Origin: Okibacterium sp. HSC-33S16
GTDB lineage: Bacteria > Actinomycetota > Actinomycetes > Actinomycetales > Microbacteriaceae
NCBI RefSeq assembly: GCF_024171565.1
Contig: NZ_JALJZZ010000007.1
Location: forward strand, 62,001-126,000
DNA: 64,000 nt
Direction of reading: 5' to 3'
Under the pieces are notes generated by a model, which saw only the letters and a program-made list of their open reading frames with translations, searched no databases and was not told where the DNA came from. The position numbers were made by a program, and so were the translations under genes. Shown one piece after another: positions 1-64,000 of this stretch; the first letter of the stretch is position 1; each line of letters starts with the position of its first letter.

Positions 1-1068
1 CAACGCAACCGGTGTCGACGAATCAACGAACGCGCACAGGCTGAACACCACGGCACCGCAGAGGTTGCTCCAGACGATCACCGCCCGAAAGCCAAACCGC
101 CGAATGAGCGGACTCGTCGCCGGTTTGATCACGACGTTGCCCACGAAGACGGCCATGACGAGCAATCCAGCCTGGGACGCAGACCACCCGAAGCCCGACT
201 GGAACAGGAGAACGAAGAGGAACGGTGCTGCTCCGATCACCAGGCGATACACGCCGCCCCCGACGTTGCCCACCCGGAAGGTCGCAATTCCGAGTGCGGA
301 CAGGTCAAGCAGCGGATGCACAGCCCGCCGTAAGCGCACGACGGCACAGACACCTGCGACAACGGCGAGCGTCAACATACCGGCCGCCCACATCCCGTCG
401 GTACGGCTCCCGCCGAGCTGCTCCATGCCGAGTACCAGAGCGGCCAAGGCCACCCCGACCAGCACGAATCCTGCCCAGTCCAGTCGATGCCGGGCAATGG
501 TGTCGACCGCTGGCACCAGTTTGACTGCCGCGACAAAGGCAACCACACCGATGGGAATGTTGATGAGGAAGATCCAATGCCAACCGACCGTGTCCGCGAG
601 CACCCCGCCGATCACCGGCGCGAGAACCGGCGCGAGCAAGGCCGGCCAGGTGAGGTACGCCATCGCGTCGAGCAGGTCACGCTTCTCAATCGAGCGCAGC
701 ACGGCGAGCCGCCCAACCGGCACCATCATGGCTCCACCGATGCCCTGCAGCACCCGCATGACAACGAGCATCGGCAGGGTCGCACTCAGCGCACACAGCG
801 CCGACGCCAGGGTGAAAATGACGATCGCCAGCATGAAGATGCGGCGCGTGCCGAAGCGATCAGCGAGCCACCCGCTGACCGGGATCCCGATCGCCAGCGT
901 GAGCAGATACGCGGTCATTGCGATGTTGATGTCGACGGCCCGAACACCGAAGTCGAGCGCCATAGCGGGCGCCGCCGTCTGAATAATCGTTCCGTCGAGG
1001 TTCTCCATAAAGAACGTTGCGGCGACCAGAAGGGCGAGCGGCCTGTTGAGCGTCGCCGATCGGGTCAT
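1..1068 (-). CDS. MFS transporter, DHA2 (EmrB/QacA-like) family, 3' end beyond the window
   Basis: Reading the minus strand from an ATG at 1068 gives 356 open codons that run off the left edge with no stop. The protein begins MTRSATLNRPLA and carries the DHA2 first-helix motif (LDGTII near residue 25), a loop 2-3 motif with ADRFGTRR, and the motif C-like stretch QGIGGAMM, followed by many hydrophobic segments. This is the usual architecture of 14-helix proton-driven drug or metabolite exporters in the inner membrane. Substrate cannot be told. CAGAAT lies six bases before the ATG, a possible leaderless -10 variant. The C-terminal part is missing only because the window ends. Confidence 0.85.
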   Translation of the reverse strand, partial: MTRSATLNRPLALLVAATFFMENLDGTIIQTAAPAMALDFGVRAVDINIAMTAYLLTLAIGIPVSGWLADRFGTRRIFMLAIVIFTLASALCALSATLPMLVVMRVLQGIGGAMMVPVGRLAVLRSIEKRDLLDAMAYLTWPALLAPVLAPVIGGVLADTVGWHWIFLINIPIGVVAFVAAVKLVPAVDTIARHRLDWAGFVLVGVALAALVLGMEQLGGSRTDGMWAAGMLTLAVVAGVCAVVRLRRAVHPLLDLSALGIATFRVGNVGGGVYRLVIGAAPFLFVLLFQSGFGWSASQAGLLVMAVFVGNVVIKPATSPLIRRFGFRAVIVWSNLCGAVVFSLCAFVDSSTPVAL

Positions 1069-1147
1069 CGTCCCATTCTGCCCGACTGGCAACCGGCTGC
1101 CGCACACCCGGCCCCGCGTCGTTCGGTCAGCGCCTTAGGCTGGGCGG

Positions 1148-2158
1148 ATGACAACGACGTTCCGGGCCTGGCAGGTTGAGAAGCAAACGGATGCTTCAGG
1201 CACCGCCACGCACACAGCATCCGTTTCACATCTCACCGACGACGATCTGATGGACGGAGACGTCACTCTCGACGTGTCGTGGTCCAGCATCAACTACAAA
1301 GACGGGCTTGCCCTGATGGGTAAGCCCGGTGTGGTGAGAACCTGGCCACTCATTCCCGGGATCGACGCCGTGGGCACGGTCACCGCGACGGAGTCCGACC
1401 GGTTTCAGGTCGGCGACGAGGTGCTGATGAACGGTGCGGGGCTCGGCGAATCACACCACGGTGGCCTGGCCGAGCGAGCCCGCGTCGACAGCGCGTCGCT
1501 CGTGCGGGTTCCGGAATCGCTCGGCGCGAAGCGGGCTGCAGCGATCGGCACAGCGGGCTTCACCGCCATGCTGTCGGTACTCGCCGTCGAGCGTCATGGT
1601 GTCTCACCCGGAGACGGGCCGGTCCTCGTCACCGGGGCAGCCGGCGGCGTGGGCTCGATCGTGATCGCCGTTCTCGCACGGCTCGGCTTCGAGGTGGTCG
1701 CCTCGACCGGGCGGGTCGACAGTCAGGGCGACTACCTCCGCCGACTGGGCGCGAGCACCGTGATCGACCGGGCCGAGCTCAGCGACGCGGGCAAACCGCT
1801 GCAATCGCAGAAGTACCCGGCCGTGGTCGACGCGGTCGGCAGCACGACGCTCGTCAACGCACTCGCCCAACTCACCTACGGCGGCATTGCGACCGCCTGT
1901 GGACTGGCTCAGGGCGCCGACCTGCCCGGAACGATGATGCCGTTCATTCTCCGCGGCGTCACGCTCGCCGGCATCAACTCAGTGGACGCGCCGCTCTCTC
2001 GTCGTGAGGAGGCGTGGGCCCGGCTGGCGACCGATCTCAATACCGATCTCCTCGACGAGCTGACGACGCGAATTGCCCTCGCTGACGCGCGGGACGCTGC
2101 CGACCAGATCCTTCAGGGCAAGCTGCACGGCCGAACGGTCGTCGACGTTCGCGCCTGA
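1148..2158 (+). CDS. acuI: acrylyl-CoA reductase / YhdH-type MDR oxidoreductase
   Basis: A 336-residue zinc-free medium-chain dehydrogenase/reductase. The N-terminal GroES-like domain holds INYKDGLAL (residues 48-56) and PGIDAVG (70-76), typical of the YhdH/AcuI subfamily. The NADPH Rossmann domain starts at about residue 159 with VTGAAGGVGS. Family members reduce acryloyl-CoA to propionyl-CoA, clearing a toxic electrophile; the exact substrate here is inferred from family only. TAGGCT sits six bases before the ATG and there is no clear Shine-Dalgarno, so the mRNA is probably leaderless. It converges on the next gene with a two-base gap between stop codons. Confidence 0.85.
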   Translation: MTTTFRAWQVEKQTDASGTATHTASVSHLTDDDLMDGDVTLDVSWSSINYKDGLALMGKPGVVRTWPLIPGIDAVGTVTATESDRFQVGDEVLMNGAGLGESHHGGLAERARVDSASLVRVPESLGAKRAAAIGTAGFTAMLSVLAVERHGVSPGDGPVLVTGAAGGVGSIVIAVLARLGFEVVASTGRVDSQGDYLRRLGASTVIDRAELSDAGKPLQSQKYPAVVDAVGSTTLVNALAQLTYGGIATACGLAQGADLPGTMMPFILRGVTLAGINSVDAPLSRREEAWARLATDLNTDLLDELTTRIALADARDAADQILQGKLHGRTVVDVRA

Positions 2159-2160
2159 CC

Positions 2161-3000
2161 TCAGGAGGCGGCAGAAGCTCCCGTCGACGGTGTCGATTCG
2201 GTCGACTCGGCTGTCGACGGTGCCGATGTGGTCGGCTCGCTTGGCGACGATGCCGCGACCTCGGTCGACGCGGTGCTCGCCGCCGCGGCCTTCGCCGGGG
2301 TCACCGGCTTCGCAGCAGCCGCGCGAGCCGTTGCCTTGGCGGCACCGGCGGCCGGCTTCGTGACTGTCGTCGCCTTCGCCGCAGCGGGCTTCTTCGTCGC
2401 GGCCGACTTCTTTGCGGCAGCCGGTTTCTTCTCAGCGGCGGGAGTCTTCGCGCGAGCCGCCCCCGTGCTGGCGGTTGCGGCCTTCTTCGCCGGGGTGACC
2501 GCGGCTTCTGGAACCGACGTGACCGCCTCAACAACCGAACCTGCCTCGGCGTCGCTGGCCGCGGCATCCGTTTTCGGCTTCATCACTCGCTTGGGCTTCG
2601 GAGTCACTCGCGGCGTGGCCTTGCGCGCGCGGGCCGTCTTCTTGGCCGGCTTCACATCGAGCTGCAGCTTCGCGACGAGTTCGGCGCCGTGCTTGGTCGT
2701 GATGATGACACGCGAGAACTCTTCATCGGCGATGTCGATGACCACCGACGACTTGGTGCCTTTGAGCACGAGGAAGTCCTTGCCGCCGTGGAACTTCCAC
2801 TGGCCGACCGCCAGGGTGAGCGGAATGGCCGCGCCGGGCGCACGAATACCGCGCACCCAGATCCACGGGTCGTCGGTGAGCGTTGCGGAGCGAATGGCCG
2901 ATCGCGGGATGATGATGTCGTCTTTGCGCAGCGCCAGAGTCTTTTCAGCCCTCGACAGGGTGATCTCGAGTCGGTCGGGGTGCAGGTGAAGACGGGCCAT
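2161..3000 (-). CDS. small conserved domain fused to a histone-H1-like Lys/Ala/Pro tail
   Basis: A 279-residue protein in two unlike halves. Residues 1-125 form a compact mixed beta domain (LHLHPDRLEITLS at the N-terminus, then a pattern of alternating strands) seen in actinobacterial proteins of unknown role and probably PH-like. From about residue 125 to 240 it becomes a low-complexity basic tail of AKK, PAAAKK and KPAAAK repeats resembling histone H1 and the mycobacterial HupB tail; the last 40 residues are Ser/Thr/Glu/Pro-rich and acidic. The tail suggests DNA or polyanion binding. There is no signal peptide. The long reading frame on the opposite strand is a codon-bias shadow. Function unknown. 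Confidence 0.7.
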   Translation of the reverse strand: MARLHLHPDRLEITLSRAEKTLALRKDDIIIPRSAIRSATLTDDPWIWVRGIRAPGAAIPLTLAVGQWKFHGGKDFLVLKGTKSSVVIDIADEEFSRVIITTKHGAELVAKLQLDVKPAKKTARARKATPRVTPKPKRVMKPKTDAAASDAEAGSVVEAVTSVPEAAVTPAKKAATASTGAARAKTPAAEKKPAAAKKSAATKKPAAAKATTVTKPAAGAAKATARAAAAKPVTPAKAAAASTASTEVAASSPSEPTTSAPSTAESTESTPSTGASAAS

Positions 3001-3096
3001 GGTTCCAGTCTGCCGTTTGGGTCATCGAATTCGGGTGGTGAAACCTCACAAAGAGGTAACAGCGGCGTTGTGGCCGGGTGGTCGGGTCGTAACCGA

Positions 3097-4416
3097 TTAG
3101 ACCGGCTGCGCTGCGGCGGCGGCCTTCGCTGCGGCGGGCAACACGTCGATGATGCGGCCGAGTACCTCGTCATCGTGCATCGCCGAGACGAACCATGCCT
3201 CGAACACGCTGGGTGGCAGAGACACTCCACCGTTGAGCATCGTGTGGAAGAACGGGGCGTATCGCCAGGCGTCCTGCGCCTGCACATCGACATAGTTGCG
3301 CGGCGCCTCGTCGGCGAAGACGAAGCTGAACAGGTTGCCCGCCCGCTGCACAACGTGGGCGACACCCTCGTGTGAGAGGGCGTCGGAGACGGCGTTGGAG
3401 AGGGTGACGGATGCCTCGTCCAGGCGGGCATACACCTCGGCAGTCGCTCGTTCGAGTGTCGCAATCCCGGCCGCAACGGCGACGGGGTTACCCGAGAGCG
3501 TGCCGGCCTGGTAGACCGGGCCAACCGGGGCCAGGTGGTCCATGATCTCGGCTCGGCCACCGAGAGCAGCGAGCGGCATCCCGCCACCGATGACCTTGCC
3601 GAACGTGAAGAGATCGGGCTGGTAGGCCGGGCCCTCAGCGACCGAGAGGCCCCAGTAGCCGGCCGGGCTCACTCGGAACCCGGTCAGGACCTCGTCGAGG
3701 ATGACGAGCGCACCGTACTCGTGCGCCAGTTCGACCAGTGCGGCGTTGAAGCCGGGAAGCGGGGCGAGCACACCCATGTTCGCCGCGGCGGCCTCCGTGA
3801 TGACCGCGGCGATCTGGTCGCCCCGTTCTTCGAACACGAGCCGGAGCGCGTCGATGTCGTTATACGGCAGCACGAGCGTCTGGGCGGCAATGGCGGCGGG
3901 AACACCCGCGGAACCGGGGAGCGCCAGCGTCGCGAGACCCGAGCCCGCCTGCGCCAGAAGACCATCGGAGTGGCCGTGGTAGTGCCCGGCGAACTTCACA
4001 AGCAGGTCGCGACCGGTGTAACCGCGCGCCAGCCGGATGGCCGTCATGGTGGCCTCGGTGCCGGTCGAAACGAGTCGCAGCTTCTCAATCGGTGCAAGCC
4101 CCTCGGCGGCAACACGCGACTTCACGAGTTCAGCCAGCTCGGTCTCGGCCGGCGTCGATGCACCGAACGACAGGCCGAGTGCGGCGGCGTCCTGAACGGC
4201 GCGCACGACATCGGGCTGCGCGTGGCCGAGGATCGCGGGGCCCCACGAGCCGACCAGGTCGACATACTCGGTGCCATCGGCGTCGGTGACGTATGCTCCC
4301 GACGCCTTCACGAGGAAGCGCGGGGTGCCACCGACCGAACCGAAGGCACGCACCGGTGAGTTCACACCGCCCGGGATCGATTCCTTGGCTCGGGCGAAGA
4401 GCGTGTCGTTGTTCAC
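3097..4416 (-). CDS. hemL: glutamate-1-semialdehyde 2,1-aminomutase
   Basis: A 439-residue class III PLP aminotransferase-fold enzyme that converts glutamate-1-semialdehyde to 5-aminolevulinate, the second step of the C5 heme route begun by HemA. Diagnostic features are [16 protein letters not shown] (about 117-132), [17 protein letters not shown], and the PLP-binding Lys274 in [11 protein letters not shown] longer frame extends upstream to 4581, but the GTG at 4416 overlaps the hemB stop as GTGA and gives the family N-terminus ([11 protein letters not shown]). It is the last heme gene of the leftward operon. Confidence 0.97.
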
Positions 4417-5387
4417 TTGAGCCACCCCGCGGCCTCGGTTGCCCAGTAGGTGAGCACGGCGTCGGCGCCGGCTCGGCGAATGCTGACGAGCGACTCTTCG
4501 ATCGCCCGGCGACGGTCGATCCAGCCGTTCGCGGCAGCGGCCTCGATCATCGCGTACTCCCCGGACACCTGATACGCCCACACCGGAATGTCGCTCATCG
4601 CGGCAACGTCGGCCAACACATCCAGGTAACTCATCGCTGGCTTCACCATCACGATGTCGGCCGCCTCAGACATATCAAGCGTCGACTCCCGCATGCCCTC
4701 GCGCCGGTTGCCCGGGTCAAGCTGGTAGGTACGGCGATCGCCCTGAAGCTGCGAATCCACCGCCTCACGGAACGGCCCGTAGAACGCCGATGCGTACTTC
4801 GCCGAGTAGGCGAGAATCGCGGTGTCGATGAAGCCCTCCTCATCCAGCGCGGATCGGACCGCATCCACCTGGCCGTCCATCATGCCGGACAGGCCCAGAA
4901 TCGCCGATCCGGCGTGGGCCTGCGAGAGGGCCATGTCGACATACCGCTCGAGCGTCGCGTCGTTGTCAACGGCACCGCGCTCATCGAGCACGCCACAGTG
5001 CCCGTGGTCGGTGAACTCGTCGAGGCACAGGTCAGTCTGAACCACGAGCGCGTCGCCCACCTCAGCCACGAGGGCTTCGGTAGCGACGTTCAAAATTCCT
5101 TCAGGAGCGGATGCCTGTGAGCCCGTCGCATCACGTATGAGGGGCACCCCAAAGAGCATGACTCCACCAACGCCGGCTTCGGCCGCCTCGGTCGCAGCGC
5201 GCTTGAGCGAATCGAGCGTGTGGTGCATCACGCCCGGCATTGAGCCGATCGCCGTCGGTTCAGTTGCGCCTTCACGAACAAAGAGCGGAAGCACCAGTTC
5301 GGCGGGATGCACCCGGGTCTCTGAGACCAGGCGGCGCATGGCCGGGGATGAACGAAGTCTGCGGGGTCGAATCACGGGAACATTCAC
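4413..5387 (-). CDS. hemB: delta-aminolevulinic acid dehydratase (porphobilinogen synthase)
   Basis: A 324-residue enzyme condensing two 5-aminolevulinate molecules to porphobilinogen. The two Schiff-base lysines are Lys197 (YSAKYAS) and Lys249 (MVKPAMS). The metal-site segment reads [14 protein letters not shown], giving Cys121, Asp123 and Cys131, a mix between the three-Cys zinc type and the Asp-rich magnesium type. The start is GTG. TAGGCT ends six bases upstream of it, so hemB probably has its own leaderless promoter within the 71-base gap after hemD. It overlaps hemL by four bases. Confidence 0.97.
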
Positions 5388-5458
5388 CCGTCCAGCCTAC
5401 GCTGGGCCGGCTGTGACCCAGCTTGAAGCCGGCTCCCAGCACGAGGCGAGAAAGCGAC

Positions 5459-6250
5459 TCAGAACTCGCTCGGCTGTGGCTGGTTTGCTTCGACCGTTGC
5501 AACGATCGAGTCGAGCAGCGCTGACACCGTCTGGTGCCTCGAGACGACATCGACCTGCAGTCCGTAAGCGACAGCATCCTTCGCAGTTCGCGGACCGATA
5601 GCGGCAACCAGGGTTGCTTCCGGCAACTCACCGAACTGCTGCACAACCTGCTCGGCAACCGATCCACTGGTCACGAGGATCGCGTTGATGCGTCCGGACT
5701 TCACGTCAGCAATGATGTTCTCGGAGACCGGCTCACCGATGGTCCGATAGGCAACGACCGACTGCACGTGGTGGCCGGCTTCAGCGAGCCCCTCACTCAG
5801 CAGCGGCTTCGCGATCTCCGACCGCAGGGTGAGGAAACGCTTGGGGGTCGGCTCGAGCTGTGTGAGTTCAGACACCATGCCGCGCGCGGAGTTGTCCTTC
5901 GCGGGCACGAGGTCTACCCGGTACCCAACGGCCTGCAGTGCGGCGGCCGTTGTTTCTCCAACCGCGGCGACGCGAGTGCGATCAGGAATTTTCACGCCCT
6001 GCGAATACATGACGTCGACTGTGGTCGCACTCGTCACGGTCAACCAGTCGAACTCGCCGTTCTCCAGCGCCTGAAGCGCGTCGGTGAGGCGCTCCGGGTC
6101 GTCGGTCGGAGCGAAGTTGATCATCGGTGCAACAACGGGAGTCGCCCCGCGTGCACGCAGATCAGCGGCGACGCTGTCTCCCCAGGGGCCTCCCCGGGGC
6201 ACAAGAATGCGCCAGCCCTTCAGGGGCTTGGATGATGGTGCAGAGTTCAT
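5459..6250 (-). CDS. hemD: uroporphyrinogen-III synthase
   Basis: A 263-residue protein with the loosely conserved two-domain HemD fold. Recognisable stretches are LVPRGGPWGDSVAADLRARGA near the N-terminus, FDWLTVTSATTVD, AAVGETTAAAL, and the C-terminal VAAIGPRTAKDA. It cyclises hydroxymethylbilane with D-ring inversion to uroporphyrinogen III. It follows hemC by seven bases in the same operon, so substrate is handed straight from HemC. Sequence similarity in this family is low, and gene position strengthens the call. Confidence 0.92.
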   Translation of the reverse strand: MNSAPSSKPLKGWRILVPRGGPWGDSVAADLRARGATPVVAPMINFAPTDDPERLTDALQALENGEFDWLTVTSATTVDVMYSQGVKIPDRTRVAAVGETTAAALQAVGYRVDLVPAKDNSARGMVSELTQLEPTPKRFLTLRSEIAKPLLSEGLAEAGHHVQSVVAYRTIGEPVSENIIADVKSGRINAILVTSGSVAEQVVQQFGELPEATLVAAIGPRTAKDAVAYGLQVDVVSRHQTVSALLDSIVATVEANQPQPSEF

Positions 6251-6257
6251 CGGGTCC

Positions 6258-7241
6258 TCAGTCTTGCTTCAGTGGCGCGAGTGCGGCTGCTCCCCGCGCC
6301 AACAGTTCGTCGGCGAGTGCTGTGCCAACGGCTTCGGCTGTCTCTATGATGCTGGCTGAACTCAAACTCACGAAATCCTCAGCTTCGCCAGCCCCGGTGC
6401 GGGGCGCGCCGGCGACGGCTGAGTGAGTCGACGCGAGCTGTCCAGAGCCGTCAGGAGCATAGACCGCCCCGTGCAGCGTGACGCTGTTGTTCTCCACGAC
6501 GGCGTGTGCACCAATGGGTGCGGCACAGCCCGCTTCCAGCCGGAAGAGAATCCGTCGCTCGGCGACGGCAGCTGCATGGGTGGCCTCATCCTGAATCGAC
6601 GCGAGGGCCCGCGCGAGATCATCGCTGTGCTCCTCGTCGCGAACCTCGATGGCCAGCGCACCCTGGGCGGGAGCGGTCGGCCAGGAGTCCAGGTCAAAGT
6701 ACTCGGTGACTCGTTCGCTGCGCCCCAGTCGGCCGAGGCCAGCCGCTGCGAGGACGACGGCGTCGAGCTCACCCGAACTGACGAAGTTCAGCCGCGTGTC
6801 CACGTTGCCGCGAATGTCGACGATTTCGATGTCCTGGCGGCGCGACGCCAGTTGTGCGGCACGGCGCGGCGATCCGGTTCCGACTCGAGACCCGGCGGGC
6901 AGGGTGGCCAGAGTGAGTCCGTCTCGCGCGCAGAGGGTGTCCCGCGCATCAGCGCGGACCGGCACTGCACCGATTCTCAACCCGGGGTACGCCGCGGTCG
7001 GCAGGTCCTTCATCGAGTGGACGACGAGGTCACAATTGCCGGCGAGCAGAAATTCGCGCAGCGCCGATGCGAAGACACCGGTGCCTCCGAGGCTCGACAA
7101 CGACTCACGAGAAACGTCACCGTGCGTCGTGACGGGCACGAGCTCGGTCGGTACACCCGTCCGCTCGGTAATCTCACGCGCGATGTCACCCGCCTGCGCG
7201 AGTGCGAGGGCACTTCCACGCGTTCCTACTCGAAGGGTCAC
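6258..7241 (-). CDS. hemC: hydroxymethylbilane synthase (porphobilinogen deaminase)
   Basis: A 327-residue enzyme that polymerises four porphobilinogens into hydroxymethylbilane. The N-terminus LRVGTRGSALALAQ, the catalytic Asp79 in HSMKDLP, GTGSPRRAAQ (121-130), and the dipyrromethane cofactor cysteine Cys239 (LEAGCAAPIGAHA) are all present. The start is a GTG that overlaps the cpfC stop codon as GTGA, implying translational coupling. Confidence 0.97.
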   Translation of the reverse strand: MTLRVGTRGSALALAQAGDIAREITERTGVPTELVPVTTHGDVSRESLSSLGGTGVFASALREFLLAGNCDLVVHSMKDLPTAAYPGLRIGAVPVRADARDTLCARDGLTLATLPAGSRVGTGSPRRAAQLASRRQDIEIVDIRGNVDTRLNFVSSGELDAVVLAAAGLGRLGRSERVTEYFDLDSWPTAPAQGALAIEVRDEEHSDDLARALASIQDEATHAAAVAERRILFRLEAGCAAPIGAHAVVENNSVTLHGAVYAPDGSGQLASTHSAVAGAPRTGAGEAEDFVSLSSASIIETAEAVGTALADELLARGAAALAPLKQD

Positions 7242-8419
7242 GGCTGGAGGCCTGCCAATGCTGGCTTGAAGCCGAGTCGCACGTTTTCACAGCACCCGGG
7301 CCGGCACACGTCGTACCAGGGCCCGAGGTCGGTCATCGCGGGGCGATCGGCAACCGCAACACCATCACGACGCTCAAGCACGAGGTCGATCAGGCCGGTC
7401 ACGTAGGCCTGGTGCGTTCCCGGCGTCGGTACGCGCACCGAATACAGCCCGTTCTCCTGTGCCGACTCGGTTGCTTCGTTATCGAGGTCCCAGAGAACTT
7501 CCATGTGATCACTCACGAATCCGAGCGGAACAATAATGACCGCACGGATGCCTCGGGCTGGCAATTCAGCGATCGCGTCATTGATGTCCGGCTCAAGCCA
7601 GGGCATGCTCGGGGGGCCAGAACGCGACTGGTACACCAGCTGCCAGGCCAGCTTCGCGTCGAGCGAGAGCTCCTGCTGAACCGACTCGATGACGACTTCA
7701 GCGACAGCGCGGTGCTGGGCCGCATACGCGCCACCTTCACCGAAACCACGCTCGGCCGGGCCGGACTTCGCGGCATCTGTCGAGGGAATCGAGTGCGTCG
7801 AGAACAGGATCTCAACCTCGGTCGCGAGGTCGATGCCCGGGTTCTCCCGCTGAACCTCAACAAGGCCATCGCGCACACCGTCAATGAACGGGGTGACGAA
7901 GCCGGGGTGGTCGAAGAACTGACGCACCTTATCGATCTGGATGTGCCCGAACAGGCTCGTCTCGTCGAGCGCGATCGCGAAGTCCTCGCGGTACTGCCGG
8001 CAGCTCGAGTATGAGGAGTACGCGCTTGTCGCGATGGCAATGAGCTTTGTGTAGCCGCGGTCGTTGGCCTCGACCAGCGCATCGCGCAGGTAGGGGTCCC
8101 AGTTGCGGTTTCCCCAGAGCACAGGCAGGTCAATGCCCCGCTGAGCCAGCTCGGCCTCGAGCGCTGCCTTGAGCTGACGGTTCTGGTCGTTGATCGGGCT
8201 CACACCACCGAAGTGACGGTAGTGGTGAGCGACCTCCTCCAGGCGCTCCTCGGGGATCCCGCGTCCACGGGTGACGTTGCGCAGGAAGGGGATGACATCG
8301 TCCTGTCCCTCCGGTCCACCGAAGCCGGCCAGAAGAATAGCGTCATAGGCGACGGGCTCGGTGATGTGCGGCTCACCGGATGCCGCAGCCTCCGTAGCGC
8401 CGAGAACGAGATCGGTCAC
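7238..8419 (-). CDS. cpfC: coproporphyrin III ferrochelatase
   Basis: A 393-residue ferrochelatase (HemH family). The metal-inserting His209 lies in FSTHSIPS and the acidic partner in MPWLEPDI. Because chdC and cgoX stand in the same operon, it should insert iron into coproporphyrin III, not protoporphyrin IX (established for Gram-positive bacteria). Cys140 (YSSCRQ) together with the C-terminal VCRPGCCEN cluster matches the [2Fe-2S] ligand arrangement known from actinobacterial ferrochelatases. The GTG start overlaps the chdC stop as GTGA. Confidence 0.95.
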   Translation of the reverse strand: MTDLVLGATEAAASGEPHITEPVAYDAILLAGFGGPEGQDDVIPFLRNVTRGRGIPEERLEEVAHHYRHFGGVSPINDQNRQLKAALEAELAQRGIDLPVLWGNRNWDPYLRDALVEANDRGYTKLIAIATSAYSSYSSCRQYREDFAIALDETSLFGHIQIDKVRQFFDHPGFVTPFIDGVRDGLVEVQRENPGIDLATEVEILFSTHSIPSTDAAKSGPAERGFGEGGAYAAQHRAVAEVVIESVQQELSLDAKLAWQLVYQSRSGPPSMPWLEPDINDAIAELPARGIRAVIIVPLGFVSDHMEVLWDLDNEATESAQENGLYSVRVPTPGTHQAYVTGLIDLVLERRDGVAVADRPAMTDLGPWYDVCRPGCCENVRLGFKPALAGLQP

Positions 8420-9150
8420 TGAATTACCTCGGGAATCTCTGCCGTCGAAATACGACGGCCGGTGTAGAAGGGAACTTCTTCGCGAACGTGTCGACGGGCA
8501 TCCGTCGCTCGAAGGTCACGCATAAGGTCGACGAGCTCGGTCAGTTCGTCGGATTCGATGGGGAGGATCCACTCGTAGTCGCCGAGCGCAAAAGCCGAGA
8601 CCGTGTTGGCGATGGCACCGCGGAACGCAGCGCCCTTGCGGCCGTGGTCTGCGAGCATCTGGCTGCGTTCAGCGTCCGGGAGCAGGTACCACTCAAAGCT
8701 CCGCACGAACGGGTACACGGTGAGCCAGTCCTTCGGCCCGATTCCGCGCAGGAAGCCAGGCACGTGGCGTTTGTTGAACTCAGCCTCACGGTGAACGCCC
8801 ATGGCGTTCCACGTCGGCAGCAGACCGCGAAGGATGCTCGTGCGGCGCAATTCGCGCAGGGCACGCTGAAGGGAATCGGCGGTGTCGCCGTGGAGCCAAA
8901 TCATGATGTCAGCGTCGGCTTTCAAGCCGGAGACATCGTAGAAACCTCGAACGACGACGCCGTTGTGCTCGACTCGCTTTACGGCGGAGTCAAGCTCGAA
9001 TACAGCGTGGTCGCTGATCGAGAGCGCAGATTCGGGTCGGCGCAGAACGGCCCAGAGGGCAAATCCTGTCGGGTTCTCTTCGGGTTCGATTGTTTCGTGG
9101 GGCAGAGGTGCCTCGGCAGAGGCCGGGTGAGTCATACCTAACATCATCAC
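8416..9150 (-). CDS. chdC: coproheme decarboxylase (HemQ)
   Basis: A 244-residue member of the chlorite dismutase-like superfamily, which converts coproheme to heme b by two oxidative decarboxylations and so ends the coproporphyrin route. Family stretches include MIWLHGDTADSLQ, YPFVRSFEWYLLP, the proximal-His segment MLADHGRKG, and the C-terminal DLMRDLRATDARRHV and FYTGRRI. The start is ambiguous among three in-frame ATGs at 9150, 9147 and 9135. The AAGGGG ribosome site best suits the second ATG (9147), with a five-base spacer. Confidence 0.95.
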   Translation of the reverse strand: MMMLGMTHPASAEAPLPHETIEPEENPTGFALWAVLRRPESALSISDHAVFELDSAVKRVEHNGVVVRGFYDVSGLKADADIMIWLHGDTADSLQRALRELRRTSILRGLLPTWNAMGVHREAEFNKRHVPGFLRGIGPKDWLTVYPFVRSFEWYLLPDAERSQMLADHGRKGAAFRGAIANTVSAFALGDYEWILPIESDELTELVDLMRDLRATDARRHVREEVPFYTGRRISTAEIPEVIQ

Positions 9151-9204
9151 CCCTTAATCTCTCCCCACCAAATGGGTGCCTTTTCCCTGAACGTTCGCTC
9201 AAAG

Positions 9205-9246
9205 CCGAAGCTCCGCCGGCGATCAAAACCGCTCGCGGAGCTTCGG
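9205..9246 (-). terminator. hairpin downstream of the DUF3618 gene
   Basis: A perfect 12-base inverted repeat (CCGAAGCTCCGC at 9205-9216 against 9235-9246) with an 18-base loop, directly after the stop of the DUF3618 gene and before chdC. It has no strong U-tract. It may separate the small envelope genes from the downstream heme genes, or only lower read-through. Confidence 0.55.
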
Positions 9247-9266
9247 AGAAGTTCTTTCTGTCCGAT

Positions 9267-9509
9267 CTAGCGCCGGGCTATCCCGCGGACAATCGCCCAT
9301 GCGGCGAGCCCGGCGACGGACGCGACTGCGGCAATCCCCGCGTAGATCGCTGTCGGGTTTTCGCGCTGCAGAGTTGCTACCTGTCTTTTGCCCTGCGTGA
9401 CGAGGCGGTTGAACTTGCGCGGGACGTTGAGCTTGTCCTCGATGGCATTGAGTGTCGCGACGAGTTCGGCGCGGGCAGCGGCAGGTGATCCTGGATTAGT
9501 AGCGGTCAT
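9267..9509 (-). CDS. DUF3618 family small membrane protein
   Basis: About 80 residues. The N-terminal half (AARAELVATLNAIEDKLNVPRKF) matches the DUF3618 pattern, in which a short amphipathic helix precedes one membrane segment (AIYAGIAAVASVAGLAAWAIV). A GTG at 9515 would add two residues, but ATG 9509 has the better-placed GAGG ribosome site. It overlaps the Holin-X gene, and the family is usually found beside Holin-X and YtxH-like genes in actinobacteria, as here. Role unknown; probably envelope-associated. Confidence 0.8.
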   Translation of the reverse strand: MTATNPGSPAAARAELVATLNAIEDKLNVPRKFNRLVTQGKRQVATLQRENPTAIYAGIAAVASVAGLAAWAIVRGIARR

Positions 9510-9909
9510 ATTCACCCTCGCCCTTCACAGCACGAATGTCCTTCTTGACGCTCTCCACTGGGTTCGGGTCATCGCTGAGTTTCTTGAAGAATTTCAGCCC
9601 GATAAGCGCAAGCACCACGGCGATAAGCACGAAGGCCACAAAGACGATGAGCGCGCTGAGCCATGCCGGCAGCACAAGGGCGAGTGCGAGGATCGCGACC
9701 GCGACAAGGGTGCCGATGGCGAAGAACAGGAAGATTAGCGCCAGGACGAAGAAGATGACGCCCTTACCGGCGTAGCTTCCCAGGTGTTTCGCCTTGGTCT
9801 TGACCTGCTCGATCTCTGCCTTGATCAAGTTGGTGATCAGGTTCGGCAGGTCCGCGAGCAACTCAAAGAGCGATTCGCGGCCCTTATCGCCGAAATTTCG
9901 GTCCGTCAT
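9496..9909 (-). CDS. Actinobacterial Holin-X family (phage holin-like) membrane protein
   Basis: A 137-residue protein with an amphipathic N-terminus (SLFELLADLPNLITNLIKAEIEQVKTKAKHLG) and two long hydrophobic segments (GVIFFVLALIFLFFAIGTLVAVAILALALVLP and LSALIVFVAFVLIAVVLALIGL). This is the layout of the Holin-X family. Despite the family name nothing around it is phage-like; it is a housekeeping envelope gene in many actinobacteria. It overlaps the DUF3618 gene by about 14-20 bases. Confidence 0.82.
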   Translation of the reverse strand: MTDRNFGDKGRESLFELLADLPNLITNLIKAEIEQVKTKAKHLGSYAGKGVIFFVLALIFLFFAIGTLVAVAILALALVLPAWLSALIVFVAFVLIAVVLALIGLKFFKKLSDDPNPVESVKKDIRAVKGEGEYDRY

Positions 9910-9927
9910 AGTCAGACGCTCCAGGTG

Positions 9928-10284
9928 CTACTTCGTGGGTGTTCCGGTTGACGGGTTTGCGTCGTCGTGCGGCAGGACTCGCTCCGCCACGTCATCGACA
10001 GCATCTTTGGTCTTCGCGATCGTCCGGTCGAGCTTCTGGCCCGGGGTACCCTCGCCGCCTACGGCGGTCGAAACCTTTTTGACGCCAGCGAACACGGCAC
10101 CGGGCACCTCGCTCAGGCGCGCCTTCGCAAATCCCTGCACGACCTCGACCTTGTCCTGCACCATGTCGGTGTTCCAGACCTTCAGCCAGTTCTTCTTGAT
10201 CTGGTTGTACCGCTCGCGGCCCGCACGGGATCCGAGGACGTATCCGGTGGCCATCCCTGCCACAAAAATCAGCTTGCCCTTCAT
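9928..10284 (-). CDS. YtxH-like small membrane-anchored protein
   Basis: A 118-residue protein that starts with a short membrane anchor containing the YtxH-type signature GMATGYVLGSRAGRERYNQI, followed by a soluble helical region rich in Lys, Val and Asp. A GGAGCGACCC ribosome site precedes the ATG. It is the first of three small envelope genes placed between cgoX and chdC. Function unknown; the family is often linked to envelope stress. Confidence 0.75.
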   Translation of the reverse strand: MKGKLIFVAGMATGYVLGSRAGRERYNQIKKNWLKVWNTDMVQDKVEVVQGFAKARLSEVPGAVFAGVKKVSTAVGGEGTPGQKLDRTIAKTKDAVDDVAERVLPHDDANPSTGTPTK

Positions 10285-10328
10285 GGGTCGCTCCGTTCAA
10301 TTGGCGGTCAGTGGCTCAAGCGTAGTCC

Positions 10329-11879
10329 CTAGCTGGGGTTCGCGTCCGGGCTGGTGTCGTTCATGCCTGTTCTGGTATGCGGATCGATCACGACGCCGTC
10401 TGCGAGATAGCTCGCAGCCACCGCAGAACGGATTCGTGCGGATGCGGCGAGCGCATCCGGGACCACCGAAGCGAGGCCGGTGCCGGAGAGCCACCCGCCC
10501 GTGACGTCGAGTTCGCCGATCGCGAGCACGGAGGTGCGAAGCCGTTCTGCCCGCTCCCGCTGCCCGATGGCTGCCCCCGGGAGAGTCCCTACCCAGCGAG
10601 TGCGGGTGAACCCGAGCACCTGGCTGTCCTCAAGCGGAACACCAAGAATCTCTGCAGCGTCCGAGACAGCGAGCGCACGCAGCGCGTCGTCTCCCAGGTC
10701 CAGGCTCGGGTTTGCTGAGCCCAGGCGCCCGTAGGAGAGCCGAACGACGTGGCGGTGCGGGTGTCCGCTCGTCGCTTCGTCAGCGAGCCACTGCCATTTG
10801 GCCGTCGAATGAGTCAGCGCCTTAGCGGTCACTCGCGGACCTGACGCGCGTTGCCCTGGCGTCGCCTCGGCAACGAGAACCCCGGTTCCACGGGGCTTGG
10901 CATCGAGCTCCGGCGCGTCGAGAACGAGTGTCGCCAGCTCGACGGTGGGCGTTTCGAGCGGTTCCTCGTTCGAGAGGTCGTCGGACAGTGGCGCGAGCAG
11001 CGTGAGCGCTGCCTCTTCCGGCGTCGCGACAATCACATAGTCCGCGTCGACGATCTGGTCGTCATCGAGCACGGCCCGCCAGCTCGCGGTGGCGCCGTCT
11101 GCGGACTCGGAACGTTCCTCGTCGGTGAGGCGGCGCAGCTGAGCCACCCCCGACCCCAGAACGATGGTGGCTTCCCGTCGGCGAAGCTCATCGAGCATGG
11201 CCTCGACGAGCGTGTACATTCCGCCGCGGAGTCCCTCGACGTTGGACCCGGCCGGCGCAGCCGAACGCAACATCGCCACGGCACCCGAGAGAGAGCCGGC
11301 CGTTGTCAGCGCCTTGTTCAGTCCCGGCGCTGCACGGGTCACGTCGAGATCGTAGGGGTCCGCCGAGTAGACGCCACGCGTGACCGGCGCGACGAGCGAG
11401 TTCAACACCGCCGCGCCCATGCGTTTCGAAACCAGCTCTCCGAGGTTGTGTTCGAGCCCGATGGTCAGAACCGGCCGGATCCGATCCAGGTACGCACGGA
11501 GCGCTCCTCGCCACCCAATAACCCGCCGCACGTCATCGGCGAGAGGATTGGACGGGATCCCGAGCAGCCCCGCTTTCGGTAACGGTGCACTGACGCCCGA
11601 CGGCAGTCGAACCCACGCCCCGCCCGCGGCCGGTCGGACGACAGAATCGGAGAGCCCCAGCCCGTCGACGAGCTTCCGCACCGTCCCTTGCCGGGTGGCG
11701 AAACTTTCTGCCCCGGTATCGACCCGAATGCCTGCAACAGTCTCCGTTGCGACCGAGCCGCCCGCGCGCTCCGCCTTCTCGACAACCGTGACGCGAATGC
11801 CCACTCGCGCACAGTCGAGCGCAGCCACCAGCCCGGCGACGCCGCCGCCGATAACGAGAACGTGGCGCGGTTCGATCAC
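10329..11879 (-). CDS. cgoX: coproporphyrinogen III oxidase, HemY type
   Basis: A 516-residue FAD enzyme with an N-terminal dinucleotide fold ([16 protein letters not shown], about 9-24, then VEKAERAGG) and the HemY-type C-terminus ([20 protein letters not shown]). It was historically annotated as protoporphyrinogen oxidase. In Gram-positive organisms with ChdC it oxidises coproporphyrinogen III to coproporphyrin III. The start is GTG, overlapping the hemE stop as GTGA. Confidence 0.94.
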
Positions 11880-12988
11880 TGGGCGTGGACGAATTCGACG
11901 AGTCGGGTCAGCACGGTCGGATCCGTTTCGGGCGGAACCCCGTGTCCCAGGTTCAGGACGTGCGACGGGGCGCTCTTTCCACGCTCAAGCACGTCGAGGA
12001 CATGCGCTTCGAGCACCGGCCACGGAGCAGCAAGCAGTGCCGGGTCGATATTGCCCTGCACCGGCACGAGTCCGCCCAGCCGACGCGACGCCTCATCGAG
12101 CTGAACCCGGTAATCGACACCGACAACGTCCGCCCCAATGTCGTGCATCGCTTTGAGCAGTTCGCCGGTGCCCACACCGAAGTGCACAATCGGCACATTC
12201 CGGGTCTCGCGCGCATCCTCCGTGCTTCCTGCCACCGAATAGGTGAGGTCTCGAACGTGATCAAGAGCGTGGGCGGATGCTGGCGCAACGTACCGCACAT
12301 AGTCGTCAAGAGAGAGGGCGCCGGCCCATGAATCGAACAACTGCGCGGCACTGGCTCCGGCCAGAACCTGGGCGCGGAGGAACCGGCCGGTCACATCGGC
12401 CACCCAGTCCATCAAGCGCGCCCAGGCCTCAGGGTCGGAGTGCATGAGGGTTCGGGCGTGGATGTGGTCCTTGCTCGGGCCGCCCTCCACGAGATACGCA
12501 GCGAGCGTGAACGGCGCCCCGGCGAACCCGATCAGCGGAGTCGAACCGAGCTCAGCGACCGTCAGCGCGACGGCGTCGCGTACCGGCGCGAGCGACTCAT
12601 CGAGAACCGACGGGTCACGGGCAACGAGCTCATCGACGTCTGCGGCCGTTCGAACAGCCTTGCCGAGTACCGGCCCCTTGCCCGGGACGATGTCGACGTC
12701 GACGCCGACCTGCTTGAGCGGTACAACGATGTCGCTGAAGAAGATACCCGCATCGACACCGTGCCGCCGCACGGGCTGCAGGGTGATTTCGCTCGCGAGT
12801 TCCGGGTTCAGGCAGGCGTCAAGCATGGCGGTGCCGACGCGAAGGTCGCGGTACTCGGGAAGCGACCGGCCGGCCTGCCGCATGAACCACACGGGAGTGA
12901 CATCTGGGCGCTCACCGCGGTAGGCGGTGAGAAGCCGGGACGATGGGGTCAGTCCCGCTTCAAGCGGGTGGTTCGAAGAAAGCTGCAC
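11876..12988 (-). CDS. hemE: uroporphyrinogen decarboxylase
   Basis: A 370-residue enzyme removing four acetate carboxyls from uroporphyrinogen III to give coproporphyrinogen III. The signature [14 protein letters not shown] begins at residue 34, and FSDIVVPL and [10 protein letters not shown] follow as in the family. It is the first gene of the leftward heme operon and starts with a GTG behind a GAGGA ribosome site. It is divergent from hemA across about 110 bases, so the two arms of the pathway can share control. Confidence 0.97.
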
Positions 12989-13099
12989 CCGACAATCCTC
13001 TCAAATTGCGGAGGCCCCCGACACTTCTGCACAGACGTGCGCACCGGCACCCCCCGCCGGGCGGACCGAACACTCAGAATCCCCCGGTATCCTTAACGG

Positions 13100-14479
13100 G
13101 TGCTCATGTGTCTGACGGCGAGTCACAAAAACGCCTCCTTCGATCTGCTCGAGCGACTCTCAACGGGTGCCGAGACCGTCGGCCAACGCATCACCGACCA
13201 CTCCGAGTGCGTCGCCGGGGCCATCGTCATCGCGACCTGCAACCGGTTCGAGGCGTACATTGATCTCGATGAGCCGGTGACGGCGGGTGCGCAGGTTGCC
13301 CTTCAGGCCGCAACGGATGCCGTCAGTGCTGCGACAGGAATTCCTACGGAAACCCTGCACCAGACCTGGCACACGCACACCGATGAAGAGGCGGCCCGCC
13401 ACCTCTTCGCTGTCTCCGCCGGACTCGAATCTGTCGTTGTCGGCGAGGGCGAAATCGCCGGCCAGGTGCGCCGCTCACTGCAGCAGGCTCGCGAATCGGG
13501 AACCACAACAAGCGACCTCGAACGCCTCTTCCAGCGCGCGTCGCAGACCTCGCGCGGAGTCAAGAACAACACTCCCCTCGGCCGAGCGGGCCGCTCGATC
13601 GTTCGCCTGGGCCTCGACCTCGCCGAAAGCCGTATCTCGGACTGGTCGAAGGTCCGCGTCCTCCTCATCGGCACCGGTGCATACGCTGGCGCGAGCCTCG
13701 CCGCGCTCCGTGACCGCGGCGTCACCGACGTGGCCGTCTACTCGCCGTCCGGCCGCGCAGCCAAGTTCGCCGCCGGCCACGACATCCGGCCCATTGACGC
13801 CGATATGTTTCCGCGGGAGGCCGCAGAGGCAACCGTCATTGTGACCTGCACGACAGCATCCGGTTTCGTGCTGGATGCTGAGACGATCACCGCAGGCCGT
13901 CGGGATCTCGAAGCGATGCTGCCCGCCTTCCCCATCGACGGCACCCCCGGCTGCCCAGTCGATCACTCGGCCGGTCAGCTGGTGATCGACCTCGGGCTGC
14001 CGCGCAACGTTGACCCCGACGTCGCAACGCTCGCCGGAGTCGACCTGCTCGACCTCGAGACCATCCGCATTCACGCGCCGCTCGAAGAGCTCCAGGCCAC
14101 CGACCACGCCCGGCAGATCGTCAACAAGGCCGCGCGGAAGTTCGCGGCAGTGACCGACGAGCAGAGCCTCGCGCCGGCCGTCGTCGCCCTGAGGTCGCGT
14201 GCGACCGAGGTGCTGGAGCAGGAGATTGCGCGCGTCGCGCCCCGCGATACCGACGGAAATATTGAACGTGCACTCCGACACATGATGGGCCGGCTGCTGC
14301 ACACCCCGACAGTTCGGGCCCGTGAACTCGGCCGCGCCGGTGATCACGACCGCTACGTCGACGCCCTCGACGCGCTGCTCGGCATCACGCTCGACGAGGA
14401 GGACGTCGACTCGGCACCGATATCCCTGCCTTCGACCGAGGACGAACGCGGTACTGAGCTCACCGCTGAGGCGTCCTGA
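13100..14479 (+). CDS. hemA: glutamyl-tRNA reductase
   Basis: A 459-residue NADPH enzyme that commits glutamyl-tRNA to tetrapyrrole synthesis. The catalytic Cys47 sits in ATCNRFEAY, followed by VVGEGEIAGQV (113-123), SRGVKNNTPLG, and the nucleotide fold LLIGTGAYAGASLAAL. The first codon is GTG at 13100, with an in-frame ATG two codons later. TATCCT ends six bases before the GTG, and no ribosome site is seen, so a leaderless transcript is likely. It converges on the DUF4190 gene through a strong terminator. Confidence 0.96.
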   Translation: MLMCLTASHKNASFDLLERLSTGAETVGQRITDHSECVAGAIVIATCNRFEAYIDLDEPVTAGAQVALQAATDAVSAATGIPTETLHQTWHTHTDEEAARHLFAVSAGLESVVVGEGEIAGQVRRSLQQARESGTTTSDLERLFQRASQTSRGVKNNTPLGRAGRSIVRLGLDLAESRISDWSKVRVLLIGTGAYAGASLAALRDRGVTDVAVYSPSGRAAKFAAGHDIRPIDADMFPREAAEATVIVTCTTASGFVLDAETITAGRRDLEAMLPAFPIDGTPGCPVDHSAGQLVIDLGLPRNVDPDVATLAGVDLLDLETIRIHAPLEELQATDHARQIVNKAARKFAAVTDEQSLAPAVVALRSRATEVLEQEIARVAPRDTDGNIERALRHMMGRLLHTPTVRARELGRAGDHDRYVDALDALLGITLDEEDVDSAPISLPSTEDERGTELTAEAS

Positions 14480-14498
14480 CCCTCGGAGCTGTCACGAC

Positions 14499-14535
14499 AA
14501 CGCCCGCCCCACGAAACCGTGGAGCGGGCGTTTCT
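14499..14535. terminator. bidirectional terminator between hemA and the DUF4190 gene
   Basis: AACGCCCGC at 14499 pairs with GCGGGCGTT at 14524-14532, and the stem continues inward with CCACG/CGTGG around a small AAAC loop, followed by TTTCTTT. It lies between two convergent genes and looks like a good intrinsic terminator in the hemA direction. Confidence 0.85.
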
Positions 14536-14555
14536 TTCGGAACTGATCAATCGAT

Positions 14556-14981
14556 TTAGTAGCCGGTGTAGAGATCGGGGCTGTTCAGCAGAGCGACGAA
14601 GAAAATGATCGCGATGATGTACCCGATGGTCGCGAGCGCGCCGATCACGATACCGACGATGGCGAGGACCTTGCCCTGCTCACCCGTGCGCTTGATCTGG
14701 TTGAGCGAGATGATGCCAAGCACGATCGAGATGATCGAGAAGCCGAGGATCGAGCTGACCAGGGTGATGATCGAGAGCACGTTCCACTTTGCGGACTGCT
14801 GCTGACCGTAACCCTGCGCACCGTACTGGCCCTGGGGGGCACCGTACTGCGGGGCCTGGGGAGCGCCATACTGCGGAGCCTGAGGGGCTCCGTACTGCGG
14901 AGCCTGGGGGTTCTGCCCGTACGGGGGCTGATTCGATCCAGCGTTGGCTGGCGGAATGTTGTTGGTGTTTTCGTCAGTCAT
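14556..14981 (-). CDS. DUF4190-type small membrane protein with PQYGAPQ repeats
   Basis: A 141-residue protein. Residues 1-60 are disordered and rich in Pro, Gln, Tyr and Gly, with three near-identical eight-residue QAPQYGAP units encoded by 24-base DNA repeats. Two hydrophobic segments follow around a polar loop (NQIKRTGEQGK), the DUF4190 pattern. The ATG at 14981 has an AAAGGAG ribosome site eight bases upstream; the longer frame to 15035 lacks one. Function unknown; such proteins are often clustered in actinobacterial membranes. Confidence 0.8.
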   Translation of the reverse strand: MTDENTNNIPPANAGSNQPPYGQNPQAPQYGAPQAPQYGAPQAPQYGAPQGQYGAQGYGQQQSAKWNVLSIITLVSSILGFSIISIVLGIISLNQIKRTGEQGKVLAIVGIVIGALATIGYIIAIIFFVALLNSPDLYTGY

Positions 14982-15089
14982 TGTGCTCCTTTGTAAGCCG
15001 GCTTCCAGAGTGGCAGTGAGCTGTATGGGTGTCAATTACAACGGGGGCCCTTGCGTGGGGAGAAGTCCCCGTCGCCAGGGACTCGCGCT

Positions 15090-15287
15090 CTAGAACGGTG
15101 CGTTACGAGCAGCGCCCGCGGCCATCGCCGAGGCTTCGGCTTGGGCTTGCCGGGTAGACGGTGTGGAGATCTCGCCGTCGTCAAACGGCGACTGATGGTT
15201 GCGCCGATCCCTGACCGCAAGCGCGATGACGAGACCGATGATCAGCGCGGGAACAGCGATAACCACGATGAGCAGGAATGGGTCCAT
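15090..15287 (-). CDS. small single-pass membrane protein
   Basis: Sixty-five residues. Residues 3-24 form one membrane helix (PFLLIVVIAVPALIIGLVIALAV), followed by a basic stop-transfer stretch RDRRN and a short polar, Ala/Gln-rich tail. An AGAGGTG ribosome site precedes the ATG. No family is recognised. The clear anchor, translation signals and free-standing position support a real gene. Confidence 0.65.
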   Translation of the reverse strand: MDPFLLIVVIAVPALIIGLVIALAVRDRRNHQSPFDDGEISTPSTRQAQAEASAMAAGAARNAPF

Positions 15288-15355
15288 GACTGCACCTCTG
15301 TTTCTTTGCCGTCAACCTACGCCGATTCCGGCCGACGCGATAGGCCTCAGAAACG

Positions 15356-15394
15356 GACCGAGCGCCACACCCGTTGACGGTGTGGCGCTCGGTC
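15356..15394 (-). terminator. terminator downstream of glyS
   Basis: A perfect 15-base inverted repeat (GACCGAGCGCCACAC at 15356-15370 against 15380-15394) with a nine-base loop, located 14 bases after the glyS stop in its direction of transcription. The downstream strand reads GTTTCTG, a weak U-tract. Confidence 0.8.
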
Positions 15395-15407
15395 GAACAC
15401 ACTGGGC

Positions 15408-16793
15408 TTAGGCTCCCTTGAGCCGCTCAGCCAGGTAGACGTAGAGCTTCTCGATCGGCACCCGCTCCTGGGCCATCGTGTCACGGTCACGCACGGTCAC
15501 GGCGTTGTCCTCGAGCGAATCGAAGTCGACGGTGACACAGAACGGCGTTCCAACCTCGTCCTGGCGGCGGTAACGACGGCCGATGGCACCGGCGTCATCG
15601 AAGTCGATGTTCCATGACTCGCGGAGTTCGGCAGCAACCTTTCGGGCGAGAGGCGACAGGGCCTCGTTGCGACTGAGCGGGAGGACCGCTGCCTTCACCG
15701 GAGCGAGGCGCGGGTCGAGCTTGAGTACCGTGCGCTTATCGGTACCGCCCTTCGCGTTCGGCACCTCTTCCTCGTGATAGGCGTCGACGAGGAATGCCAT
15801 CAGCGACCGGGTCAGACCCGCCGCTGGCTCGATGACATAGGGAACCCAGCGCTCGTTCTTGCCCTGGTCGAAGAACGAGAGATCCTTGCCCGAGTGTTCA
15901 GCGTGGGTGGTGAGGTCGAAGTCGGTGCGGTTGGCGACGCCCTCGAGCTCGCCCCAGTCACCACCGGTGAAGCCGAACTTGTACTCGATGTCGACGGTGC
16001 GCTTCGAGTAGTGCGACAGCTTCTCTGCGGGGTGCTCGAACAGGCGGAGGTTCTCGGGGTTGATGCCGAGGTCGGTGTACCAGTTGAATCGGTAGTCGAT
16101 CCAGTACTGGTGCCACTCCTCATCCGTGCCGGGCTCGACGAAGAACTCGAGTTCCATCTGCTCGAATTCACGCGTGCGGAAGATGAAGTTTCCTGGCGTG
16201 ATCTCGTTGCGGAAGCTCTTACCGATTTGCCCGACACCGAACGGCGGCTTCATGCGCGCCGCCTGCAGCACGTTGGCGAAGTTGACGAAGATGCCCTGTG
16301 CGGTTTCCGGGCGCAGGTAGTGCATGCCCGACTCGTCCTCGACCGGGCCGAGGTAGGTCTTCAGCATCATGTTGAAGTCGCGCGGTGGGGTCCACTCCCC
16401 GCGGGTGCCACAGTTCGGGCAGGCGATCTCAAGCATGCCGGTCTCGGGCGCCCGGCCCTTCTTCTCCTCGAATGCCTCGAGCAGGTGGTCTTCGCGGAAC
16501 CGCTTGTGGCAGTGGAGGCACTCGACGAGCGGGTCGGTGAAGACGCCGACGTGGCCCGATGCTTCCCAGACCTTCTTGGGAAGGATGACGCTCGAGTCGA
16601 GTCCGACAACGTCGTCGCGGCGGGTGACCATGTACTTCCACCACTGGCGCTTGATGTTCTCTTTGAGTTCAACGCCGAGGGGCCCGTAGTCCCAGGCGGA
16701 TCGCGACCCTCCGTAGATCTCACCGGCCTGGAAGACGAATCCGCGGTGGCGGGCGAGGGCGATGACTGAGTCGAGACGGCTGGATGCTGCCAC
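15408..16793 (-). CDS. glyS: glycyl-tRNA synthetase (homodimeric, bacterial/eukaryal type)
   Basis: A 461-residue class II synthetase charging tRNA-Gly. Motif 2-like [10 protein letters not shown], the glycine-specific [14 protein letters not shown], and C-terminal anticodon-binding region are present. A zinc-knuckle pair (CLHCHKRF and ACPNCG, roughly residues 90-130) is typical of the actinobacterial homodimer. The GTG at 16793 has an AGGAG ribosome site seven bases upstream and gives the N-terminus [18 protein letters not shown]; the frame upstream to 16835 is not needed. Confidence 0.96.
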
Positions 16794-16879
16794 AGTGGCT
16801 CCTGATACGAAAAAGAGTGCCCGTGCCGGCTGCACGGAAGCCCCTCCAGCTTAGCCGCGGCCACCTGAGCGGCGGTCCA

Positions 16880-16897
16880 GTGCACGTGCCCGTGCAC
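16880..16897. promoter_or_regulatory. inverted repeat between divergent glyS and hydrolase genes
   Basis: GTGCACG and CGTGCAC form a perfect seven-base inverted repeat around TGCC, between the two divergent start codons. It could be an operator or an RNA hairpin in the glyS leader; no T-box features are visible. Confidence 0.3.
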
Positions 16898-16944
16898 CGC
16901 GCAACCCCATCCGGGCCCCCAGATCGCCTCCGTAGACTGGCGGC

Positions 16945-17694
16945 ATGCCGACCCCATCCGCCCATGAGTTTCGCACTCGTGAACGCGTGACGGTCGTTGC
17001 GGAGAGCGGGTTGCACTCCGGACCCTCTTTCGTCCTCTTGCATGGCATCGGGATGGGCCGGCACTACTGTGGCGCGCTCACCGAGGCACTTGGGATGCAC
17101 GGTCGGGTGTACGCCCTCGACCTGCCCGGTTTCGGTGATGCACCTGAACCGGAGAACCCACTCACCATGGCGCAGTCCGGCGATCTCATCGCCGAGCTTG
17201 TCCAGCGGAAGCACATTGTTCGACCCGTGCTGGTGGGCCATTCAATGGGAGCGCAGGTTGCGGTCGAAGCCGCCGCGCGGCATCCGCAGATCTTTGAATC
17301 GATCGTCCTGATCAGCCCAACGGTGAACCCCGCCGAGCGACGTGTACGCACCCAGGCTCTTCGGCTGGTGCAGGACCTCTGGGGTGCACAGGCGCGGGTC
17401 TTCGGCATTGGGCTGATGTACTACCTCAAGGCCGGCCCGCGCTGGTATGTAAAAAAGCTCGGCTCCATGATGAGGCACGAGGTCGAGAAGACCATGCCGA
17501 ACGTGCGGGCGAACACGCTTGTTGTGCGGGGAAGCGAAGACAAGGTGTGCCCACGCGAGTGGGTCGAGACGATTGTGGCGGCGATTCCGCGGAGCCGCCT
17601 GGTCGAGATCCCCGGGTCTGGGCATGAGGTGATGATGACCCACGGCAAGCGCGTTGCCTCGCTCATCGTCCGGCACACGGAGGGCCGAGTGTGA
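16945..17694 (+). CDS. alpha/beta hydrolase
   Basis: A 249-residue alpha/beta-hydrolase fold protein. The oxyanion-hole HGIGMG lies at 33-38, the nucleophile elbow GHSMG at Ser100, an acid in RGSEDKV, and the catalytic His in GSGHEVM near the C-terminus. TAGACT ends six bases before the ATG, so it is likely leaderless. It heads a three-gene unit with the next two genes, each coupled by a GTGA overlap. Substrate unknown; probably a small-molecule ester or lipid hydrolase. Confidence 0.82.
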   Translation: MPTPSAHEFRTRERVTVVAESGLHSGPSFVLLHGIGMGRHYCGALTEALGMHGRVYALDLPGFGDAPEPENPLTMAQSGDLIAELVQRKHIVRPVLVGHSMGAQVAVEAAARHPQIFESIVLISPTVNPAERRVRTQALRLVQDLWGAQARVFGIGLMYYLKAGPRWYVKKLGSMMRHEVEKTMPNVRANTLVVRGSEDKVCPREWVETIVAAIPRSRLVEIPGSGHEVMMTHGKRVASLIVRHTEGRV

Positions 17695-18428
17695 ATCTGT
17701 TCGACAAAGCGGGCGTCTGGGCACTGGACTATCTCGACGCAGCGGCACTGCACGTGCGAGCGATCGCCGGTGGCTGGCGGGTGCCCTCTCACTACGCACA
17801 CGGTGAGCCCGGAAAGCCCACCATCGTCCTGATCCCGGGTGTCTACGAGCGGTGGAACTTCCTCAAACCGATCGCGGACCGGCTCTGGGAGGACGGCTAC
17901 CCGATCAGCGTCGTGCACGGCCTCGGCTACAACCGCCGCCCCATCGTCGAGACCTCAGACCGCCTGGCCGCGGCACTCGCGCGGGTGAGGGCCAACCCGG
18001 CCGGTCGCATCATCGTGGCTCACAGCAAAGGCGGGCTCGTCGGCAAGCACCTCATGCTCAGCCACCACGAGGATCTCGGCGTCCGCGGCCTCGTTGCCGT
18101 GTGCACGCCGTTCGCCGGCTCCCGCTACGCCAAGTACCTGCTCGGCCAGACGCTGCGCGCGTTCTCGCCGACCGACGACACCATCGTGCTGCTCGGCCGG
18201 GACTCGAGCGTGAATGCCCAGATTGTGTCGATTTTCGGACCATTCGACCCGCACGTTCCCGACGGCAGTGTGCTCGTCGGAGCGACCAACGTGCGGATAC
18301 CGGTGAGCGGGCACTTTCGGATCTTGCACTCGGCCGAAGCGGTTGACGCTGCCGCAGACGCGGTTACGCTTCTCGCGAGCCGTCCTGAAGACGCCGTGGC
18401 GGCATCCGTTTCACAAGGAGAACAGTGA
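17691..18428 (+). CDS. alpha/beta hydrolase, lipase-like
   Basis: A 245-residue hydrolase. The oxyanion region is LIPGVYERW (47-55) and the nucleophile elbow is AHSKGG with Ser112, a lysine-containing variant seen in triacylglycerol-lipase-like proteins. A late His (SGHFRILHS) completes the likely triad. There is no signal peptide. The GTG start overlaps the preceding stop as GTGA, so the two hydrolases are probably co-expressed and may act on related substrates. Confidence 0.78.
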   Translation: MNLFDKAGVWALDYLDAAALHVRAIAGGWRVPSHYAHGEPGKPTIVLIPGVYERWNFLKPIADRLWEDGYPISVVHGLGYNRRPIVETSDRLAAALARVRANPAGRIIVAHSKGGLVGKHLMLSHHEDLGVRGLVAVCTPFAGSRYAKYLLGQTLRAFSPTDDTIVLLGRDSSVNAQIVSIFGPFDPHVPDGSVLVGATNVRIPVSGHFRILHSAEAVDAAADAVTLLASRPEDAVAASVSQGEQ

Positions 18429-18832
18429 CGCGTCACCCCGACATTCTCGTGGCAGCTGTTGCGTTCGTTCGAGACCGGCAGGTACTCATGGTGCGGGCGC
18501 GGGGGCGCGACGTCCTGTATATGCCCGGCGGCAAGATCGATGAGGGAGAAAGCCCAGCGGATGGTGCCGCCCGCGAAGCATCCGAAGAGGTGGCGGTCGG
18601 TCTCGTCCCCGGCACGGTTTCCGAACTCTTCACCGTCGTCACGCAAGCGCACGGCGAACCCGACGGGCGACTCGTGCGAATGGTTGTGTTTGGCGCTGAG
18701 GCCGATGCTGAGCCGCGGCCGAGCGCGGAGGTCAGTGAGGTGCACTGGGTGACGACGGCAGCCATCGACCGCTGTCCGCCAGCGGGTGCGGACGTGCTGC
18801 GGCGGCTCGCGGCGCTGGGCATGATCGACTAA
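18425..18832 (+). CDS. NUDIX hydrolase
   Basis: A 135-residue protein with a complete NUDIX box, G-x5-E-x7-REAxEE, starting at the second Gly of PGGKIDEGE (about residue 38). The canonical final Gly is replaced by Ala. Family members cleave nucleoside-diphosphate-linked compounds and need divalent metals. It is the third gene of the hydrolase operon (GTG start, GTGA overlap). The specific substrate cannot be predicted. Confidence 0.85.
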   Translation: MTRHPDILVAAVAFVRDRQVLMVRARGRDVLYMPGGKIDEGESPADGAAREASEEVAVGLVPGTVSELFTVVTQAHGEPDGRLVRMVVFGAEADAEPRPSAEVSEVHWVTTAAIDRCPPAGADVLRRLAALGMID

Positions 18833-18865
18833 GGTCGCGGCCGTCGGCGCCTCCGGCTCGCTCAA

Positions 18866-19339
18866 CTAGCGCTGATCGCCGGCCTCATCGCTCGGCGGGG
18901 TGGGCGCTGGAAGAGCGGCCGGGTGCGCCTGGGTGCGCGCCGCCTCGTCGAGCTCCTCGAACAGAGTGATCTGCAGCCCGGCTGGCGCGTCGAGCCGGGC
19001 GTTGAGGGAGTTCCACGGCGTCACTCGAGGTGCGGCGACCAACGTCGCGCCGTGCTCGGTGAGGGTTGCGGTGTGGCCCGCGGCATCCGTCACCTCAAAG
19101 GCAACCCGCAGGCGCGGTGCCACCTGGCGGCCGACCTCGACGTCGTCGATCATGCGCTTCTGGGCCGGATTCGCGATCTCGAGGGTGGCTCGGCCAGCAT
19201 CGAGGATCATGACACGGGCGTCACCGTCGCCCTCGAACGCGGCCTCTTCGGGCAGGCCGAGGGCGTCGCGGTAGAACGCGATGGCCTGATCGAAGTCGTC
19301 GGCCTCAACGACGAGGCGCATCTGCAGGACGTTGCTCAT
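18866..19339 (-). CDS. VOC family (glyoxalase/bleomycin-resistance fold) protein
   Basis: A 157-residue protein with one VOC module: LRLVVEADDFDQAIAFYRDALGLPEE at the N-terminus, metal-site-like strands in the middle, then LQITLFEELD. The last 25 residues are a Pro/Ala/Thr extension. A GGAGACCC ribosome site precedes the ATG. The region upstream of its start is occupied by the first repeat array. Function unknown within a diverse fold family. Confidence 0.8.
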   Translation of the reverse strand: MSNVLQMRLVVEADDFDQAIAFYRDALGLPEEAAFEGDGDARVMILDAGRATLEIANPAQKRMIDDVEVGRQVAPRLRVAFEVTDAAGHTATLTEHGATLVAAPRVTPWNSLNARLDAPAGLQITLFEELDEAARTQAHPAALPAPTPPSDEAGDQR

Positions 19340-19437
19340 TTTCGGGTCTCCTCTGCGGTCGTGTCAGAGGCAACCATTGTGAGGTGCGAGCTCTTCCCAC
19401 GGGTGTGGATGCGTGTGCGCGGGCGTCGATGGCCTGC

Positions 19438-19900
19438 GTTGCTCGAGCACGCAGGGCGGGCACGGCGGCAACGGCCCGGACGGCGGCTTGAGACGTTGCT
19501 CGGACACTAACGGCGGGAGAGGGAGCCCCCGGACGTTTGCTCCGACACTAACGGCGGGAGCATGAGCCCCCGCACGGTTGCGCGGACACTAACGGCGGGA
19601 ACGGGAGCTCCCGGACGGTTGCTCCGGCAGTAAGGGCGAGGAAACCCGGCACTTCCTCGCCGCTTTCGACGGAGCAATGGTCGGTCCCACCCTTTCTGAC
19701 CGAGGAGACGCGTGATTGCCGCCACTTGTGGCGGAGGGCGAGGAGGGCGGCCGGCGTTCCGCCATTTGTGGCGGAGGGCGAGGAGGGCGGCCAGCGTTCC
19801 GCCATTTGTGACGGAGGTCGACGTCGAGCGGCCGGTGGCTGTCGCCATTTGTGACGGAGCTCGCGAAAGGCGCTCAGGCTTCAGCCACGCGTGACCGAGC
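19438..19900. repeat. interspersed repeat array 1 (direct then inverted copies of a ~20-base motif)
   Basis: This fills the 568-base gap between the VOC and serine-hydrolase genes. Four direct copies of GTTGCTCSGNCACTAACGGC start at 19495, 19536, 19577 and 19618, exactly 41 bases apart, with a decayed copy at 19438. Inverted copies (CCGCCATTTGTGRCGGAG) follow at about 19659, 19690, 19719, 19759, 19799, 19842 and 19882, mostly 40-42 bases apart. The copies at 19719 and 19759 also fold on themselves (CCGCCA/TGGCGG). Short frames on both strands here are repeat translations, not genes. Confidence 0.85.
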
Positions 19901-19907
19901 GTCAGCG

Positions 19908-20831
19908 TTAGTGCACGTACTCCACGAGGTCGAGTCCGATCGTGTGCATCGCGTCGAGCACGGCCAACCGCGTGGACAACCCGGTATCGGTGAACGAGGC
20001 CGACACGGCGTAGGCGACTCCGGCGCGCGGGCCACGAACGGCCCCGACATCGGTGCGCACGCCCACATCGGTGCCCGTCTTGTTGAAAATCTGAATCCCG
20101 TGGTCGCCACCGCGGTGCGCGAGCGGGTCGAGGCCGAACGCCGAGGCGACCATCGACAGGTCCGTGTTCAGGGACAACCAACTGGCGACGCGCTGGCTGG
20201 TGGCCTGGTCGACGACTTCACCACGGGCCAGGGCCGAGAACAGCCAGGCGAGTTCCTTCATCGATCCGACGGAGAGGTGCGGTGCGTCGTCGGGTCCGCG
20301 GGTGTCGCGCACCTTGTCGAGCAGGGCGAGCCGCTTGAGGCCGATTGACTCGGCGCGCTCCCGCACGGAGTCGAGGCCGACGAGACGGAGCAGCACGTTG
20401 GTTGCGAGGTTGTCGCTCGTGGCTGCCACGAGCGCCGCAAGGTCAGCGACCGGGAAGGACGGTACCTGAAGGTGCTGCCACAGACCCGAGTCACCCACGG
20501 AGTCGTCGGACTCCCGGTCAAGAATGGTGAGTGCGGCGAACTCGGTGTCGGAGAGCCGGGCCGCGACGTCGATGAGCAGGAGAACCTTGCCAACCGAGGC
20601 CGTCGGCATCACGACGTAGTCGTCGACGCTGAGCAGTTCGCTTCCGCTGGCCAGGTCAGCGACCCGTGCTGACACCTGCACGCCGTTGCGAGCGAGGTAG
20701 CCGAGCGCCTTGAAGCTTCGGGTGAACGACTCGGTCGGCTCGGTTGAGCGGTGCTTGGCGCGCCGACGATCCCGGGCCCGCAGTCGTCCAGTGGACTGGG
20801 AAGCGGGGGGTTGCTGAGTCGGCGGTACCAC
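19908..20831 (-). CDS. class A beta-lactamase-fold serine hydrolase
   Basis: A 307-residue protein with three of the class A serine beta-lactamase/PBP-like motifs: SxxK (Ser79-VGK82), SDN (139-141), and KTG (251-253). A clear omega-loop Glu166 equivalent (ExxxN) is missing; the segment there reads RDTRGPDDAP. No signal peptide is evident; the first 35 residues are basic and low-complexity, so the true start may lie downstream. It fits the beta-lactamase2 group, many of which are not resistance enzymes. The GTG start has GGAGA upstream. Confidence 0.75.
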   Translation of the reverse strand: MVPPTQQPPASQSTGRLRARDRRRAKHRSTEPTESFTRSFKALGYLARNGVQVSARVADLASGSELLSVDDYVVMPTASVGKVLLLIDVAARLSDTEFAALTILDRESDDSVGDSGLWQHLQVPSFPVADLAALVAATSDNLATNVLLRLVGLDSVRERAESIGLKRLALLDKVRDTRGPDDAPHLSVGSMKELAWLFSALARGEVVDQATSQRVASWLSLNTDLSMVASAFGLDPLAHRGGDHGIQIFNKTGTDVGVRTDVGAVRGPRAGVAYAVSASFTDTGLSTRLAVLDAMHTIGLDLVEYVH

Positions 20832-20971
20832 GCAAGTTCTCCATCACAAGAGTCGACTCGGTGGAAACCAGACGGCTCCCGGCCCCCACGACGAAATCGA
20901 CGTCGATAACGGTCGACTGCTGCACTGCCCCGTTCACCCTCGCGAGCGGTTTCGACCATTTTCCACGCTAC

Positions 20972-21019
20972 CTCAATTGCCTCCCTCGTTTCGAGAAAAT
21001 CCTGAGGGAGGCAATTGGG
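20972..21019 (-). terminator. terminator downstream of the M13 peptidase gene
   Basis: A perfect 14-base inverted repeat (CAATTGCCTCCCTC at 20974-20987 against 21004-21017), extendable by two pairs, with a 16-base loop, five bases after the peptidase stop. No clear U-tract follows. Confidence 0.75.
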
Positions 21020-21023
21020 CGGG

Positions 21024-23072
21024 TTACCAGATGGTGACGCGCTCGGCTTCGTCGAGCCACAGGGCGTCGGACTCCGTGACGCCGAAGGTCTCGTAGAACT
21101 CGTCGATGTTGCGCACGATCTGGTTGCAGCGGAACTCGTTCGGTGAGTGCGGGTCGATCGCCAGCAGGCGGATGGCCTCAGCGTCTCGACTCTTCTGCTG
21201 CCAGGCCTGGGCCCAGGAGAGGAAGAAGCGCTCGGCGCCGGTGAGCCCGTCGATCACGGGCGGTTCCTCACCGTCGAGCGAGAGTAGGTAGGCCTTCCAC
21301 GCGATCGACAGGCCGCCGAGGTCGCCGATGTTCTCACCGATGGTGAGCGCCCCGTTGACGTGGTGGTCGGGAACCTGGGCCGGCGCGAGCGCGTTGTACT
21401 GCTCGATGAGCGACGCTGTGCGCTTCTCGAACGCGGCGCGGTCGGCTTCGGTCCACCAGTCGGTGAGTCGACCATCGCCGTCGTACTTGGAGCCCTGGTC
21501 GTCAAAACCGTGCCCAATTTCGTGCCCGATGACCGCACCGATTGCGCCGTAATTCGCCGCGGCATCCCGTTTCTCATCAAAGAAGGGGAACTGAAGTATT
21601 GCCGCGGGGAAGACGATTTCGTTGAAGCCGGGGTTGTAATAAGCGTTGATGGTCTGCGGCGTCATGAACCACTCGTCGCGGTCGAGTGGCTTGCCAATCT
21701 TGCCGAGCTCGCGGTCGAACTCGAAAGCGCTGGCCCGACGTACATTGCCAAGCAGGTCACGCGGGTCGACGGTCAGCGTCGAGTAGTCACGCCACTTCAC
21801 TGGGAACCCAATCTTCGGGGTGAACTTCTCGAGCTTCTCGAGGGCCCGGGCGCGTGTCGCCTCGCTCATCCAGTCGAGGGTTGAGATCGACTCGCGGTAC
21901 GCCTGCACCAGGTAGTCGACGAGAACGTCCATTTGCTCCTTGGCCTGCGGCGGGAAGTGCCGCTCGACGTAAATCTTGCCGACAGCTTCACCCATCACGC
22001 CCTCGACCAGGGAAACCCCGCGCTTCCACCGCTCACGCAACTCGGGGGTCCCCGAGAGGGTGCGGCCGTAGAAGTCGAAGTTCTCCTCCACGAAGTCGTT
22101 CGACAGGTAGGGCGCTGCGCCGTGGATGATCTTCCACGCCAGCCAGTCCTTCCACGCCTCGAGCCGCGACGGCACGAGCAGCGGCGCGAGCTCCTCGAAG
22201 AAGCTCGGCTCGCGTACGACGACCTCGTCGAACGCCCCGGCCGGAGCACCGAGGGCGGCCCGCCAGGTGTCGAGCAGCCCGGCTGCGGCGCCCGATACGT
22301 CACGTTTGTCTCCCTCAACGCCAGCGGCACCCGCGAACAGTGCCGTGGCATCCGCCCATGAATAAAGGTTGTAGGTGGCCTCACTGTCGCGGGTGCGCAC
22401 GTTGTCCCAGTGCGCGGCCGCAATGCTCGTCTCCAGCTCAAACACCCGCTGCGCGCGAACGTCGGCGGCTGTGGTGTCATCGGGGAGGCTTTCGGCGGCC
22501 AGCTCGAAGAGGCGCTGCACGTGCGCGAGGTAGGCCTCACGAATGGCCGCAAAGGAATCTTCGCGGTAGTAGCTCTCGTCGGGCAGCGAAATGCCACCCT
22601 GCTCGATCAGGACGAGGTAACGCTCGGGGTTGCCCGGGTCGTTGTCGACGTAGAGCTGGAAGAACCCGCTGACGCCAACGCGTTCAAGCCCGGCAACCGT
22701 TGCGACGAACTGCTCGATCGACTCGATGCCGTCGATCGCGGCCAGTTGCTCGGCGATCGGCGCGGCGCCGAGCGTCTCGATGAGCTCGTCATCCATGAAA
22801 CTCGTGTAGAGGTCGCCCACCTTGCGCTGCTCGGCCGCTGTCGGGCCTGTCGCATCGGCCGGTGCGTCCTGCGCCTCGAGAATAATGTCCTTGACCGCCT
22901 TCTCGGCCTCTTCGGCAAGCTGGTGGAAGGATCCCCAGCGCGCCTTGTCTGCAGGAATCTCGGTGCGGTCCAGCCATCGGCCATTCACATGCCGGTAGAG
23001 GTCGTCCTGCGGACGCACCTCCGGGTTGAGTTCATCGAGTTCAATACCGGAGTCAAGCGGTGCGTTCGTCAT
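21024..23072 (-). CDS. pepO: M13 family zinc metallopeptidase (PepO/neprilysin-like)
   Basis: A 682-residue protein of full M13 length. The zinc motif HEIGH is at 517-521 and the third ligand Glu580 is in GENIGDLGG, with the substrate-binding NAYYNP stretch upstream. Bacterial members lack the membrane anchor of animal neprilysin and cleave oligopeptides; there is no signal peptide here, so a cytoplasmic role is likely. TAGGGT ends six bases before the ATG, suggesting a leaderless transcript. A strong hairpin follows the gene. Confidence 0.93.
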   Translation of the reverse strand: MTNAPLDSGIELDELNPEVRPQDDLYRHVNGRWLDRTEIPADKARWGSFHQLAEEAEKAVKDIILEAQDAPADATGPTAAEQRKVGDLYTSFMDDELIETLGAAPIAEQLAAIDGIESIEQFVATVAGLERVGVSGFFQLYVDNDPGNPERYLVLIEQGGISLPDESYYREDSFAAIREAYLAHVQRLFELAAESLPDDTTAADVRAQRVFELETSIAAAHWDNVRTRDSEATYNLYSWADATALFAGAAGVEGDKRDVSGAAAGLLDTWRAALGAPAGAFDEVVVREPSFFEELAPLLVPSRLEAWKDWLAWKIIHGAAPYLSNDFVEENFDFYGRTLSGTPELRERWKRGVSLVEGVMGEAVGKIYVERHFPPQAKEQMDVLVDYLVQAYRESISTLDWMSEATRARALEKLEKFTPKIGFPVKWRDYSTLTVDPRDLLGNVRRASAFEFDRELGKIGKPLDRDEWFMTPQTINAYYNPGFNEIVFPAAILQFPFFDEKRDAAANYGAIGAVIGHEIGHGFDDQGSKYDGDGRLTDWWTEADRAAFEKRTASLIEQYNALAPAQVPDHHVNGALTIGENIGDLGGLSIAWKAYLLSLDGEEPPVIDGLTGAERFFLSWAQAWQQKSRDAEAIRLLAIDPHSPNEFRCNQIVRNIDEFYETFGVTESDALWLDEAERVTIW

Positions 23073-23145
23073 GAATCCACCCTAGTTGCGACCCTTGAGA
23101 TTGAGGCAGCGGATGCTTCGCGTTGCGTTCGCGGCTCCTCCTCGG

Positions 23146-23712
23146 TTACGACGTGGCCGGTTCGGTTACCAGTGTGCGAGCGAACGTCAAAACGAGTTCA
23201 CGGTGCTGTGCGACCTCGCCTCCCCCGTACGTCGGCGAGTTCGAGTGCCAGCGCTCGCTCAGCGCGATGATCGCTTCAAGCAGTGTGGCGGCGTCCCAGG
23301 CCGATGTCACGAGGCCTAACGACTGCAGGTCGGCGATGGCCTGGATTGGCGTCATCTCCTCGAGCCCGATCTCGATCATCTCGAAGAACTCGTTTTCACG
23401 CTCCAGCCGGGCCCACGTCATGATGCGGGTGTTGCCGGGGTTCTGAACGACGTAGTCGAAGGCGGCGCCAGCAAACGCCTCGATGTTGGGTTGCCTTCCG
23501 CCAATGGCGGTCGAGAGGCTCTGGGCCGCACCACGGACGACGGTGTCGAAGAGGCCCTGCTTGTCGCCGTAGTAGGCATAGATGCGCTGCACATTGGCAC
23601 CGGCCGCCTTCGCGATCCGATCGACCCGGCCGCCGGCCATCCCATGTGCCGCAAATTCTGCCCGAGCGGCCGCGAGAATGACCTCTTTCGTGCGCAGGGA
23701 ACCGGTTGTCAT
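23146..23712 (-). CDS. TetR family transcriptional regulator
   Basis: A 188-residue regulator with the N-terminal TetR helix-turn-helix (TKEVILAAARAEFAAHG then VDRIAKAAGANVQRIYAYYGDKQGLF, residues 8-55) and a variable ligand-binding C-terminus. It is divergent from the MFS exporter at 23761 across 48 bases, the standard layout for a repressor that controls its neighbouring efflux pump and itself. Confidence 0.9.
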   Translation of the reverse strand: MTTGSLRTKEVILAAARAEFAAHGMAGGRVDRIAKAAGANVQRIYAYYGDKQGLFDTVVRGAAQSLSTAIGGRQPNIEAFAGAAFDYVVQNPGNTRIMTWARLERENEFFEMIEIGLEEMTPIQAIADLQSLGLVTSAWDAATLLEAIIALSERWHSNSPTYGGGEVAQHRELVLTFARTLVTEPATS

Positions 23713-23735
23713 GCAATCATTGTAGAGCTAAAAAG

Positions 23736-23749
23736 CAAATACTTATTTG
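23736..23749. promoter_or_regulatory. candidate TetR operator
   Basis: CAAAT-ACTT-ATTTG is an inverted repeat inside the unusually AT-rich 48-base gap between the divergent TetR and MFS genes, placed just upstream of the MFS ribosome site. Its position suits a repressor site; the arms are short, so support is modest. Confidence 0.35.
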
Positions 23750-23760
23750 GAAGGTTTCCT

Positions 23761-25206
23761 GTGTCACTTCCGTCCGAATCTCCACTCACCGCCACGCGCC
23801 GCTGGTGGGTGCTGGCGATCGTCGCCCTGACCCAGCTCGTTGTCGTCCTCGACGGCACGATCGTCAACATTGCCCTCCCCCAGGCGCAGCAGGACCTCGG
23901 GCTCACTGACGTCCAGCGGCAATGGGTCGTTACGGCATACGCCCTCGCATTCGGCGCACTGCTCCTCCTCGGCGGACGCATCGCCGACTACTGGGGCCGC
24001 AAGCGCTCCTTCATGGTCGGCATGATCGGCTTCGGCATCGCGAGCGCATACGGCGGCCTCATCGGCACGGGCGTCGAACTCATCGTTGCCCGCGGACTGC
24101 AGGGCGTGTTCGCCGCACTCATGGCGCCAGCGGCCCTCGCCATCCTCACCACGACATTCCCGTCCGGCCGGGAGCGCAACACGGCATTCGCGGTCTTCGG
24201 TTCCATCGGTGGTGCGGGGGCAGCGGTCGGGCTGCTTCTCGGCGGTGTGCTCACCGAATTCTTCAGTTGGCGCTGGTGCCTCCTCGTCAACGTCCCGGTC
24301 GTCATCATCGCCATGATCGCTGCCGCCGTCCTGCTGCGGGAGAGCAAGGCGGATGGCGACAACAAGTACGACTTCCTCGGCACGGTACTCGTCGCTTTCG
24401 GACTTGGGTCACTGGTGTACGGCTTCACCCTCGCCGAAGAAGGCTGGGACTCGCTCGGCGTCTGGGCCTGCCTCGGCGCCGGCGTTGTGCTCATGGCGCT
24501 GTTCTTCTTCTCCCAGTCGAGAGTCACACAGCCTCTCCTTCCACTGCGCGTGATCGCCAGCCGGGTGCGTGGTGGCTCGCTACTCCTGCAGATGGTCTCC
24601 GGCAGCGTAATGATCGGCATGATGCTCTACGTCACCCTGCACCTGCAGATCGTGCTGGGCTTCTCACCCCTCCTCTCCGGAGTCGCCTCACTTCCGCTCA
24701 CCATCGTGATCGGTGTTGTTGCTCCCATCGCCACCAAGCTGCTGCCGCAGATTGGTCCCAAGGTGCTCATGGTCGTCGGTCCGCTCATCGCCGCGGGTGG
24801 CATGGTCTGGCTCAGTCGCCTCAGCTCGACCGGCAGCTACTGGACCGAGGTGTTCCCCGGAATGGTTCTGCTCGGCATCGGGATGGCCATGCTTTTCGTG
24901 CCCATGCAGAACCTGGCCCTCCTTGGTGTTGAACCGCACGACGCGGGTGCGGCGAGCGCGGCCAACACCGCAGCCATGCAGGTCGGCGGGTCAATCGGGC
25001 TCGGCATCTACACGGCGCTGTACACCGCGGGCAGCGCGAGCGGCACGGGGCTCGATGCCCTCGTCTCCGGCTACTCAGCGGTGTTCATCGGCACGGCCAT
25101 TGCTCTCGTGGTTGGCTCTCTCATCGCGGCCACCTTCATCCGTGGGTCCAAGGAGTCACTGATGCCCATGGGTGAAACGGCCGAGAAGGTACTGCACCTC
25201 GGCTAA
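23761..25206 (+). CDS. MFS transporter, DHA2 (EmrB/QacA-like) family
   Basis: A 481-residue exporter with about 14 hydrophobic segments. The DHA2 helix-1 motif VLDGTIVNIALP, WVVTAYALAFGALLLLGGRIAD, and ADYWGRKRSF are near the N-terminus, and RGLQGVFAALMAPAAL follows. The start is the GTG at 23761 behind GGAAGG; a longer frame reaching back to 23491 overlaps the tetR gene and promoter and is rejected. Probably a proton-driven multidrug pump repressed by the divergent TetR protein. Confidence 0.92.
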   Translation: MSLPSESPLTATRRWWVLAIVALTQLVVVLDGTIVNIALPQAQQDLGLTDVQRQWVVTAYALAFGALLLLGGRIADYWGRKRSFMVGMIGFGIASAYGGLIGTGVELIVARGLQGVFAALMAPAALAILTTTFPSGRERNTAFAVFGSIGGAGAAVGLLLGGVLTEFFSWRWCLLVNVPVVIIAMIAAAVLLRESKADGDNKYDFLGTVLVAFGLGSLVYGFTLAEEGWDSLGVWACLGAGVVLMALFFFSQSRVTQPLLPLRVIASRVRGGSLLLQMVSGSVMIGMMLYVTLHLQIVLGFSPLLSGVASLPLTIVIGVVAPIATKLLPQIGPKVLMVVGPLIAAGGMVWLSRLSSTGSYWTEVFPGMVLLGIGMAMLFVPMQNLALLGVEPHDAGAASAANTAAMQVGGSIGLGIYTALYTAGSASGTGLDALVSGYSAVFIGTAIALVVGSLIAATFIRGSKESLMPMGETAEKVLHLG

Positions 25207-25216
25207 ACCCGCTCCG

Positions 25217-25257
25217 TGCCCTCCGCGACGTCCTTCATCGGTATCTCGCGGAGGGCA
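25217..25257. terminator. bidirectional terminator between MFS and GlcG/HbpS-like genes
   Basis: TGCCCTCCGCGA (25217-25228) pairs perfectly with TCGCGGAGGGCA (25246-25257) around a 17-base loop, in the short space between two convergent genes. Confidence 0.8.
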
Positions 25258-25264
25258 TCAGGGG

Positions 25265-25627
25265 TTAAAGGGCGGCAATCCCCGCTTCGGCCACCGTCTG
25301 GTCCTGCTCACCCGTGCCACCGCTCACCCCGAGGCCGCCGATCACAACGCCGTCGCGTTGAATCGGGATCCCACCGGCGAAGATCATGACCTTCCCACCG
25401 TTGCTCGCGTGGATGCCAAAGAATTGTTGACCCGGCTGCGAGTTCTCGCCCAGGTCCTTCGTCGAGATGTCGACGCTGCCGATCCAGGCGCCATCCATCC
25501 GCACGTGGGCGATGAGGTTTCCGCCCGCGTCGACCACAGCGATATTCATCGGCTGCCCAATTTCGTCGGCTCGCTGCTCAGCGGCGGCGATCAGGGCGCG
25601 GGCATCCGCGAGTGTCAGGGTGTTCAT
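25265..25627 (-). CDS. GlcG/HbpS-like (DUF336) protein
   Basis: A 120-residue single-domain protein of the GlcG/HbpS family: LADARALIAAAEQRADEIGQPMNIAVVDAGGNLIAHVRMDGAW, then GGIPI and VIGGLGVSGGT at the C-terminus. Characterised relatives include the heme-binding redox sensor partner HbpS of Streptomyces, but that protein is secreted and this one has no signal peptide, so heme sensing is not assured. The ATG at 25627 has GAGGAGAACG directly upstream; a longer frame to 25723 runs into the META gene. Confidence 0.85.
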   Translation of the reverse strand: MNTLTLADARALIAAAEQRADEIGQPMNIAVVDAGGNLIAHVRMDGAWIGSVDISTKDLGENSQPGQQFFGIHASNGGKVMIFAGGIPIQRDGVVIGGLGVSGGTGEQDQTVAEAGIAAL

Positions 25628-25652
25628 CGTTCTCCTCGGTGAATTGAACTGT

Positions 25653-26093
25653 TCAGTCGGCTCGCTCGAGCGTTCCGATTTCGTTCTGTTCGGCATCAAA
25701 GATCTGTAGCTCGTCGTCGTCATCTGCGAGTTGCGCCGATGACACGCCGCTGAGCCAGGTGTCGACGTCCTCGCACGCCATGAGCGTCGTCACTACGTCG
25801 GACAGCGTGACCGAATCCCCGTCGAGTGTCCACGACCCGACCAGCCGATTGCACCCGTCCGTGCCGGTCACCCCGCCCTCCTCGTCGAAGGTCAGGTTGG
25901 GGTGATGCTCGGCAGTGGATCCCCACGTGCCGACAAGCGTCTTGGTAGTGAGCACTTCTGCGGTCTCTGTCGGCTCCGATGAATCCTGCTCATCGTCGGA
26001 GGCCCCTCCTGACGACGCGCACGCCCCCAGCAACACGACCACGGCGGCGACCGACATCGCCGCAGACAATCGTGCGAAACGTGACGCGATCAT
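25653..26093 (-). CDS. META-domain lipoprotein
   Basis: A 146-residue secreted lipoprotein. The signal peptide ends in the lipobox LLGAC (Cys near residue 25), so it should be anchored to the outer face of the membrane. After a Ser/Glu/Asp linker comes a META/HslJ-like domain (LVGTWGSTAEHHPNLTFDEEGGVTGTDGCNRLVGSW). The ATG at 26093 follows GGGAGG. Such proteins are often stress- or secretion-associated; function here unknown. Confidence 0.82.
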   Translation of the reverse strand: MIASRFARLSAAMSVAAVVVLLGACASSGGASDDEQDSSEPTETAEVLTTKTLVGTWGSTAEHHPNLTFDEEGGVTGTDGCNRLVGSWTLDGDSVTLSDVVTTLMACEDVDTWLSGVSSAQLADDDDELQIFDAEQNEIGTLERAD

Positions 26094-26239
26094 GGAGCAC
26101 CTCCCAACCGGCACCTCGGTGCTGCTCGTGGTCCGATCCCCTGCAGTCGAATACCGTCGAAACTCATCGCACCAGCGCCCGTTCCGGCGAGTCTAGCGAC
26201 GTCCCCACCGAGCGGCTAGGCCTCGGTCACACCCGTCGA

Positions 26240-27856
26240 TTACATGCTCGCAATATCCCGCCGTTCCAGGAGAACGGATGCTCCCACCCCGGCCACAAGC
26301 GCGAGGGCAATCATCACAAATCCCCCGCTCCAATCCACCTCGGTTCCGAGCGCGACGGGTGTGTGGCTGAACGGCGAGAGATTCTCGGCCCACTCGGGCA
26401 GGCCAACCAGTTTGCCAAACAGGCCAAGGAACGCCCCGGCGACCAGCACTCCCCAGCCGACCGGCGCCGTGAACCGCGGCCACAGGACAAAGACCAAAGC
26501 GACCAGACTCAGATACAGCAGCGCCGCAGGAAGCTGGGCCAGCGCCGAAGCAAACGCATCCCGTGCCGCACCTTCCTCCGCATCGACCGCCGCAGCCGAG
26601 AGCGACGCAGCAACTGCCGCCACGATCAGCACGATGAGCACGGCCGCGATCCCGACCGCGAGGTAGTCAGCGAGCCATCTAACGCGGCGCACCGGCGCAG
26701 CAAGCACGAGTTCCGCGGTTGTGACGGCCTCCTCTTGCCGAGCCCGAATGACGGCCTGAACGGCGCAACCGGCCGCGAGGATGCCGACCGCCGTGAAGAT
26801 CACCGAGAGGAAGGCCTGGCTGAGCGATTCGCCGTCACCCGACAATGCTCGCAACTGCTCGGCGATCGGGTTGGTCGCACCGTCACTGCCTGCAATGGTG
26901 CCCAGCGCGCCACCGAAGGCACCGAGCAGCGCAGCACCGAGCGCCCACCCGATCACCGACGGCCACTGTAAGCGCCAGGCGAGGCCCAGCGACCCCGACA
27001 GCGTTGCGCGGGCCGTCGCCCGTCCCCGTCCGGCGCCGAAAACACTCGCGCCGCTGTCGCGACGCACATGCAACAGACACGCGGATGCCACCAGCACCGT
27101 CGCGAGACCGACATTCAGCACCAGCGGGGTCGCGTCGTTTGCCGTGAACGGGTGGCTGGCAAGCCCCCAGCCGATCGGTGAGAGCCAACTGGGCCAGGCG
27201 CTGGTCACAAACAGCCCGTCATCCGACACCGCGCCCAAGGCGTCCCCGACGCCTCGAGCCAGATAGGCGAGCACGACGGTTCCGGCCGCGATGCCGTTGG
27301 CGGCACGGGAGGTGAGCATGAGTTCCGAGGCCAGCAGCCCCACCGCCAGGAAGGAGATGCCGATGGCCCCGAGGGCAACCCCCGTGAGGATCGAACCGGC
27401 GACGTCCAGACCGGCGGCCACGCAGCATCCGCTCACCATGAGAGCCAGCAGCAGATTGACGATCAGTCCCCACAGGAGTGTTGCCGTCAGCGGAAGCAGC
27501 CGCGGGATCGGAGTGGCTGCAACGAGTTCGGCGCGACCGGTTTCCTCCTCGGCACGGAAATGACGCACCGCGAGGAACGTGTTGACCAACCCGGCGAGGA
27601 GGCCGAGGAACGCGAAGATCGAGAAGATAAAGAGCGCATCGAAATCGGCGCCCTGTGGCGGACCGCGGAGGACGACGATCGCCGGGTTCGCCGTCGCCAG
27701 GCGGAGGAGTACCTCGCGTTGGGCCTGGCCGCCGAAGTTGTCCTCGAGCGCAGTGGCCGCGAAAAACACCAGCGCGCCGATCGCGAGGAGCCAGCTGAGC
27801 ACCTGCACGCGATCGCGTCGAATGCGCTGCCGGAGCAGCGAGCCGAGGCCGGTCAC
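26240..27856 (-). CDS. ABC exporter permease (ABC-2 type, 12 helices)
   Basis: A 538-residue polytopic membrane protein with two repeats of about six hydrophobic segments, one per half, the layout of actinobacterial polyketide- or drug-type ABC exporter permeases. It partners the ATPase just upstream; its GTG start overlaps the ATPase stop as GTGA. Substrate unknown. Confidence 0.85.
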   Translation of the reverse strand: MTGLGSLLRQRIRRDRVQVLSWLLAIGALVFFAATALEDNFGGQAQREVLLRLATANPAIVVLRGPPQGADFDALFIFSIFAFLGLLAGLVNTFLAVRHFRAEEETGRAELVAATPIPRLLPLTATLLWGLIVNLLLALMVSGCCVAAGLDVAGSILTGVALGAIGISFLAVGLLASELMLTSRAANGIAAGTVVLAYLARGVGDALGAVSDDGLFVTSAWPSWLSPIGWGLASHPFTANDATPLVLNVGLATVLVASACLLHVRRDSGASVFGAGRGRATARATLSGSLGLAWRLQWPSVIGWALGAALLGAFGGALGTIAGSDGATNPIAEQLRALSGDGESLSQAFLSVIFTAVGILAAGCAVQAVIRARQEEAVTTAELVLAAPVRRVRWLADYLAVGIAAVLIVLIVAAVAASLSAAAVDAEEGAARDAFASALAQLPAALLYLSLVALVFVLWPRFTAPVGWGVLVAGAFLGLFGKLVGLPEWAENLSPFSHTPVALGTEVDWSGGFVMIALALVAGVGASVLLERRDIASM

Positions 27857-28827
27857 CGACCACTCCGGGCGTGCCGGGCGTGGGCCGGCTCTGCTGCCAC
27901 GGCGGCGGTGGGCGGCTGGGCGTCGTTCCTGTCGAGACCGTAGTGCCGAAGGAAAAGCTCCTCCAGCGACGGCGGTGTGATCGTCAGGCCTTCGACCCGT
28001 AGGGCGGCGAGCACGGGCAACGCCTCGAGGAGCGTTGCGCTGTCGACCGTGAAGGCGACGCGGCCCGAGTCGATGCGCACGTCGCGTGCCGCCGGAATTC
28101 CGGCCAGGTCGGCTTCGGTGAGGTTCGCGGCCGAGAACGACACCTCCGTCCGGGTGAGCCGGCGGAGTTCGGCGAGTGACCCTTCCTCGACACGGCGCCC
28201 GGCGCGAATGATGCTCACTCGTGAGCAGAGCTGCTCGACCTCGCTGAGGATATGACTCGACAGCAGCACCGTGCCGCCGTCGGCAACGCGCTCACTGAGC
28301 TCGCGGCGGAACACGGCCTCCATCAGCGGGTCGAGCCCCGACGTCGGCTCGTCGAGCAGGTACAGCTCGGCCGGCACGGCGAACGCCGCGACGAGCGCCA
28401 CCTTTTGCCGGTTCCCCTTCGAGTAGGTGCGCCCCTTCTTGCTCGGGTCGAGCTCGAACACGTCGAGGAGGTGCCGTTTGCGTCGATCATATTCATCGCG
28501 TGAACGGATGCCACGCAGCCGGCTGAGCAGATCGATCGCTTCGCCGCCCGTCAGGTTCGGCCACAAACTGACGTCGCCGGGAACGTAAGCGAGCCTGCAG
28601 TGAATGCTGACGGCATCCGTTCGGGAATTCTGTCCGAAGACCGTTGCCTCGCCGCCTGTTGGCCGGGCGAGCCCGAGGAGGATGCGGATTGTCGTCGACT
28701 TTCCGGCACCGTTCGGGCCGAGGAAACCGTGGATCTCACCCGGCTGTACGTCGAGGTCGAGGCCGTCGAGGGCGTGCACCCGACCGAAGTGTTTCTGCAG
28801 GTTGCGAGCCTGGATTACCGTGCTCAT
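27853..28827 (-). CDS. ABC exporter ATP-binding protein
   Basis: An ABC ATPase of about 324 residues: Walker A GPNGAGKST, Walker B LYLLDEPTSGLDP, and switch His in SSHILSEVEQL. The signature motif is YSKGNRQKV in place of LSGGQ, a variant common in this exporter subgroup. After the ATPase core, about 100 extra residues form a C-terminal domain typical of drug or bacteriocin exporters. ATG 28827 is preferred; a GTG at 28839 would add four residues. TAGTGT lies eight bases upstream of the ATG. Confidence 0.88.
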   Translation of the reverse strand: MSTVIQARNLQKHFGRVHALDGLDLDVQPGEIHGFLGPNGAGKSTTIRILLGLARPTGGEATVFGQNSRTDAVSIHCRLAYVPGDVSLWPNLTGGEAIDLLSRLRGIRSRDEYDRRKRHLLDVFELDPSKKGRTYSKGNRQKVALVAAFAVPAELYLLDEPTSGLDPLMEAVFRRELSERVADGGTVLLSSHILSEVEQLCSRVSIIRAGRRVEEGSLAELRRLTRTEVSFSAANLTEADLAGIPAARDVRIDSGRVAFTVDSATLLEALPVLAALRVEGLTITPPSLEELFLRHYGLDRNDAQPPTAAVAAEPAHARHARSGR

Positions 28828-28879
28828 GAAGCCGAACACTACGCCTCAGGGCGACGGTTGGTAAGGGTGTCGGCGGCGA

Positions 28880-29233
28880 CTACTCGACGAGGCAGAACGG
28901 GTGACCGGCTGGGTCGAGGAACACCCGAAAGTCGTCCTCGCGGTAGCCGGCATCGGTCGCTCCGAGGGCGAGCACCTGTTCCTCGGCGGCGTCGAGGTCG
29001 TCGACGGTGACGTCGATGTGGAGCTGTTGCGGCACGACCTGCCCGGGCCACTGCGGTGGGGTGTAGTTCTCGATCTGCTGGAACGAGACGCGGGGACCGC
29101 CTTCGGGCTTTTGCAGGGCAACCCAGTCATCACGGTCAATGATGCGATCCATGCCGAGGAGTTTCTCGTAGAACGAGGCGAGGCCGCGGGCATCCGGGCA
29201 GTCGAGCACGACGCTTCTGAATTCACCAATCAT
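28880..29233 (-). CDS. VOC family (glyoxalase-fold) protein
   Basis: A 117-residue VOC-fold protein: FRSVVLDCPDARGLASFYEKLLGM at the N-terminus and FRVFLDPAGHPFCLVE at the C-terminus, typical of small stand-alone family members. TAGTGT ends six bases before the ATG, so a leaderless start is likely. The DNA immediately upstream holds the second repeat array, just as the first array lies upstream of the other VOC gene at 18866-19339. Substrate unknown. Confidence 0.82.
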   Translation of the reverse strand: MIGEFRSVVLDCPDARGLASFYEKLLGMDRIIDRDDWVALQKPEGGPRVSFQQIENYTPPQWPGQVVPQQLHIDVTVDDLDAAEEQVLALGATDAGYREDDFRVFLDPAGHPFCLVE

Positions 29234-29290
29234 GCCGCGACACTACGACGGAAAGGGCCGCGAACGGAAGGGGCCGCTGCGACCGCCTCG

Positions 29291-29798
29291 GTTGCCCGGT
29301 CGATAGTGGTCGCTCGAGCCCGCTCCCCCGGGCACGACGCCTGGGGCACGACGCACGGGGCGCGCCCCGGGGCGACGCCCTGGGCGATACCCCGGCGTCG
29401 CATTGCTCGGTCTCTAGTGGTCACACACGAGGCCGCTCCCCGGGCACACCTCCGCGTCGCTGCGTTGCTCGGTCTCTAGTGGTCACACACGAGCCCGCTC
29501 CCCGGACACAACGTCCGCGTCGCTGCGTTGCTCGGTCACTAATGGTCGGAATACCCCTCACTTCGAGGTGCCGCATGCGGGTCAGTGGGTTGCTCGGGCA
29601 GAAAGGGTCACTGCACCGCGGTTGCTCCGTCAGTAGTGGTCACTCGCCTCCTTGCTCCGGCGGTAACGGCGGCTTTAAGGCTCGAAACGTGACCTAAAGT
29701 GACCGAGCAACGAATGAGTCGCCCTTTGTGACCGAGCAACGAATGAGTCGCCCTTTGTGACCGAGCAAAGGCTCGAGCAGCCCGTATCGACCGAGCAC
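29291..29798. repeat. interspersed repeat array 2 (same motif family as array 1)
   Basis: This fills most of the 669-base gap between the VOC and MATE genes, which are divergent. Direct copies of TTGCTCSGTCNCTARTGGTC start at about 29291, 29402, 29464, 29527, 29589, 29621 and 29651, first at 62-63-base then at 30-32-base spacing. Inverted copies (CCCTTTGTGACCGAGCAA) follow at about 29691, 29721, 29750 and 29781 with 29-30-base spacing. The layout, direct then inverted, matches array 1. Reading frames here are low-complexity repeat translations. Confidence 0.85.
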
Positions 29799-29833
29799 CG
29801 CCCGGAGGCGGCGGCGAAGGGCACGGCACAGCG

Positions 29834-29854
29834 CGGCGGCGGCGGCGGCGGCGG
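29834..29854. repeat. CGG trinucleotide run
   Basis: Seven perfect CGG units lie between repeat array 2 and the MATE start, embedded in a longer GGC-rich stretch (about 29805-29865). It is non-coding as far as can be seen and could be length-variable. Confidence 0.7.
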
Positions 29855-29902
29855 CGAAGGCTGCGGCACCCCGCCAGACCCGCCCTCCCGTAGGCTCGAG
29901 GG

Positions 29903-31216
29903 GTGAGAACGGTTGACCGCGACATCCTGCGCCTCGCCGTTCCGGCTCTCGGTGCGCTCGTCGCCGAACCGCTTTTCCTCCTCGCCGACTCAGCCATGAT
30001 CGGCCACCTCGGCGTCGCACCACTCGCGGGCCTTGGCCTTGCTGGCGCCATCCTGCAGACGATCATCGGCCTCATGGTGTTTCTCGCATACGCCACCACC
30101 CCGGCCGTGGCCCGCCGACTCGGTGCCGGCGACGAACGCGGCGCCATCTCGGTCGGAATCGACGGCATCTGGTTATCGGTGGCGCTGGGTATGGTGCTCG
30201 CAGTGGCCGGCTTCGCGGCGACGCCACTGATGTTGTCTTGGTTCGGTGCGTCGACGAATGTCACGCAGCAGGCATCCGTTTACCTCTCTATTTCGATGGC
30301 CGGCATCCCCGCGATGCTCCTCGTGTTCGCGGGCACCGGTGTGCTTCGCGGGCTCCAGGACACGCGCACCCCGCTGCTCGTCGCCGGTGTGGGGTTCGCC
30401 GCCAACGTCGTGCTCAACTTCGTCTTCATCTACGCACTCGGCCTCGGCATCGCCGGTTCGGCGATCGGCACCGTCATCGCCCAGTGGGGCATGGCCGGTG
30501 TCTATCTGGCCGTCGTGATGCGGCATGCCCGCCGCACCGGCGCCGACGTCCGGCCATCGCGCGACGGCATCTCCGGCTCAGCGCTGTCTGGCGGCTGGCT
30601 GTTCGTGCGAACGGCGAGCCTCCGCGCGGCCATCCTGCTGGCCACTTTCGTTGCCACGGACCTCGGCAGCACCGAACTCGCCGGCTTCCAGGTCGTCATG
30701 ACCCTTTTCACCCTCACGGCCTTTGTGCTCGACGCGCTGGCCATCGCCGCACAGGCCCTCGTCGGCAAGGGCCTCGGCGCGGCCGACACCGCCGGCGTGC
30801 GCGCCATACTCGTCCGCTGCCTCAGCTGGGGCGTCGGCTCCGGAGTCGTGCTCGGCCTCCTGGTCATGGCCACCGCCCCGGTCACCGGCCTGCTGTTCAC
30901 GGGCGAGGCGGATCTCGCGGCGCTGCTGACACCGAGCCTTGTCGTTCTGGGCATCAGCACCCCGCTTGCCGGGTTCGTCTTCGTGCTCGACGGCGTGCTG
31001 ATCGGCGCCGGCGACGCACGCTATCTCGCGCTCAGCGGCATCCTGAACCTCGCCTGTTTTCTCCCACTCGCGATCTGGGTCGCAACATCGGCACCGAGCG
31101 ATGCGGCCGGCCTGGCCTTCCTCACCGCTGCGTTCTCGCTCGGCTACCTCGCGGCACGGGCCCTCACTCTCGGCCTGCGGGCCCGCACAACGGCATGGAT
31201 GCGCACCGGCATCTAA
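29903..31216 (+). CDS. MATE family efflux transporter (DinF-like)
   Basis: A 437-residue, roughly 12-helix exporter. The DinF-type N-terminus RDILRLAVPALGALVAEPLFLLADSAMIGHLG and the second-repeat FVRTASLRAAILLATFVATDLG identify the family, which exports cationic drugs or metabolites using sodium or proton gradients. The start is GTG, and TAGGCT ends six bases upstream, another leaderless signature. The long open frame antisense to it is a shadow. Confidence 0.93.
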   Translation: MRTVDRDILRLAVPALGALVAEPLFLLADSAMIGHLGVAPLAGLGLAGAILQTIIGLMVFLAYATTPAVARRLGAGDERGAISVGIDGIWLSVALGMVLAVAGFAATPLMLSWFGASTNVTQQASVYLSISMAGIPAMLLVFAGTGVLRGLQDTRTPLLVAGVGFAANVVLNFVFIYALGLGIAGSAIGTVIAQWGMAGVYLAVVMRHARRTGADVRPSRDGISGSALSGGWLFVRTASLRAAILLATFVATDLGSTELAGFQVVMTLFTLTAFVLDALAIAAQALVGKGLGAADTAGVRAILVRCLSWGVGSGVVLGLLVMATAPVTGLLFTGEADLAALLTPSLVVLGISTPLAGFVFVLDGVLIGAGDARYLALSGILNLACFLPLAIWVATSAPSDAAGLAFLTAAFSLGYLAARALTLGLRARTTAWMRTGI

Positions 31217-31231
31217 TGCCAGACTCGAACA

Positions 31232-31798
31232 ATGGCACCACGCATCATCGTTGCTCACGGCTACAACGCCGCCCCCGATCGTCACTGGTTTCCCTGGCTG
31301 ACCGAACAGTTCGCGCCGGGCATGGTCCGCGTTCCGGCCCTGCCGAACTCCACGGCGCCCGAGCGTGAGCCGTGGGTCGAGACGCTCTCTGCTGCCATCG
31401 GCGAGGTTGACGATGAGACCATCCTCATTGGACACAGCCTGGGCTCCATAACGACGCTGCGCGTTCTTGAGCGGATGCCACGCCCCTGGCGGTTGCGCGG
31501 CCTCATCCTCGTCGCCGGATTCGTGTCTGCGCTGCCAAATTTGCCCCAGCTCAGCGCGTTCACGGCGCCACCCATCGATCTTCGCGCTCTCGCGGACACC
31601 ATCACGCACCGCGCTGTCCTGGGCTCGGACAACGACACCACCGTTGCCCCTCCGTTCACTGCGGAGTTGGCCCATGAGCTCGACGCTCCGCTGACGATCG
31701 TGCCGGGTGGAGGGCATTTCGTCGACAGGTTGGGCTGCTATTCCATACCTGAACTGCTTCCCGTGGTCAACGGGATGCTGGAAACTCGGGTGCCCTGA
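31232..31798 (+). CDS. RBBP9/YdeN-type serine hydrolase
   Basis: A 188-residue small alpha/beta hydrolase. The motif VAHGYNAAPDRHWFPWL at the N-terminus, the nucleophile elbow GHSLGS, an Asp in LGSDNDTTV, and the His in GGGHFVDR fit the RBBP9/YdeN group. It follows the MATE gene by 15 bases. CAGACT lies six bases before the ATG. Physiological substrate unknown. Confidence 0.85.
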   Translation: MAPRIIVAHGYNAAPDRHWFPWLTEQFAPGMVRVPALPNSTAPEREPWVETLSAAIGEVDDETILIGHSLGSITTLRVLERMPRPWRLRGLILVAGFVSALPNLPQLSAFTAPPIDLRALADTITHRAVLGSDNDTTVAPPFTAELAHELDAPLTIVPGGGHFVDRLGCYSIPELLPVVNGMLETRVP

Positions 31799-31859
31799 CA
31801 CCATCGAAGAACGGCGCTGAGGTATCGCGTCGTTCCCCGATGAAGCAGGAAAGGTTCTC

Positions 31860-32756
31860 ATGTCGCCCGACCAGCACACGTTCGAAGATCCAAGCAAGAA
31901 GTACTCCGACATCGACACCACGGCCCAGTCGCAAGACGGCCCCGGCCTCGACGCCGACCTCGTTGAAACCGCCGACCACGGCGAGAAGAGCTACCACGGC
32001 GCTGGCCGCCTGAAGGGCCGTAAAGCCCTCATCACCGGCGCAGACTCCGGCATCGGCGCTGCCGTCGCCATCGCTTTCGCCCGTGAGGGTGCCGACGTCG
32101 CCATCTCCTACTTGCCCGAGGAAGAGGAAGACGCCCAGCGCATCGTCGGTCTCATCCAGGACGCCGGGCGAAAAGCCGTCGCGATCCCCGGCGACCTCAC
32201 CGACGTGACCTACTGCCGCGACCTCGTTGAGCGCGTGGTATCTGACCTCGGCGGCCTGGACATCCTCGTTAACAATGCCGGAAAACAGCAGCACGTCGAA
32301 GACCTGCTCGATCTGACCGACGAGCAATTCGACGAGACCTTCAAGACCAACGTCTACGCGATGTTCTGGGTCACCAAGGCGGCGCTGAAGCACCTCGGCC
32401 CCGGCTCGACGATCATTAACACCTCGTCGATCCAGGCCTACCAGCCGTCGGAGAACCTGGTCGACTACGCCACAACCAAGGCCTCGATCAACACCTTCTC
32501 CAAGGCACTCGCCCAGCAGCTCGCGCCTAAGGGAATCCGGGTGAACATCGTGGCGCCCGGCCCGATCTGGACTCCGCTGCAGACGGCGGGCGGCCAGCCC
32601 ACTGAGGCACTGCCCAGCTTCGGTGAGGACACGCCGCTCGGACGCCCCGGCCAACCGGCTGAGCTCGCACCGGCCTACGTGTTCCTGGCGTCGGGCGAGT
32701 CGAGCTATGTCTCGGGAGAGACCCTTCACGTGAACGGCGGGATGCCGACGCCGTAA
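31860..32756 (+). CDS. SDR family oxidoreductase (YghA/YhdF-like)
   Basis: A 298-residue short-chain dehydrogenase. A 50-residue N-terminal extension typical of the YghA-like group precedes the cofactor site TGADSGIGAA (59-68); NNAG, the catalytic Ser in NTSSIQAY, and YATTKAS (Tyr and Lys of the active site) follow. The C-terminus ends YVSGETLHVNGGMPTP. An AAAGG ribosome site stands before the ATG. Probably an NADP-linked aldehyde or ketone reductase; substrate unknown. Confidence 0.9.
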   Translation: MSPDQHTFEDPSKKYSDIDTTAQSQDGPGLDADLVETADHGEKSYHGAGRLKGRKALITGADSGIGAAVAIAFAREGADVAISYLPEEEEDAQRIVGLIQDAGRKAVAIPGDLTDVTYCRDLVERVVSDLGGLDILVNNAGKQQHVEDLLDLTDEQFDETFKTNVYAMFWVTKAALKHLGPGSTIINTSSIQAYQPSENLVDYATTKASINTFSKALAQQLAPKGIRVNIVAPGPIWTPLQTAGGQPTEALPSFGEDTPLGRPGQPAELAPAYVFLASGESSYVSGETLHVNGGMPTP

Positions 32757-32763
32757 CACCCGC

Positions 32764-32791
32764 GTGCCGTCCGCCGCATGGCGGGCGGCAC
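32764..32791 (+). terminator. terminator downstream of the SDR gene
   Basis: A 12-base stem (GTGCCGTCCGCC against GGCGGGCGGCAC, one G-U pair) with a GCAT loop, followed by CTTCTTC. An ATG in the loop at 32778 is in frame with the next gene but is unlikely to be its start. Confidence 0.75.
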
Positions 32792-32834
32792 CTTCTTCAG
32801 TGAGGTGATCCGACCGAGGCGGACAGGAACAACG

Positions 32835-34664
32835 GTGACAGCGAAACGTGGGACCGGGCCGTTGCGACCGGCCAACCCTGCCGGTGCGCTCGAGCGAACC
32901 GACGGATACGCCGACCTCCGCGGTTACGCCGGAATCGGCGACGGCCGAACGGTCGCTCTCATCGCGCTCGACGGCTCGGTCGACTGGTTGCCCATCCCGG
33001 CGCTCGACTCCAAGCCGGTGTTTGCGGCCCTGCTCGATGCCGAACACGGCGGACGCATCACCCTGTCACCGGTGGAACCGTTCACGGCGACGCGGGCCTA
33101 TATTTCCGGAACGAACGTGTTGCAGACGACGTTCGAGACGGCATCCGGGATCGTTCGCATCACTGACGCGCTGGTGACAGGTGTCGCCGGACGGCTGCCG
33201 TGGACGGAACTGGCGCGGCGGGTCGACGGTGTTCGAGGCTCGGTTGCCGTGAGGTGGTCGGTCCAGCCCGGGCGAACGCTCCGCACGACGATGCCGTGGG
33301 TGGACCGGACGGCAAACTGGCCGGTGATCCGGGCAGATGGCGTGATGCTCGCGGTCACCGGGGTGGAGCACGGGCCGAACGAACCGGGCACTCACCAATT
33401 GGACGGGAAGTTCACCACGAGCGAGGGGTCACGGCACCTCATCGCGGTGTCGGGCACGGCGCGCGAGCCGATTCATCCGCCGAATCCGCGCAACGTTGAC
33501 CGCGGCATCGACCGAACGGTGGAGAACTGGCGCGCCTGGTCCCGGGAGTTCTCGTTCGACGGGCCGTGGTCGGACGCGGTCCAGCGCAGCGCCCTCGCTC
33601 TCAAGCTGCTCATCCACAGCCCGACCGGGGCGATCGCCGCCGCAGCGACGACCTCGCTGCCCGAGACGATCAGCGGGGGTAAAAACTGGGATTACCGGTT
33701 CGCCTGGGTGCGGGATGTGGCGTACACACTGCAGTCCATGATCCGATTCGGACTGCGCGAGGAGAGCCAGGCCGCGGTGTCCTGGCTGCTCACCACGATC
33801 CGGAAGCACGGGCCGAACCTCGAGGTGTTCTACACGCTCGATGGTGAGATCCCCGACGAAATCGAGCACACCGAGGCACCCGGCTGGCGCGAACTCGGCC
33901 CGGTGGTGTGCGGTAACGATGCCAAGCACCAGTTGCAGCTCGGGCCGTACGGCGACCTGTTCGACGTGATGCGGAGCTATGTCGACGCGGGCAACGTGCT
34001 CGACGCTGAAACCGGTCGCTCCCTCGCGGCGGTGGCCGATCGAGCCTGCGACGACTGGCAGAAGCCCGATGCTGGCATCTGGGAGCTCAAGGAGATTCGG
34101 CACTACACCACCTCCAAGCTGGGCTGCTGGCAGGCGCTGTCGAGCGCCGTTCACCTGGCGGAGCTCGGCGAGGTACCCGGCGATGCCGCCCGCTGGGAGG
34201 TCGAGCGCGACCGCATCGCCGACTGGGTCGCGGAGAACTGCTGGTCGGAGGACCGCCAAAGCTACACCATGTACCCCGGTTCAGACGAGCTGGATGCGTC
34301 CATCCTGCTGCATGCGCCGAGCGGCTTTGATCGCGGCGAGCGGATGTCACGCACGATCGATGCGATTGCCGCCGAGCTCGGCGAAGGTCCGCTCGTTTAC
34401 CGGTACACGGGCATGCGTGAGGAGGAAGGAACCTTCGTGGCCTGCGCCTTCTGGCGGGCGGCGGCGCTCGCGTGTGTGGGCCGGATGGCTGAAGCGAAGG
34501 CGCTGATGGAAGAGCTCATCGGCTTGGCCAACGACGTGGGAATGTACGCGGAGATGATCGACGCTGATTCGCTCGACTTCGTCGGAAACCTGCCCCAGGG
34601 CCTCAGCCACCTCTCGCTCATCTATACGGCCATCCTGATCGCCGAGCTGGACGACGGAAATTAA
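32835..34664 (+). CDS. glycoside hydrolase family 15 protein (glucoamylase/trehalase-like)
   Basis: About 609 residues. The bacterial GH15 N-terminal domain (GYADLRGYAGIGDGRTVALIALDGSVDWLPIP) is followed by the (alpha/alpha)6 catalytic domain with ISGGKNWDYRFAWVRDVAYTLQ and later EEEGTFVACAFWRAAALA. Actinobacterial members include the mycobacterial GH15 trehalase, so trehalose or alpha-glucan breakdown is likely. There is no signal peptide, so it should act in the cytoplasm. GTG 32835 follows AGGA by six bases; the earlier ATG 32778 lies in the preceding gene's terminator loop. Confidence 0.88.
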   Translation: MTAKRGTGPLRPANPAGALERTDGYADLRGYAGIGDGRTVALIALDGSVDWLPIPALDSKPVFAALLDAEHGGRITLSPVEPFTATRAYISGTNVLQTTFETASGIVRITDALVTGVAGRLPWTELARRVDGVRGSVAVRWSVQPGRTLRTTMPWVDRTANWPVIRADGVMLAVTGVEHGPNEPGTHQLDGKFTTSEGSRHLIAVSGTAREPIHPPNPRNVDRGIDRTVENWRAWSREFSFDGPWSDAVQRSALALKLLIHSPTGAIAAAATTSLPETISGGKNWDYRFAWVRDVAYTLQSMIRFGLREESQAAVSWLLTTIRKHGPNLEVFYTLDGEIPDEIEHTEAPGWRELGPVVCGNDAKHQLQLGPYGDLFDVMRSYVDAGNVLDAETGRSLAAVADRACDDWQKPDAGIWELKEIRHYTTSKLGCWQALSSAVHLAELGEVPGDAARWEVERDRIADWVAENCWSEDRQSYTMYPGSDELDASILLHAPSGFDRGERMSRTIDAIAAELGEGPLVYRYTGMREEEGTFVACAFWRAAALACVGRMAEAKALMEELIGLANDVGMYAEMIDADSLDFVGNLPQGLSHLSLIYTAILIAELDDGN

Positions 34665-34740
34665 CGGCTCGGTTGACCGGCCATCCACCGATCGGTTGAC
34701 CTGTGAATCAGCCGAGCCACCTCTGTTGCGCAAGGGGGTG

Positions 34741-34755
34741 ACAGGACGATCCTGT
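34741..34755. promoter_or_regulatory. palindrome in front of the exporter/two-component operon
   Basis: ACAGGA-CGA-TCCTGT is a perfect six-base-arm palindrome ending four bases before the ABC ATPase start codon. It could be an operator for the LuxR-type regulator encoded at the end of the same operon, or a hairpin limiting translation. Two direct GGTTGACC repeats lie slightly upstream (34671 and 34694). Confidence 0.35.
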
Positions 34756-34759
34756 AACC

Positions 34760-35701
34760 ATGACCTCTTCGACGAGCGCGCCACAGGCATCCGCAGATCT
34801 GTCCGACCCGCCCGTCGTCCAGGTGCGGAACCTCGTCAAGCGCTACGGCGCACACGCCGCCGTGCGTGGGGTGAGCTTTGACATCTCGCGCGGCGAGACG
34901 TTCGCGCTGCTCGGGCCGAATGGTGCGGGCAAGTCGACGACTATCGAGATTCTCGAGGGCTACCGCGACCGCTCGAGCGGCGAGGTGCGCGTGCTCGGCG
35001 TCGACCCGCAGAAGGGCGACCTGGCCTGGAAAGCACAACTCGGCATCGTGCTGCAGTCGAGCGCGGAGGCCGCGCACGTCACCGTGCGGGAGCAGGTCGA
35101 GCAGTTCGCGGCCTACTACACGCACCCCAGGGACGTCGACGAGGTGATCGCCGCCGTCGGGCTGACCGAGAAGGCCGGGACCCGCATCGGCAAACTCTCC
35201 GGCGGACAGCGTCGGCGCGTCGACGTGGCGCTCGGTGTCATCGGGCGCCCGCAACTGCTCTTCCTGGACGAGCCCACAACGGGGTTCGACCCCGAGGCAC
35301 GCCGCCACTTCTGGGAACTCATCCGCTCGCTCAAGGCCGAGGGCACGACGATCCTGCTCACCACCCACTACCTCGACGAGGCCGCCCAGCTCGCTGACCG
35401 GGTCGCCGTCATCGCCGCGGGGCAACTCGTCGAAATCGGGCCGGTCGGCACCATCGGCGGCGCAGACGCCCGGACTCCGGTCGTGCGCTGGCGCGATGCG
35501 ACCGGCCTGCGCGAGGAACGCACCTCTGAACCGGCCGCTTTTGTCACGGCGCTCGCGTTGCAGTCCGGCACTGAGCCGCGCGATCTCGAGGTGATTCGGC
35601 CGAGCCTTGAGGACATTTACCTCGGCCTCGTTGCAGCAGCCGATGCTGAAGCGGCTGAAGCGGCGGAAACGACCGAACCGACTGGAGCAGCGCATGTCTG
35701 A
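34760..35701 (+). CDS. ABC exporter ATP-binding protein (DrrA-like)
   Basis: A 313-residue ABC ATPase: Walker A GPNGAGKST, signature LSGGQRRRV, Walker B LLFLDEPTTGFDP, and switch His in TTHYLDEAAQLADR. After the core there is a DrrA-like C-terminal extension ending in an Ala/Glu-rich tail. It heads a four-gene unit of ATPase, permease, sensor kinase and response regulator, a common actinobacterial arrangement where the two-component pair controls the exporter. Confidence 0.92.
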   Translation: MTSSTSAPQASADLSDPPVVQVRNLVKRYGAHAAVRGVSFDISRGETFALLGPNGAGKSTTIEILEGYRDRSSGEVRVLGVDPQKGDLAWKAQLGIVLQSSAEAAHVTVREQVEQFAAYYTHPRDVDEVIAAVGLTEKAGTRIGKLSGGQRRRVDVALGVIGRPQLLFLDEPTTGFDPEARRHFWELIRSLKAEGTTILLTTHYLDEAAQLADRVAVIAAGQLVEIGPVGTIGGADARTPVVRWRDATGLREERTSEPAAFVTALALQSGTEPRDLEVIRPSLEDIYLGLVAAADAEAAEAAETTEPTGAAHV

Positions 35702-36566
35702 ATCGACACTCACTCGACCGACAGCGGCGAAACCGATCCCAGCGCTGCCGCGTGGCCGTGGCATCCGTTTGGGCCTGAAGAGGATTGGGTATGAGACGAA
35801 GACCTACTTTCGGGTCGGCGACCAGGTGTTCTTTACCTTTCTGTTTCCGGTCGTCATGCTCGCAATTTTCGCGACGGCGTTCAGTACGTCGGGCAACATT
35901 GGGACGAACCCCGATGGCAGCGGCGGCATCACGCAGGGCGCGTATTACCTGCCGGGGATGATTGCGGCGGGCATCCTGCTCTCGGGGGTGCAGAACCTCG
36001 CCACCGACATCGCCACCGAGAAGAGTGACGGGACGCTCAAGCGGTTGGGCGGATCACCGCTGCCCGTGATCAGTTACTTCATCGGCAAGATGGGGCAGGT
36101 CTTCGTCACGTCGCTCGCGCAGATTGCACTGTTGCTGCTGGTCGCTCGGGTCGTGTTCGCCATCGAACTACCGACCGAACCCGAGCTGTGGGCCCGGTTC
36201 GTCTGGCTCTACCTCCTCGGCATCATCACGTCAGCGGTGCTGGGGATCGCACTGTCGGCCGTGCCGCGGAGCGGGAAGAGTGCGACGGCCGTCGTAATTC
36301 CGATCGTGCTGGTGCTGCAGTTCATCTCGGGTGTCTACCTGATGTTCACCATGCTGCCCGAGTGGCTCCAGAACATCGCCAGTGTCTTCCCGCTCAAGTG
36401 GCTCGCGCAGGGCATGCGCTCGGTGTTCCTGCCCGAAAACTTCGCACCGCTTGAGCAGAACGCCGGCTGGGAACTCGGCTGGGTGGCAGCCATCATGCTC
36501 ATCTGGTGCGTCGTGGGGCTGCTGCTCTGCCGGTTCACCTTCCGCTGGATCCGCAAGGACGGCTGA
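35694..36566 (+). CDS. ABC exporter permease (ABC-2 type, DrrB-like)
   Basis: A 290-residue permease with about six hydrophobic segments and the ABC-2 pattern: cytoplasmic N-terminus, YETKTYFRVGDQVFFTFLFPVVMLAIF, YYLPGMIAAGILLSGVQNL, and a C-terminal pair of helices. The ATG at 35694 overlaps the ATPase stop by eight bases and has GGAG upstream, so the longer frame from 35607 is not used. Confidence 0.9.
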   Translation: MSESTLTRPTAAKPIPALPRGRGIRLGLKRIGYETKTYFRVGDQVFFTFLFPVVMLAIFATAFSTSGNIGTNPDGSGGITQGAYYLPGMIAAGILLSGVQNLATDIATEKSDGTLKRLGGSPLPVISYFIGKMGQVFVTSLAQIALLLLVARVVFAIELPTEPELWARFVWLYLLGIITSAVLGIALSAVPRSGKSATAVVIPIVLVLQFISGVYLMFTMLPEWLQNIASVFPLKWLAQGMRSVFLPENFAPLEQNAGWELGWVAAIMLIWCVVGLLLCRFTFRWIRKDG

Positions 36567-36622
36567 CGCCGGAGGTGTCCGAACCGGCACCCGCCCGTCA
36601 CCGAATGCGAGAGAGTAGTGCC

Positions 36623-37798
36623 GTGAACAATCCGAAGTGGTGGGACATCGCGGTTCTTGCGACGGTGGTGATCGTCGGTGTGACCGTGATCTACACCTCC
36701 GACGGATTCGACCGCTGGGCCGCGCTCACCGTCCTCGTTCTGGTCTGCGTGGCCTACGTCACGCTCGGGCGCAAATTGCTCGTGCTTGCCGAGCACCCGT
36801 CGCCCTCCCAGTCGGCAGCGGCCAGCGTCACCTTCCAGGCGGTGCTCGCCGTCCTCGTCGGCTGCGGGGCCGCATTCGAGCCCAATGTCGTGACCGCCCA
36901 GGCGATCGCGTTTCCCCTGATCTGGGTCGTCTCGCTCACCACACGGCAGGCAGTCCTCGCCAATGTCGGCGCGGCGATCATCATGGCCGTCGGGTTTGGC
37001 ATCGGGCTCGGCGGTGGGACCGACGGTGTGATCGAGGCGCTCTTCGTCGGTGGACTCTCGCTGGCGTTCAGCCTCGCCCTCGGCCTGTGGATCACGAGCA
37101 TCAGCAACTACGGCGAGGAACGCGGCCGCCTGCTGGGCGAGTTGCGGCTTGCGCAGGGCGAGCTTGAGGCGTTGAGCCGGGACGCCGGCGCCACCGCTGA
37201 GCGCGAACGCCTCGCCCGCGAGATTCACGACACCATCGCCCAGAGCCTCACCAGCGTGGTGATGCTGGCCCAGCGCGCCCGGCTGGAGCGACCGACGGCC
37301 GAGGCGACGCTCGAACTCATCGAGTCGACGGCGCGAGACGCACTCGGCGAGGCCCGCGCCCTTGTCACCGCCAACGCGGGGCTCGGCTCGAGCGACGCGT
37401 CACTGTCTGAAACGCTTGCTCGACTGGGCGAGCGCTTCTCGCGTGAAACCTCGGTCGCCGTCAGCACCCACGTCGCCGTGGCCGAGCTGCCCCGGGCGAT
37501 CGAGGTCGTCCTGCTGCGGTGTGCACAGGAGGGCCTCGCGAACGTGAGAAAGCACGCGGCCGCACAGGCGGCATCCGTCACCGTCTCGCAGACCGAGGGA
37601 AGCGTCAGGCTGGACATTCGGGACGACGGCATCGGGCTCGGCCGTTATCGGCCCGGCGACGACCGCGGTTTCGGGCTCAGCGGCATGCGCGACCGAGTCG
37701 GCCTGGTCGGTGGCACGCTCACCGTGACGGATGTCGTGACTGAACCAGGCACGCTGCTCACTGTCGATATTCCCCTGTCGAAAGCGCCCACCGCATGA
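36623..37798 (+). CDS. sensor histidine kinase (HisKA_3/NarX-DesK type)
   Basis: A 391-residue kinase. Residues 1-160 hold about five membrane segments with little extracytoplasmic sequence, suggesting membrane-state sensing. The HisKA_3 dimerisation box ERERLAREIHDTIAQSLT carries the phospho-acceptor His202, and the ATPase domain has DIRDDGIGL and GFGLSGMRDRV. The GTG at 36623 is chosen because it gives a short N-terminus before helix 1; an ATG at 36605 is possible. It overlaps the regulator gene as ATGA. Confidence 0.9.
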   Translation: MNNPKWWDIAVLATVVIVGVTVIYTSDGFDRWAALTVLVLVCVAYVTLGRKLLVLAEHPSPSQSAAASVTFQAVLAVLVGCGAAFEPNVVTAQAIAFPLIWVVSLTTRQAVLANVGAAIIMAVGFGIGLGGGTDGVIEALFVGGLSLAFSLALGLWITSISNYGEERGRLLGELRLAQGELEALSRDAGATAERERLAREIHDTIAQSLTSVVMLAQRARLERPTAEATLELIESTARDALGEARALVTANAGLGSSDASLSETLARLGERFSRETSVAVSTHVAVAELPRAIEVVLLRCAQEGLANVRKHAAAQAASVTVSQTEGSVRLDIRDDGIGLGRYRPGDDRGFGLSGMRDRVGLVGGTLTVTDVVTEPGTLLTVDIPLSKAPTA

Positions 37799-38448
37799 CC
37801 GATCAGCCCATTCGGGTGCTTGTCGCCGACGACCATCCCATCGTGCGGTCAGGCATCGCCGCGCTGCTCAACCTGGCCGACGGCATCGAGGTGGTCGGCG
37901 AGGCGGCGAGCGGAGCGGAAGCGGTGGCACTGGCCGACGCGCTGAGACCCGATCTGGTGCTGATGGATCTGCGGATGCCCGTGGCACACGGTCCCGAGAT
38001 CGACGGCGCGACCGCGACCGCTCAGATCATCGAGACCAGGCCGACAACCCGGGTCCTGATTCTCACCACCTATGAAACCGACGATCACATCCTCGGTGCC
38101 ATCGAGGCCGGCGCGAGCGGCTACCTGCTCAAGGCGGCACCGCACGACGAGATCGTCGCGGGGGTGCGGTCGGTCGTGAGCGGTCAAACCGTGTTGGCTC
38201 CGGCGATTGCCGCAAAACTTGTGGAGCGGATGCGACAGGGCGCGGCAGCTGAACGACCGAAGCTCAGCGCGCGTGAGCGTGAGGTACTGAGGTTGGTCGG
38301 GGCCGGTTCCAGCAATCCCACGATCGCGAAGCAGCTCTTCATCAGCGAGGCCACAGTGAAGACCCACCTGATTCATGTGTTCGAGAAGCTCGGGGTTTCT
38401 GACCGAACGCGTGCGGTCACGCTCGCGCTGGAACTCGGGCTGCTCTGA
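37795..38448 (+). CDS. response regulator, NarL/LuxR family
   Basis: A 217-residue regulator. The receiver domain begins IRVLVADDHPIVRSG with the phospho-acceptor Asp58 in LVLMDLRMP; the C-terminal LuxR helix-turn-helix (LSAREREVLRLVGAGSSNPTIAKQLF and TVKTHLIHVFEKLGV) spans about 150-210. It is the cognate partner of the preceding kinase and probably controls the upstream exporter operon. Confidence 0.94.
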   Translation: MTDQPIRVLVADDHPIVRSGIAALLNLADGIEVVGEAASGAEAVALADALRPDLVLMDLRMPVAHGPEIDGATATAQIIETRPTTRVLILTTYETDDHILGAIEAGASGYLLKAAPHDEIVAGVRSVVSGQTVLAPAIAAKLVERMRQGAAAERPKLSAREREVLRLVGAGSSNPTIAKQLFISEATVKTHLIHVFEKLGVSDRTRAVTLALELGLL

Positions 38449-38479
38449 CGCTTAGCGGCGGTGCTGGTTAGCATGAGGC

Positions 38480-39049
38480 ATGCGCGCAACGGAATTCACC
38501 CGGCCCCTCGAGACGGAGCGGCTCATCCTCCGGCAGCCGACCATGGCGGACGTCGACCCGATCCACGCCTTCCAGTCGCGCGAGGACGTCTGTGCCTACC
38601 TGCTCTTCTCGCCGCGCGACCGTGAGTCGGTAGAGGCCAAGGTCGCGGAGAGCCGAACCAAAACCCGACTCGAAAAGTCCGGGGATTACCTGCAGCCCAC
38701 GATGGAGCGCCGCGACGACGGTCGGGTGATGGGGCAGATGTACCTCGCGGTCGACAACGCCGACGCCGAGTGCCTCGAAATCGGTTGGATCATGCACCCC
38801 GACTACGCCGGGGTGGGATACGCGACCGAAGCCGCTGAGGCGCTTCTCGAGTTCGCGTTCACCGTCGTCGGAGCCCATCGGGTGATCGCGACGCTCGACC
38901 CGGCCAACGACGCGTCGATCCGCGTGTGCCGTCGACTCGGTATGCGGAAGGAAGCGCACCTCCTCGAGGACATGAGGATCAAGGGCGAGTGGGCAGACAC
39001 CGGCGTGTACGCGATCCTCGACCGGGAGTGGTCAGCCGCGCACCGCTGA
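38480..39049 (+). CDS. GNAT family N-acetyltransferase (RimJ/RimL-like)
   Basis: A 189-residue acetyltransferase. It opens with the RimJ/RimL pattern FTRPLETERLILRQPTMADV, and holds the acetyl-CoA-binding region (IGWIMHPDYAGVGYATEAAEALLEFAF) and ANDASIRVCRRLGMR. TAGCAT ends five bases before the ATG, a probable leaderless start. Its 3' end overlaps the convergent membrane-protein gene by 18 bases. Substrate could be a protein N-terminus or a small amine. Confidence 0.88.
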   Translation: MRATEFTRPLETERLILRQPTMADVDPIHAFQSREDVCAYLLFSPRDRESVEAKVAESRTKTRLEKSGDYLQPTMERRDDGRVMGQMYLAVDNADAECLEIGWIMHPDYAGVGYATEAAEALLEFAFTVVGAHRVIATLDPANDASIRVCRRLGMRKEAHLLEDMRIKGEWADTGVYAILDREWSAAHR

Positions 39050-39712
39050 CGTCCGTGGTGACACTGGCGGGGTACCCGCCTTCGACCTCCCGAGCGGGAA
39101 GGTGCTCTGGGACGCCAGGACCAGTCCGGCACCGGCCGCCCCGAGTGCGGGCACCGTCCCGAAAGCGAGAGTCGGTTCGATAACGGTGGCCGCGGCGATG
39201 AGGGCCACCGATACCGACAGTGCCACCCGCACCGCGACCGGCGCCCGGAGAACACCGGTGAGAGCGAGTGCAACGGCCGCGACGGAGAACAGCACGGTGG
39301 GTGTCGCCATGACGAGCGACCACGCTCCCTCCGGAATGGCGCTGGCCGGGTGCCGGTTTCCCGACGCGACGAGGGATGCGGCGACCGTGAAAGCGAGGCT
39401 CGTGATCGCCACTCCCGCCACGGCCCGAACCGCGACGAGAGGACGCGGTATCCAGATGGCCACGACGAGCGCCGCCGCGAGGAGGAGCAGGGCGACGACG
39501 ATCCCCAGCACGAGGCCAGGGCCGATGTAACTGATCCCGTCTGCACAGAGGAACGAGCCGGGGTCTGATGCGCCCATTCGCGCGAAGTCGCAGTAGAGGT
39601 ACATTCGGTCGCGGAGGAACGGGATGGCCGCCATCGACAGCGGAAGCACGAGCAGCAGGTTTCCGACCAGCGTGATGCCGACCGCCAACCACACCCGTTC
39701 CCTCGTTGTCAT
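39032..39712 (-). CDS. hypothetical multi-pass membrane protein
   Basis: A 226-residue protein with about six hydrophobic segments. A loop with two cysteines (YCDFARMGASDPGSFLCADG, about 40-60) lies between the first two helices and could form a disulfide outside the cell. The last 25 residues are basic and polar. TACAGT ends five bases before the ATG, so leaderless translation is possible. Codon usage matches its neighbours. No family recognised. Confidence 0.65.
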   Translation of the reverse strand: MTTRERVWLAVGITLVGNLLLVLPLSMAAIPFLRDRMYLYCDFARMGASDPGSFLCADGISYIGPGLVLGIVVALLLLAAALVVAIWIPRPLVAVRAVAGVAITSLAFTVAASLVASGNRHPASAIPEGAWSLVMATPTVLFSVAAVALALTGVLRAPVAVRVALSVSVALIAAATVIEPTLAFGTVPALGAAGAGLVLASQSTFPLGRSKAGTPPVSPRTSAVRG

Positions 39713-39769
39713 AGTTCACTGTAGCGAGCAGAGATAGCCTTCTCAGGGTGAACCTGTGAGGATGAATCG

Positions 39770-40861
39770 ATGACGTCAGCCCCACGCGCCGCCGTGCGCA
39801 GCACCGGGACGCGCGTGAAGTCCTGGCTCTCGCACCCCCGGTTCCTCCTTGCCGTGAAGACCGCGATCGCCGTCGGGATCGCCTGGCTCATCGCCCCACT
39901 CGTGCCGGGGGTGGCCGAGCAGTACCCCTACTACGCTCCGCTCGGCGCGCTGATCAGCATGTACCCCACCCTGATGAGTTCCGTGCGCACGAGCATCGAA
40001 ACGCTGGCGTCTCTCGCCATTGGCATCCTGCTCGCCGTCCTTGTGCTCGTGCTCGCCGAGCCCAACGTGATCACCATCGCCCTCGTCTGCGGCGCCGGCG
40101 TGATCATCGCCGGCAGCCGCTGGCTCACAACGGGTGGTGACTACGTTCCGGTGGCCGCCCTCTTCGTGCTTATCATCGGCGGTCCCAACGCTGACGCCTA
40201 CTCCATCGGCTATATCGTGCAGATGAGCGTCGGGGTCACGGTCGGGCTCCTGGTCAACCTGCTGATCCTGCCCCCGCTGAACTTTCGCGGCGCCGTCATG
40301 AAGCTCGCCCAGTTTCGGACGCTACTCGCCACCCACCTCGACGACATCGGGGACGCGCTGACGGAAAGCTGGCCCCCCGAACACGAGGAGTGGGCGAGTC
40401 GCAGCGACACGCTGGTCACGACCGCCGATGCGGTGCGGCAGGCCGTCCGTGATGCGGATGAGAGCCGACGAGGGAACCCCCGTGCGCGACTGCACCGTCG
40501 AGACGTCGATGAGGATTACCGTGACCTCGAAGCGCTCGAGCGCATCACCTTTTACGTGCGGGACCTCACCGAGGTGCTCGCGGCCGCGATTTGGGGCGCC
40601 GGGTTCCACTCGGAGGTGCCCGATCGGCTGCGCGAGCCGCTGTCTGACACCCTGCACGCGGTTGCCGAGGTCCTGAGCGACCACAACTCCGGGGAAGGCA
40701 TCGAGGAGACCGTTCGTGCAGCGAACGCTGCTGCCGACACACTCATCGCGCGACTGGATGAAGACCGAAGCGCGCCCTCGGTGCTCAGCCCCGTGGCATC
40801 CGTCGCCATGGATCTTCGCCGCATTCTTGCCACCATGGACAACGCGGCCGACGGGGCCTGA
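39770..40861 (+). CDS. FUSC/aromatic-acid exporter family membrane protein
   Basis: A 363-residue protein. The N-terminal half has about six membrane segments with LAVKTAIAVGIAWLIAPLV, YYAPLGALISMYPT, and SVRTSIETLASLAIGILL, matching the FUSC/ArAE-type bundle; the C-terminal half is a cytoplasmic helical domain (residues 170-363). An AGGA ribosome site stands before the ATG. Family members export aromatic acids or contribute to envelope stress resistance; function here inferred only from the fold. Confidence 0.78.
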   Translation: MTSAPRAAVRSTGTRVKSWLSHPRFLLAVKTAIAVGIAWLIAPLVPGVAEQYPYYAPLGALISMYPTLMSSVRTSIETLASLAIGILLAVLVLVLAEPNVITIALVCGAGVIIAGSRWLTTGGDYVPVAALFVLIIGGPNADAYSIGYIVQMSVGVTVGLLVNLLILPPLNFRGAVMKLAQFRTLLATHLDDIGDALTESWPPEHEEWASRSDTLVTTADAVRQAVRDADESRRGNPRARLHRRDVDEDYRDLEALERITFYVRDLTEVLAAAIWGAGFHSEVPDRLREPLSDTLHAVAEVLSDHNSGEGIEETVRAANAAADTLIARLDEDRSAPSVLSPVASVAMDLRRILATMDNAADGA

Positions 40862-40867
40862 CGGGCG

Positions 40868-41947
40868 TCAGGACGGGGCGGGCCCGGTCGTGTCACCCGG
40901 CTGGAAGTCGACGTCGAAGGCGACCTCGTCGGCAACGTTCCCGGCCAGCATGTCCACGATCGCACGCCCGGCCGCTGCACCCTTGCCCTGCGCCGGTTGC
41001 CGGACGGTGGTGAGCGAGCGCTCAAGCCCGTCGACCCGAATACCGTCGAAGCCCACGACACTGAGGTCGTCGGGAACACGGAGGCCGAGCTCCTCGGCCG
41101 CGGCGATCACCCCGGCGGCGAGCAGGTCACTCTGCGCGATGATCGCGGTTGGCCGCTTCTCGGCTGGCACGTCGAGCAGGACGAGCCCTGCTTCGCGGCC
41201 CGCGTCGCTGCGACTTCCAGCGGCGATCATGCCGGTGACGTCGGGGAAGACGTCACGCGCACCCGCAATGCGCTCGAGCGTCGTGGTGATGGTGGCCTCG
41301 GCCTCCCGCTCAGACGTGAGCGGGGCGAGCCCGCGATTGCGGTCGATGCTGAGCGTGACGAGGGCAACCCGGGCGTGGCCGAGGTCAGACAGGTGCCGGG
41401 CCAGCAACCGCGTGCCACCCCGATTGTCGACGCTGATGGTCGGAACATCGTTGTCACCCGGGCCCTCGATCTGCACGATCGGAATGTTGCGGCGCCGCAG
41501 CACTTCGAGCGTGGAGATGGCGTCGGCGTTGCAGCCCACGAGGACAACGGCGTCGACCGGCGCCGTGTTCACGTTCATCACGTCGCCCCCGATGTCGGGC
41601 ATGAGCAGCAGCCCAGCCCCGATCACGCTGATCTCCTCGGCGAGGCCGTCGAGCGTCTGGATCAGCACCGGGTCTCGAAACGAGACGCCGATGCGCGCCG
41701 GAATGAGGGCGCCAACGATACCGCTGCGCCCGCGACGCAATGACTGGGCGAGCGGGTCTGGTCCGCCGTAGTGCAGCTCCTGCGCGGCCGCCAGCACCTT
41801 CTCGCGAGTCGATTCCGACACCGGGCCCTGCCCGCTAAAGGCGAGTGAGGCGGTCGACGGCGAGACTCCGGCGCGCGCAGCAACCGCCGCCAGTGTCGGC
41901 CTGGGTTCGTGTGAGGGGACAGCGGATGCCTGTGGCTGCTTCGTCAT
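40868..41947 (-). CDS. LacI family transcriptional regulator
   Basis: A 359-residue regulator. The N-terminal HTH and hinge helix (PTLAAVAARAGVSPSTASLAFSG, then VSESTREKVLAAAQELHY) are followed by the periplasmic-binding-like effector domain (SGIVGALIPARIG, GFDGIRV, TTVRQP). It has a GAGAGGA ribosome site. It is divergent from the MFS gene at 42124 with a perfect palindrome between them, so it probably represses that transporter in response to a small ligand. Confidence 0.92.
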   Translation of the reverse strand: MTKQPQASAVPSHEPRPTLAAVAARAGVSPSTASLAFSGQGPVSESTREKVLAAAQELHYGGPDPLAQSLRRGRSGIVGALIPARIGVSFRDPVLIQTLDGLAEEISVIGAGLLLMPDIGGDVMNVNTAPVDAVVLVGCNADAISTLEVLRRRNIPIVQIEGPGDNDVPTISVDNRGGTRLLARHLSDLGHARVALVTLSIDRNRGLAPLTSEREAEATITTTLERIAGARDVFPDVTGMIAAGSRSDAGREAGLVLLDVPAEKRPTAIIAQSDLLAAGVIAAAEELGLRVPDDLSVVGFDGIRVDGLERSLTTVRQPAQGKGAAAGRAIVDMLAGNVADEVAFDVDFQPGDTTGPAPS

Positions 41948-42036
41948 ACGTCCTCTCGTTCGGGCGAGATGAGTGGTCGCGGCACGGCGCCCTTGACCGT
42001 GGCTCTGTCTGGCGTTAGCTTAGGCGAAGCGCGCGG

Positions 42037-42050
42037 TCGAATCGATTCGA
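42037..42050. promoter_or_regulatory. candidate LacI-family operator
   Basis: TCGAATCGATTCGA is a perfect 14-base palindrome with a central CG step, the hallmark of LacI-family sites, between the divergent lacI-type and MFS genes. Additional TTCGATT units follow immediately downstream. Confidence 0.6.
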
Positions 42051-42123
42051 TTCGATTTCGGTACAGTCGATTAACACGCTCGGCTCGTCCCGCGCCTTCC
42101 ACCCCAGACACGTCCGGACCGCT

Positions 42124-43365
42124 ATGCCCTCCCTGCTTCCTTCCCCTGCTCGTCGACCGAGGCAGGAACTCATCGCCTGGCGCAACGCCATCTTCGTGAT
42201 CTTCACCCTGTCTGGGCTGAGCATCGCGACCTGGGCGGCCCGGCTGCCGGAGATCAAGTCGAACCTCGACGTCTCAACGGGCTCGATCGGAATTCTGATC
42301 CTCGGCATGAGTGCGGGGTCCATCCTCGGCCTTATGGCCTCGGCCTGGATCATGGCCCGGTTCGGCGCCCGCACGGGCATGGTGATCTCGCTGAGCTGCG
42401 TTGCGGTCGGACTGGTTCTCATCGGCATCGGTGCCGGGGTGGTGTTCTCCCCCGTCCTCGTCTTTGTCGGACTAGCCCTCTTCGGCTTCGGCAACGGCAG
42501 CGTCGACGTGATGATGAACGTCGAGGGCGCCGCCGCAGAAACCGAACTGGGCAAGACTGTCCTGCCGCTCATGCATGCCTGCTTCAGCCTGGGAACGGTG
42601 ATTGGCGCTGGGATTGGCGCCGCAGCATCCGCTCTACGGATCGGTGTTGTGTGGCACGCCGGAGCCATGGCCGTCATCATCGCGGTTGCCGTTGTCATCG
42701 CTGTTCGATTCGTTCCGCTGCGCGAAGACCTGGGCGATGAGACCCCGACCCACTCGCACAAGCAGGACTGGCGGTCACGCCTCGTCGCCAACCTCGCGGT
42801 GTGGGCCGATCTGCGCCTCATTCTCATCGGTGTCATCATGCTCGGCATGGCCTTCGCCGAGGGCAGCGCCAACGACTGGCTGGCGCTGGCCTCCGTTGAG
42901 GGCCACGGCCAGTCGGAGCCAACCGGTGCAATCGTCTTTGGTGTGTTCGTCTCAGCGATGACCGTCGGTCGGGTCGCCGGCGGACCGCTCATCGACCGGT
43001 TCGGCCGGGTGCTCGTGCTGCAGGTGTCTGCGGTCTCCGCCGTCGTGGGTCTGCTCGTCTTCATCCTGGGCTCCGAGCTGTGGGTCATCGTTGTCGGAAC
43101 GGTGTTCTGGGGACTCGGCAGCGCACTCGGCTTCCCGCTCGGCATGTCGGCGGCGGCCGAGGGCAAAAATGCAGCGGCCCGAGTGAGCGCTGTGGCCATG
43201 ATCGGCTACCTGGCGTTCCTCGTCGGGCCACCGCTCATCGGTGTGCTTGGCGACCACATCGGCCTGCTGAACGCGCTGTTTGTCGTGCTTGTGCTCGTCG
43301 TTCTCTCGGGCCTCGCCTCGCCGGCCGCACGGGAGAGCCGACAGCCCTCGACGTCGCTCAAGTAA
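42124..43365 (+). CDS. MFS transporter, YbjJ-like
   Basis: A 413-residue, 12-helix transporter. The N-terminal [45 protein letters not shown] is characteristic of the YbjJ/FucP-related subgroup of the major facilitator superfamily. The last residues are a short polar tail. It is divergent from the LacI regulator and is its likely target. Substrate is unknown; sugar or metabolite transport is the usual pairing for a LacI partner. Confidence 0.88.
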
Positions 43366-43406
43366 CCCGGCTCGGCCTGCCATTCCTCTCGGGCTACACT
43401 CGTCGA

Positions 43407-44102
43407 GTGCGTTTGGTGATTGCGAAGTGTTCCGTTGACTATGCCGGACGACTCTCCGCGCACCTCCCCCTGGCCACGCGCCTGCTGATGGTGAAGAGTG
43501 ACGGCAGCCTGCTCGTGCACTCCGATGGCGGTAGCTACAAGCCGCTCAACTGGATGAGCCCACCGTGCACCCTCACCGTCGGTGAACCAGATTCTGTTCA
43601 AACGGATGCCGGAATCACCGAAACCTGGACGGTCACGCACGCAAAAACCGGCGACAAGCTCGTCGTGTCCATCTACGAAACGCTGCACGATTCGGCACAC
43701 GAACTCGGTAGTGACCCCGGACTGCAGAAGGACGGCGTGGAGGCCCACCTGCAGAAGCTGCTGGCCGAGCAGATCGACCTCCTCGGTGACGGCCACACCC
43801 TCGTGCGGCGCGAGTACATGACAGCGATCGGCCCGGTGGACATCCTGGCCCGCGACGCGCAGGGCGCGTCAGTCGCGGTCGAACTTAAGCGCCGCGGTGA
43901 CATCGACGGTGTCGAACAGCTCACCCGCTATCTCGAACTGATGAACCGCGATCCGCACCTCGCACCCGTTTCTGGCGTGTTCGCTGCCCAGGAGATCAAA
44001 CCGCAGGCTCGCACGCTGGCCGAGGATCGAGGCATCCGCTGTTTGGTTCTCGATTATGACGCCATGCGCGGACTGGACAACGCTGACGGGCGACTTTTCT
44101 AG
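43407..44102 (+). CDS. nucS: mismatch-specific endonuclease NucS/EndoMS
   Basis: A 231-residue nuclease that cuts both strands at mismatches and replaces MutS/MutL in most actinobacteria. The N-terminal domain begins [20 protein letters not shown], and the RecB-like catalytic core has Asp145 (GPVDILARD), Glu159 and Lys161 ([12 protein letters not shown]). The GTG at 43407 is chosen: TACACT ends exactly six bases upstream, a leaderless signature, and the N-terminus matches the family. A longer frame from 43080 runs inside the MFS gene. Confidence 0.95.
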
Positions 44103-44169
44103 CGTCGGTTGTTGCTTTCCCACAGATAATTGTGGTTTGCCTCACCAAATTGCCTATTATCGGATTCAT

Positions 44170-44871
44170 ATGTCTATTACCTCACCCGACCTGATGAGCA
44201 CCGACTCAGGCGTTACCCGCACCTGGTCATGCGTGCTCTTCGACCTTGATGGGACGATCACCGACTCTGCCCCCGGCATCGTCGCGCGCCTCGCCAAAAC
44301 GTTTGCCACACTCGGCCTGCCCGTTCCCTCCGAGGACGAGCTGCTCAACTGGGTCGGCCCGCCCATGCTCGAGTCGCTGGAGCAGCGCGCCGGTATGACA
44401 CCGGCCGAGGCGCTCGACGCACTCACCGTGTACCGCAGCATCTCCGCCGTCGACGGACCGTGGACCGGCTCCGCCGTTTTCCCCGGCATCGCCGGCGTCA
44501 TCAAGAACCTCTTCGCGGCAGGGATTCCCCTCGCCATCACGAGCAGCAAGCCGGAGTCCCAGGTCACGGCCGTTCTTGACCACTTCGGCCTCAGCCAGTA
44601 CTTCACCGAGCTCTGTGGCGCATCAGAGGACGAGGTGCGCAGCTCGAAGGCCGACGTCATCGAAGAGGCGCTGCGCCGATTGACCGACCAGGGCATCGAC
44701 CTCAGCCAGGTCGTGCTCGTTGGCGACCGTCACCACGACGTCGAGGGCGCCGCGGTTCACGGCATCCCCACCATCATGGTCGAGTGGGGCTATGGCTCCC
44801 CGGTCGAAGCGGAACACGCGATGGCTGTCGTGCACTCGACGGACCAGCTCAGCAAGCTCCTGCTCGGCTAA
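44170..44871 (+). CDS. HAD family hydrolase (phosphoglycolate phosphatase-like)
   Basis: A 233-residue HAD phosphatase. Motif I is FDLDGT with nucleophile Asp25; a four-helix cap (residues 38-105) follows; motif II is ITSSKP, the conserved Lys is in RSSKADVI, and motif IV is VGDRHHDVEGA. This cap and spacing fit the Gph/PpaX group. TATTAT lies nine bases before the ATG at 44170 in a notably AT-rich patch. An ATG at 44194 is a less likely start. Confidence 0.88.
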   Translation: MSITSPDLMSTDSGVTRTWSCVLFDLDGTITDSAPGIVARLAKTFATLGLPVPSEDELLNWVGPPMLESLEQRAGMTPAEALDALTVYRSISAVDGPWTGSAVFPGIAGVIKNLFAAGIPLAITSSKPESQVTAVLDHFGLSQYFTELCGASEDEVRSSKADVIEEALRRLTDQGIDLSQVVLVGDRHHDVEGAAVHGIPTIMVEWGYGSPVEAEHAMAVVHSTDQLSKLLLG

Positions 44872-44927
44872 GGTTTTTCGCCCCCGGCTCTCGGCTTCTT
44901 CCCACCGGCCAGCCATACACTCAGACC

Positions 44928-46211
44928 ATGCTGAACGGACTGTGGTGGCTCCCGTCGCTCATCGTCTTTGGCACAGCAGCCGTCGCTGTCATCCTCGGTG
45001 TTCGCGCGATGCGTTCGCGGCAGCGCACGCAGGGCATCGACCCGGTTTCGACGCGGGCCGCTCTCGAGCAGTCGGCGGGCGTTGAGCTGGTTCGTGCAGA
45101 CGACCTGCTGCGAAACGCCCAAGATGAGGTGGAGTTCGCGCGCGCCCAATTCGGCGACCGGGCGGCTGCCGACCTCGCTGCCGCGGTCACCGCCGGGCAG
45201 GAGCAACTGCGTGAGGCGTTCCAGTTGCACCAGCAATTGCACGACGCCGTTCCCGACAGCGATGCCCAGCGCCGCCGCTGGTCGCAGCGCATCGTCGAGT
45301 TGTGCGGTGGAGTGTCGGAGTCGGTGCGTACACAGATGGCGCACCTCGACGGCCGACGAGCAATCGAACGATCAGCCCCCGAACACTTGGCCGAGCTCGA
45401 CCAGAACATCAGCGACCTCTCGGGTCGCGTTGCCGACGCTGAGGCCACCCTCGATCGACTCAGCGAGACCTATGCGCCAGCGACATACGCCCGCGTCGAG
45501 ACTGCCCCGGCGGCGGCGGCCCAGGCGCTCGACACCGCTCGCGCAGAGCTGGCCACCGCCCGTGCGCGCGTGGCGGCCAGCGAGCCAGCGTCTGCCGAGC
45601 TCGACGCTGCACGCACACAAGTGCAGGCCGCCCGGCATGCCCTCGACTCGGTGACCCGCACGGCCGCCGGCCTCGACGCGGCGAGTGCCGAGCTGGCCAC
45701 TGTCGTCGCCCAGACCCGTCGAGCGGTCAGCGACGCCTCCGCACAGCGTGACGCCGCCGCGCTGCCCGCGTCCGCCGATGAAATTTCACGGGCACTGGAT
45801 GTTGTCACAGCGACAATCGCGCTCGTCACGGACCGCAGGCAGCTGCCAGATCCCCTCGCTCGGCTCGATGAGCTGCGAGAGGCGGTCTCACGACTGGACG
45901 CGGCGCTGGCCAGCGCGCGCAGCGCCGAGCAGCGTATCGAGAACGCCCGTGAGGCACTCCGCGGAGCACTCTTCTCGGCGCGGAGCCACCTTGAGGTCGC
46001 CAAGGGCTTCATCGAAGACAATCGCGGACGCGTCGGAGCAGATGCGCGCACGCGGCTCGCTGAGGCGGAACGCCAGCTCGCTCTTGCCGACGCGGCAGAC
46101 GACCCGGTGGAGGCGCTCGACACGGCCCGCCGGGTGTCGCGTCTTGCCCAGGATGCGGATGCTCTCGCGCGCTACGACGCCGGTCCGCGAACGGCGCCAC
46201 TCAAGCGCTAA
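44928..46211 (+). CDS. membrane-anchored coiled-coil protein of unknown function
   Basis: A 427-residue protein. One membrane helix (LWWLPSLIVFGTAAVAVILGVRA, about 5-27) is followed by some 390 residues of Ala/Arg/Glu/Gln-rich heptad-like sequence, indicating a long cytoplasmic coiled coil, organised loosely like EzrA-type proteins but without recognisable homology. TACACT ends six bases before the ATG 44928, so the gene is probably leaderless. It lies just before the flagellar locus but is separated by 458 bases, so a link is not implied. Confidence 0.75.
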   Translation: MLNGLWWLPSLIVFGTAAVAVILGVRAMRSRQRTQGIDPVSTRAALEQSAGVELVRADDLLRNAQDEVEFARAQFGDRAAADLAAAVTAGQEQLREAFQLHQQLHDAVPDSDAQRRRWSQRIVELCGGVSESVRTQMAHLDGRRAIERSAPEHLAELDQNISDLSGRVADAEATLDRLSETYAPATYARVETAPAAAAQALDTARAELATARARVAASEPASAELDAARTQVQAARHALDSVTRTAAGLDAASAELATVVAQTRRAVSDASAQRDAAALPASADEISRALDVVTATIALVTDRRQLPDPLARLDELREAVSRLDAALASARSAEQRIENAREALRGALFSARSHLEVAKGFIEDNRGRVGADARTRLAEAERQLALADAADDPVEALDTARRVSRLAQDADALARYDAGPRTAPLKR

Positions 46212-46232
46212 GTCATCGGACCCGCTCGCCCG

Positions 46233-46493
46233 CTAACCCACCGGCACCGGCTCGGTGCCCACCGGTGTAAACGACTCGAAGACGCCGTAGGCAGCCGGTT
46301 CGCCTGAACAACCCGCTTTTCGACGGGGGTAGGTGCGCCCCAATTCGGGGGCTAGAGCTTCAAGCGGCACATGAGACTGTTGTCGGCTGGGATGAGTTTC
46401 TGGTCGACCAGCATGGGTCGTGAACGTCCCGATCAGAGGGCGTTTACCGGGGGTCGCTCGGCCGACGAAAGTCACCGGCGGGAGCATGAGCAC
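46233..46493 (-). CDS. orphan open reading frame, doubtful
   Basis: A GTG at 46493 or ATG at 46487 opens about 84-86 codons on the minus strand. The C-terminal third (AAYGVFESFTPVGTEPVPVG) has strongly gene-like codon usage, whereas the middle does not. A promoter-like pair TTGAAA-18-TATTAT (46536-46507) would put the start of transcription within about ten bases of the GTG. It could be a small gene or the remnant of a gene displaced by the flagellar locus. No family is recognised. Confidence 0.3.
   Translation of the reverse strand: MLMLPPVTFVGRATPGKRPLIGTFTTHAGRPETHPSRQQSHVPLEALAPELGRTYPRRKAGCSGEPAAYGVFESFTPVGTEPVPVG
46243..46259 (+). terminator. hairpin after the coiled-coil gene
   Basis: GGCACCG and CGGTGCC pair perfectly around a GCT loop, 32 bases after the stop codon. 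No U-tract. It overlaps the 3' end of the doubtful minus-strand frame. Confidence 0.4.
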
Positions 46494-46550
46494 ACGTCCG
46501 CTCTCAATAATACCTGACAAATGCTCGCGATTTCAAGTTGGAGAGAACCA

Positions 46551-46578
46551 TTGCCAGGGGGCCGCTCGCGGATAGAGT
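46551..46578 (+). promoter_or_regulatory. candidate housekeeping promoter for fliA
   Basis: TTGCCA and TAGAGT with a 16-base spacer fit a primary-sigma promoter. It would start transcription near 46585, upstream of all candidate fliA start codons. Earlier (class II) control of the flagellar sigma factor by the housekeeping polymerase would be logical. Confidence 0.45.
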
Positions 46579-46669
46579 TCCAGACGTACGTTGAGCGACG
46601 ACCCGAAAGACGTTGAACGGACATCGAGATCAGCCATGTATGAAGTGGAAGAGTGACCGGGGTCCAGCC

Positions 46670-47464
46670 TTGAATCGTGTTGAACGCAACCAATTAGTCG
46701 TCGAGAATTTACCTCTCGTCGGCTACCTCGTATCCGAGTTGTGCGCTACTGCCAGCCACCTCTCCCGCGACGATCTCGCTTCGGCGGGCTCCATCGCCCT
46801 GATCACATCGGCCGACTCCTTCAACACCGACCTTGGAGTTCCCTTCGGCGCATACGCCCGCAGGCGTATCCTCGGTGCCTTCGCCGATGAGATGCGGTCG
46901 AACGACTGGGCTACCCGTGGAGCCCGGCGCCGGATCAAGGAAACGCTGGCGATTCAGGAGACCCTCACCGCGGCCCTTGGTCGCGCACCTGGTATTGACG
47001 AGATGGCGTCTGCCCTCGGCGTCGACCGCGAGACTGTCGTCGCTGGCCTCACCGACGCTGCACGCACGGTGTCAACACTCGACGACACGACCGCTGAGTA
47101 CCTTGCTGCGGACATTCCGCTTCCTGAAGAGTCGCTCCTCGTCGCTGAGCGCCTCACCTACCTGCGCGCCGCAGTAGCTGCACTGCCCGAAAGCATGCGC
47201 TTCATCATTGAGCAGATCTACTTCGAAGACCGTGCGGTGAAGGACGTCGCTGCAGAACTCGGGATCACTCACTCCGCGGTGTCACAGCAGCGCGCTGAGG
47301 CCGTCCGTCTCATTCGCGACGGCATGTCGACGCACTATGCCGACGCGCCAGAGGAAGAGGCCATCACGCACTCTCGTGTTGCACCGGCTCGCCGCGCTGC
47401 GTACCTGACCGGCGTCGCCGAGCACGTTCTCCGTGCCGTGCAGCCCGCAGCCGTCGCAAGCTAA
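46670..47464 (+). CDS. fliA: RNA polymerase sigma factor for flagellar genes (FliA/WhiG type)
   Basis: About 264 residues. Region 2 contains VVENLPLVGYLVSELC, FGAYARRRILGAFADEMRSNDWATRGARRR; region 3 follows (ALGRAPGIDEMASALGVDRETV); region 4 has LPESMRFIIEQIYFEDRAVKDVAAELGITHSAVSQQR, the DNA-binding helix. It should recognise the three TAAC-N15-GNCGATAG promoters downstream. The TTG at 46670 gives the family N-terminus (NRVERNQLV) with GGGG upstream; ATG 46640 and TTG 46613 are alternatives. No flgM anti-sigma gene is seen in the window. Confidence 0.9.
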   Translation: MNRVERNQLVVENLPLVGYLVSELCATASHLSRDDLASAGSIALITSADSFNTDLGVPFGAYARRRILGAFADEMRSNDWATRGARRRIKETLAIQETLTAALGRAPGIDEMASALGVDRETVVAGLTDAARTVSTLDDTTAEYLAADIPLPEESLLVAERLTYLRAAVAALPESMRFIIEQIYFEDRAVKDVAAELGITHSAVSQQRAEAVRLIRDGMSTHYADAPEEEAITHSRVAPARRAAYLTGVAEHVLRAVQPAAVAS

Positions 47465-47507
47465 AGCGGAAGTCGACGACAGCCCAAAACATTTCTCCAA
47501 CGGGAGC

Positions 47508-47534
47508 TAACGCTCGGTGAAAACCAGTCGATAG
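47508..47534 (+). promoter_or_regulatory. FliA-type promoter of fliC
   Basis: TAAC, a 15-base spacer, then GTCGATAG, close to the sigma-28 consensus TAAA-N15-GCCGATAA. The flanks (a preceding C, and GCTNAGAG after the -10) are shared with the flgB promoter. Transcription would start about 60 bases before the fliC ATG. Confidence 0.85.
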
Positions 47535-47600
47535 CTGAGAGGGAACACACCGGACCATGGATGGGCCGGATCTCAACACCCAATCACGGAGGAAATCACC

Positions 47601-48797
47601 ATGGGTATGCAAATCAACACCAACATTTCGGCACTCAACTCGTACCGGAACCTCTCCAACACGCAGAACGACCTGTCGAAGTCGCTGGAGAAGCTCTCCA
47701 GTGGTCTCCGCATCAATCGTGCTGCAGATGACGCAGCTGGCCTCGCAATCTCCGAAGGCCTGCGTTCGCAGGTCGGCGGTCTCAAGGTCGCTGCACGCAA
47801 CGCCCAGGACGGCATCTCGGTCATCCAGACCGCTGAAGGCGCCCTGACCGAAACGCACTCCATCCTGCAGCGTCTCCGCGACCTCGCGGTCCAGGCCGGC
47901 AACGACTCGAACAACGCTGAGTCGCGCACGGCGATCAAGGTGGAGTCCGACCAGCTCGTATCCGAACTGGACCGTCTCAGCACGTCGTCCAACTTCAACG
48001 GAATCGACCTGTTGAAGGGCGACGTGGGCAACGGCACGGCGAAGCTTAGCTTCCAGATCGGCGCCAACGGCACGAAGGATAACCAGATCGACGTCGACCT
48101 CAGCAAGGCGAACGTTTCATCGATTGCATCGGCGCTTTCCGGCGGTGCGATTGGGGCTCCTGCCGCAACCTTCTCGCTGCCGACTGATGCCGCTGCGAGC
48201 ACCATCGCGGCGGGCGCAGCCACGTTCAGTGCTGTGCATGCAAACGGAACGACTACGGCAGTCTCGGTGAACATCACCGCCATACCAGCTGGTGGCGGTG
48301 TTCAGGGAGCTGTGGACCAGCTCAATAAGGACGCCGCCTTCAGCGCAAGCTTCAATGCAGAGGTCGTCAAAGATGCGAACGGTGCCGGCGTTGGAATCGC
48401 TGTCACTGCCAAGGACGGTTCGGTTATCGACCTGGGCGCTTCCGGCTTCGCAAGTGGCCTAACTGTCGAAGCGGCGGGTGCTTCCGTAACGGGTGGCCTG
48501 AAGTTCGACACCGCGGCAAACGCAAAGGCAGCGATCATCGAGCTGGATAAGCACATCACCTCCGTCTCCGCAGCCCGCGCAGACCTCGGTGCCGTGCAGA
48601 ACCGTTTCGAATCGACCATCAACAGCCTCAACGTGTCGAGCGAGAACCTGGCAGCTGCCGAGTCACGCATCCGCGACACCGACATGGCGTCCGAGATGGT
48701 CAACTACACCCGTGCGAACATCCTGTCGCAGGCCGGTACCGCCATGCTCGCGCAGGCGAACCAGTCCAACCAGGGCGTTCTGCAGCTCCTCGGCTAG
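47601..48797 (+). CDS. fliC: flagellin
   Basis: A 398-residue filament subunit. The N-terminal D0/D1 region has MQINTNISALNSYRNLSNTQ and SSGLRINRAADDAAGLAISEGL, with the D1 hotspot LQRLRDLAVQAGN; the C-terminal D1/D0 region ends RDTDMASEMVNYTRANILSQAGTAMLAQANQSNQGVLQLLG. The middle (about 150-300) is a variable, Ala/Thr/Val-rich surface domain. A strong GGAGGAAATCACC ribosome site precedes the ATG. It is a single-gene transcription unit between a FliA promoter and a terminator. Confidence 0.97.
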   Translation: MGMQINTNISALNSYRNLSNTQNDLSKSLEKLSSGLRINRAADDAAGLAISEGLRSQVGGLKVAARNAQDGISVIQTAEGALTETHSILQRLRDLAVQAGNDSNNAESRTAIKVESDQLVSELDRLSTSSNFNGIDLLKGDVGNGTAKLSFQIGANGTKDNQIDVDLSKANVSSIASALSGGAIGAPAATFSLPTDAAASTIAAGAATFSAVHANGTTTAVSVNITAIPAGGGVQGAVDQLNKDAAFSASFNAEVVKDANGAGVGIAVTAKDGSVIDLGASGFASGLTVEAAGASVTGGLKFDTAANAKAAIIELDKHITSVSAARADLGAVQNRFESTINSLNVSSENLAAAESRIRDTDMASEMVNYTRANILSQAGTAMLAQANQSNQGVLQLLG

Positions 48798-48811
48798 ACC
48801 GGGTCCTAGAC

Positions 48812-48870
48812 AACGCCCGGTGGCAGCCGAGCAGAAACTGGACCTTCTGTTTCGGCCGCCGCCGGGCGTT
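48812..48870 (+). terminator. terminator downstream of fliC
   Basis: AACGCCCGG (48812-48820) pairs with CCGGGCGTT (48862-48870), with a second inner helix (CCGAGCAGAA against TTCTGTTTCGG), and TTTCC follows. It would isolate highly expressed flagellin mRNA from fliD. Confidence 0.75.
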
Positions 48871-48902
48871 TCCGGCATCCACCCACAACGACGGGATCAC
48901 AA

Positions 48903-50240
48903 ATGGGACTCGCACTCGACGGCCTAGCTAGCGGTCTAGACACCAAAGCCCTCATCACCTCCCTCATGCAACTTGAGGCGATCCCCCAATCCCTTCTGAA
49001 GACCAAGGTCTCAAACACCCAATCTGCCATCACCGCACTCCAATCGCTCAACACCAAGATCTCGTCACTCGGCGACCTCGCGAACAAGGCAGCAAAACCG
49101 GACGCACTGGCCGTCTTCGCAGCGACGAGCAGCTCGGATAAAATTTCGGTTCGTGCAGCGCAGGGCGCGACACCCGGCCAGCTCGAAATCTTCGTGGAGA
49201 AGTTGGCGCAGGCGCAGACAACTGTGTCTGACACGGTCACAGCATGGCCGGAATCGGTCCTGACCATCACCGGATCCGACGGCAAACCAATGACAGTCAC
49301 TGCCGCGTCAACGGCACTCGACGATGTGGTGCAAGCCGTGAACGCAGCAAAGGCTGGCGTCACAGCAACCAAGGTGGCAGCGGGAAAAGACTCGTCTACC
49401 GGCGAACCACAGTACCGATTGCAGTTCATCGGGTCCGAGACAGGGGCAACGGGAGCCTTCTCGATATCCGGCACAGCAGTCGGACTGACCACTATCAAAG
49501 CCGCTCAGGACGCTGAAGCAACGCTCTGGAAAGGCACGTCCGCAGAGCAACTTCTCACCTCTCCGACTAACACTTTCACTGACATTCTTTCGGGCGTTTC
49601 CGTCACCGCGTCCGCCGTGTCGACTGACCCTGTAAGCATCAGCGTGAAGCGCGATGCCGCTGCAGCGACGAAGGTCGCTCAAGATTTTGTTGGATCCCTC
49701 AACGAGGTTTTCGCACTAATTTCTGTCAAATCCGTCGTGACAACAACTACGACAAACGGCGAGACGTCTGTCAATGGTGGCGTCTTCACCGGAGACAGTG
49801 CGGTGCGAAGCGCCCGCCAATCGCTTCTGAGCGCCGCCTCAATGCCCGTCAATGGATTCTCGCCATCCGAGATCGGGATCAGCATCACAAAAACAGGCGT
49901 GCTGGAATTCGACGCGGATAAGTTCAAGACCGCACTCTCCGAAAATCCAACCAAGGTCGAATCGATGATTCACGAACTCGGATCACGTGTGGCAGGCGTC
50001 GCTAGTCAAACTTCGGACAAATACAACGGCACTCTCACCTCGAAAATTACCGGGCAAGAGTCGTTAGCGAAGAATCTCAACGGGCAAATCGAGGAATGGG
50101 ATACCCGCCTCGAAAACCGGCGTGCGACCCTCTCACGCACTTACTCCGCAATGGAAGTTCGACTCAGCGCGCTGAACGCTCAGTCGTCCTATCTCACCTC
50201 GCAACTCGCTTCACTGAACCCCGGAAACTCGCAGAAATGA
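48903..50240 (+). CDS. fliD: flagellar filament cap protein
   Basis: A 445-residue FliD. The N-terminal domain starts GLALDGLASGLDTKALITSLMQLEAIPQSLLKTK, and the C-terminal domain has the FliD_C pattern (FTGDSAVRSARQSLL, SPSEIGISITKTGVLEFDADKFKTALSENP) and ends in a coiled helix. It caps the filament tip and helps flagellin fold. Codon choice is visibly less GC-biased than in the basal-body genes. It overlaps fliS as ATGA. Confidence 0.95.
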   Translation: MGLALDGLASGLDTKALITSLMQLEAIPQSLLKTKVSNTQSAITALQSLNTKISSLGDLANKAAKPDALAVFAATSSSDKISVRAAQGATPGQLEIFVEKLAQAQTTVSDTVTAWPESVLTITGSDGKPMTVTAASTALDDVVQAVNAAKAGVTATKVAAGKDSSTGEPQYRLQFIGSETGATGAFSISGTAVGLTTIKAAQDAEATLWKGTSAEQLLTSPTNTFTDILSGVSVTASAVSTDPVSISVKRDAAAATKVAQDFVGSLNEVFALISVKSVVTTTTTNGETSVNGGVFTGDSAVRSARQSLLSAASMPVNGFSPSEIGISITKTGVLEFDADKFKTALSENPTKVESMIHELGSRVAGVASQTSDKYNGTLTSKITGQESLAKNLNGQIEEWDTRLENRRATLSRTYSAMEVRLSALNAQSSYLTSQLASLNPGNSQK

Positions 50241-50665
50241 CTCTGACAAACTTCGCTGCACAGCGGGCCAAATTCAACCGCGAGGCCATCCTTTCGGCTA
50301 CCCCTGCAGCACTTCTTACAATGCTTTACGATCGACTTCTGCTCGACTTGGGACGCGCGGAAGCGGCCCAGCAGCGGGAGGACTGGGACGCCGCGAGAGA
50401 GAATCTGCTGCATGCACAGGACATCGTCGCCGAACTTTCGGGCTCGCTCGACCTCGACGCTTGGACTGGCGCTCGGGACATGTTCAGCCTCTATACGTAC
50501 GTCAACGGCCTCTTGATCACCGCAAACATCAACCGCAACATTTCGCACACGCAAGAGAGCATCGCGGTGCTTGGTCCCCTACGCGAGGCATGGCACCATG
50601 CCGCTGAGTCGGCGGCCGCTGATCGCCCCGTGGTGGCAGCGAATGGGACGCTCGGAATTGGCTGA
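50237..50665 (+). CDS. fliS: flagellin export chaperone
   Basis: A 142-residue FliS-family chaperone that binds unfolded flagellin. Recognisable stretches are REAILSATPAALLTMLYDRLLLDLGRAEAAQQ and ARDMFSLYTYVNGLLITANINRNI, both helical as in the family. The ATG overlaps the fliD stop as ATGA; a longer frame to 50096 lies inside fliD. Confidence 0.92.
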   Translation: MTLTNFAAQRAKFNREAILSATPAALLTMLYDRLLLDLGRAEAAQQREDWDAARENLLHAQDIVAELSGSLDLDAWTGARDMFSLYTYVNGLLITANINRNISHTQESIAVLGPLREAWHHAAESAAADRPVVAANGTLGIG

Positions 50666-50948
50666 CCAACAGCTGTCTGTGTGGACCGACATCCTCGATG
50701 CCTTGGAGGCAGACTTGGCGCGGGGGGTCGACTTGGACCAGATTGACTCCTGGGCAGCGCCAACTGACGCTGGCCCCATTCCCGAGGAACTCGTCGACCG
50801 TGCTCGAACCGTTCTTGAAGCGCAACACCGACTAGCGGCCGAACTGACGCTCGAGCGCGAAACCATCGGGAGGCACTTGGCCGCTTTGCGAACCGTGCCC
50901 TCCGCCCAGAACACCTACCGCTCGGTGTATCTCGACACCATCGGATAG
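50643..50948 (+). CDS. small helical protein at the fliT position
   Basis: A 101-residue, all-helical-looking protein with a central LDQIDSWAAPTDAGPIPEELVDRARTVLEAQHRLAAELTLERETIGRHLAAL. FliT-type chaperones are short, helical and follow fliS in many flagellar loci, so this is probably the FliD/FliT chaperone equivalent, but sequence conservation is too low to name it safely. The ATG overlaps fliS by 23 bases. Confidence 0.7.
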   Translation: MGRSELADQQLSVWTDILDALEADLARGVDLDQIDSWAAPTDAGPIPEELVDRARTVLEAQHRLAAELTLERETIGRHLAALRTVPSAQNTYRSVYLDTIG

Positions 50949-50975
50949 CGCGAGGCCGAACGCTTAATCTGTTTC

Positions 50976-51002
50976 TAACGAAAACTCCGGTCCCGCCGAT
51001 AG
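50976..51002 (+). promoter_or_regulatory. FliA-type promoter of the flgB operon
   Basis: TAAC, exactly 15 bases, then GCCGATAG: seven of eight matches to the sigma-28 -10 consensus. The adjacent GCTAAGAG is nearly identical to the segment after the fliC promoter. It should start the long basal-body/hook transcript about 70 bases before flgB. Confidence 0.88.
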
Positions 51003-51078
51003 CTAAGAGTGAGCACGGATTGCTCACCCCTTAGGCCACGGATCGGCCGCACTGATTTTTCTCGCGAAACGGTTAATC

Positions 51079-51420
51079 GTGCTTGAATCCGTGACTTCTG
51101 CTGCGCTCTCGAGCGCTCTCGACGGGCTGTCGATGCGTCAGCGCGCCATTGCGAACAACATCGCGAACGTGAACACGGCGGGATACCGCGCACAGCGAGT
51201 GTCATTTGAAGATGCGCTGGCGAATTCCGTTCGATCTGGAAGCGGCGTCACGGCCGCGACCCTGCAGGAATCGCTTGAGCCCACGCAGCTCAACGGCAAC
51301 AACGTGAACCTTGACACCGAAACACTCTCCAACATCGACACCGTGCTGCGCTATCAGTTCGCCGCACGAGCCGTTGAAGGAACATTCACGAGCGTTCGCT
51401 CAGCGATGAGGACCAGCTAA
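51079..51420 (+). CDS. flgB: flagellar proximal rod protein
   Basis: A 113-residue rod protein. The N-terminal rod/hook helix carries RQRAIANNIANVNTAGYRAQRVSFEDAL; the C-terminal helix ends RAVEGTFTSVRSAMR, as in FlgB. The GTG start is at 51079. Its TAA stop overlaps the flgC ATG by one base. Confidence 0.94.
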   Translation: MLESVTSAALSSALDGLSMRQRAIANNIANVNTAGYRAQRVSFEDALANSVRSGSGVTAATLQESLEPTQLNGNNVNLDTETLSNIDTVLRYQFAARAVEGTFTSVRSAMRTS

Positions 51421-51812
51421 TGACTTTTGACGCAATCGGCATCGCTGGCTCGGCCCTGACCGTGCACCGCAAATGGCTAGACGCTGTCTCGGACAACATC
51501 GCCAACGTGAACACGGTGACGAGCACCGACGGTGATGCGTTCCAAGCCCGATACGTCCTGGCCCAGGCCGGGGAGGGCACCAGCGGGGTGCACGTGGCCG
51601 GAGCCGCCTACGGCGACGCCGAGGGCCGGATCGTGTACCAGCCCGACCACCCGCTCGCCGATGAGGAGGGCTATGTCCGATACCCGGACATCGATATGGC
51701 CTCGCAAATGGGACAGCTCATCATGGCCCAGCGCGGTTACCAGGCGAACGCTGCTGTGGTCGACCGGGCCAAGGAAACCTACCAGGCCGCACTTCAGATC
51801 GGACGCTCATAA
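51420..51812 (+). CDS. flgC: flagellar rod protein
   Basis: A 130-residue rod protein with the N-terminal IAGSALTVHRKWLDAVSDNIANVNT and the C-terminal FlgC signature YVRYPDIDMASQMGQLIMAQRGYQANAAVVDRAKETYQAAL. It polymerises with FlgB and FliE into the proximal rod that crosses the membrane and wall. One-base stop/start overlaps join it to flgB and fliE. Confidence 0.95.
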   Translation: MTFDAIGIAGSALTVHRKWLDAVSDNIANVNTVTSTDGDAFQARYVLAQAGEGTSGVHVAGAAYGDAEGRIVYQPDHPLADEEGYVRYPDIDMASQMGQLIMAQRGYQANAAVVDRAKETYQAALQIGRS

Positions 51813-52120
51813 TGCCTATGCCCATCGATGCCATCTCGGCACTTCAGGGATCCGTCGGCGTCGGCTCGGCCGCGACGACCGCACCGGCCGTCACCGACGG
51901 ATCTGCATTTGCCAACGTCCTCGGCGGAGCGATTGACAACGTTCAGCAACTTCAGTCGACCTCCAACGAGCTCGCTGTCAAAGCCGTGACAGGCGATCTC
52001 AACGACATCCACACCGCGACGATCGCCTCGACGCGCGCGCAGGTCACCCTTGAGCTCGTTGCCGCAGTACGCAATAAGGGCGTTGACGCGTTCAACGAGA
52101 TCATGAGGATGCAGGCGTAA
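51812..52120 (+). CDS. fliE: flagellar hook-basal body adaptor
   Basis: A 102-residue FliE. The conserved C-terminus (VKAVTGDLNDIHTATIASTRAQVTLELVAAVRNKGVDAFNEIMRMQA) forms the family helices that link the MS ring to the rod. The N-terminal 40 residues are a variable Ser/Ala/Thr linker. It is coupled by one-base overlaps to flgC and fliF. Confidence 0.94.
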   Translation: MPMPIDAISALQGSVGVGSAATTAPAVTDGSAFANVLGGAIDNVQQLQSTSNELAVKAVTGDLNDIHTATIASTRAQVTLELVAAVRNKGVDAFNEIMRMQA

Positions 52121-53703
52121 TGCCCCAGCAGATCACGTCAGCTTTCGGACGGCTCATGGCCGCCGTTCGGAGTTTCAGCCTGGCACAGCGAACCATCGCC
52201 ATCCTTGGCGTTGCCGTGCTCGCCCTCGGCATCTTCGCGGTGTCGGCGTGGCTGATGAAGCCGGCGTACACGCCGCTGTTCTCCGGGTTAAGCCCCGCCG
52301 ACGCCAGCACGATCGTCGAGCAGCTCGACGCCAACGGCGTCAGCTACGAGCTGGCCAACGGTGGCGCCACCATTCTCGTTCCCGAACAGAACGTCTACGC
52401 CGAGCGGCTTACCGCGGCAGCGGCGGGTCTGCCCTCGTCAAGCACTGGCGGATACTCGCTGCTCGACGAGATGGGTGTGACCTCGTCAGAGTTCCAGCAG
52501 TCCGTCACATACAAGCGGGCGCTCGAAGGCGAGCTGGCCTCGACCATCTCCGCTCTGGATGGCGTGACAACCGCGACCGTTCGACTTGCTGTACCGGAAG
52601 AAACGGTATTCGTTTCGGAAAAATCGAGCCCAACGGCATCCGTTTTTGTGGAGACGAAGAATGGCGTCACTTTGACGGCAGAGCAGGTGCAGGCGATTAC
52701 GCACCTGACGTCGGCGTCGGTGGACGGCATGAAGGCGGAGGACGTGGCGGTCATCGACTCGAAGGGCACCGTGCTCTCGGCGGTCGGGGTTGGTGCGACC
52801 GGATCTGCGGCGCAGCAAACGAGCGACTACGAGCAGCGCGTGCGCGCGTCGGTTCAGGCAATGCTTGACCGGATCGTCGGGCCAGGCAACTCGTCGGTCA
52901 TCGTCGCGGCGGGGGTCAACCTTGAGACGGCCGAGCGGGTCGAGGAGTCGTTTGTGACTCCCGAAGGTGCGCCGGTTCTCGACGAAGCGTCATCGAAGGA
53001 GTCGTATGTCGGCTCGGGCGGCGGAAACGCCGGAGTGCTCGGACCGGACAACATCGCTGTTCCGGAGGGAACCTCCGGCAACGGCAACTACACGTCCGAA
53101 TCGACCACCAAGAACAATGCGGTCGACAAGGTGACGGAGACGCGCACCATTCCGGCTGGCTCGATTGACCGTCAGACGGTATCCGTGGCGCTGAGTGCTG
53201 AAGCTGCAGGAAACATCAACGTGAACGACATCACTTCGCTGGTCGAGTCAGCTGCTGGTATCGACGCGGACCGGGGCGACGCCGTCACCGTCGAGGTGGT
53301 CAACTTCACGACCTCAGCAGCGGACGAAGCGGCCGCGGCCATCTCTGCCGCCGAGAAGGCTGCAGCCGACGAGCGCACCACGCTCCTCATTCGCACCGGC
53401 ATTATCGCTGCAGCAGTTCTCGCAGCTGCGATCATCGCGCTCGTGCTGGTGAACCGTAACCGCCGCCGCCGGCAAGAGGCGCTGGCGAGCCAGTCCAACC
53501 TCGAGCCGGGCGAGTTCCGCGACCTCGTGTTAGCCGACGCAGGCGCGACCGAGGTGCTGACCGCCCTGCCCGAACCGCAGCCGCTCGCTGGGCCGAACTC
53601 GATGGAGCGTACTCGCGCCGAGATCGGCTCGCTCGCCGAGCGGAACCCCGAGAAGACCGCCGCCTTCCTCCGCGGCCTCATGGATGAGAAGCAGCCCGTA
53701 TGA
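52120..53703 (+). CDS. fliF: flagellar MS-ring protein
   Basis: A 527-residue MS-ring subunit with two membrane helices: TIAILGVAVLALGIFAVSAWLM (about 22-45) and LIRTGIIAAAVLAAAIIALVLVN (about 425-450). The ring-building domain between has the family stretches YTPLFSGLSPADASTIVEQLDANGVSYEL and YSLLDEMGVTSSEFQQSVTYKRALEGELASTI. The C-terminal cytoplasmic tail (KTAAFLRGLMDE) binds FliG. It overlaps fliG by four bases. Confidence 0.96.
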   Translation: MPQQITSAFGRLMAAVRSFSLAQRTIAILGVAVLALGIFAVSAWLMKPAYTPLFSGLSPADASTIVEQLDANGVSYELANGGATILVPEQNVYAERLTAAAAGLPSSSTGGYSLLDEMGVTSSEFQQSVTYKRALEGELASTISALDGVTTATVRLAVPEETVFVSEKSSPTASVFVETKNGVTLTAEQVQAITHLTSASVDGMKAEDVAVIDSKGTVLSAVGVGATGSAAQQTSDYEQRVRASVQAMLDRIVGPGNSSVIVAAGVNLETAERVEESFVTPEGAPVLDEASSKESYVGSGGGNAGVLGPDNIAVPEGTSGNGNYTSESTTKNNAVDKVTETRTIPAGSIDRQTVSVALSAEAAGNINVNDITSLVESAAGIDADRGDAVTVEVVNFTTSAADEAAAAISAAEKAAADERTTLLIRTGIIAAAVLAAAIIALVLVNRNRRRRQEALASQSNLEPGEFRDLVLADAGATEVLTALPEPQPLAGPNSMERTRAEIGSLAERNPEKTAAFLRGLMDEKQPV

Positions 53704-54719
53704 CGAACGCAACAGCCGAGCTGACCGGCACCCAAAAGGTCGCGGTCGTGCTGATGAACATGGAGCAGCAGCAGGCCGCCCTGGTCATGCAGCAATTCAC
53801 GGACACCGAGGCCGAAGAGATCACTGCCGAGATCGTGCGGATGCGACGGGTCGAGTCGCACGTCGCCGAGCAAGCCTTGACGGAATTCCACGAACTCACT
53901 CTCGAGGATCGACTGAATTCCCGGGGCGGCAGCGACGTCGCTGCTGGGCTGCTTGAAGCATCATTCGGTTCCGAGCGCGCGACCGGCGTCATGAATCGAG
54001 TGACGGCATCCATGGCTGGGCGATCATTTGAATTTTTCAACACCGCCGAGCCGTCGCAGATCGTCACACTGCTGGAGGGTGAACTTCCCCAGACCATCGC
54101 ACTCGTTCTGGCGCATCTCCGGCCCGGGCTCGCCTCGGCGGCACTGGCCGGACTTACCGATTCCCTGCGCACCGATGTGGCTGAATGCATCGCCGCGATG
54201 GGCCCCGCAACGCCCGAGGCTGTACGAATTGTCGCAGGCGCACTTCGCCTGCGCTCAGGCGGCGTTGTAGCTGCACGGTCAGCAACGGATGTTGTCGGTG
54301 GCGTTCGCCCCCTCCTCGACATCATCAATCAAAGTGACGTGGCAACCGAGCGGGCGCTGCTGGCCGGACTGGAAGAGCGTGACCCGGCACTCGCCGAGGA
54401 GATCCGCGCGCTCATGCTGACCTTCGCCGACATCGTCAAACTCGAAGAGCGCGACGTGCAGCTCGTTCTCCGTGGTGTCGATCCCGCCAACCTGGCCCTC
54501 GCTATGAAGGGTGCGGCCGCGCCTGTCATCGAGACGATTCGATCGAACCTGTCTGAGCGCAACCGTGAACTGCTCGACGACGAGATCGCCAACCTAGGTC
54601 CAGTGCGCATGTCCCAGGTGGACGATGCGCGGGCCGCCATCGTCCGCTCGATCCGCGATATGGAAGCGGACGGTCGCATCGTTCTCACTCGCGGGGACGA
54701 AGATCAATATGTCGACTAA
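53700..54719 (+). CDS. fliG: flagellar motor switch protein
   Basis: A 339-residue FliG. The N-terminal domain (TGTQKVAVVLMNMEQQQAALVMQQFTDTEAEEI) binds FliF, and the C-terminal torque domain has LRGVDPANLALAMKGAA followed by RSNLSERNRELLDDEIANLGPVRMSQVDDAR, with the conserved charged residues that face MotA. It ends VLTRGDEDQYVD. It transmits torque and, through FliM and FliN, direction switching. Confidence 0.96.
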   Translation: MTNATAELTGTQKVAVVLMNMEQQQAALVMQQFTDTEAEEITAEIVRMRRVESHVAEQALTEFHELTLEDRLNSRGGSDVAAGLLEASFGSERATGVMNRVTASMAGRSFEFFNTAEPSQIVTLLEGELPQTIALVLAHLRPGLASAALAGLTDSLRTDVAECIAAMGPATPEAVRIVAGALRLRSGGVVAARSATDVVGGVRPLLDIINQSDVATERALLAGLEERDPALAEEIRALMLTFADIVKLEERDVQLVLRGVDPANLALAMKGAAAPVIETIRSNLSERNRELLDDEIANLGPVRMSQVDDARAAIVRSIRDMEADGRIVLTRGDEDQYVD

Positions 54720-55317
54720 CACGTCCTTCTCTATGTTCGCGCTGCCGAGCCTCAGCCACCCCGAAGCGGATCGCGCTGAAGCGCGGGCCAAGACCCGCGG
54801 TCACGCGGCCGGCTACGCCGCGGGGCTGCACGCCGCACAGCGCGAACTGGCCGATCAGCGGATCGCACTCCAGGCAGAGTTCGACGAGGCCATGGAACGT
54901 GGTCGCGCAGATGTTCAGCGAACCCTGGACGCGCTGGCCGCAGCAATTCGGGCTGCCGATGCTCGGGCGCTGCCCGTGGTCGAGGACGCCCAAAACACCC
55001 TTGCCGTCGCGGCGATTGAACTCGCCGAAGCCGTGATCGGCCAGGAACTCGCCGATGGCGAACGGGCGGCCAGATCCGCCCTCGCGCGAGCACTTAGCTC
55101 CGTCCCCGTTGACGGTCTGACCAACATTCGAATGAACCCCGACGATATCGCCCGGCTCGCCCCAGAGGAACGCGCCGAGGTCCCCGCCGAGCTCATCGCC
55201 GATCCAGCACTGCAGCCCGGTGACGCCATCGCGGTGCTGCCGAACGGCTGGCTCGACGCACGAATCGAGACGGCTCTTGCCCGGGCGAAATCGGCTCTCC
55301 TCGGGGAGGAGTCATGA
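54709..55317 (+). CDS. fliH: flagellar export ATPase regulator
   Basis: A 202-residue FliH. The N-terminal third is an Ala/Arg/Glu coiled coil (EADRAEARAKTRGHAAGYAAGLHAAQRELADQ) with the AxxxG-like spacing of FliH, and the C-terminal domain ends with ALQPGDAIAVLPNGWLDARIETALARAKSALL, like the V-ATPase E/FliH fold. The ATG at 54709 overlaps fliG by 11 bases; the frame upstream to 54625 lies within fliG. Confidence 0.9.
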   Translation: MSTNTSFSMFALPSLSHPEADRAEARAKTRGHAAGYAAGLHAAQRELADQRIALQAEFDEAMERGRADVQRTLDALAAAIRAADARALPVVEDAQNTLAVAAIELAEAVIGQELADGERAARSALARALSSVPVDGLTNIRMNPDDIARLAPEERAEVPAELIADPALQPGDAIAVLPNGWLDARIETALARAKSALLGEES

Positions 55318-56636
55318 ACGACGCATGGCGGCCACGGGCGAATCAATTCGGCACGGCCCTCGTAGCGGCCCGTCCTGAACGCGTGGGATCCGTCACATCC
55401 GTCGTCGGCCTCGCCTTGGAAATCCAGGGACTCGAAAGTGCCGTTGGCGACCTGGTTACCGTAGGCGATGACCGGCGCGCGGAGGTCGTGGCGACGAGTC
55501 GTGACGGCATCCGGTGCATGCCGCTTGGCCGCATGAGCGGCATTAAGGTCGGCACACCGGCTCGGTCCTACGGCCGGCCGCTCCAGGTCCCAACCGGCGA
55601 CGGTCTGCTCGGACGGGTCCTCGACGGCCTCGGCCAGCCAATCGACGGCAAAGGCCCGCTGCGGTACGACCGCATGGTGCCCCTCGACAACGAGGCGCCA
55701 TCCTCCATGGACCGAGCTCGAATCGACACCCCGCTCCAGCTCGGAGTGCGCGTGCTCGACACGCTCACCACCGTCGGCATGGGCCAGAGAATGGGGCTTT
55801 TCGCCGGCTCGGGTGTTGGTAAGTCGTCTCTGCTTTCGATGATCGCGCGCGGCACCGACGCAGCGGTCTCGGTCATCGCTCTCGTCGGCGAGCGCGGACG
55901 AGAGGTTCGCGAGTTTCTCGAAGATGACCTGGGTGAAGAAGGATTGGCGCGCTCGGTCGTCATCGTCTCGACCTCTGACGACCCCGCCCTGCTGCGCCTC
56001 CGCGCGGCGTTCACAGCCACCCGCATTGCAGAGTCCTTCCGCGAACGAGGCGAAGACGTCATCTTGATGATGGACTCGCTGACTCGAGTCGCCATGGCAC
56101 AACGGGAAATTGGCCTTTCCGCCGGTGAACCGCCCGCCACCCGGGGTTACCCGCCATCCACGTTCTCTGTTCTGGCCCGAATCCTGGAACGTGCGGGTAC
56201 CGATGCGATCGGATCGGTCACCGGCCTGTACACGGTGCTCGTTGACGGGGACGATCACAACGAGCCGATCGCAGACGCCGCGCGCTCCATCCTCGATGGG
56301 CACGTGGTCCTCGATCGAAAGCTCGCTGTCACCGGACACTTTCCTTCGGTGAGCGCCCTGGACTCGATCTCACGCGTAGCGAGCAGGGTCAACCCGCCGG
56401 AACGTACGCGCCAGGCAGCGTTTCTGCGGAAGGTACTTGCAGCAAAGAGAAACGCCCAGGACCTCATCGATGTTGGGGCATACCAGCGGGGAACCAATCC
56501 CCTCGTCGACGCCGCTTTGGATCACGACGGCGCGATTCAAACATTCCTGCAACAGCGGATGGATGATCAGACTCCCGCAGACCAGACGTGGGCGCATCTC
56601 GCCAGGCTTAATCACCTTTTAGGAGGATCCGCATGA
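55314..56636 (+). CDS. fliI: flagellum-specific export ATPase
   Basis: A 440-residue F1-beta-like ATPase powering type III flagellar export. Walker A is GSGVGKSS (165-172), Walker B is VILMMDSLTRVAMAQREIGLSAGEPPATRGYPPS, and VLDRKLAVTGHFPSVSALDSISR is the family stretch. The start overlaps the fliH stop as ATGA and the end overlaps fliJ as ATGA. Confidence 0.97.
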   Translation: MNDAWRPRANQFGTALVAARPERVGSVTSVVGLALEIQGLESAVGDLVTVGDDRRAEVVATSRDGIRCMPLGRMSGIKVGTPARSYGRPLQVPTGDGLLGRVLDGLGQPIDGKGPLRYDRMVPLDNEAPSSMDRARIDTPLQLGVRVLDTLTTVGMGQRMGLFAGSGVGKSSLLSMIARGTDAAVSVIALVGERGREVREFLEDDLGEEGLARSVVIVSTSDDPALLRLRAAFTATRIAESFRERGEDVILMMDSLTRVAMAQREIGLSAGEPPATRGYPPSTFSVLARILERAGTDAIGSVTGLYTVLVDGDDHNEPIADAARSILDGHVVLDRKLAVTGHFPSVSALDSISRVASRVNPPERTRQAAFLRKVLAAKRNAQDLIDVGAYQRGTNPLVDAALDHDGAIQTFLQQRMDDQTPADQTWAHLARLNHLLGGSA

Positions 56637-57067
56637 CTCGGTCGTTCTCACTCGCAGGGCTCCTCCGCTTGCGTCGACTCCGCGAAGATCAGGCAGCAGG
56701 CAACCTGGCGGCAGCCAATGCTGAGGTCCATGACGCTGCGATGCGAACCGCGCACGCACGCGACCTTCTCGCTGACACCCCGGCGGAGGTAAAGAACACC
56801 GCGGCGCTCAACGCCATCAACACGGCGCGGACGGCCTCCCGCAGCATGCTTGCAGAACTCAACGCACTCTCAGCGCTCAAGCAAGCCGCTGCTGACGAGT
56901 CAGCCGCGGCATTTGCAGCCGCTCGCTCCGAATCAGTACGCATCGAAAAGCTCGAGACCCGACACAGTGACCTCCTCGCCCAAGAAGACCTGCGCGCCGA
57001 ACAGTTGGTTCTGGACGAGATCGCCTCGCGCTCGTGGCATTCTGCGCAGAACGAGGTAACCGCATGA
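56633..57067 (+). CDS. fliJ: flagellar export protein FliJ
   Basis: A 144-residue, almost purely helical Ala-rich protein whose coiled coil (LLRLRRLREDQAAGNLAAANAEVHDAA, ending LDEIASRSWHSAQNEVTA) matches FliJ in length and design. FliJ is the stalk of the FliI ring. Its position right after fliI supports the call despite the family's weak conservation. An AGGAGGATCCGC ribosome site precedes the ATG. Confidence 0.85.
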   Translation: MTRSFSLAGLLRLRRLREDQAAGNLAAANAEVHDAAMRTAHARDLLADTPAEVKNTAALNAINTARTASRSMLAELNALSALKQAAADESAAAFAAARSESVRIEKLETRHSDLLAQEDLRAEQLVLDEIASRSWHSAQNEVTA

Positions 57068-57726
57068 CCGTCATCGACGCCGTCGGGCGCATCTCCGAAA
57101 TTCAGACCGCGTTGGTGTCGCTCGCGAATCCGACCCGGACGGATTCACTCGCGTCCAGCGCATTCGCGACCACCCTGTCCAAACTCGCTGGCAGCACGGC
57201 AACCCAGTCGGTGAGCGCTCCCTCGGCCGAGCCCGCAACGGATAGCCCCGGTGGTGACGACGTGGTCGCCACCGCAAAGAAGTACCTCGGCGTGCCGTAC
57301 GTTTTCGGCGGCGAGGACTCAACCGGAATGGACTGCTCAGGCCTGGTTCAGCGGGTTTACGCCGATCTGGGAATTGATCTCCCTCGAGTGGTGCCCGATC
57401 AGGCAAAAATGGGCACCGCCGTCGGCTCGCTGGCCGAAGCGCAACCCGGCGACCTCATCGTGGCAAAAGGCAGTGGCCACATCCTCATCTACGCCGGTGA
57501 CAATAAGGTCATTCACGCTCCTCGCCCCGGCACAACAGTGACGCTCGTCGACAACTGGCGGAAGGATTCCGACATCGAGACGATTCGTCGGATTGTGCCG
57601 GCCGCGTCTGCCGCGTCTGCCGCGTCTGCCGCGTCTGCCGCGTTGCCGAGCGGAGTCTCCGCGAGTGACATCGATGCACTCATCCTCGCGTCACAGCGCT
57701 CCGCGTTGACTGGGGGTGCGTGGTGA
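57064..57726 (+). CDS. NlpC/P60 peptidoglycan peptidase inside the flagellar operon
   Basis: A 220-residue cysteine peptidase. The first 60 residues resemble a secretion or rod-targeting segment, not a Sec signal. The NlpC/P60 domain has Cys91 (MDCSGLVQRVY), His139 (GSGHILIYAG) and His151 (IHAPRPG) as the likely triad. A linker with AAS repeats (180-191) leads to a short C-terminal helix. Between fliJ and fliK and coupled by ATGA, it probably opens peptidoglycan for the rod, replacing FlgJ, and may be exported through the flagellar channel. Confidence 0.88.
   Translation: MTVIDAVGRISEIQTALVSLANPTRTDSLASSAFATTLSKLAGSTATQSVSAPSAEPATDSPGGDDVVATAKKYLGVPYVFGGEDSTGMDCSGLVQRVYADLGIDLPRVVPDQAKMGTAVGSLAEAQPGDLIVAKGSGHILIYAGDNKVIHAPRPGTTVTLVDNWRKDSDIETIRRIVPAASAASAASAASAALPSGVSASDIDALILASQRSALTGGAW
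57601..57642 (+). repeat. nine-base tandem repeat in the NlpC/P60 gene
   Basis: Four perfect GCCGCGTCT units plus a partial fifth encode Ala-Ala-Ser repeats in the linker after the catalytic domain. Copy-number change would keep the frame and alter linker length. Confidence 0.85.
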
Positions 57727-59219
57727 CGATAATTCAAACCACGATGGTTTCGCCGTTCGCGCCCACCAGTTTCCTCACGGGCCAGGCCACCGATGCACGG
57801 TCCGGAGCGTTCGCTTCTGTCCTGCAGGGTGCGCTTGATCTGGAGGAGGCGACCACTGCTGCGACCGGAGCCGACGATCAAATACTCGGCGGGCAGGCTC
57901 AGGAGCAGGATGCTGCTCCGGTTACGCCCCTAAGCCCGGTTGCGACGACCCTTCGACCGGCAGAAACCGCTTCAGCCGCCGTATCCCTGCCCGTGAAGGC
58001 ACCATCGGCGAACGTCGAGTCGGACGACATGCGTGCATTCTGCGACCGGCTGACAGCACCGTCGTCAGCGCTCGCACCTGCCGAGACAGACACGCCACCG
58101 GCTGCGCCCGATCCCAAACTTCCGGAGAGCGCGGATGGGTTCGCAATACCCCTCGTCCCCGCATTGGTGACAGCGTCGACAGTCGAAACTGCCGCCGTTC
58201 CCGCTGCAACTCCAGCTCGTCACAACATCCAGCCCGCGGAAGCACGAAACATGACCGAACCGTCGGCAGTCGTCTCCACCCCGACGGTTCCAGGACCAGG
58301 CGTCGACCTCGCCCAAGCGACCCCGCAACCGACGTCAGCGAGCACGGCAACGCCGCAGTCGGCCACATCACCGACCGCCACCCCGATCGTGCACGGGACT
58401 ACCGCACCGTCGCTGACGACTCCGACAGAGGGCGCAACCGTGCCCAACGAGTCGTCTCTTCCCGCCGCGAACGAAGCTCCCGCACCGTCGTCACCGCCTC
58501 AATCAGAGAGCACAACCGTCACGGGAGAGTCGCCACTACCGGCCGCAAACAATGCCCTCCCGCCGGTTCCACATCGGACAAACACTGAGAGCAGCGGATC
58601 ACGCTCCGCACTAGCTTCCGCAGCGGCACCCCTCGGTGCTCCGGCATCGGCGACTGTGCCCGCCAACTTCCCATCGGTCGAAGCCGACACGGACTCATCG
58701 CCAAGCACTCCGGGCGTAGCTCCGACCCTCACGGCAACGCTGATCCCAGTAACGAGCACCCCAAGTACACCCGCCGCACCAGCACCTGCCGCGCCCCCGC
58801 CACCCGCGCATGCGGCGCCTCCGACCCTCAACGCTCAACTTGCGCAACCGCTCTTCACGCTGGCGGGCGCGCGCGCGGGTGAGCACATCATGACGGTCCA
58901 GGTGAACCCGGACACCCTGGGCCCCGTTACCGTTCGCGCGGTCATCAGCTCCGACGATATTCGCATCGAACTTTTTTCAACGTCCGACAGTGGGCGCGAC
59001 GCGCTTCGCCACATACTTCCTGAGCTGCGGCGAGACCTCTCAACTGGTGGTTTATCAGCAACTCTCGACCTGGGTACGAAGGACGGGACAGACAGCAAGG
59101 AGCAACGAGCACCTCAGCACGAGCAGCTCCCTCGACAGTTTGCTGAGTCCGCTCCAACACCTACACAGGGCCTTCGACCCAACCACTCCGCCACCTCGGC
59201 CCTCGACATCACCGTTTAA
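57723..59219 (+). CDS. fliK: flagellar hook-length control protein
   Basis: A 498-residue FliK. Residues 1-370 are Pro/Thr/Ala/Ser-rich and unstructured, as expected for the molecular-ruler part; the C-terminal Flg_hook domain (LFTLAGARAGEHIMTVQVNPDTLGPVTVRAVISSDDIRIELFSTSDSGRDALRHILPELRRDL) triggers the switch of export substrates. GTG 57723 overlaps the previous stop as GTGA; GTG 57720 is adjacent. Confidence 0.9.
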   Translation: MTIIQTTMVSPFAPTSFLTGQATDARSGAFASVLQGALDLEEATTAATGADDQILGGQAQEQDAAPVTPLSPVATTLRPAETASAAVSLPVKAPSANVESDDMRAFCDRLTAPSSALAPAETDTPPAAPDPKLPESADGFAIPLVPALVTASTVETAAVPAATPARHNIQPAEARNMTEPSAVVSTPTVPGPGVDLAQATPQPTSASTATPQSATSPTATPIVHGTTAPSLTTPTEGATVPNESSLPAANEAPAPSSPPQSESTTVTGESPLPAANNALPPVPHRTNTESSGSRSALASAAAPLGAPASATVPANFPSVEADTDSSPSTPGVAPTLTATLIPVTSTPSTPAAPAPAAPPPPAHAAPPTLNAQLAQPLFTLAGARAGEHIMTVQVNPDTLGPVTVRAVISSDDIRIELFSTSDSGRDALRHILPELRRDLSTGGLSATLDLGTKDGTDSKEQRAPQHEQLPRQFAESAPTPTQGLRPNHSATSALDITV

Positions 59220-59236
59220 CCCCAAGGAGATCACCA

Positions 59237-59659
59237 GTGCCCATCGACGCAATAGCACCGACAGACGCAGCCACCTATGCGGCCAAGGCGACGTCGGCTC
59301 CAAAACAGGAAATGGACGGTGAGATGTTCCTTTCGCTTCTCGTCACACAACTGCAGAACCAAGACCCCAGTTCACCCATGGACACCAACCAGATGATCTC
59401 CCAGACGACTCAGCTCGCCATGATGGAGCAAATCACCGCCCTCACAACGACCGGCACCGAAAACTTCTCGCTGCAAATGCGGACCTCCGCTGCCGCGCTG
59501 ATCGGCCAGAACGTCAGCTACACCGGTGCTGATGGGTCAACCGTCTCAGGTATCGCCTCGGCGGTGTCCTATGTCGGATCCGTTCCACAAGTAACTATCG
59601 ATGGGGTCTCCATCGCCCTCGACGCAATCTCCGGCGTGACAGCGCCCGTCACCGCCTAA
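59237..59659 (+). CDS. flgD: flagellar hook assembly protein
   Basis: A 140-residue hook-cap protein of the short Gram-positive type. The conserved scaffold stretch EMFLSLLVTQLQNQDPSSPMDTNQMISQTTQLAMMEQI identifies it; the C-terminus keeps only a small IGQNVSYTGADGSTVSG beta region and lacks the large FlgD Ig-like domain. It has a GTG start with an AAGGAG ribosome site. Confidence 0.94.
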   Translation: MPIDAIAPTDAATYAAKATSAPKQEMDGEMFLSLLVTQLQNQDPSSPMDTNQMISQTTQLAMMEQITALTTTGTENFSLQMRTSAAALIGQNVSYTGADGSTVSGIASAVSYVGSVPQVTIDGVSIALDAISGVTAPVTA

Positions 59660-59685
59660 CTCACAACCGACCTAAGGACTCACCC

Positions 59686-60849
59686 ATGCTTCGCTCCCTG
59701 TACTCAGGAATCTCTGGCCTCCGCTCACACCAAACCATGCTTGACGTGACGGGCAACAACATCGCCAACGTCAACACCGCCGGTTTCAAGGGGTCATCCG
59801 TACAGTTCCAGGACACCCTCTCGCAGCTCACCCAGGGAGCTGGCGGCCCGCAGGCCGAGGTTGGTGGAACGAACCCCGCTCAGGTGGGCCTCGGCGTCCA
59901 GGTCGCAGGTATCTCAACAAACTTCGCTCAGGGCTCGGCCCAGAGCACCGGACGAGCAACCGACCTGATGATCTCCGGTGACGGCTTCTTTGTGACCAAA
60001 CTCGGCGGCGAAACGCTCTACACCCGCGCTGGCGCCTTCGACTTCGACCCGCAGGGGCGACTTGTTGACCCGAGCGGAGCTCTCGTCCAGGGGTGGGGAG
60101 CCGTCGACGGCAAGATCAACGAAGGTGGTGCGATTAACACAATCACGCTGCCACTCGGTGCCATCTCGCCGGCGATCCCCACCTCGACCGCCACGATGAC
60201 CGGCAACCTGCCGTCCGACGCGATCGTCGGAACTCAACTGGTGCGCGACCTCGCCGTGTTTGACGCCAACGGCGACTCGACGAACGTCGCCCTGACGTTC
60301 ACCCGCACGGCGGGTGGTTGGTCGCTCGGCGACGGCTCCGGCACCGCTCCGGCTCAGCTCACGTTCGCGAACGGTGCGCTCACCTCCGGACCGTCCGCCA
60401 ACGTTGCTGGCGTGACGGTCGACGTCAGCAAGCTCACCGGCTTCGCTGGTCTCAGCACGGCGTCCATTTCCGGTCAGGATGGCCGCAAGGCCGGCACCCT
60501 AGAATCGTTCGCCCTGTCGAAGGACGGAACGCTCATCGGCTCGTTCAACAACGGCGCTTCGCAGGCCATCGGCCGCGTGTCATTGGCGACCTTCGTCAAC
60601 CCGGGCGGGCTCGAAAAGGCTGGCTCATCCGCATACCGGGCGACATTCAACTCGGGAACCGCTGACCTGGGTACACCGGGTTCGGCCGGTTTCGGTTCGA
60701 TCGTGTCCGGCGCCCTGGAGATGTCCAACGTCGACCTGTCGCAGGAATTCACCAACCTGATCGTTGCCCAGCGTGGTTTCCAGGCGAACGCCCGCATCAT
60801 CACCACCTCGGACGAAGTACTGCAGGAGCTCACCAACCTGAAGCGATAA
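59686..60849 (+). CDS. flgE: flagellar hook protein
   Basis: A 387-residue hook subunit. The N-terminal helix MLRSLYSGISGLRSHQTMLDVTGNNIANVNTAGFKGSSVQFQDTLSQL and the C-terminal helix LSQEFTNLIVAQRGFQANARIITTSDEVLQELTNL are the shared rod/hook ends; the middle holds the FlgE D1 and D2 domains. Separate flgF and flgG (distal rod) genes are absent from this locus, so this protein or an outside copy must follow the proximal rod. A strong hairpin follows the stop codon. Confidence 0.93.
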   Translation: MLRSLYSGISGLRSHQTMLDVTGNNIANVNTAGFKGSSVQFQDTLSQLTQGAGGPQAEVGGTNPAQVGLGVQVAGISTNFAQGSAQSTGRATDLMISGDGFFVTKLGGETLYTRAGAFDFDPQGRLVDPSGALVQGWGAVDGKINEGGAINTITLPLGAISPAIPTSTATMTGNLPSDAIVGTQLVRDLAVFDANGDSTNVALTFTRTAGGWSLGDGSGTAPAQLTFANGALTSGPSANVAGVTVDVSKLTGFAGLSTASISGQDGRKAGTLESFALSKDGTLIGSFNNGASQAIGRVSLATFVNPGGLEKAGSSAYRATFNSGTADLGTPGSAGFGSIVSGALEMSNVDLSQEFTNLIVAQRGFQANARIITTSDEVLQELTNLKR

Positions 60850-60861
60850 CCGTTCCCGCTT

Positions 60862-60900
60862 CGGCCGCAGTCACCGCTAACTGAGCGGTGACTGCGGCCG
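60862..60900 (+). terminator. strong hairpin between flgE and flbD
   Basis: A perfect 17-base inverted repeat (CGGCCGCAGTCACCGCT at 60862-60878 against 60884-60900) with a five-base AACTG loop, 12 bases after the flgE stop. There is no U-tract. In the middle of an operon it could protect the upstream 3' end or attenuate motor gene expression. Confidence 0.65.
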
Positions 60901-60951
60901 ACAGTATGCAGTGGAGGCTCATTCGAGCTCCGTGAGCAGGGATGAAACCAA

Positions 60952-61197
60952 ATGATCGTAGTGACCCGTCTTAACGACGCGCAGTTCGCGATCAACCCTG
61001 ACCTCATCGAGCGGATCCACGAAAACCCCGACACGACTCTCGTCACTGTGGACGGCGCCAAGTACATCGTCACCGAGTCAATGGCCGAAGTAATCGACAA
61101 GATCGCCCACTACCGCGCTCACGTGTTGACATTGGCGAGCGATCCACGCCCCGATGAGCTGGCTAGGCCCATCCGCATCCACCCGAGAGAAAACTAA
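60952..61197 (+). CDS. flbD: FlbD/SwrD family flagellar protein
   Basis: An 81-residue protein. The conserved core is IVVTRLNDAQFAINPDLIERIHENPDTTLVTVDGAKYIVTESMAEVIDKI. In Bacillus the relative SwrD raises motor torque, and genes of this family commonly stand just before motA, as here. One-base stop/start overlap with motA. Confidence 0.92.
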   Translation: MIVVTRLNDAQFAINPDLIERIHENPDTTLVTVDGAKYIVTESMAEVIDKIAHYRAHVLTLASDPRPDELARPIRIHPREN

Positions 61198-61961
61198 TGG
61201 ATCCCGCAACACTGATCGGGCTCGTCGTCGCATTCGGCGCGCTCTACGCGATGCTCACCCTTGAGGGTGTGCACCTCGAAGCAATCTTGCTTCCGGCGCC
61301 AATGATCCTCGTCTTCGGGGCGACGATCGCCGTCGGAATCGCCGGCGGTACGATCAAAGACTTCTTTCAGGCGATCAAAGCGCTTCCTCGCGCTTTCAAG
61401 GGCAAGACCACTCCGCCGCAGAATGTCATCGAGCAGGTAGTCGGCTTCGCCGAGCGCGCCCGGAAGGATGGACTGCTCGCTCTCGACCAGGAGGCCGAGA
61501 ACGTCGACGATCCCTTTCTCCGGCGGGCATTGCAAAACATCGCGGACGGCACCGACGGTGAAGAACTGCGGATGTTGCTCGAAGATGAGATTCACACGAG
61601 TGCGAAAGCCGACCGTGCCGCAGCGAAATTCTTCACAACACTCGGTGGCTATGCGCCCACCGTCGGAATCATCGGTACCGTGGTTTCGCTTGTCCACGTG
61701 CTCGAGAACCTCTCCACACCGGACAAGCTCGGACCGATGATCGCTGCGGCGTTCGTGGCGACACTGTGGGGTCTTCTTTCGGCCAACTTCATCTGGCTGC
61801 CGATCGGCACTCGGTTGGCTCGACTCTGCGATCTTGAGGTGGAGCGGATGACGCTGCTGATGGAAGGTGTTCTTGCGGTTCAGGCCGGAAGCCAGCCTAG
61901 GCTGTTGGGTGAGCGACTGCGCGCGATGACTCCGGCCTATACCCTGCCGGAAGCGGCATGA
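61197..61961 (+). CDS. motA: flagellar motor stator protein A
   Basis: A 254-residue stator subunit with four membrane segments: DPATLIGLVVAFGALYAMLTLEGV, AILLPAPMILVFGATIAVGI, TTLGGYAPTVGIIGTVVSLVHVLENL, and MIAAAFVATLWGLLSANFIWLPIG. The cytoplasmic loop between helices 2 and 3 has the charged residues that contact FliG. Coupled to motB by ATGA. Confidence 0.96.
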   Translation: MDPATLIGLVVAFGALYAMLTLEGVHLEAILLPAPMILVFGATIAVGIAGGTIKDFFQAIKALPRAFKGKTTPPQNVIEQVVGFAERARKDGLLALDQEAENVDDPFLRRALQNIADGTDGEELRMLLEDEIHTSAKADRAAAKFFTTLGGYAPTVGIIGTVVSLVHVLENLSTPDKLGPMIAAAFVATLWGLLSANFIWLPIGTRLARLCDLEVERMTLLMEGVLAVQAGSQPRLLGERLRAMTPAYTLPEAA

Positions 61962-62755
61962 GGTCGCGGGGTTCCCGCCGGAGTTTCGAGGCAGAGGAAG
62001 CCCCGCACGCCGACGAACGCTGGATGGCGTCCTACATGGACATGGTCACCGTACTCATGTGCACGTTCATCGTGCTCTTCGGCATGTCGACCGTCGACCA
62101 GGCCAAGTTCGAGGAGCTGCGCAATTCGCTGGCGACCGGTTTCGGTGTCACCGAGTCTGAGTTCGCGGATACAGCGGACGGCATCGTCGTCGAAGCGGAG
62201 AAAGTCGACGAAGAAGGTGAAAGCCTCACCGACCTTGATCTCGCCCAGGCAGAACTCGACGATCTCGTTGCGCTTCGAGAAAAGATCAAATCGAACCTCG
62301 ACGCGCAGGGCCTGGGTGGTGCAGTCCAGTTCGAGATCGGTGAGCGCGGCCTCACCGTCCGCCTCGTGAGCACCGAAACGTTTTTCGAATCGAACAGCGA
62401 CACTCTGAGTGCCAGCGTCGTCACTGTGCTTGACGCCGTAGCGCCGCCGCTCGCCGAAGTGGAGTATCACATTTCGGTCGAAGGTCATGCCGACTATCGC
62501 GAGCCGAGTGGACCATTCCCGACAAACTGGGAACTCTCATCCGGCCGTTCCGTTCAGGTTCTTCGACACCTCGTTGAGCAATGTGCTCTTCCTGCTGAGA
62601 GGGTCGCCTCGGTCGGTTTCGGCTCCGCGCAACCTCTGACCGCCGGGGCGACACCGGACGAACTCGCCCTCAACCGGCGCGTTGACGTGGTCGCACTGTC
62701 TGACCAACCCGAGTCGGTCCGTTCTCTCCTGCCGGAGCTGGCCGCCAAGCAATAG
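61958..62755 (+). CDS. motB: flagellar motor stator protein B
   Basis: A 265-residue proton-channel and wall-anchor subunit. The single membrane helix begins YMDMVTVLMCTFIVLFGMST with the ion-carrying Asp; the C-terminal OmpA-like peptidoglycan-binding domain holds ISVEGHADYREP, NWELSSGRSVQVLRHL, and NRRVDVV. The Asp environment suits proton coupling, though coupling ion cannot be proved from this alone. Confidence 0.96.
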   Translation: MRSRGSRRSFEAEEAPHADERWMASYMDMVTVLMCTFIVLFGMSTVDQAKFEELRNSLATGFGVTESEFADTADGIVVEAEKVDEEGESLTDLDLAQAELDDLVALREKIKSNLDAQGLGGAVQFEIGERGLTVRLVSTETFFESNSDTLSASVVTVLDAVAPPLAEVEYHISVEGHADYREPSGPFPTNWELSSGRSVQVLRHLVEQCALPAERVASVGFGSAQPLTAGATPDELALNRRVDVVALSDQPESVRSLLPELAAKQ

Positions 62756-62776
62756 TTCGGGATCTCGGCGCTCCGC

Positions 62777-62803
62777 TAACCCCCATGGGTTCGCAGCCGA
62801 TAG
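62777..62803 (+). promoter_or_regulatory. FliA-type promoter of the fliM segment
   Basis: TAAC, 15 bases, then GCCGATAG, identical in both boxes to the flgB promoter. The -10 ends eight bases before the GTG at 62812, so the fliM message would be leaderless or nearly so. An ATG at 62785 lies inside this promoter. Confidence 0.85.
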
Positions 62804-62811
62804 TGCTTTGT

Positions 62812-63711
62812 GTGACGGTCCAGAAACAAGCATCATTCAGCGTGCCCGAGAAGCCGGTAAGTGTCTACGACTTCCGCCGCCCGACGACGCTTGCCCGGGA
62901 ACACTCGCGTGTGCTCGAACTTGCCTGCGAGACGTTCGCACGGCAATGGGGAACCCAGTTGACCGCGAAGGTTCGCGCCTGGTCACAGGTCACCTTCGAC
63001 AGTGTGTTGATGCAGACCTACGATGACTACGCATCATCGCTTCCCAACACCACGGCAATGGTGCTCTGCACGCTCGCCGGCCCGTCGCCCAAAGCAGTCA
63101 TTCAGTTTCCGACCAGCGCAGCGCTCAGCTGGATCGATCGCATGCTCGGTGGCACACGCAACACTCCTGCTCCCGAGCGACGATTCACCGCGGTTGAACA
63201 GGCGCTGATCCGGCAGCTGATGGATGACGCCCTCGACGACCTGCTGTACTCGTTTGGTGCCATGCTGACCACGCCAATCGCCGTCGACTCGATCCACTAC
63301 AACTCGCAGTTCGCCCAAGCCGCCGCGCCGTCTGAGCTGATGATCGTTGCCGGCTTCACGATTCAGGTCGGAGAGCACAGCGCACCGGCCACGGTCGCGA
63401 TTCCGGCCGAAGCGTTGCTCAGCCAGCTGGGCGACACGGCGGTCGTGGACACCCCGGCCGAATTCACCGCGTCGCTCAAGGGCCAGCTCAGCCAGGTACC
63501 CGTAGACGTTTCGGTTCAACTGGCGTCCGCCGACGTGCGCCCCGGCGTCATTCTCGGCCTTGCGGTTGGCGACGTCCTTTCCCTTCCCCACCCTCAACAC
63601 CGGCCGCTCGACGTCACCGTCGGCGGTCAGCCCCTCGCCCGCGCAGCGATGGGAGCAAACGGCTCCCGCTTGGCGTGTGTCGTAGTCGAAACTCAGGAGA
63701 TCAGCCGATGA
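62812..63711 (+). CDS. fliM: flagellar motor switch protein
   Basis: A 299-residue FliM. The N-terminus has VYDFRRPTTLAREHSRVLELACETFARQW, the start of the middle domain; a C-terminal SPOA (FliN-like) domain ends LDVTVGGQPLARAAMGANGSRLACVV. The usual CheY-binding N-terminal peptide is short. The GTG at 62812 is chosen because the earlier ATG at 62785 sits within the FliA promoter. It overlaps fliN as ATGA. Confidence 0.92.
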   Translation: MTVQKQASFSVPEKPVSVYDFRRPTTLAREHSRVLELACETFARQWGTQLTAKVRAWSQVTFDSVLMQTYDDYASSLPNTTAMVLCTLAGPSPKAVIQFPTSAALSWIDRMLGGTRNTPAPERRFTAVEQALIRQLMDDALDDLLYSFGAMLTTPIAVDSIHYNSQFAQAAAPSELMIVAGFTIQVGEHSAPATVAIPAEALLSQLGDTAVVDTPAEFTASLKGQLSQVPVDVSVQLASADVRPGVILGLAVGDVLSLPHPQHRPLDVTVGGQPLARAAMGANGSRLACVVVETQEISR

Positions 63712-64000
63712 CCATCACTCAGACTCAGCTCCGCTCAGCCGCTGACGCCGCGGCCGCTCTGTTGCCGACCATGCCGGCTCTTCGGGCCATCCAGGGCTAC
63801 GACCGTGAGTCGATCGGTGATCACGCCCGGTCGGCGACGGTTGCCACGCTGGTCGGCGCGCCATCCGCCGATTTCGCGCTCATCCTGGTTGACCCGGATG
63901 CCCTCACGGTTGCCGCTGGCAGCGACTCCCCGCTGATTTCGGCACTGGACATCGTTCGTCCAGCGCTTGACGCGGCATCCGCTGCTTTCGGTGCGGGGGT
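63708..64000 (+). CDS. fliN: flagellar motor switch protein FliN/FliY, 3' end beyond the window
   Basis: The ATG at 63708 overlaps the fliM stop and 97 codons stay open to the edge: MTITQTQLRSAADAAAALLPTMPALRAIQGYD and later SPLISALDIVRPALDAASAAFGAG. This is an N-terminal extension before the SPOA domain, as in the longer FliN/FliY proteins of actinobacteria. The SPOA domain itself would lie outside the window. Gene order makes the call. Confidence 0.75.
   Translation, partial: MTITQTQLRSAADAAAALLPTMPALRAIQGYDRESIGDHARSATVATLVGAPSADFALILVDPDALTVAAGSDSPLISALDIVRPALDAASAAFGAG

Follow-up and report, generated by a model that had tools for sequence, protein, structure and literature searches.

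Helically phased arrays of inward-pointing half-sites in Mycetocola, candidate sites of a DNA-binding protein, and their single-palindrome relatives in other genera

Two half-site arrays in the window

The window, by which we mean the whole 64,000-nucleotide stretch of Okibacterium sp. HSC-33S16 DNA analysed here, carries two repeat arrays, and by our analysis its genome (G000) belongs to Mycetocola. The first of them, array 1 (19496-19862), is flanked by a glyoxalase-like and a beta-lactamase-like gene, each on the minus strand, and is traversed by frames in the list of window open reading frames. The building block is an oriented 18-bp half-site, TTGCTCSGNCRNWWNNGG. Four copies on the plus strand (19496-19513, 19537-19554, 19578-19595 and 19619-19636) are followed by copies on the minus strand, the first of which (19660-19677) faces the last plus copy; these two half-sites, whose starts lie 41 bp apart, make up the centre of the array (19619-19677, 59 bp in total, with no strand of its own). 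All four plus copies and the minus copies at 19660-19677 and 19690-19707 were returned by the half-site scan, and weight matrices built from four sibling species returned them as well, in only two of the four cases for 19619-19636 and three of the four for 19690-19707. Farther out on the minus strand lie a weak, self-palindromic copy at 19722-19739, a weak, almost self-palindromic one at 19762-19779 (score 12.8), another weak one at 19802-19819 (score 13.9), one at 19845-19862 (score 17.5; two of the four sibling matrices) and a very weak one at 19885-19902, with the copies at 19722 and 19885 falling under the score of 11 set as the listing threshold. The outer inverted copies have lost their TTG end. 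Folded as single-stranded RNA, the region of array 1 is more stable than 100 shuffles (z -3.1).

Array 1 had been noticed in a preliminary description based on the letters alone, and the exact 41-base spacing reported there for starts at 19495, 19536, 19577 and 19618 is confirmed in the window sequence. The four copies of a 20-mer, GTTGCTCSGNCACTAACGGC, placed at these starts stand in a looser sense: the first matches in full, while the others carry 1, 1 and 2 mismatches. A decayed copy at 19438 does resemble the 20-mer, with 4 mismatches, but was left uncounted because it lies 57 bp away, a non-integral number of helical turns. All seven inverted copies are present (19660, 19690, 19722, 19762, 19802, 19845 and 19885), although their spacing, given as mostly 40-42 bases, is in order 30, 32, 40, 40, 43 and 40, and that description of it holds only in part. 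Two inverted copies had been said to fold on themselves, and as read from the sequence the one at 19720 is indeed a self-palindrome and the one at 19760 nearly so. A CRISPR array was rejected, as the repeats are degenerate, inverted around a centre and stepped mainly by 29-32 or 38-43 bp. Searches of Rfam gave nothing above the gathering score in the window or in seven element loci, and two weak matches near array 1, below that score, are taken as chance.

The second, larger array (array 2, 29292-29798) holds eleven half-sites. Seven on the plus strand (29292-29669) start at 29292, 29403, 29465, 29528, 29590, 29622 and 29652, and four on the minus strand (29693-29798) start at 29693, 29722, 29751 and 29781; the facing pair at its centre (29652-29710) is again set 41 bp apart, start to start. 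The four sibling-species matrices find 5-7 sites in array 1, 4-11 in array 2 and 1-4 in the rest of the window, and in shuffled windows the same matrices find a mean of 0.45-1.8 sites and at most 5 (40 shuffles per matrix). The window also contains two tandem repeats, one of a nine-base unit, GCCGCGTCT, in 5.4 copies at 57601-57648, and one of a 24-base unit in 3.3 copies at 14831-14910.

Array plan, spacing and shared positions in Mycetocola

Across the 3.23-Mb genome of the window, the half-site pattern has 111 matches with at most two mismatches, as compared with 42 for a reversed control pattern. Fourteen further stretches of this genome were fetched, and 12 of them carry arrays, which together with the two in the window makes at least 14; L043 and L044 hold isolated matches only and were excluded from the array count. 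Over the 13 sources scanned, 160 half-sites were scored. The proposal of a lineage-specific interspersed repeat, made in the preliminary description, is thereby borne out: copies beyond array 1 are present in the genome, in at least 14 clusters, and among 398 genomes of the family the strict centre is recurrent in one genus. That description had not picked up array 2 or the invariant centre, nor that the spacing follows helical turns, that arrays occupy orthologous positions and that other genera carry single-palindrome relatives.

The arrays of this genome share a common plan, with plus copies to the left of the centre and minus copies to its right, such that the half-sites aim inward; in compound arrays, a few outer copies lie outside any complete unit (e.g. 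the first in L038). The pitch of the centre is 41 bp at 20 of the 21 junctions in clusters found by half-site alone, the exception being L031 with 101. Over five Mycetocola genomes, 96 of 103 convergent junctions measure 41, six measure 70 or 71 and one 101, where it should be noted that the loci of the four relatives were retrieved by the 41-bp pitch itself, that the bias-free pitch figure is the one from the genome of the window only, and that duplicated units are not independent. Tandem steps in the same five genomes fall mainly into two classes, 29-32 bp (169 of 255) and 38-43 bp (61 of 255), together 230 of 255, and the remainder lie mostly near 51, 60-63 and 72. At a period of 10.4 bp, the phase resultant is 0.82 for tandem steps versus 0.24 for divergent neighbours (n = 32). 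Six arrays (L034, L035, L038, L040, L041 and L042) look tandemly duplicated as whole units of 225-310 bp. The interior and the flanks of Mycetocola centres are not common to different arrays.

The strict centre pattern has 14, 21, 22, 7 and 17 matches in five Mycetocola genomes and none in a sixth, G245, which has weak arrays with steps of 41 and 30 (L176, and L174 partly by eye). In the other 392 genomes of the family, it occurs once each in four, where the half-site scan gave no additional sites, and the reversed control has single matches in 12. A slightly longer pattern, run against a collection of 84,980 species, returned 33 stretches, 28 of them from Mycetocola miduiensis, M. manganoxydans and M. 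zhadangensis; the other five are single matches elsewhere. In viral contigs, 25 stretches have one pattern match each, and since the half-site weights give at most one site per stretch, we regard these as chance; phages and plasmids yielded only weak matches of 28-32 bases, in 2 and 3 records, respectively.

When flanking proteins were compared, the same genes were found on both sides of a sibling array at 10 of the 14 loci of the window's genome (L031, L034, L036-L041 and both window arrays), with the nearest shared genes within approximately 1.7 kb. This is a lower bound, because the search would miss any sibling array that has no strict centre. At L042, L033 and L032 the sharing is one-sided or displaced, and at L035 there is no sibling array. 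The counterparts of array 1 are L132 (G002) and L146 (G200), and those of array 2 are L147 (G200) and L155 (G086). Sibling arrays are unlike in copy number and in letters, and the place is therefore older than the present sequence. With respect to their neighbours, 29 Mycetocola clusters lie in convergent, 32 in tandem and 14 in divergent gaps (n = 75), and 30 of 77 overlap a frame chosen by a crude gene caller.

Do the two arms of a centre covary, as those of a hairpin might? This was asked of 70 centres, drawn from five genomes, with shuffling of the right halves within each genome as the control. Outer mirrored positions are Watson-Crick paired 866 times, as compared with 862.8 (sd 9.8) in the shuffles (z approximately 0.3), and inner positions 305 times, as compared with 290.2 (sd 13.9; z approximately 1.1). 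This set leaves out L031, which is without a 41-bp centre, and near-duplicate centres were removed by hand (22 to 19 in G086, 17 to 10 in G200, and the duplicated units of the window's genome). If the 70 centres are pooled without the within-genome control, the raw pairing count does exceed the shuffles, an excess which, being absent from the within-genome test, we put down to shifts between species. As arms do not covary within genomes, a hairpin appears disfavoured for the Mycetocola arrays; the RNA-structural array of the preliminary description is disfavoured with it, arm pairing being lost at variable positions within these genomes. A shift of this kind between species is seen at index 6 of the 55-base centre (counted from 0, each half read inwards), where every one of the 20 G200 half-sites has T and 85% of the 38 from G086 have C or A. 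Sites at many loci have shifted together, as is expected if a trans-acting reader changed.

Single palindromes in other genera

Single palindromes of about 60 bp, with a near-identical pitch, genome-specific letters and stems of about 22 bp, occur in other Microbacteriaceae and in some Micrococcales outside the family. When 120 genomes of the family were scanned with a model of the centre that uses sequence alone (R1), 11 had matches, including three from Mycetocola; the palindromes reached in this way are near-perfect, with different outer letters and the same core spacing. Their dialects include TGATCCGTCACTTTCGG in G026, TGAGGSGTCGAAAAGGG in G036 and GTGGGCGCAAACGG in G099, and several dialects start with TG and finish with CA. 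G099 holds two palindrome dialects, L223 and L226 (GTGGGCGC... and TTCCGGTGCC...). A second model including the stem (R2) matched at most 41 of 90 family genomes, in 38 of 84 genera and with three of the genomes being Mycetocola, and at most 16 of 119 genomes of the order, 10 of them outside the family, where L295 and L296 look poor. These genome counts are upper guesses, because in the window R2 falsely matches an inverted repeat inside a fliE-like coding frame (51845-51907). By eye, flagellar-looking frames surround the fliE-like one (51079-53703). In two other families of Micrococcales (L285, L286, L298 and L299), the core gap is 22 bp and not 23 bp. The finder itself accounts for part of the GG-CC invariance in A2, and other letters stand there in G058, G048, G051 and G009.

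The firmest case outside Mycetocola is that of G048 and G058, which is independent of the palindrome model. Searched by half-site only, G048 yields 31 copies (16 forward, 15 reverse) as compared with none for the control, and these pair up into 15 palindromes with a pitch of 40 bp in every case; G058 yields 33 copies, which give 14 pairs at 40 bp and leave 5 unpaired. The arms of the G048 palindromes are almost identical across copies and the loops are more variable. Copies in G058 have part of the loop in common, as do those of G048 to a lesser degree. All 16 forward matches of G048 lie at 1.30-2.81 Mb, around dnaA (2.04 Mb), and none elsewhere. Within-genome covariation of the arms, in elements that were partly chosen for pairing, reaches z 3.2 at outer and 2.7 at inner positions in sub-family a of G099, 2.4 at outer positions in G058 and 1.7 at outer positions in G036; for G026, G048 and G045 the z stays under 1 or is negative.

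The single palindromes are often found near the 3' ends of genes. In particular, the median distance to neighbouring stop codons is 27 nt and that to neighbouring frame starts 64, and the elements with both neighbours placed lie in 15 convergent, 33 tandem and 5 divergent gaps (n = 53). Eight of 57 elements are inside a called frame.

A candidate binding protein and the competing explanations

The anatomy of the arrays fits a protein lying on one face of double-stranded DNA. In the reading that we consider slightly better than an even bet (a probability of about 0.52), every half-site would be a double-stranded site for the same putative sequence-specific DNA-binding protein. Two facing half-sites, 41 bp or four helical turns apart, would nucleate a symmetric complex on a single helix face, and in Mycetocola this complex would grow outward as more protein settles on inward-pointing half-sites three or four turns off. 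Both the binding and the outward assembly from the centre are inferred here from the layout of the sites. The arrays themselves would probably derive from single palindromes of about 60 bp and near-equal pitch, such as related bacteria carry. As to function, our guess is that complexes at gene ends may serve as transcription insulators or roadblocks, as nucleoid anchors, or as both. In this sense, the protein-binding array put forward in the preliminary description is favoured by the anatomy, but falls short of proof.

How do these elements compare with known systems? In iteron and operator arrays, oriented sites lie on one helix face and cooperative binding is expected. Those of plasmid partition or of multi-operator repressors resemble our arrays in these oriented sites on one face, and differ in that here many chromosomal loci stand by unrelated genes with mirror symmetry around an invariant centre. 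REP and BIME elements lie near gene ends, are palindromic and genome-specific, and are paired in opposite orientation, all of which is found here as well; here, however, the half-site consensus is non-palindromic and the pitch is fixed at 40-41 bp. A single REP/BIME unit is a short palindrome with a foot of the GTAG or GGAG type, and the single half-site consensus, which is no palindrome, is not such a unit. A shared interior of the MITE type is absent in Mycetocola centres and partial in G058 and G048. Sites of the SlmA and Noc type are depleted around the terminus. With SlmA (SBS), Noc (NBS), parS and matS sites, the elements have in common tens of short, specific chromosomal sites, which in those systems are read by a protein able to spread or oligomerise (cf. 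PMC4331003 and PMC7468209). Unlike them, they have a 59-bp unit, helically phased arrays in Mycetocola and letters that vary by genus. Genomes with DNA uptake sequences have them in hundreds to thousands. Their dialects in Neisseriaceae likewise combine a conserved skeleton with lineage-specific letters and facing copies near gene ends, according to PMC3630211, and uptake sequences are linked to terminator hairpins in PMC2267715. The elements described here, in contrast, number in the tens and consist of half-sites of about 20 bp in a fixed pair, and with 31 half-site matches in G048 and 33 in G058 their copy number is too low for uptake sequences. On the features tested, none of the known families fits.

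The facing half-sites could instead fold in RNA, as a bidirectional terminator or a hairpin at mRNA 3' ends, with the stem-loop serving to end or protect transcripts. The under-representation of divergent gaps both in Mycetocola (14 of 75) and in the other genera (5 of 53), the median of 27 nt to the stop codon in the latter, with stems of about 22 bp, the z of -3.1 for the fold of the whole array and some within-genome covariation in G099 and G058 all speak for this. That said, a hairpin requires complementary arms and not identical letters across many loci, covariation of the arms is absent within Mycetocola genomes, and a terminator gives no role to extra inward-pointing half-sites at whole helical turns. 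What is more, the TTT of the G026 dialect sits in the 5' arm and its AAA in the 3' arm, the wrong way for a U-tract, and we consider this explanation unlikely. Even less probable, in our view, is that the elements are mobile palindromes, REP- or MITE-like and moved by a transposase, with arrays arising through nested insertion or tandem duplication. Such an origin would go well with sequence families specific to genomes, with the six arrays duplicated as units of 225-310 bp, with the TG...CA ends of several dialects and with a loop partly common to copies in G058 and, to a lesser degree, in G048, but not with Mycetocola centres whose interiors and flanks differ between arrays, with places conserved between species or with a spacing quantised by helical turns.

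Another explanation is that these are nucleoid-occlusion or origin-domain sites comparable to those of SlmA or Noc. The number of elements would be appropriate (7-31 per genome in the six examined), and in G048 none of the ten clusters is farther from dnaA than 0.53 of the half-chromosome. Pooling the six genomes that have a single main contig, with G006 and its two elements left out of the sum, 65 clusters lie at a mean of 0.395 of the half-chromosome from dnaA (P 0.0018), and the terminus quarter holds 7 of them versus 16 expected; note that this test uses rounded genome lengths for four genomes, counts G086 from among the matches listed and includes weak model matches. However, the idea was prompted by G048, and without it the remaining 55 clusters have a mean of 0.41 (P 0.011). 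Individually, G048 and G047 each give P of about 0.02, while the other four, G086, G063, G079 and G009, are non-significant, and one cluster of G086 sits at 0.97. Core genes themselves may also crowd near origins. The origin bias is suggestive only, and we give an origin-domain function as such little chance.

Returning to the reading in which one protein binds all half-sites, several observations count against it as well. A loop partly shared between copies, as in G058, is unpredicted by simple binding to the arms, and the covariation in sub-family a of G099 and in G058, in elements partly chosen for pairing, makes a hairpin role possible in other genera. The region of array 1 has a fold more stable than its shuffles, and the 70 centres covary when pooled across genomes. 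L035 is unmatched in siblings, L032, L033 and L042 are matched one-sidedly or with displacement, 30 of 77 clusters and 8 of 57 single elements overlap frames, and the origin bias is weak. In a search for the cognate gene as a recurrent neighbour, 16 neighbour groups match between genera, none of them in more than four genera, and by eye the dense clusters L125 and L168 and locus L148 have ordinary-looking genes only. A wider proposal is more tentative, and we would sooner doubt it than rely on it. Namely, fixed-pitch palindromes across Micrococcales, chiefly in Microbacteriaceae, may be read by one orthologous protein with genus-specific specificity, and the mirror-symmetric, phased arrays of Mycetocola may give rise to large nucleoprotein bodies and form a new, origin-biased class of gene-end insulators or nucleoid anchors. 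No description of the arrays was found in the accessible parts of the open-licence literature on palindromic or intergenic repeats of Microbacteriaceae and Micrococcales, and Leifsonia, Clavibacter and Tropheryma are absent from the available main text of the stem-loop surveys PMC2267715 and PMC1590033.

For the putative protein, the 59-bp centre would make a ready bait, and the natural dialects provide an inbuilt test of its specificity. The arrays may, what is more, be regarded as a natural ruler of cooperative DNA binding, in which three helical turns can be compared with four. Finally, if a protein does read these sites, a large bacterial family would have an unstudied chromosome-binding system whose target shifts in step genome-wide.
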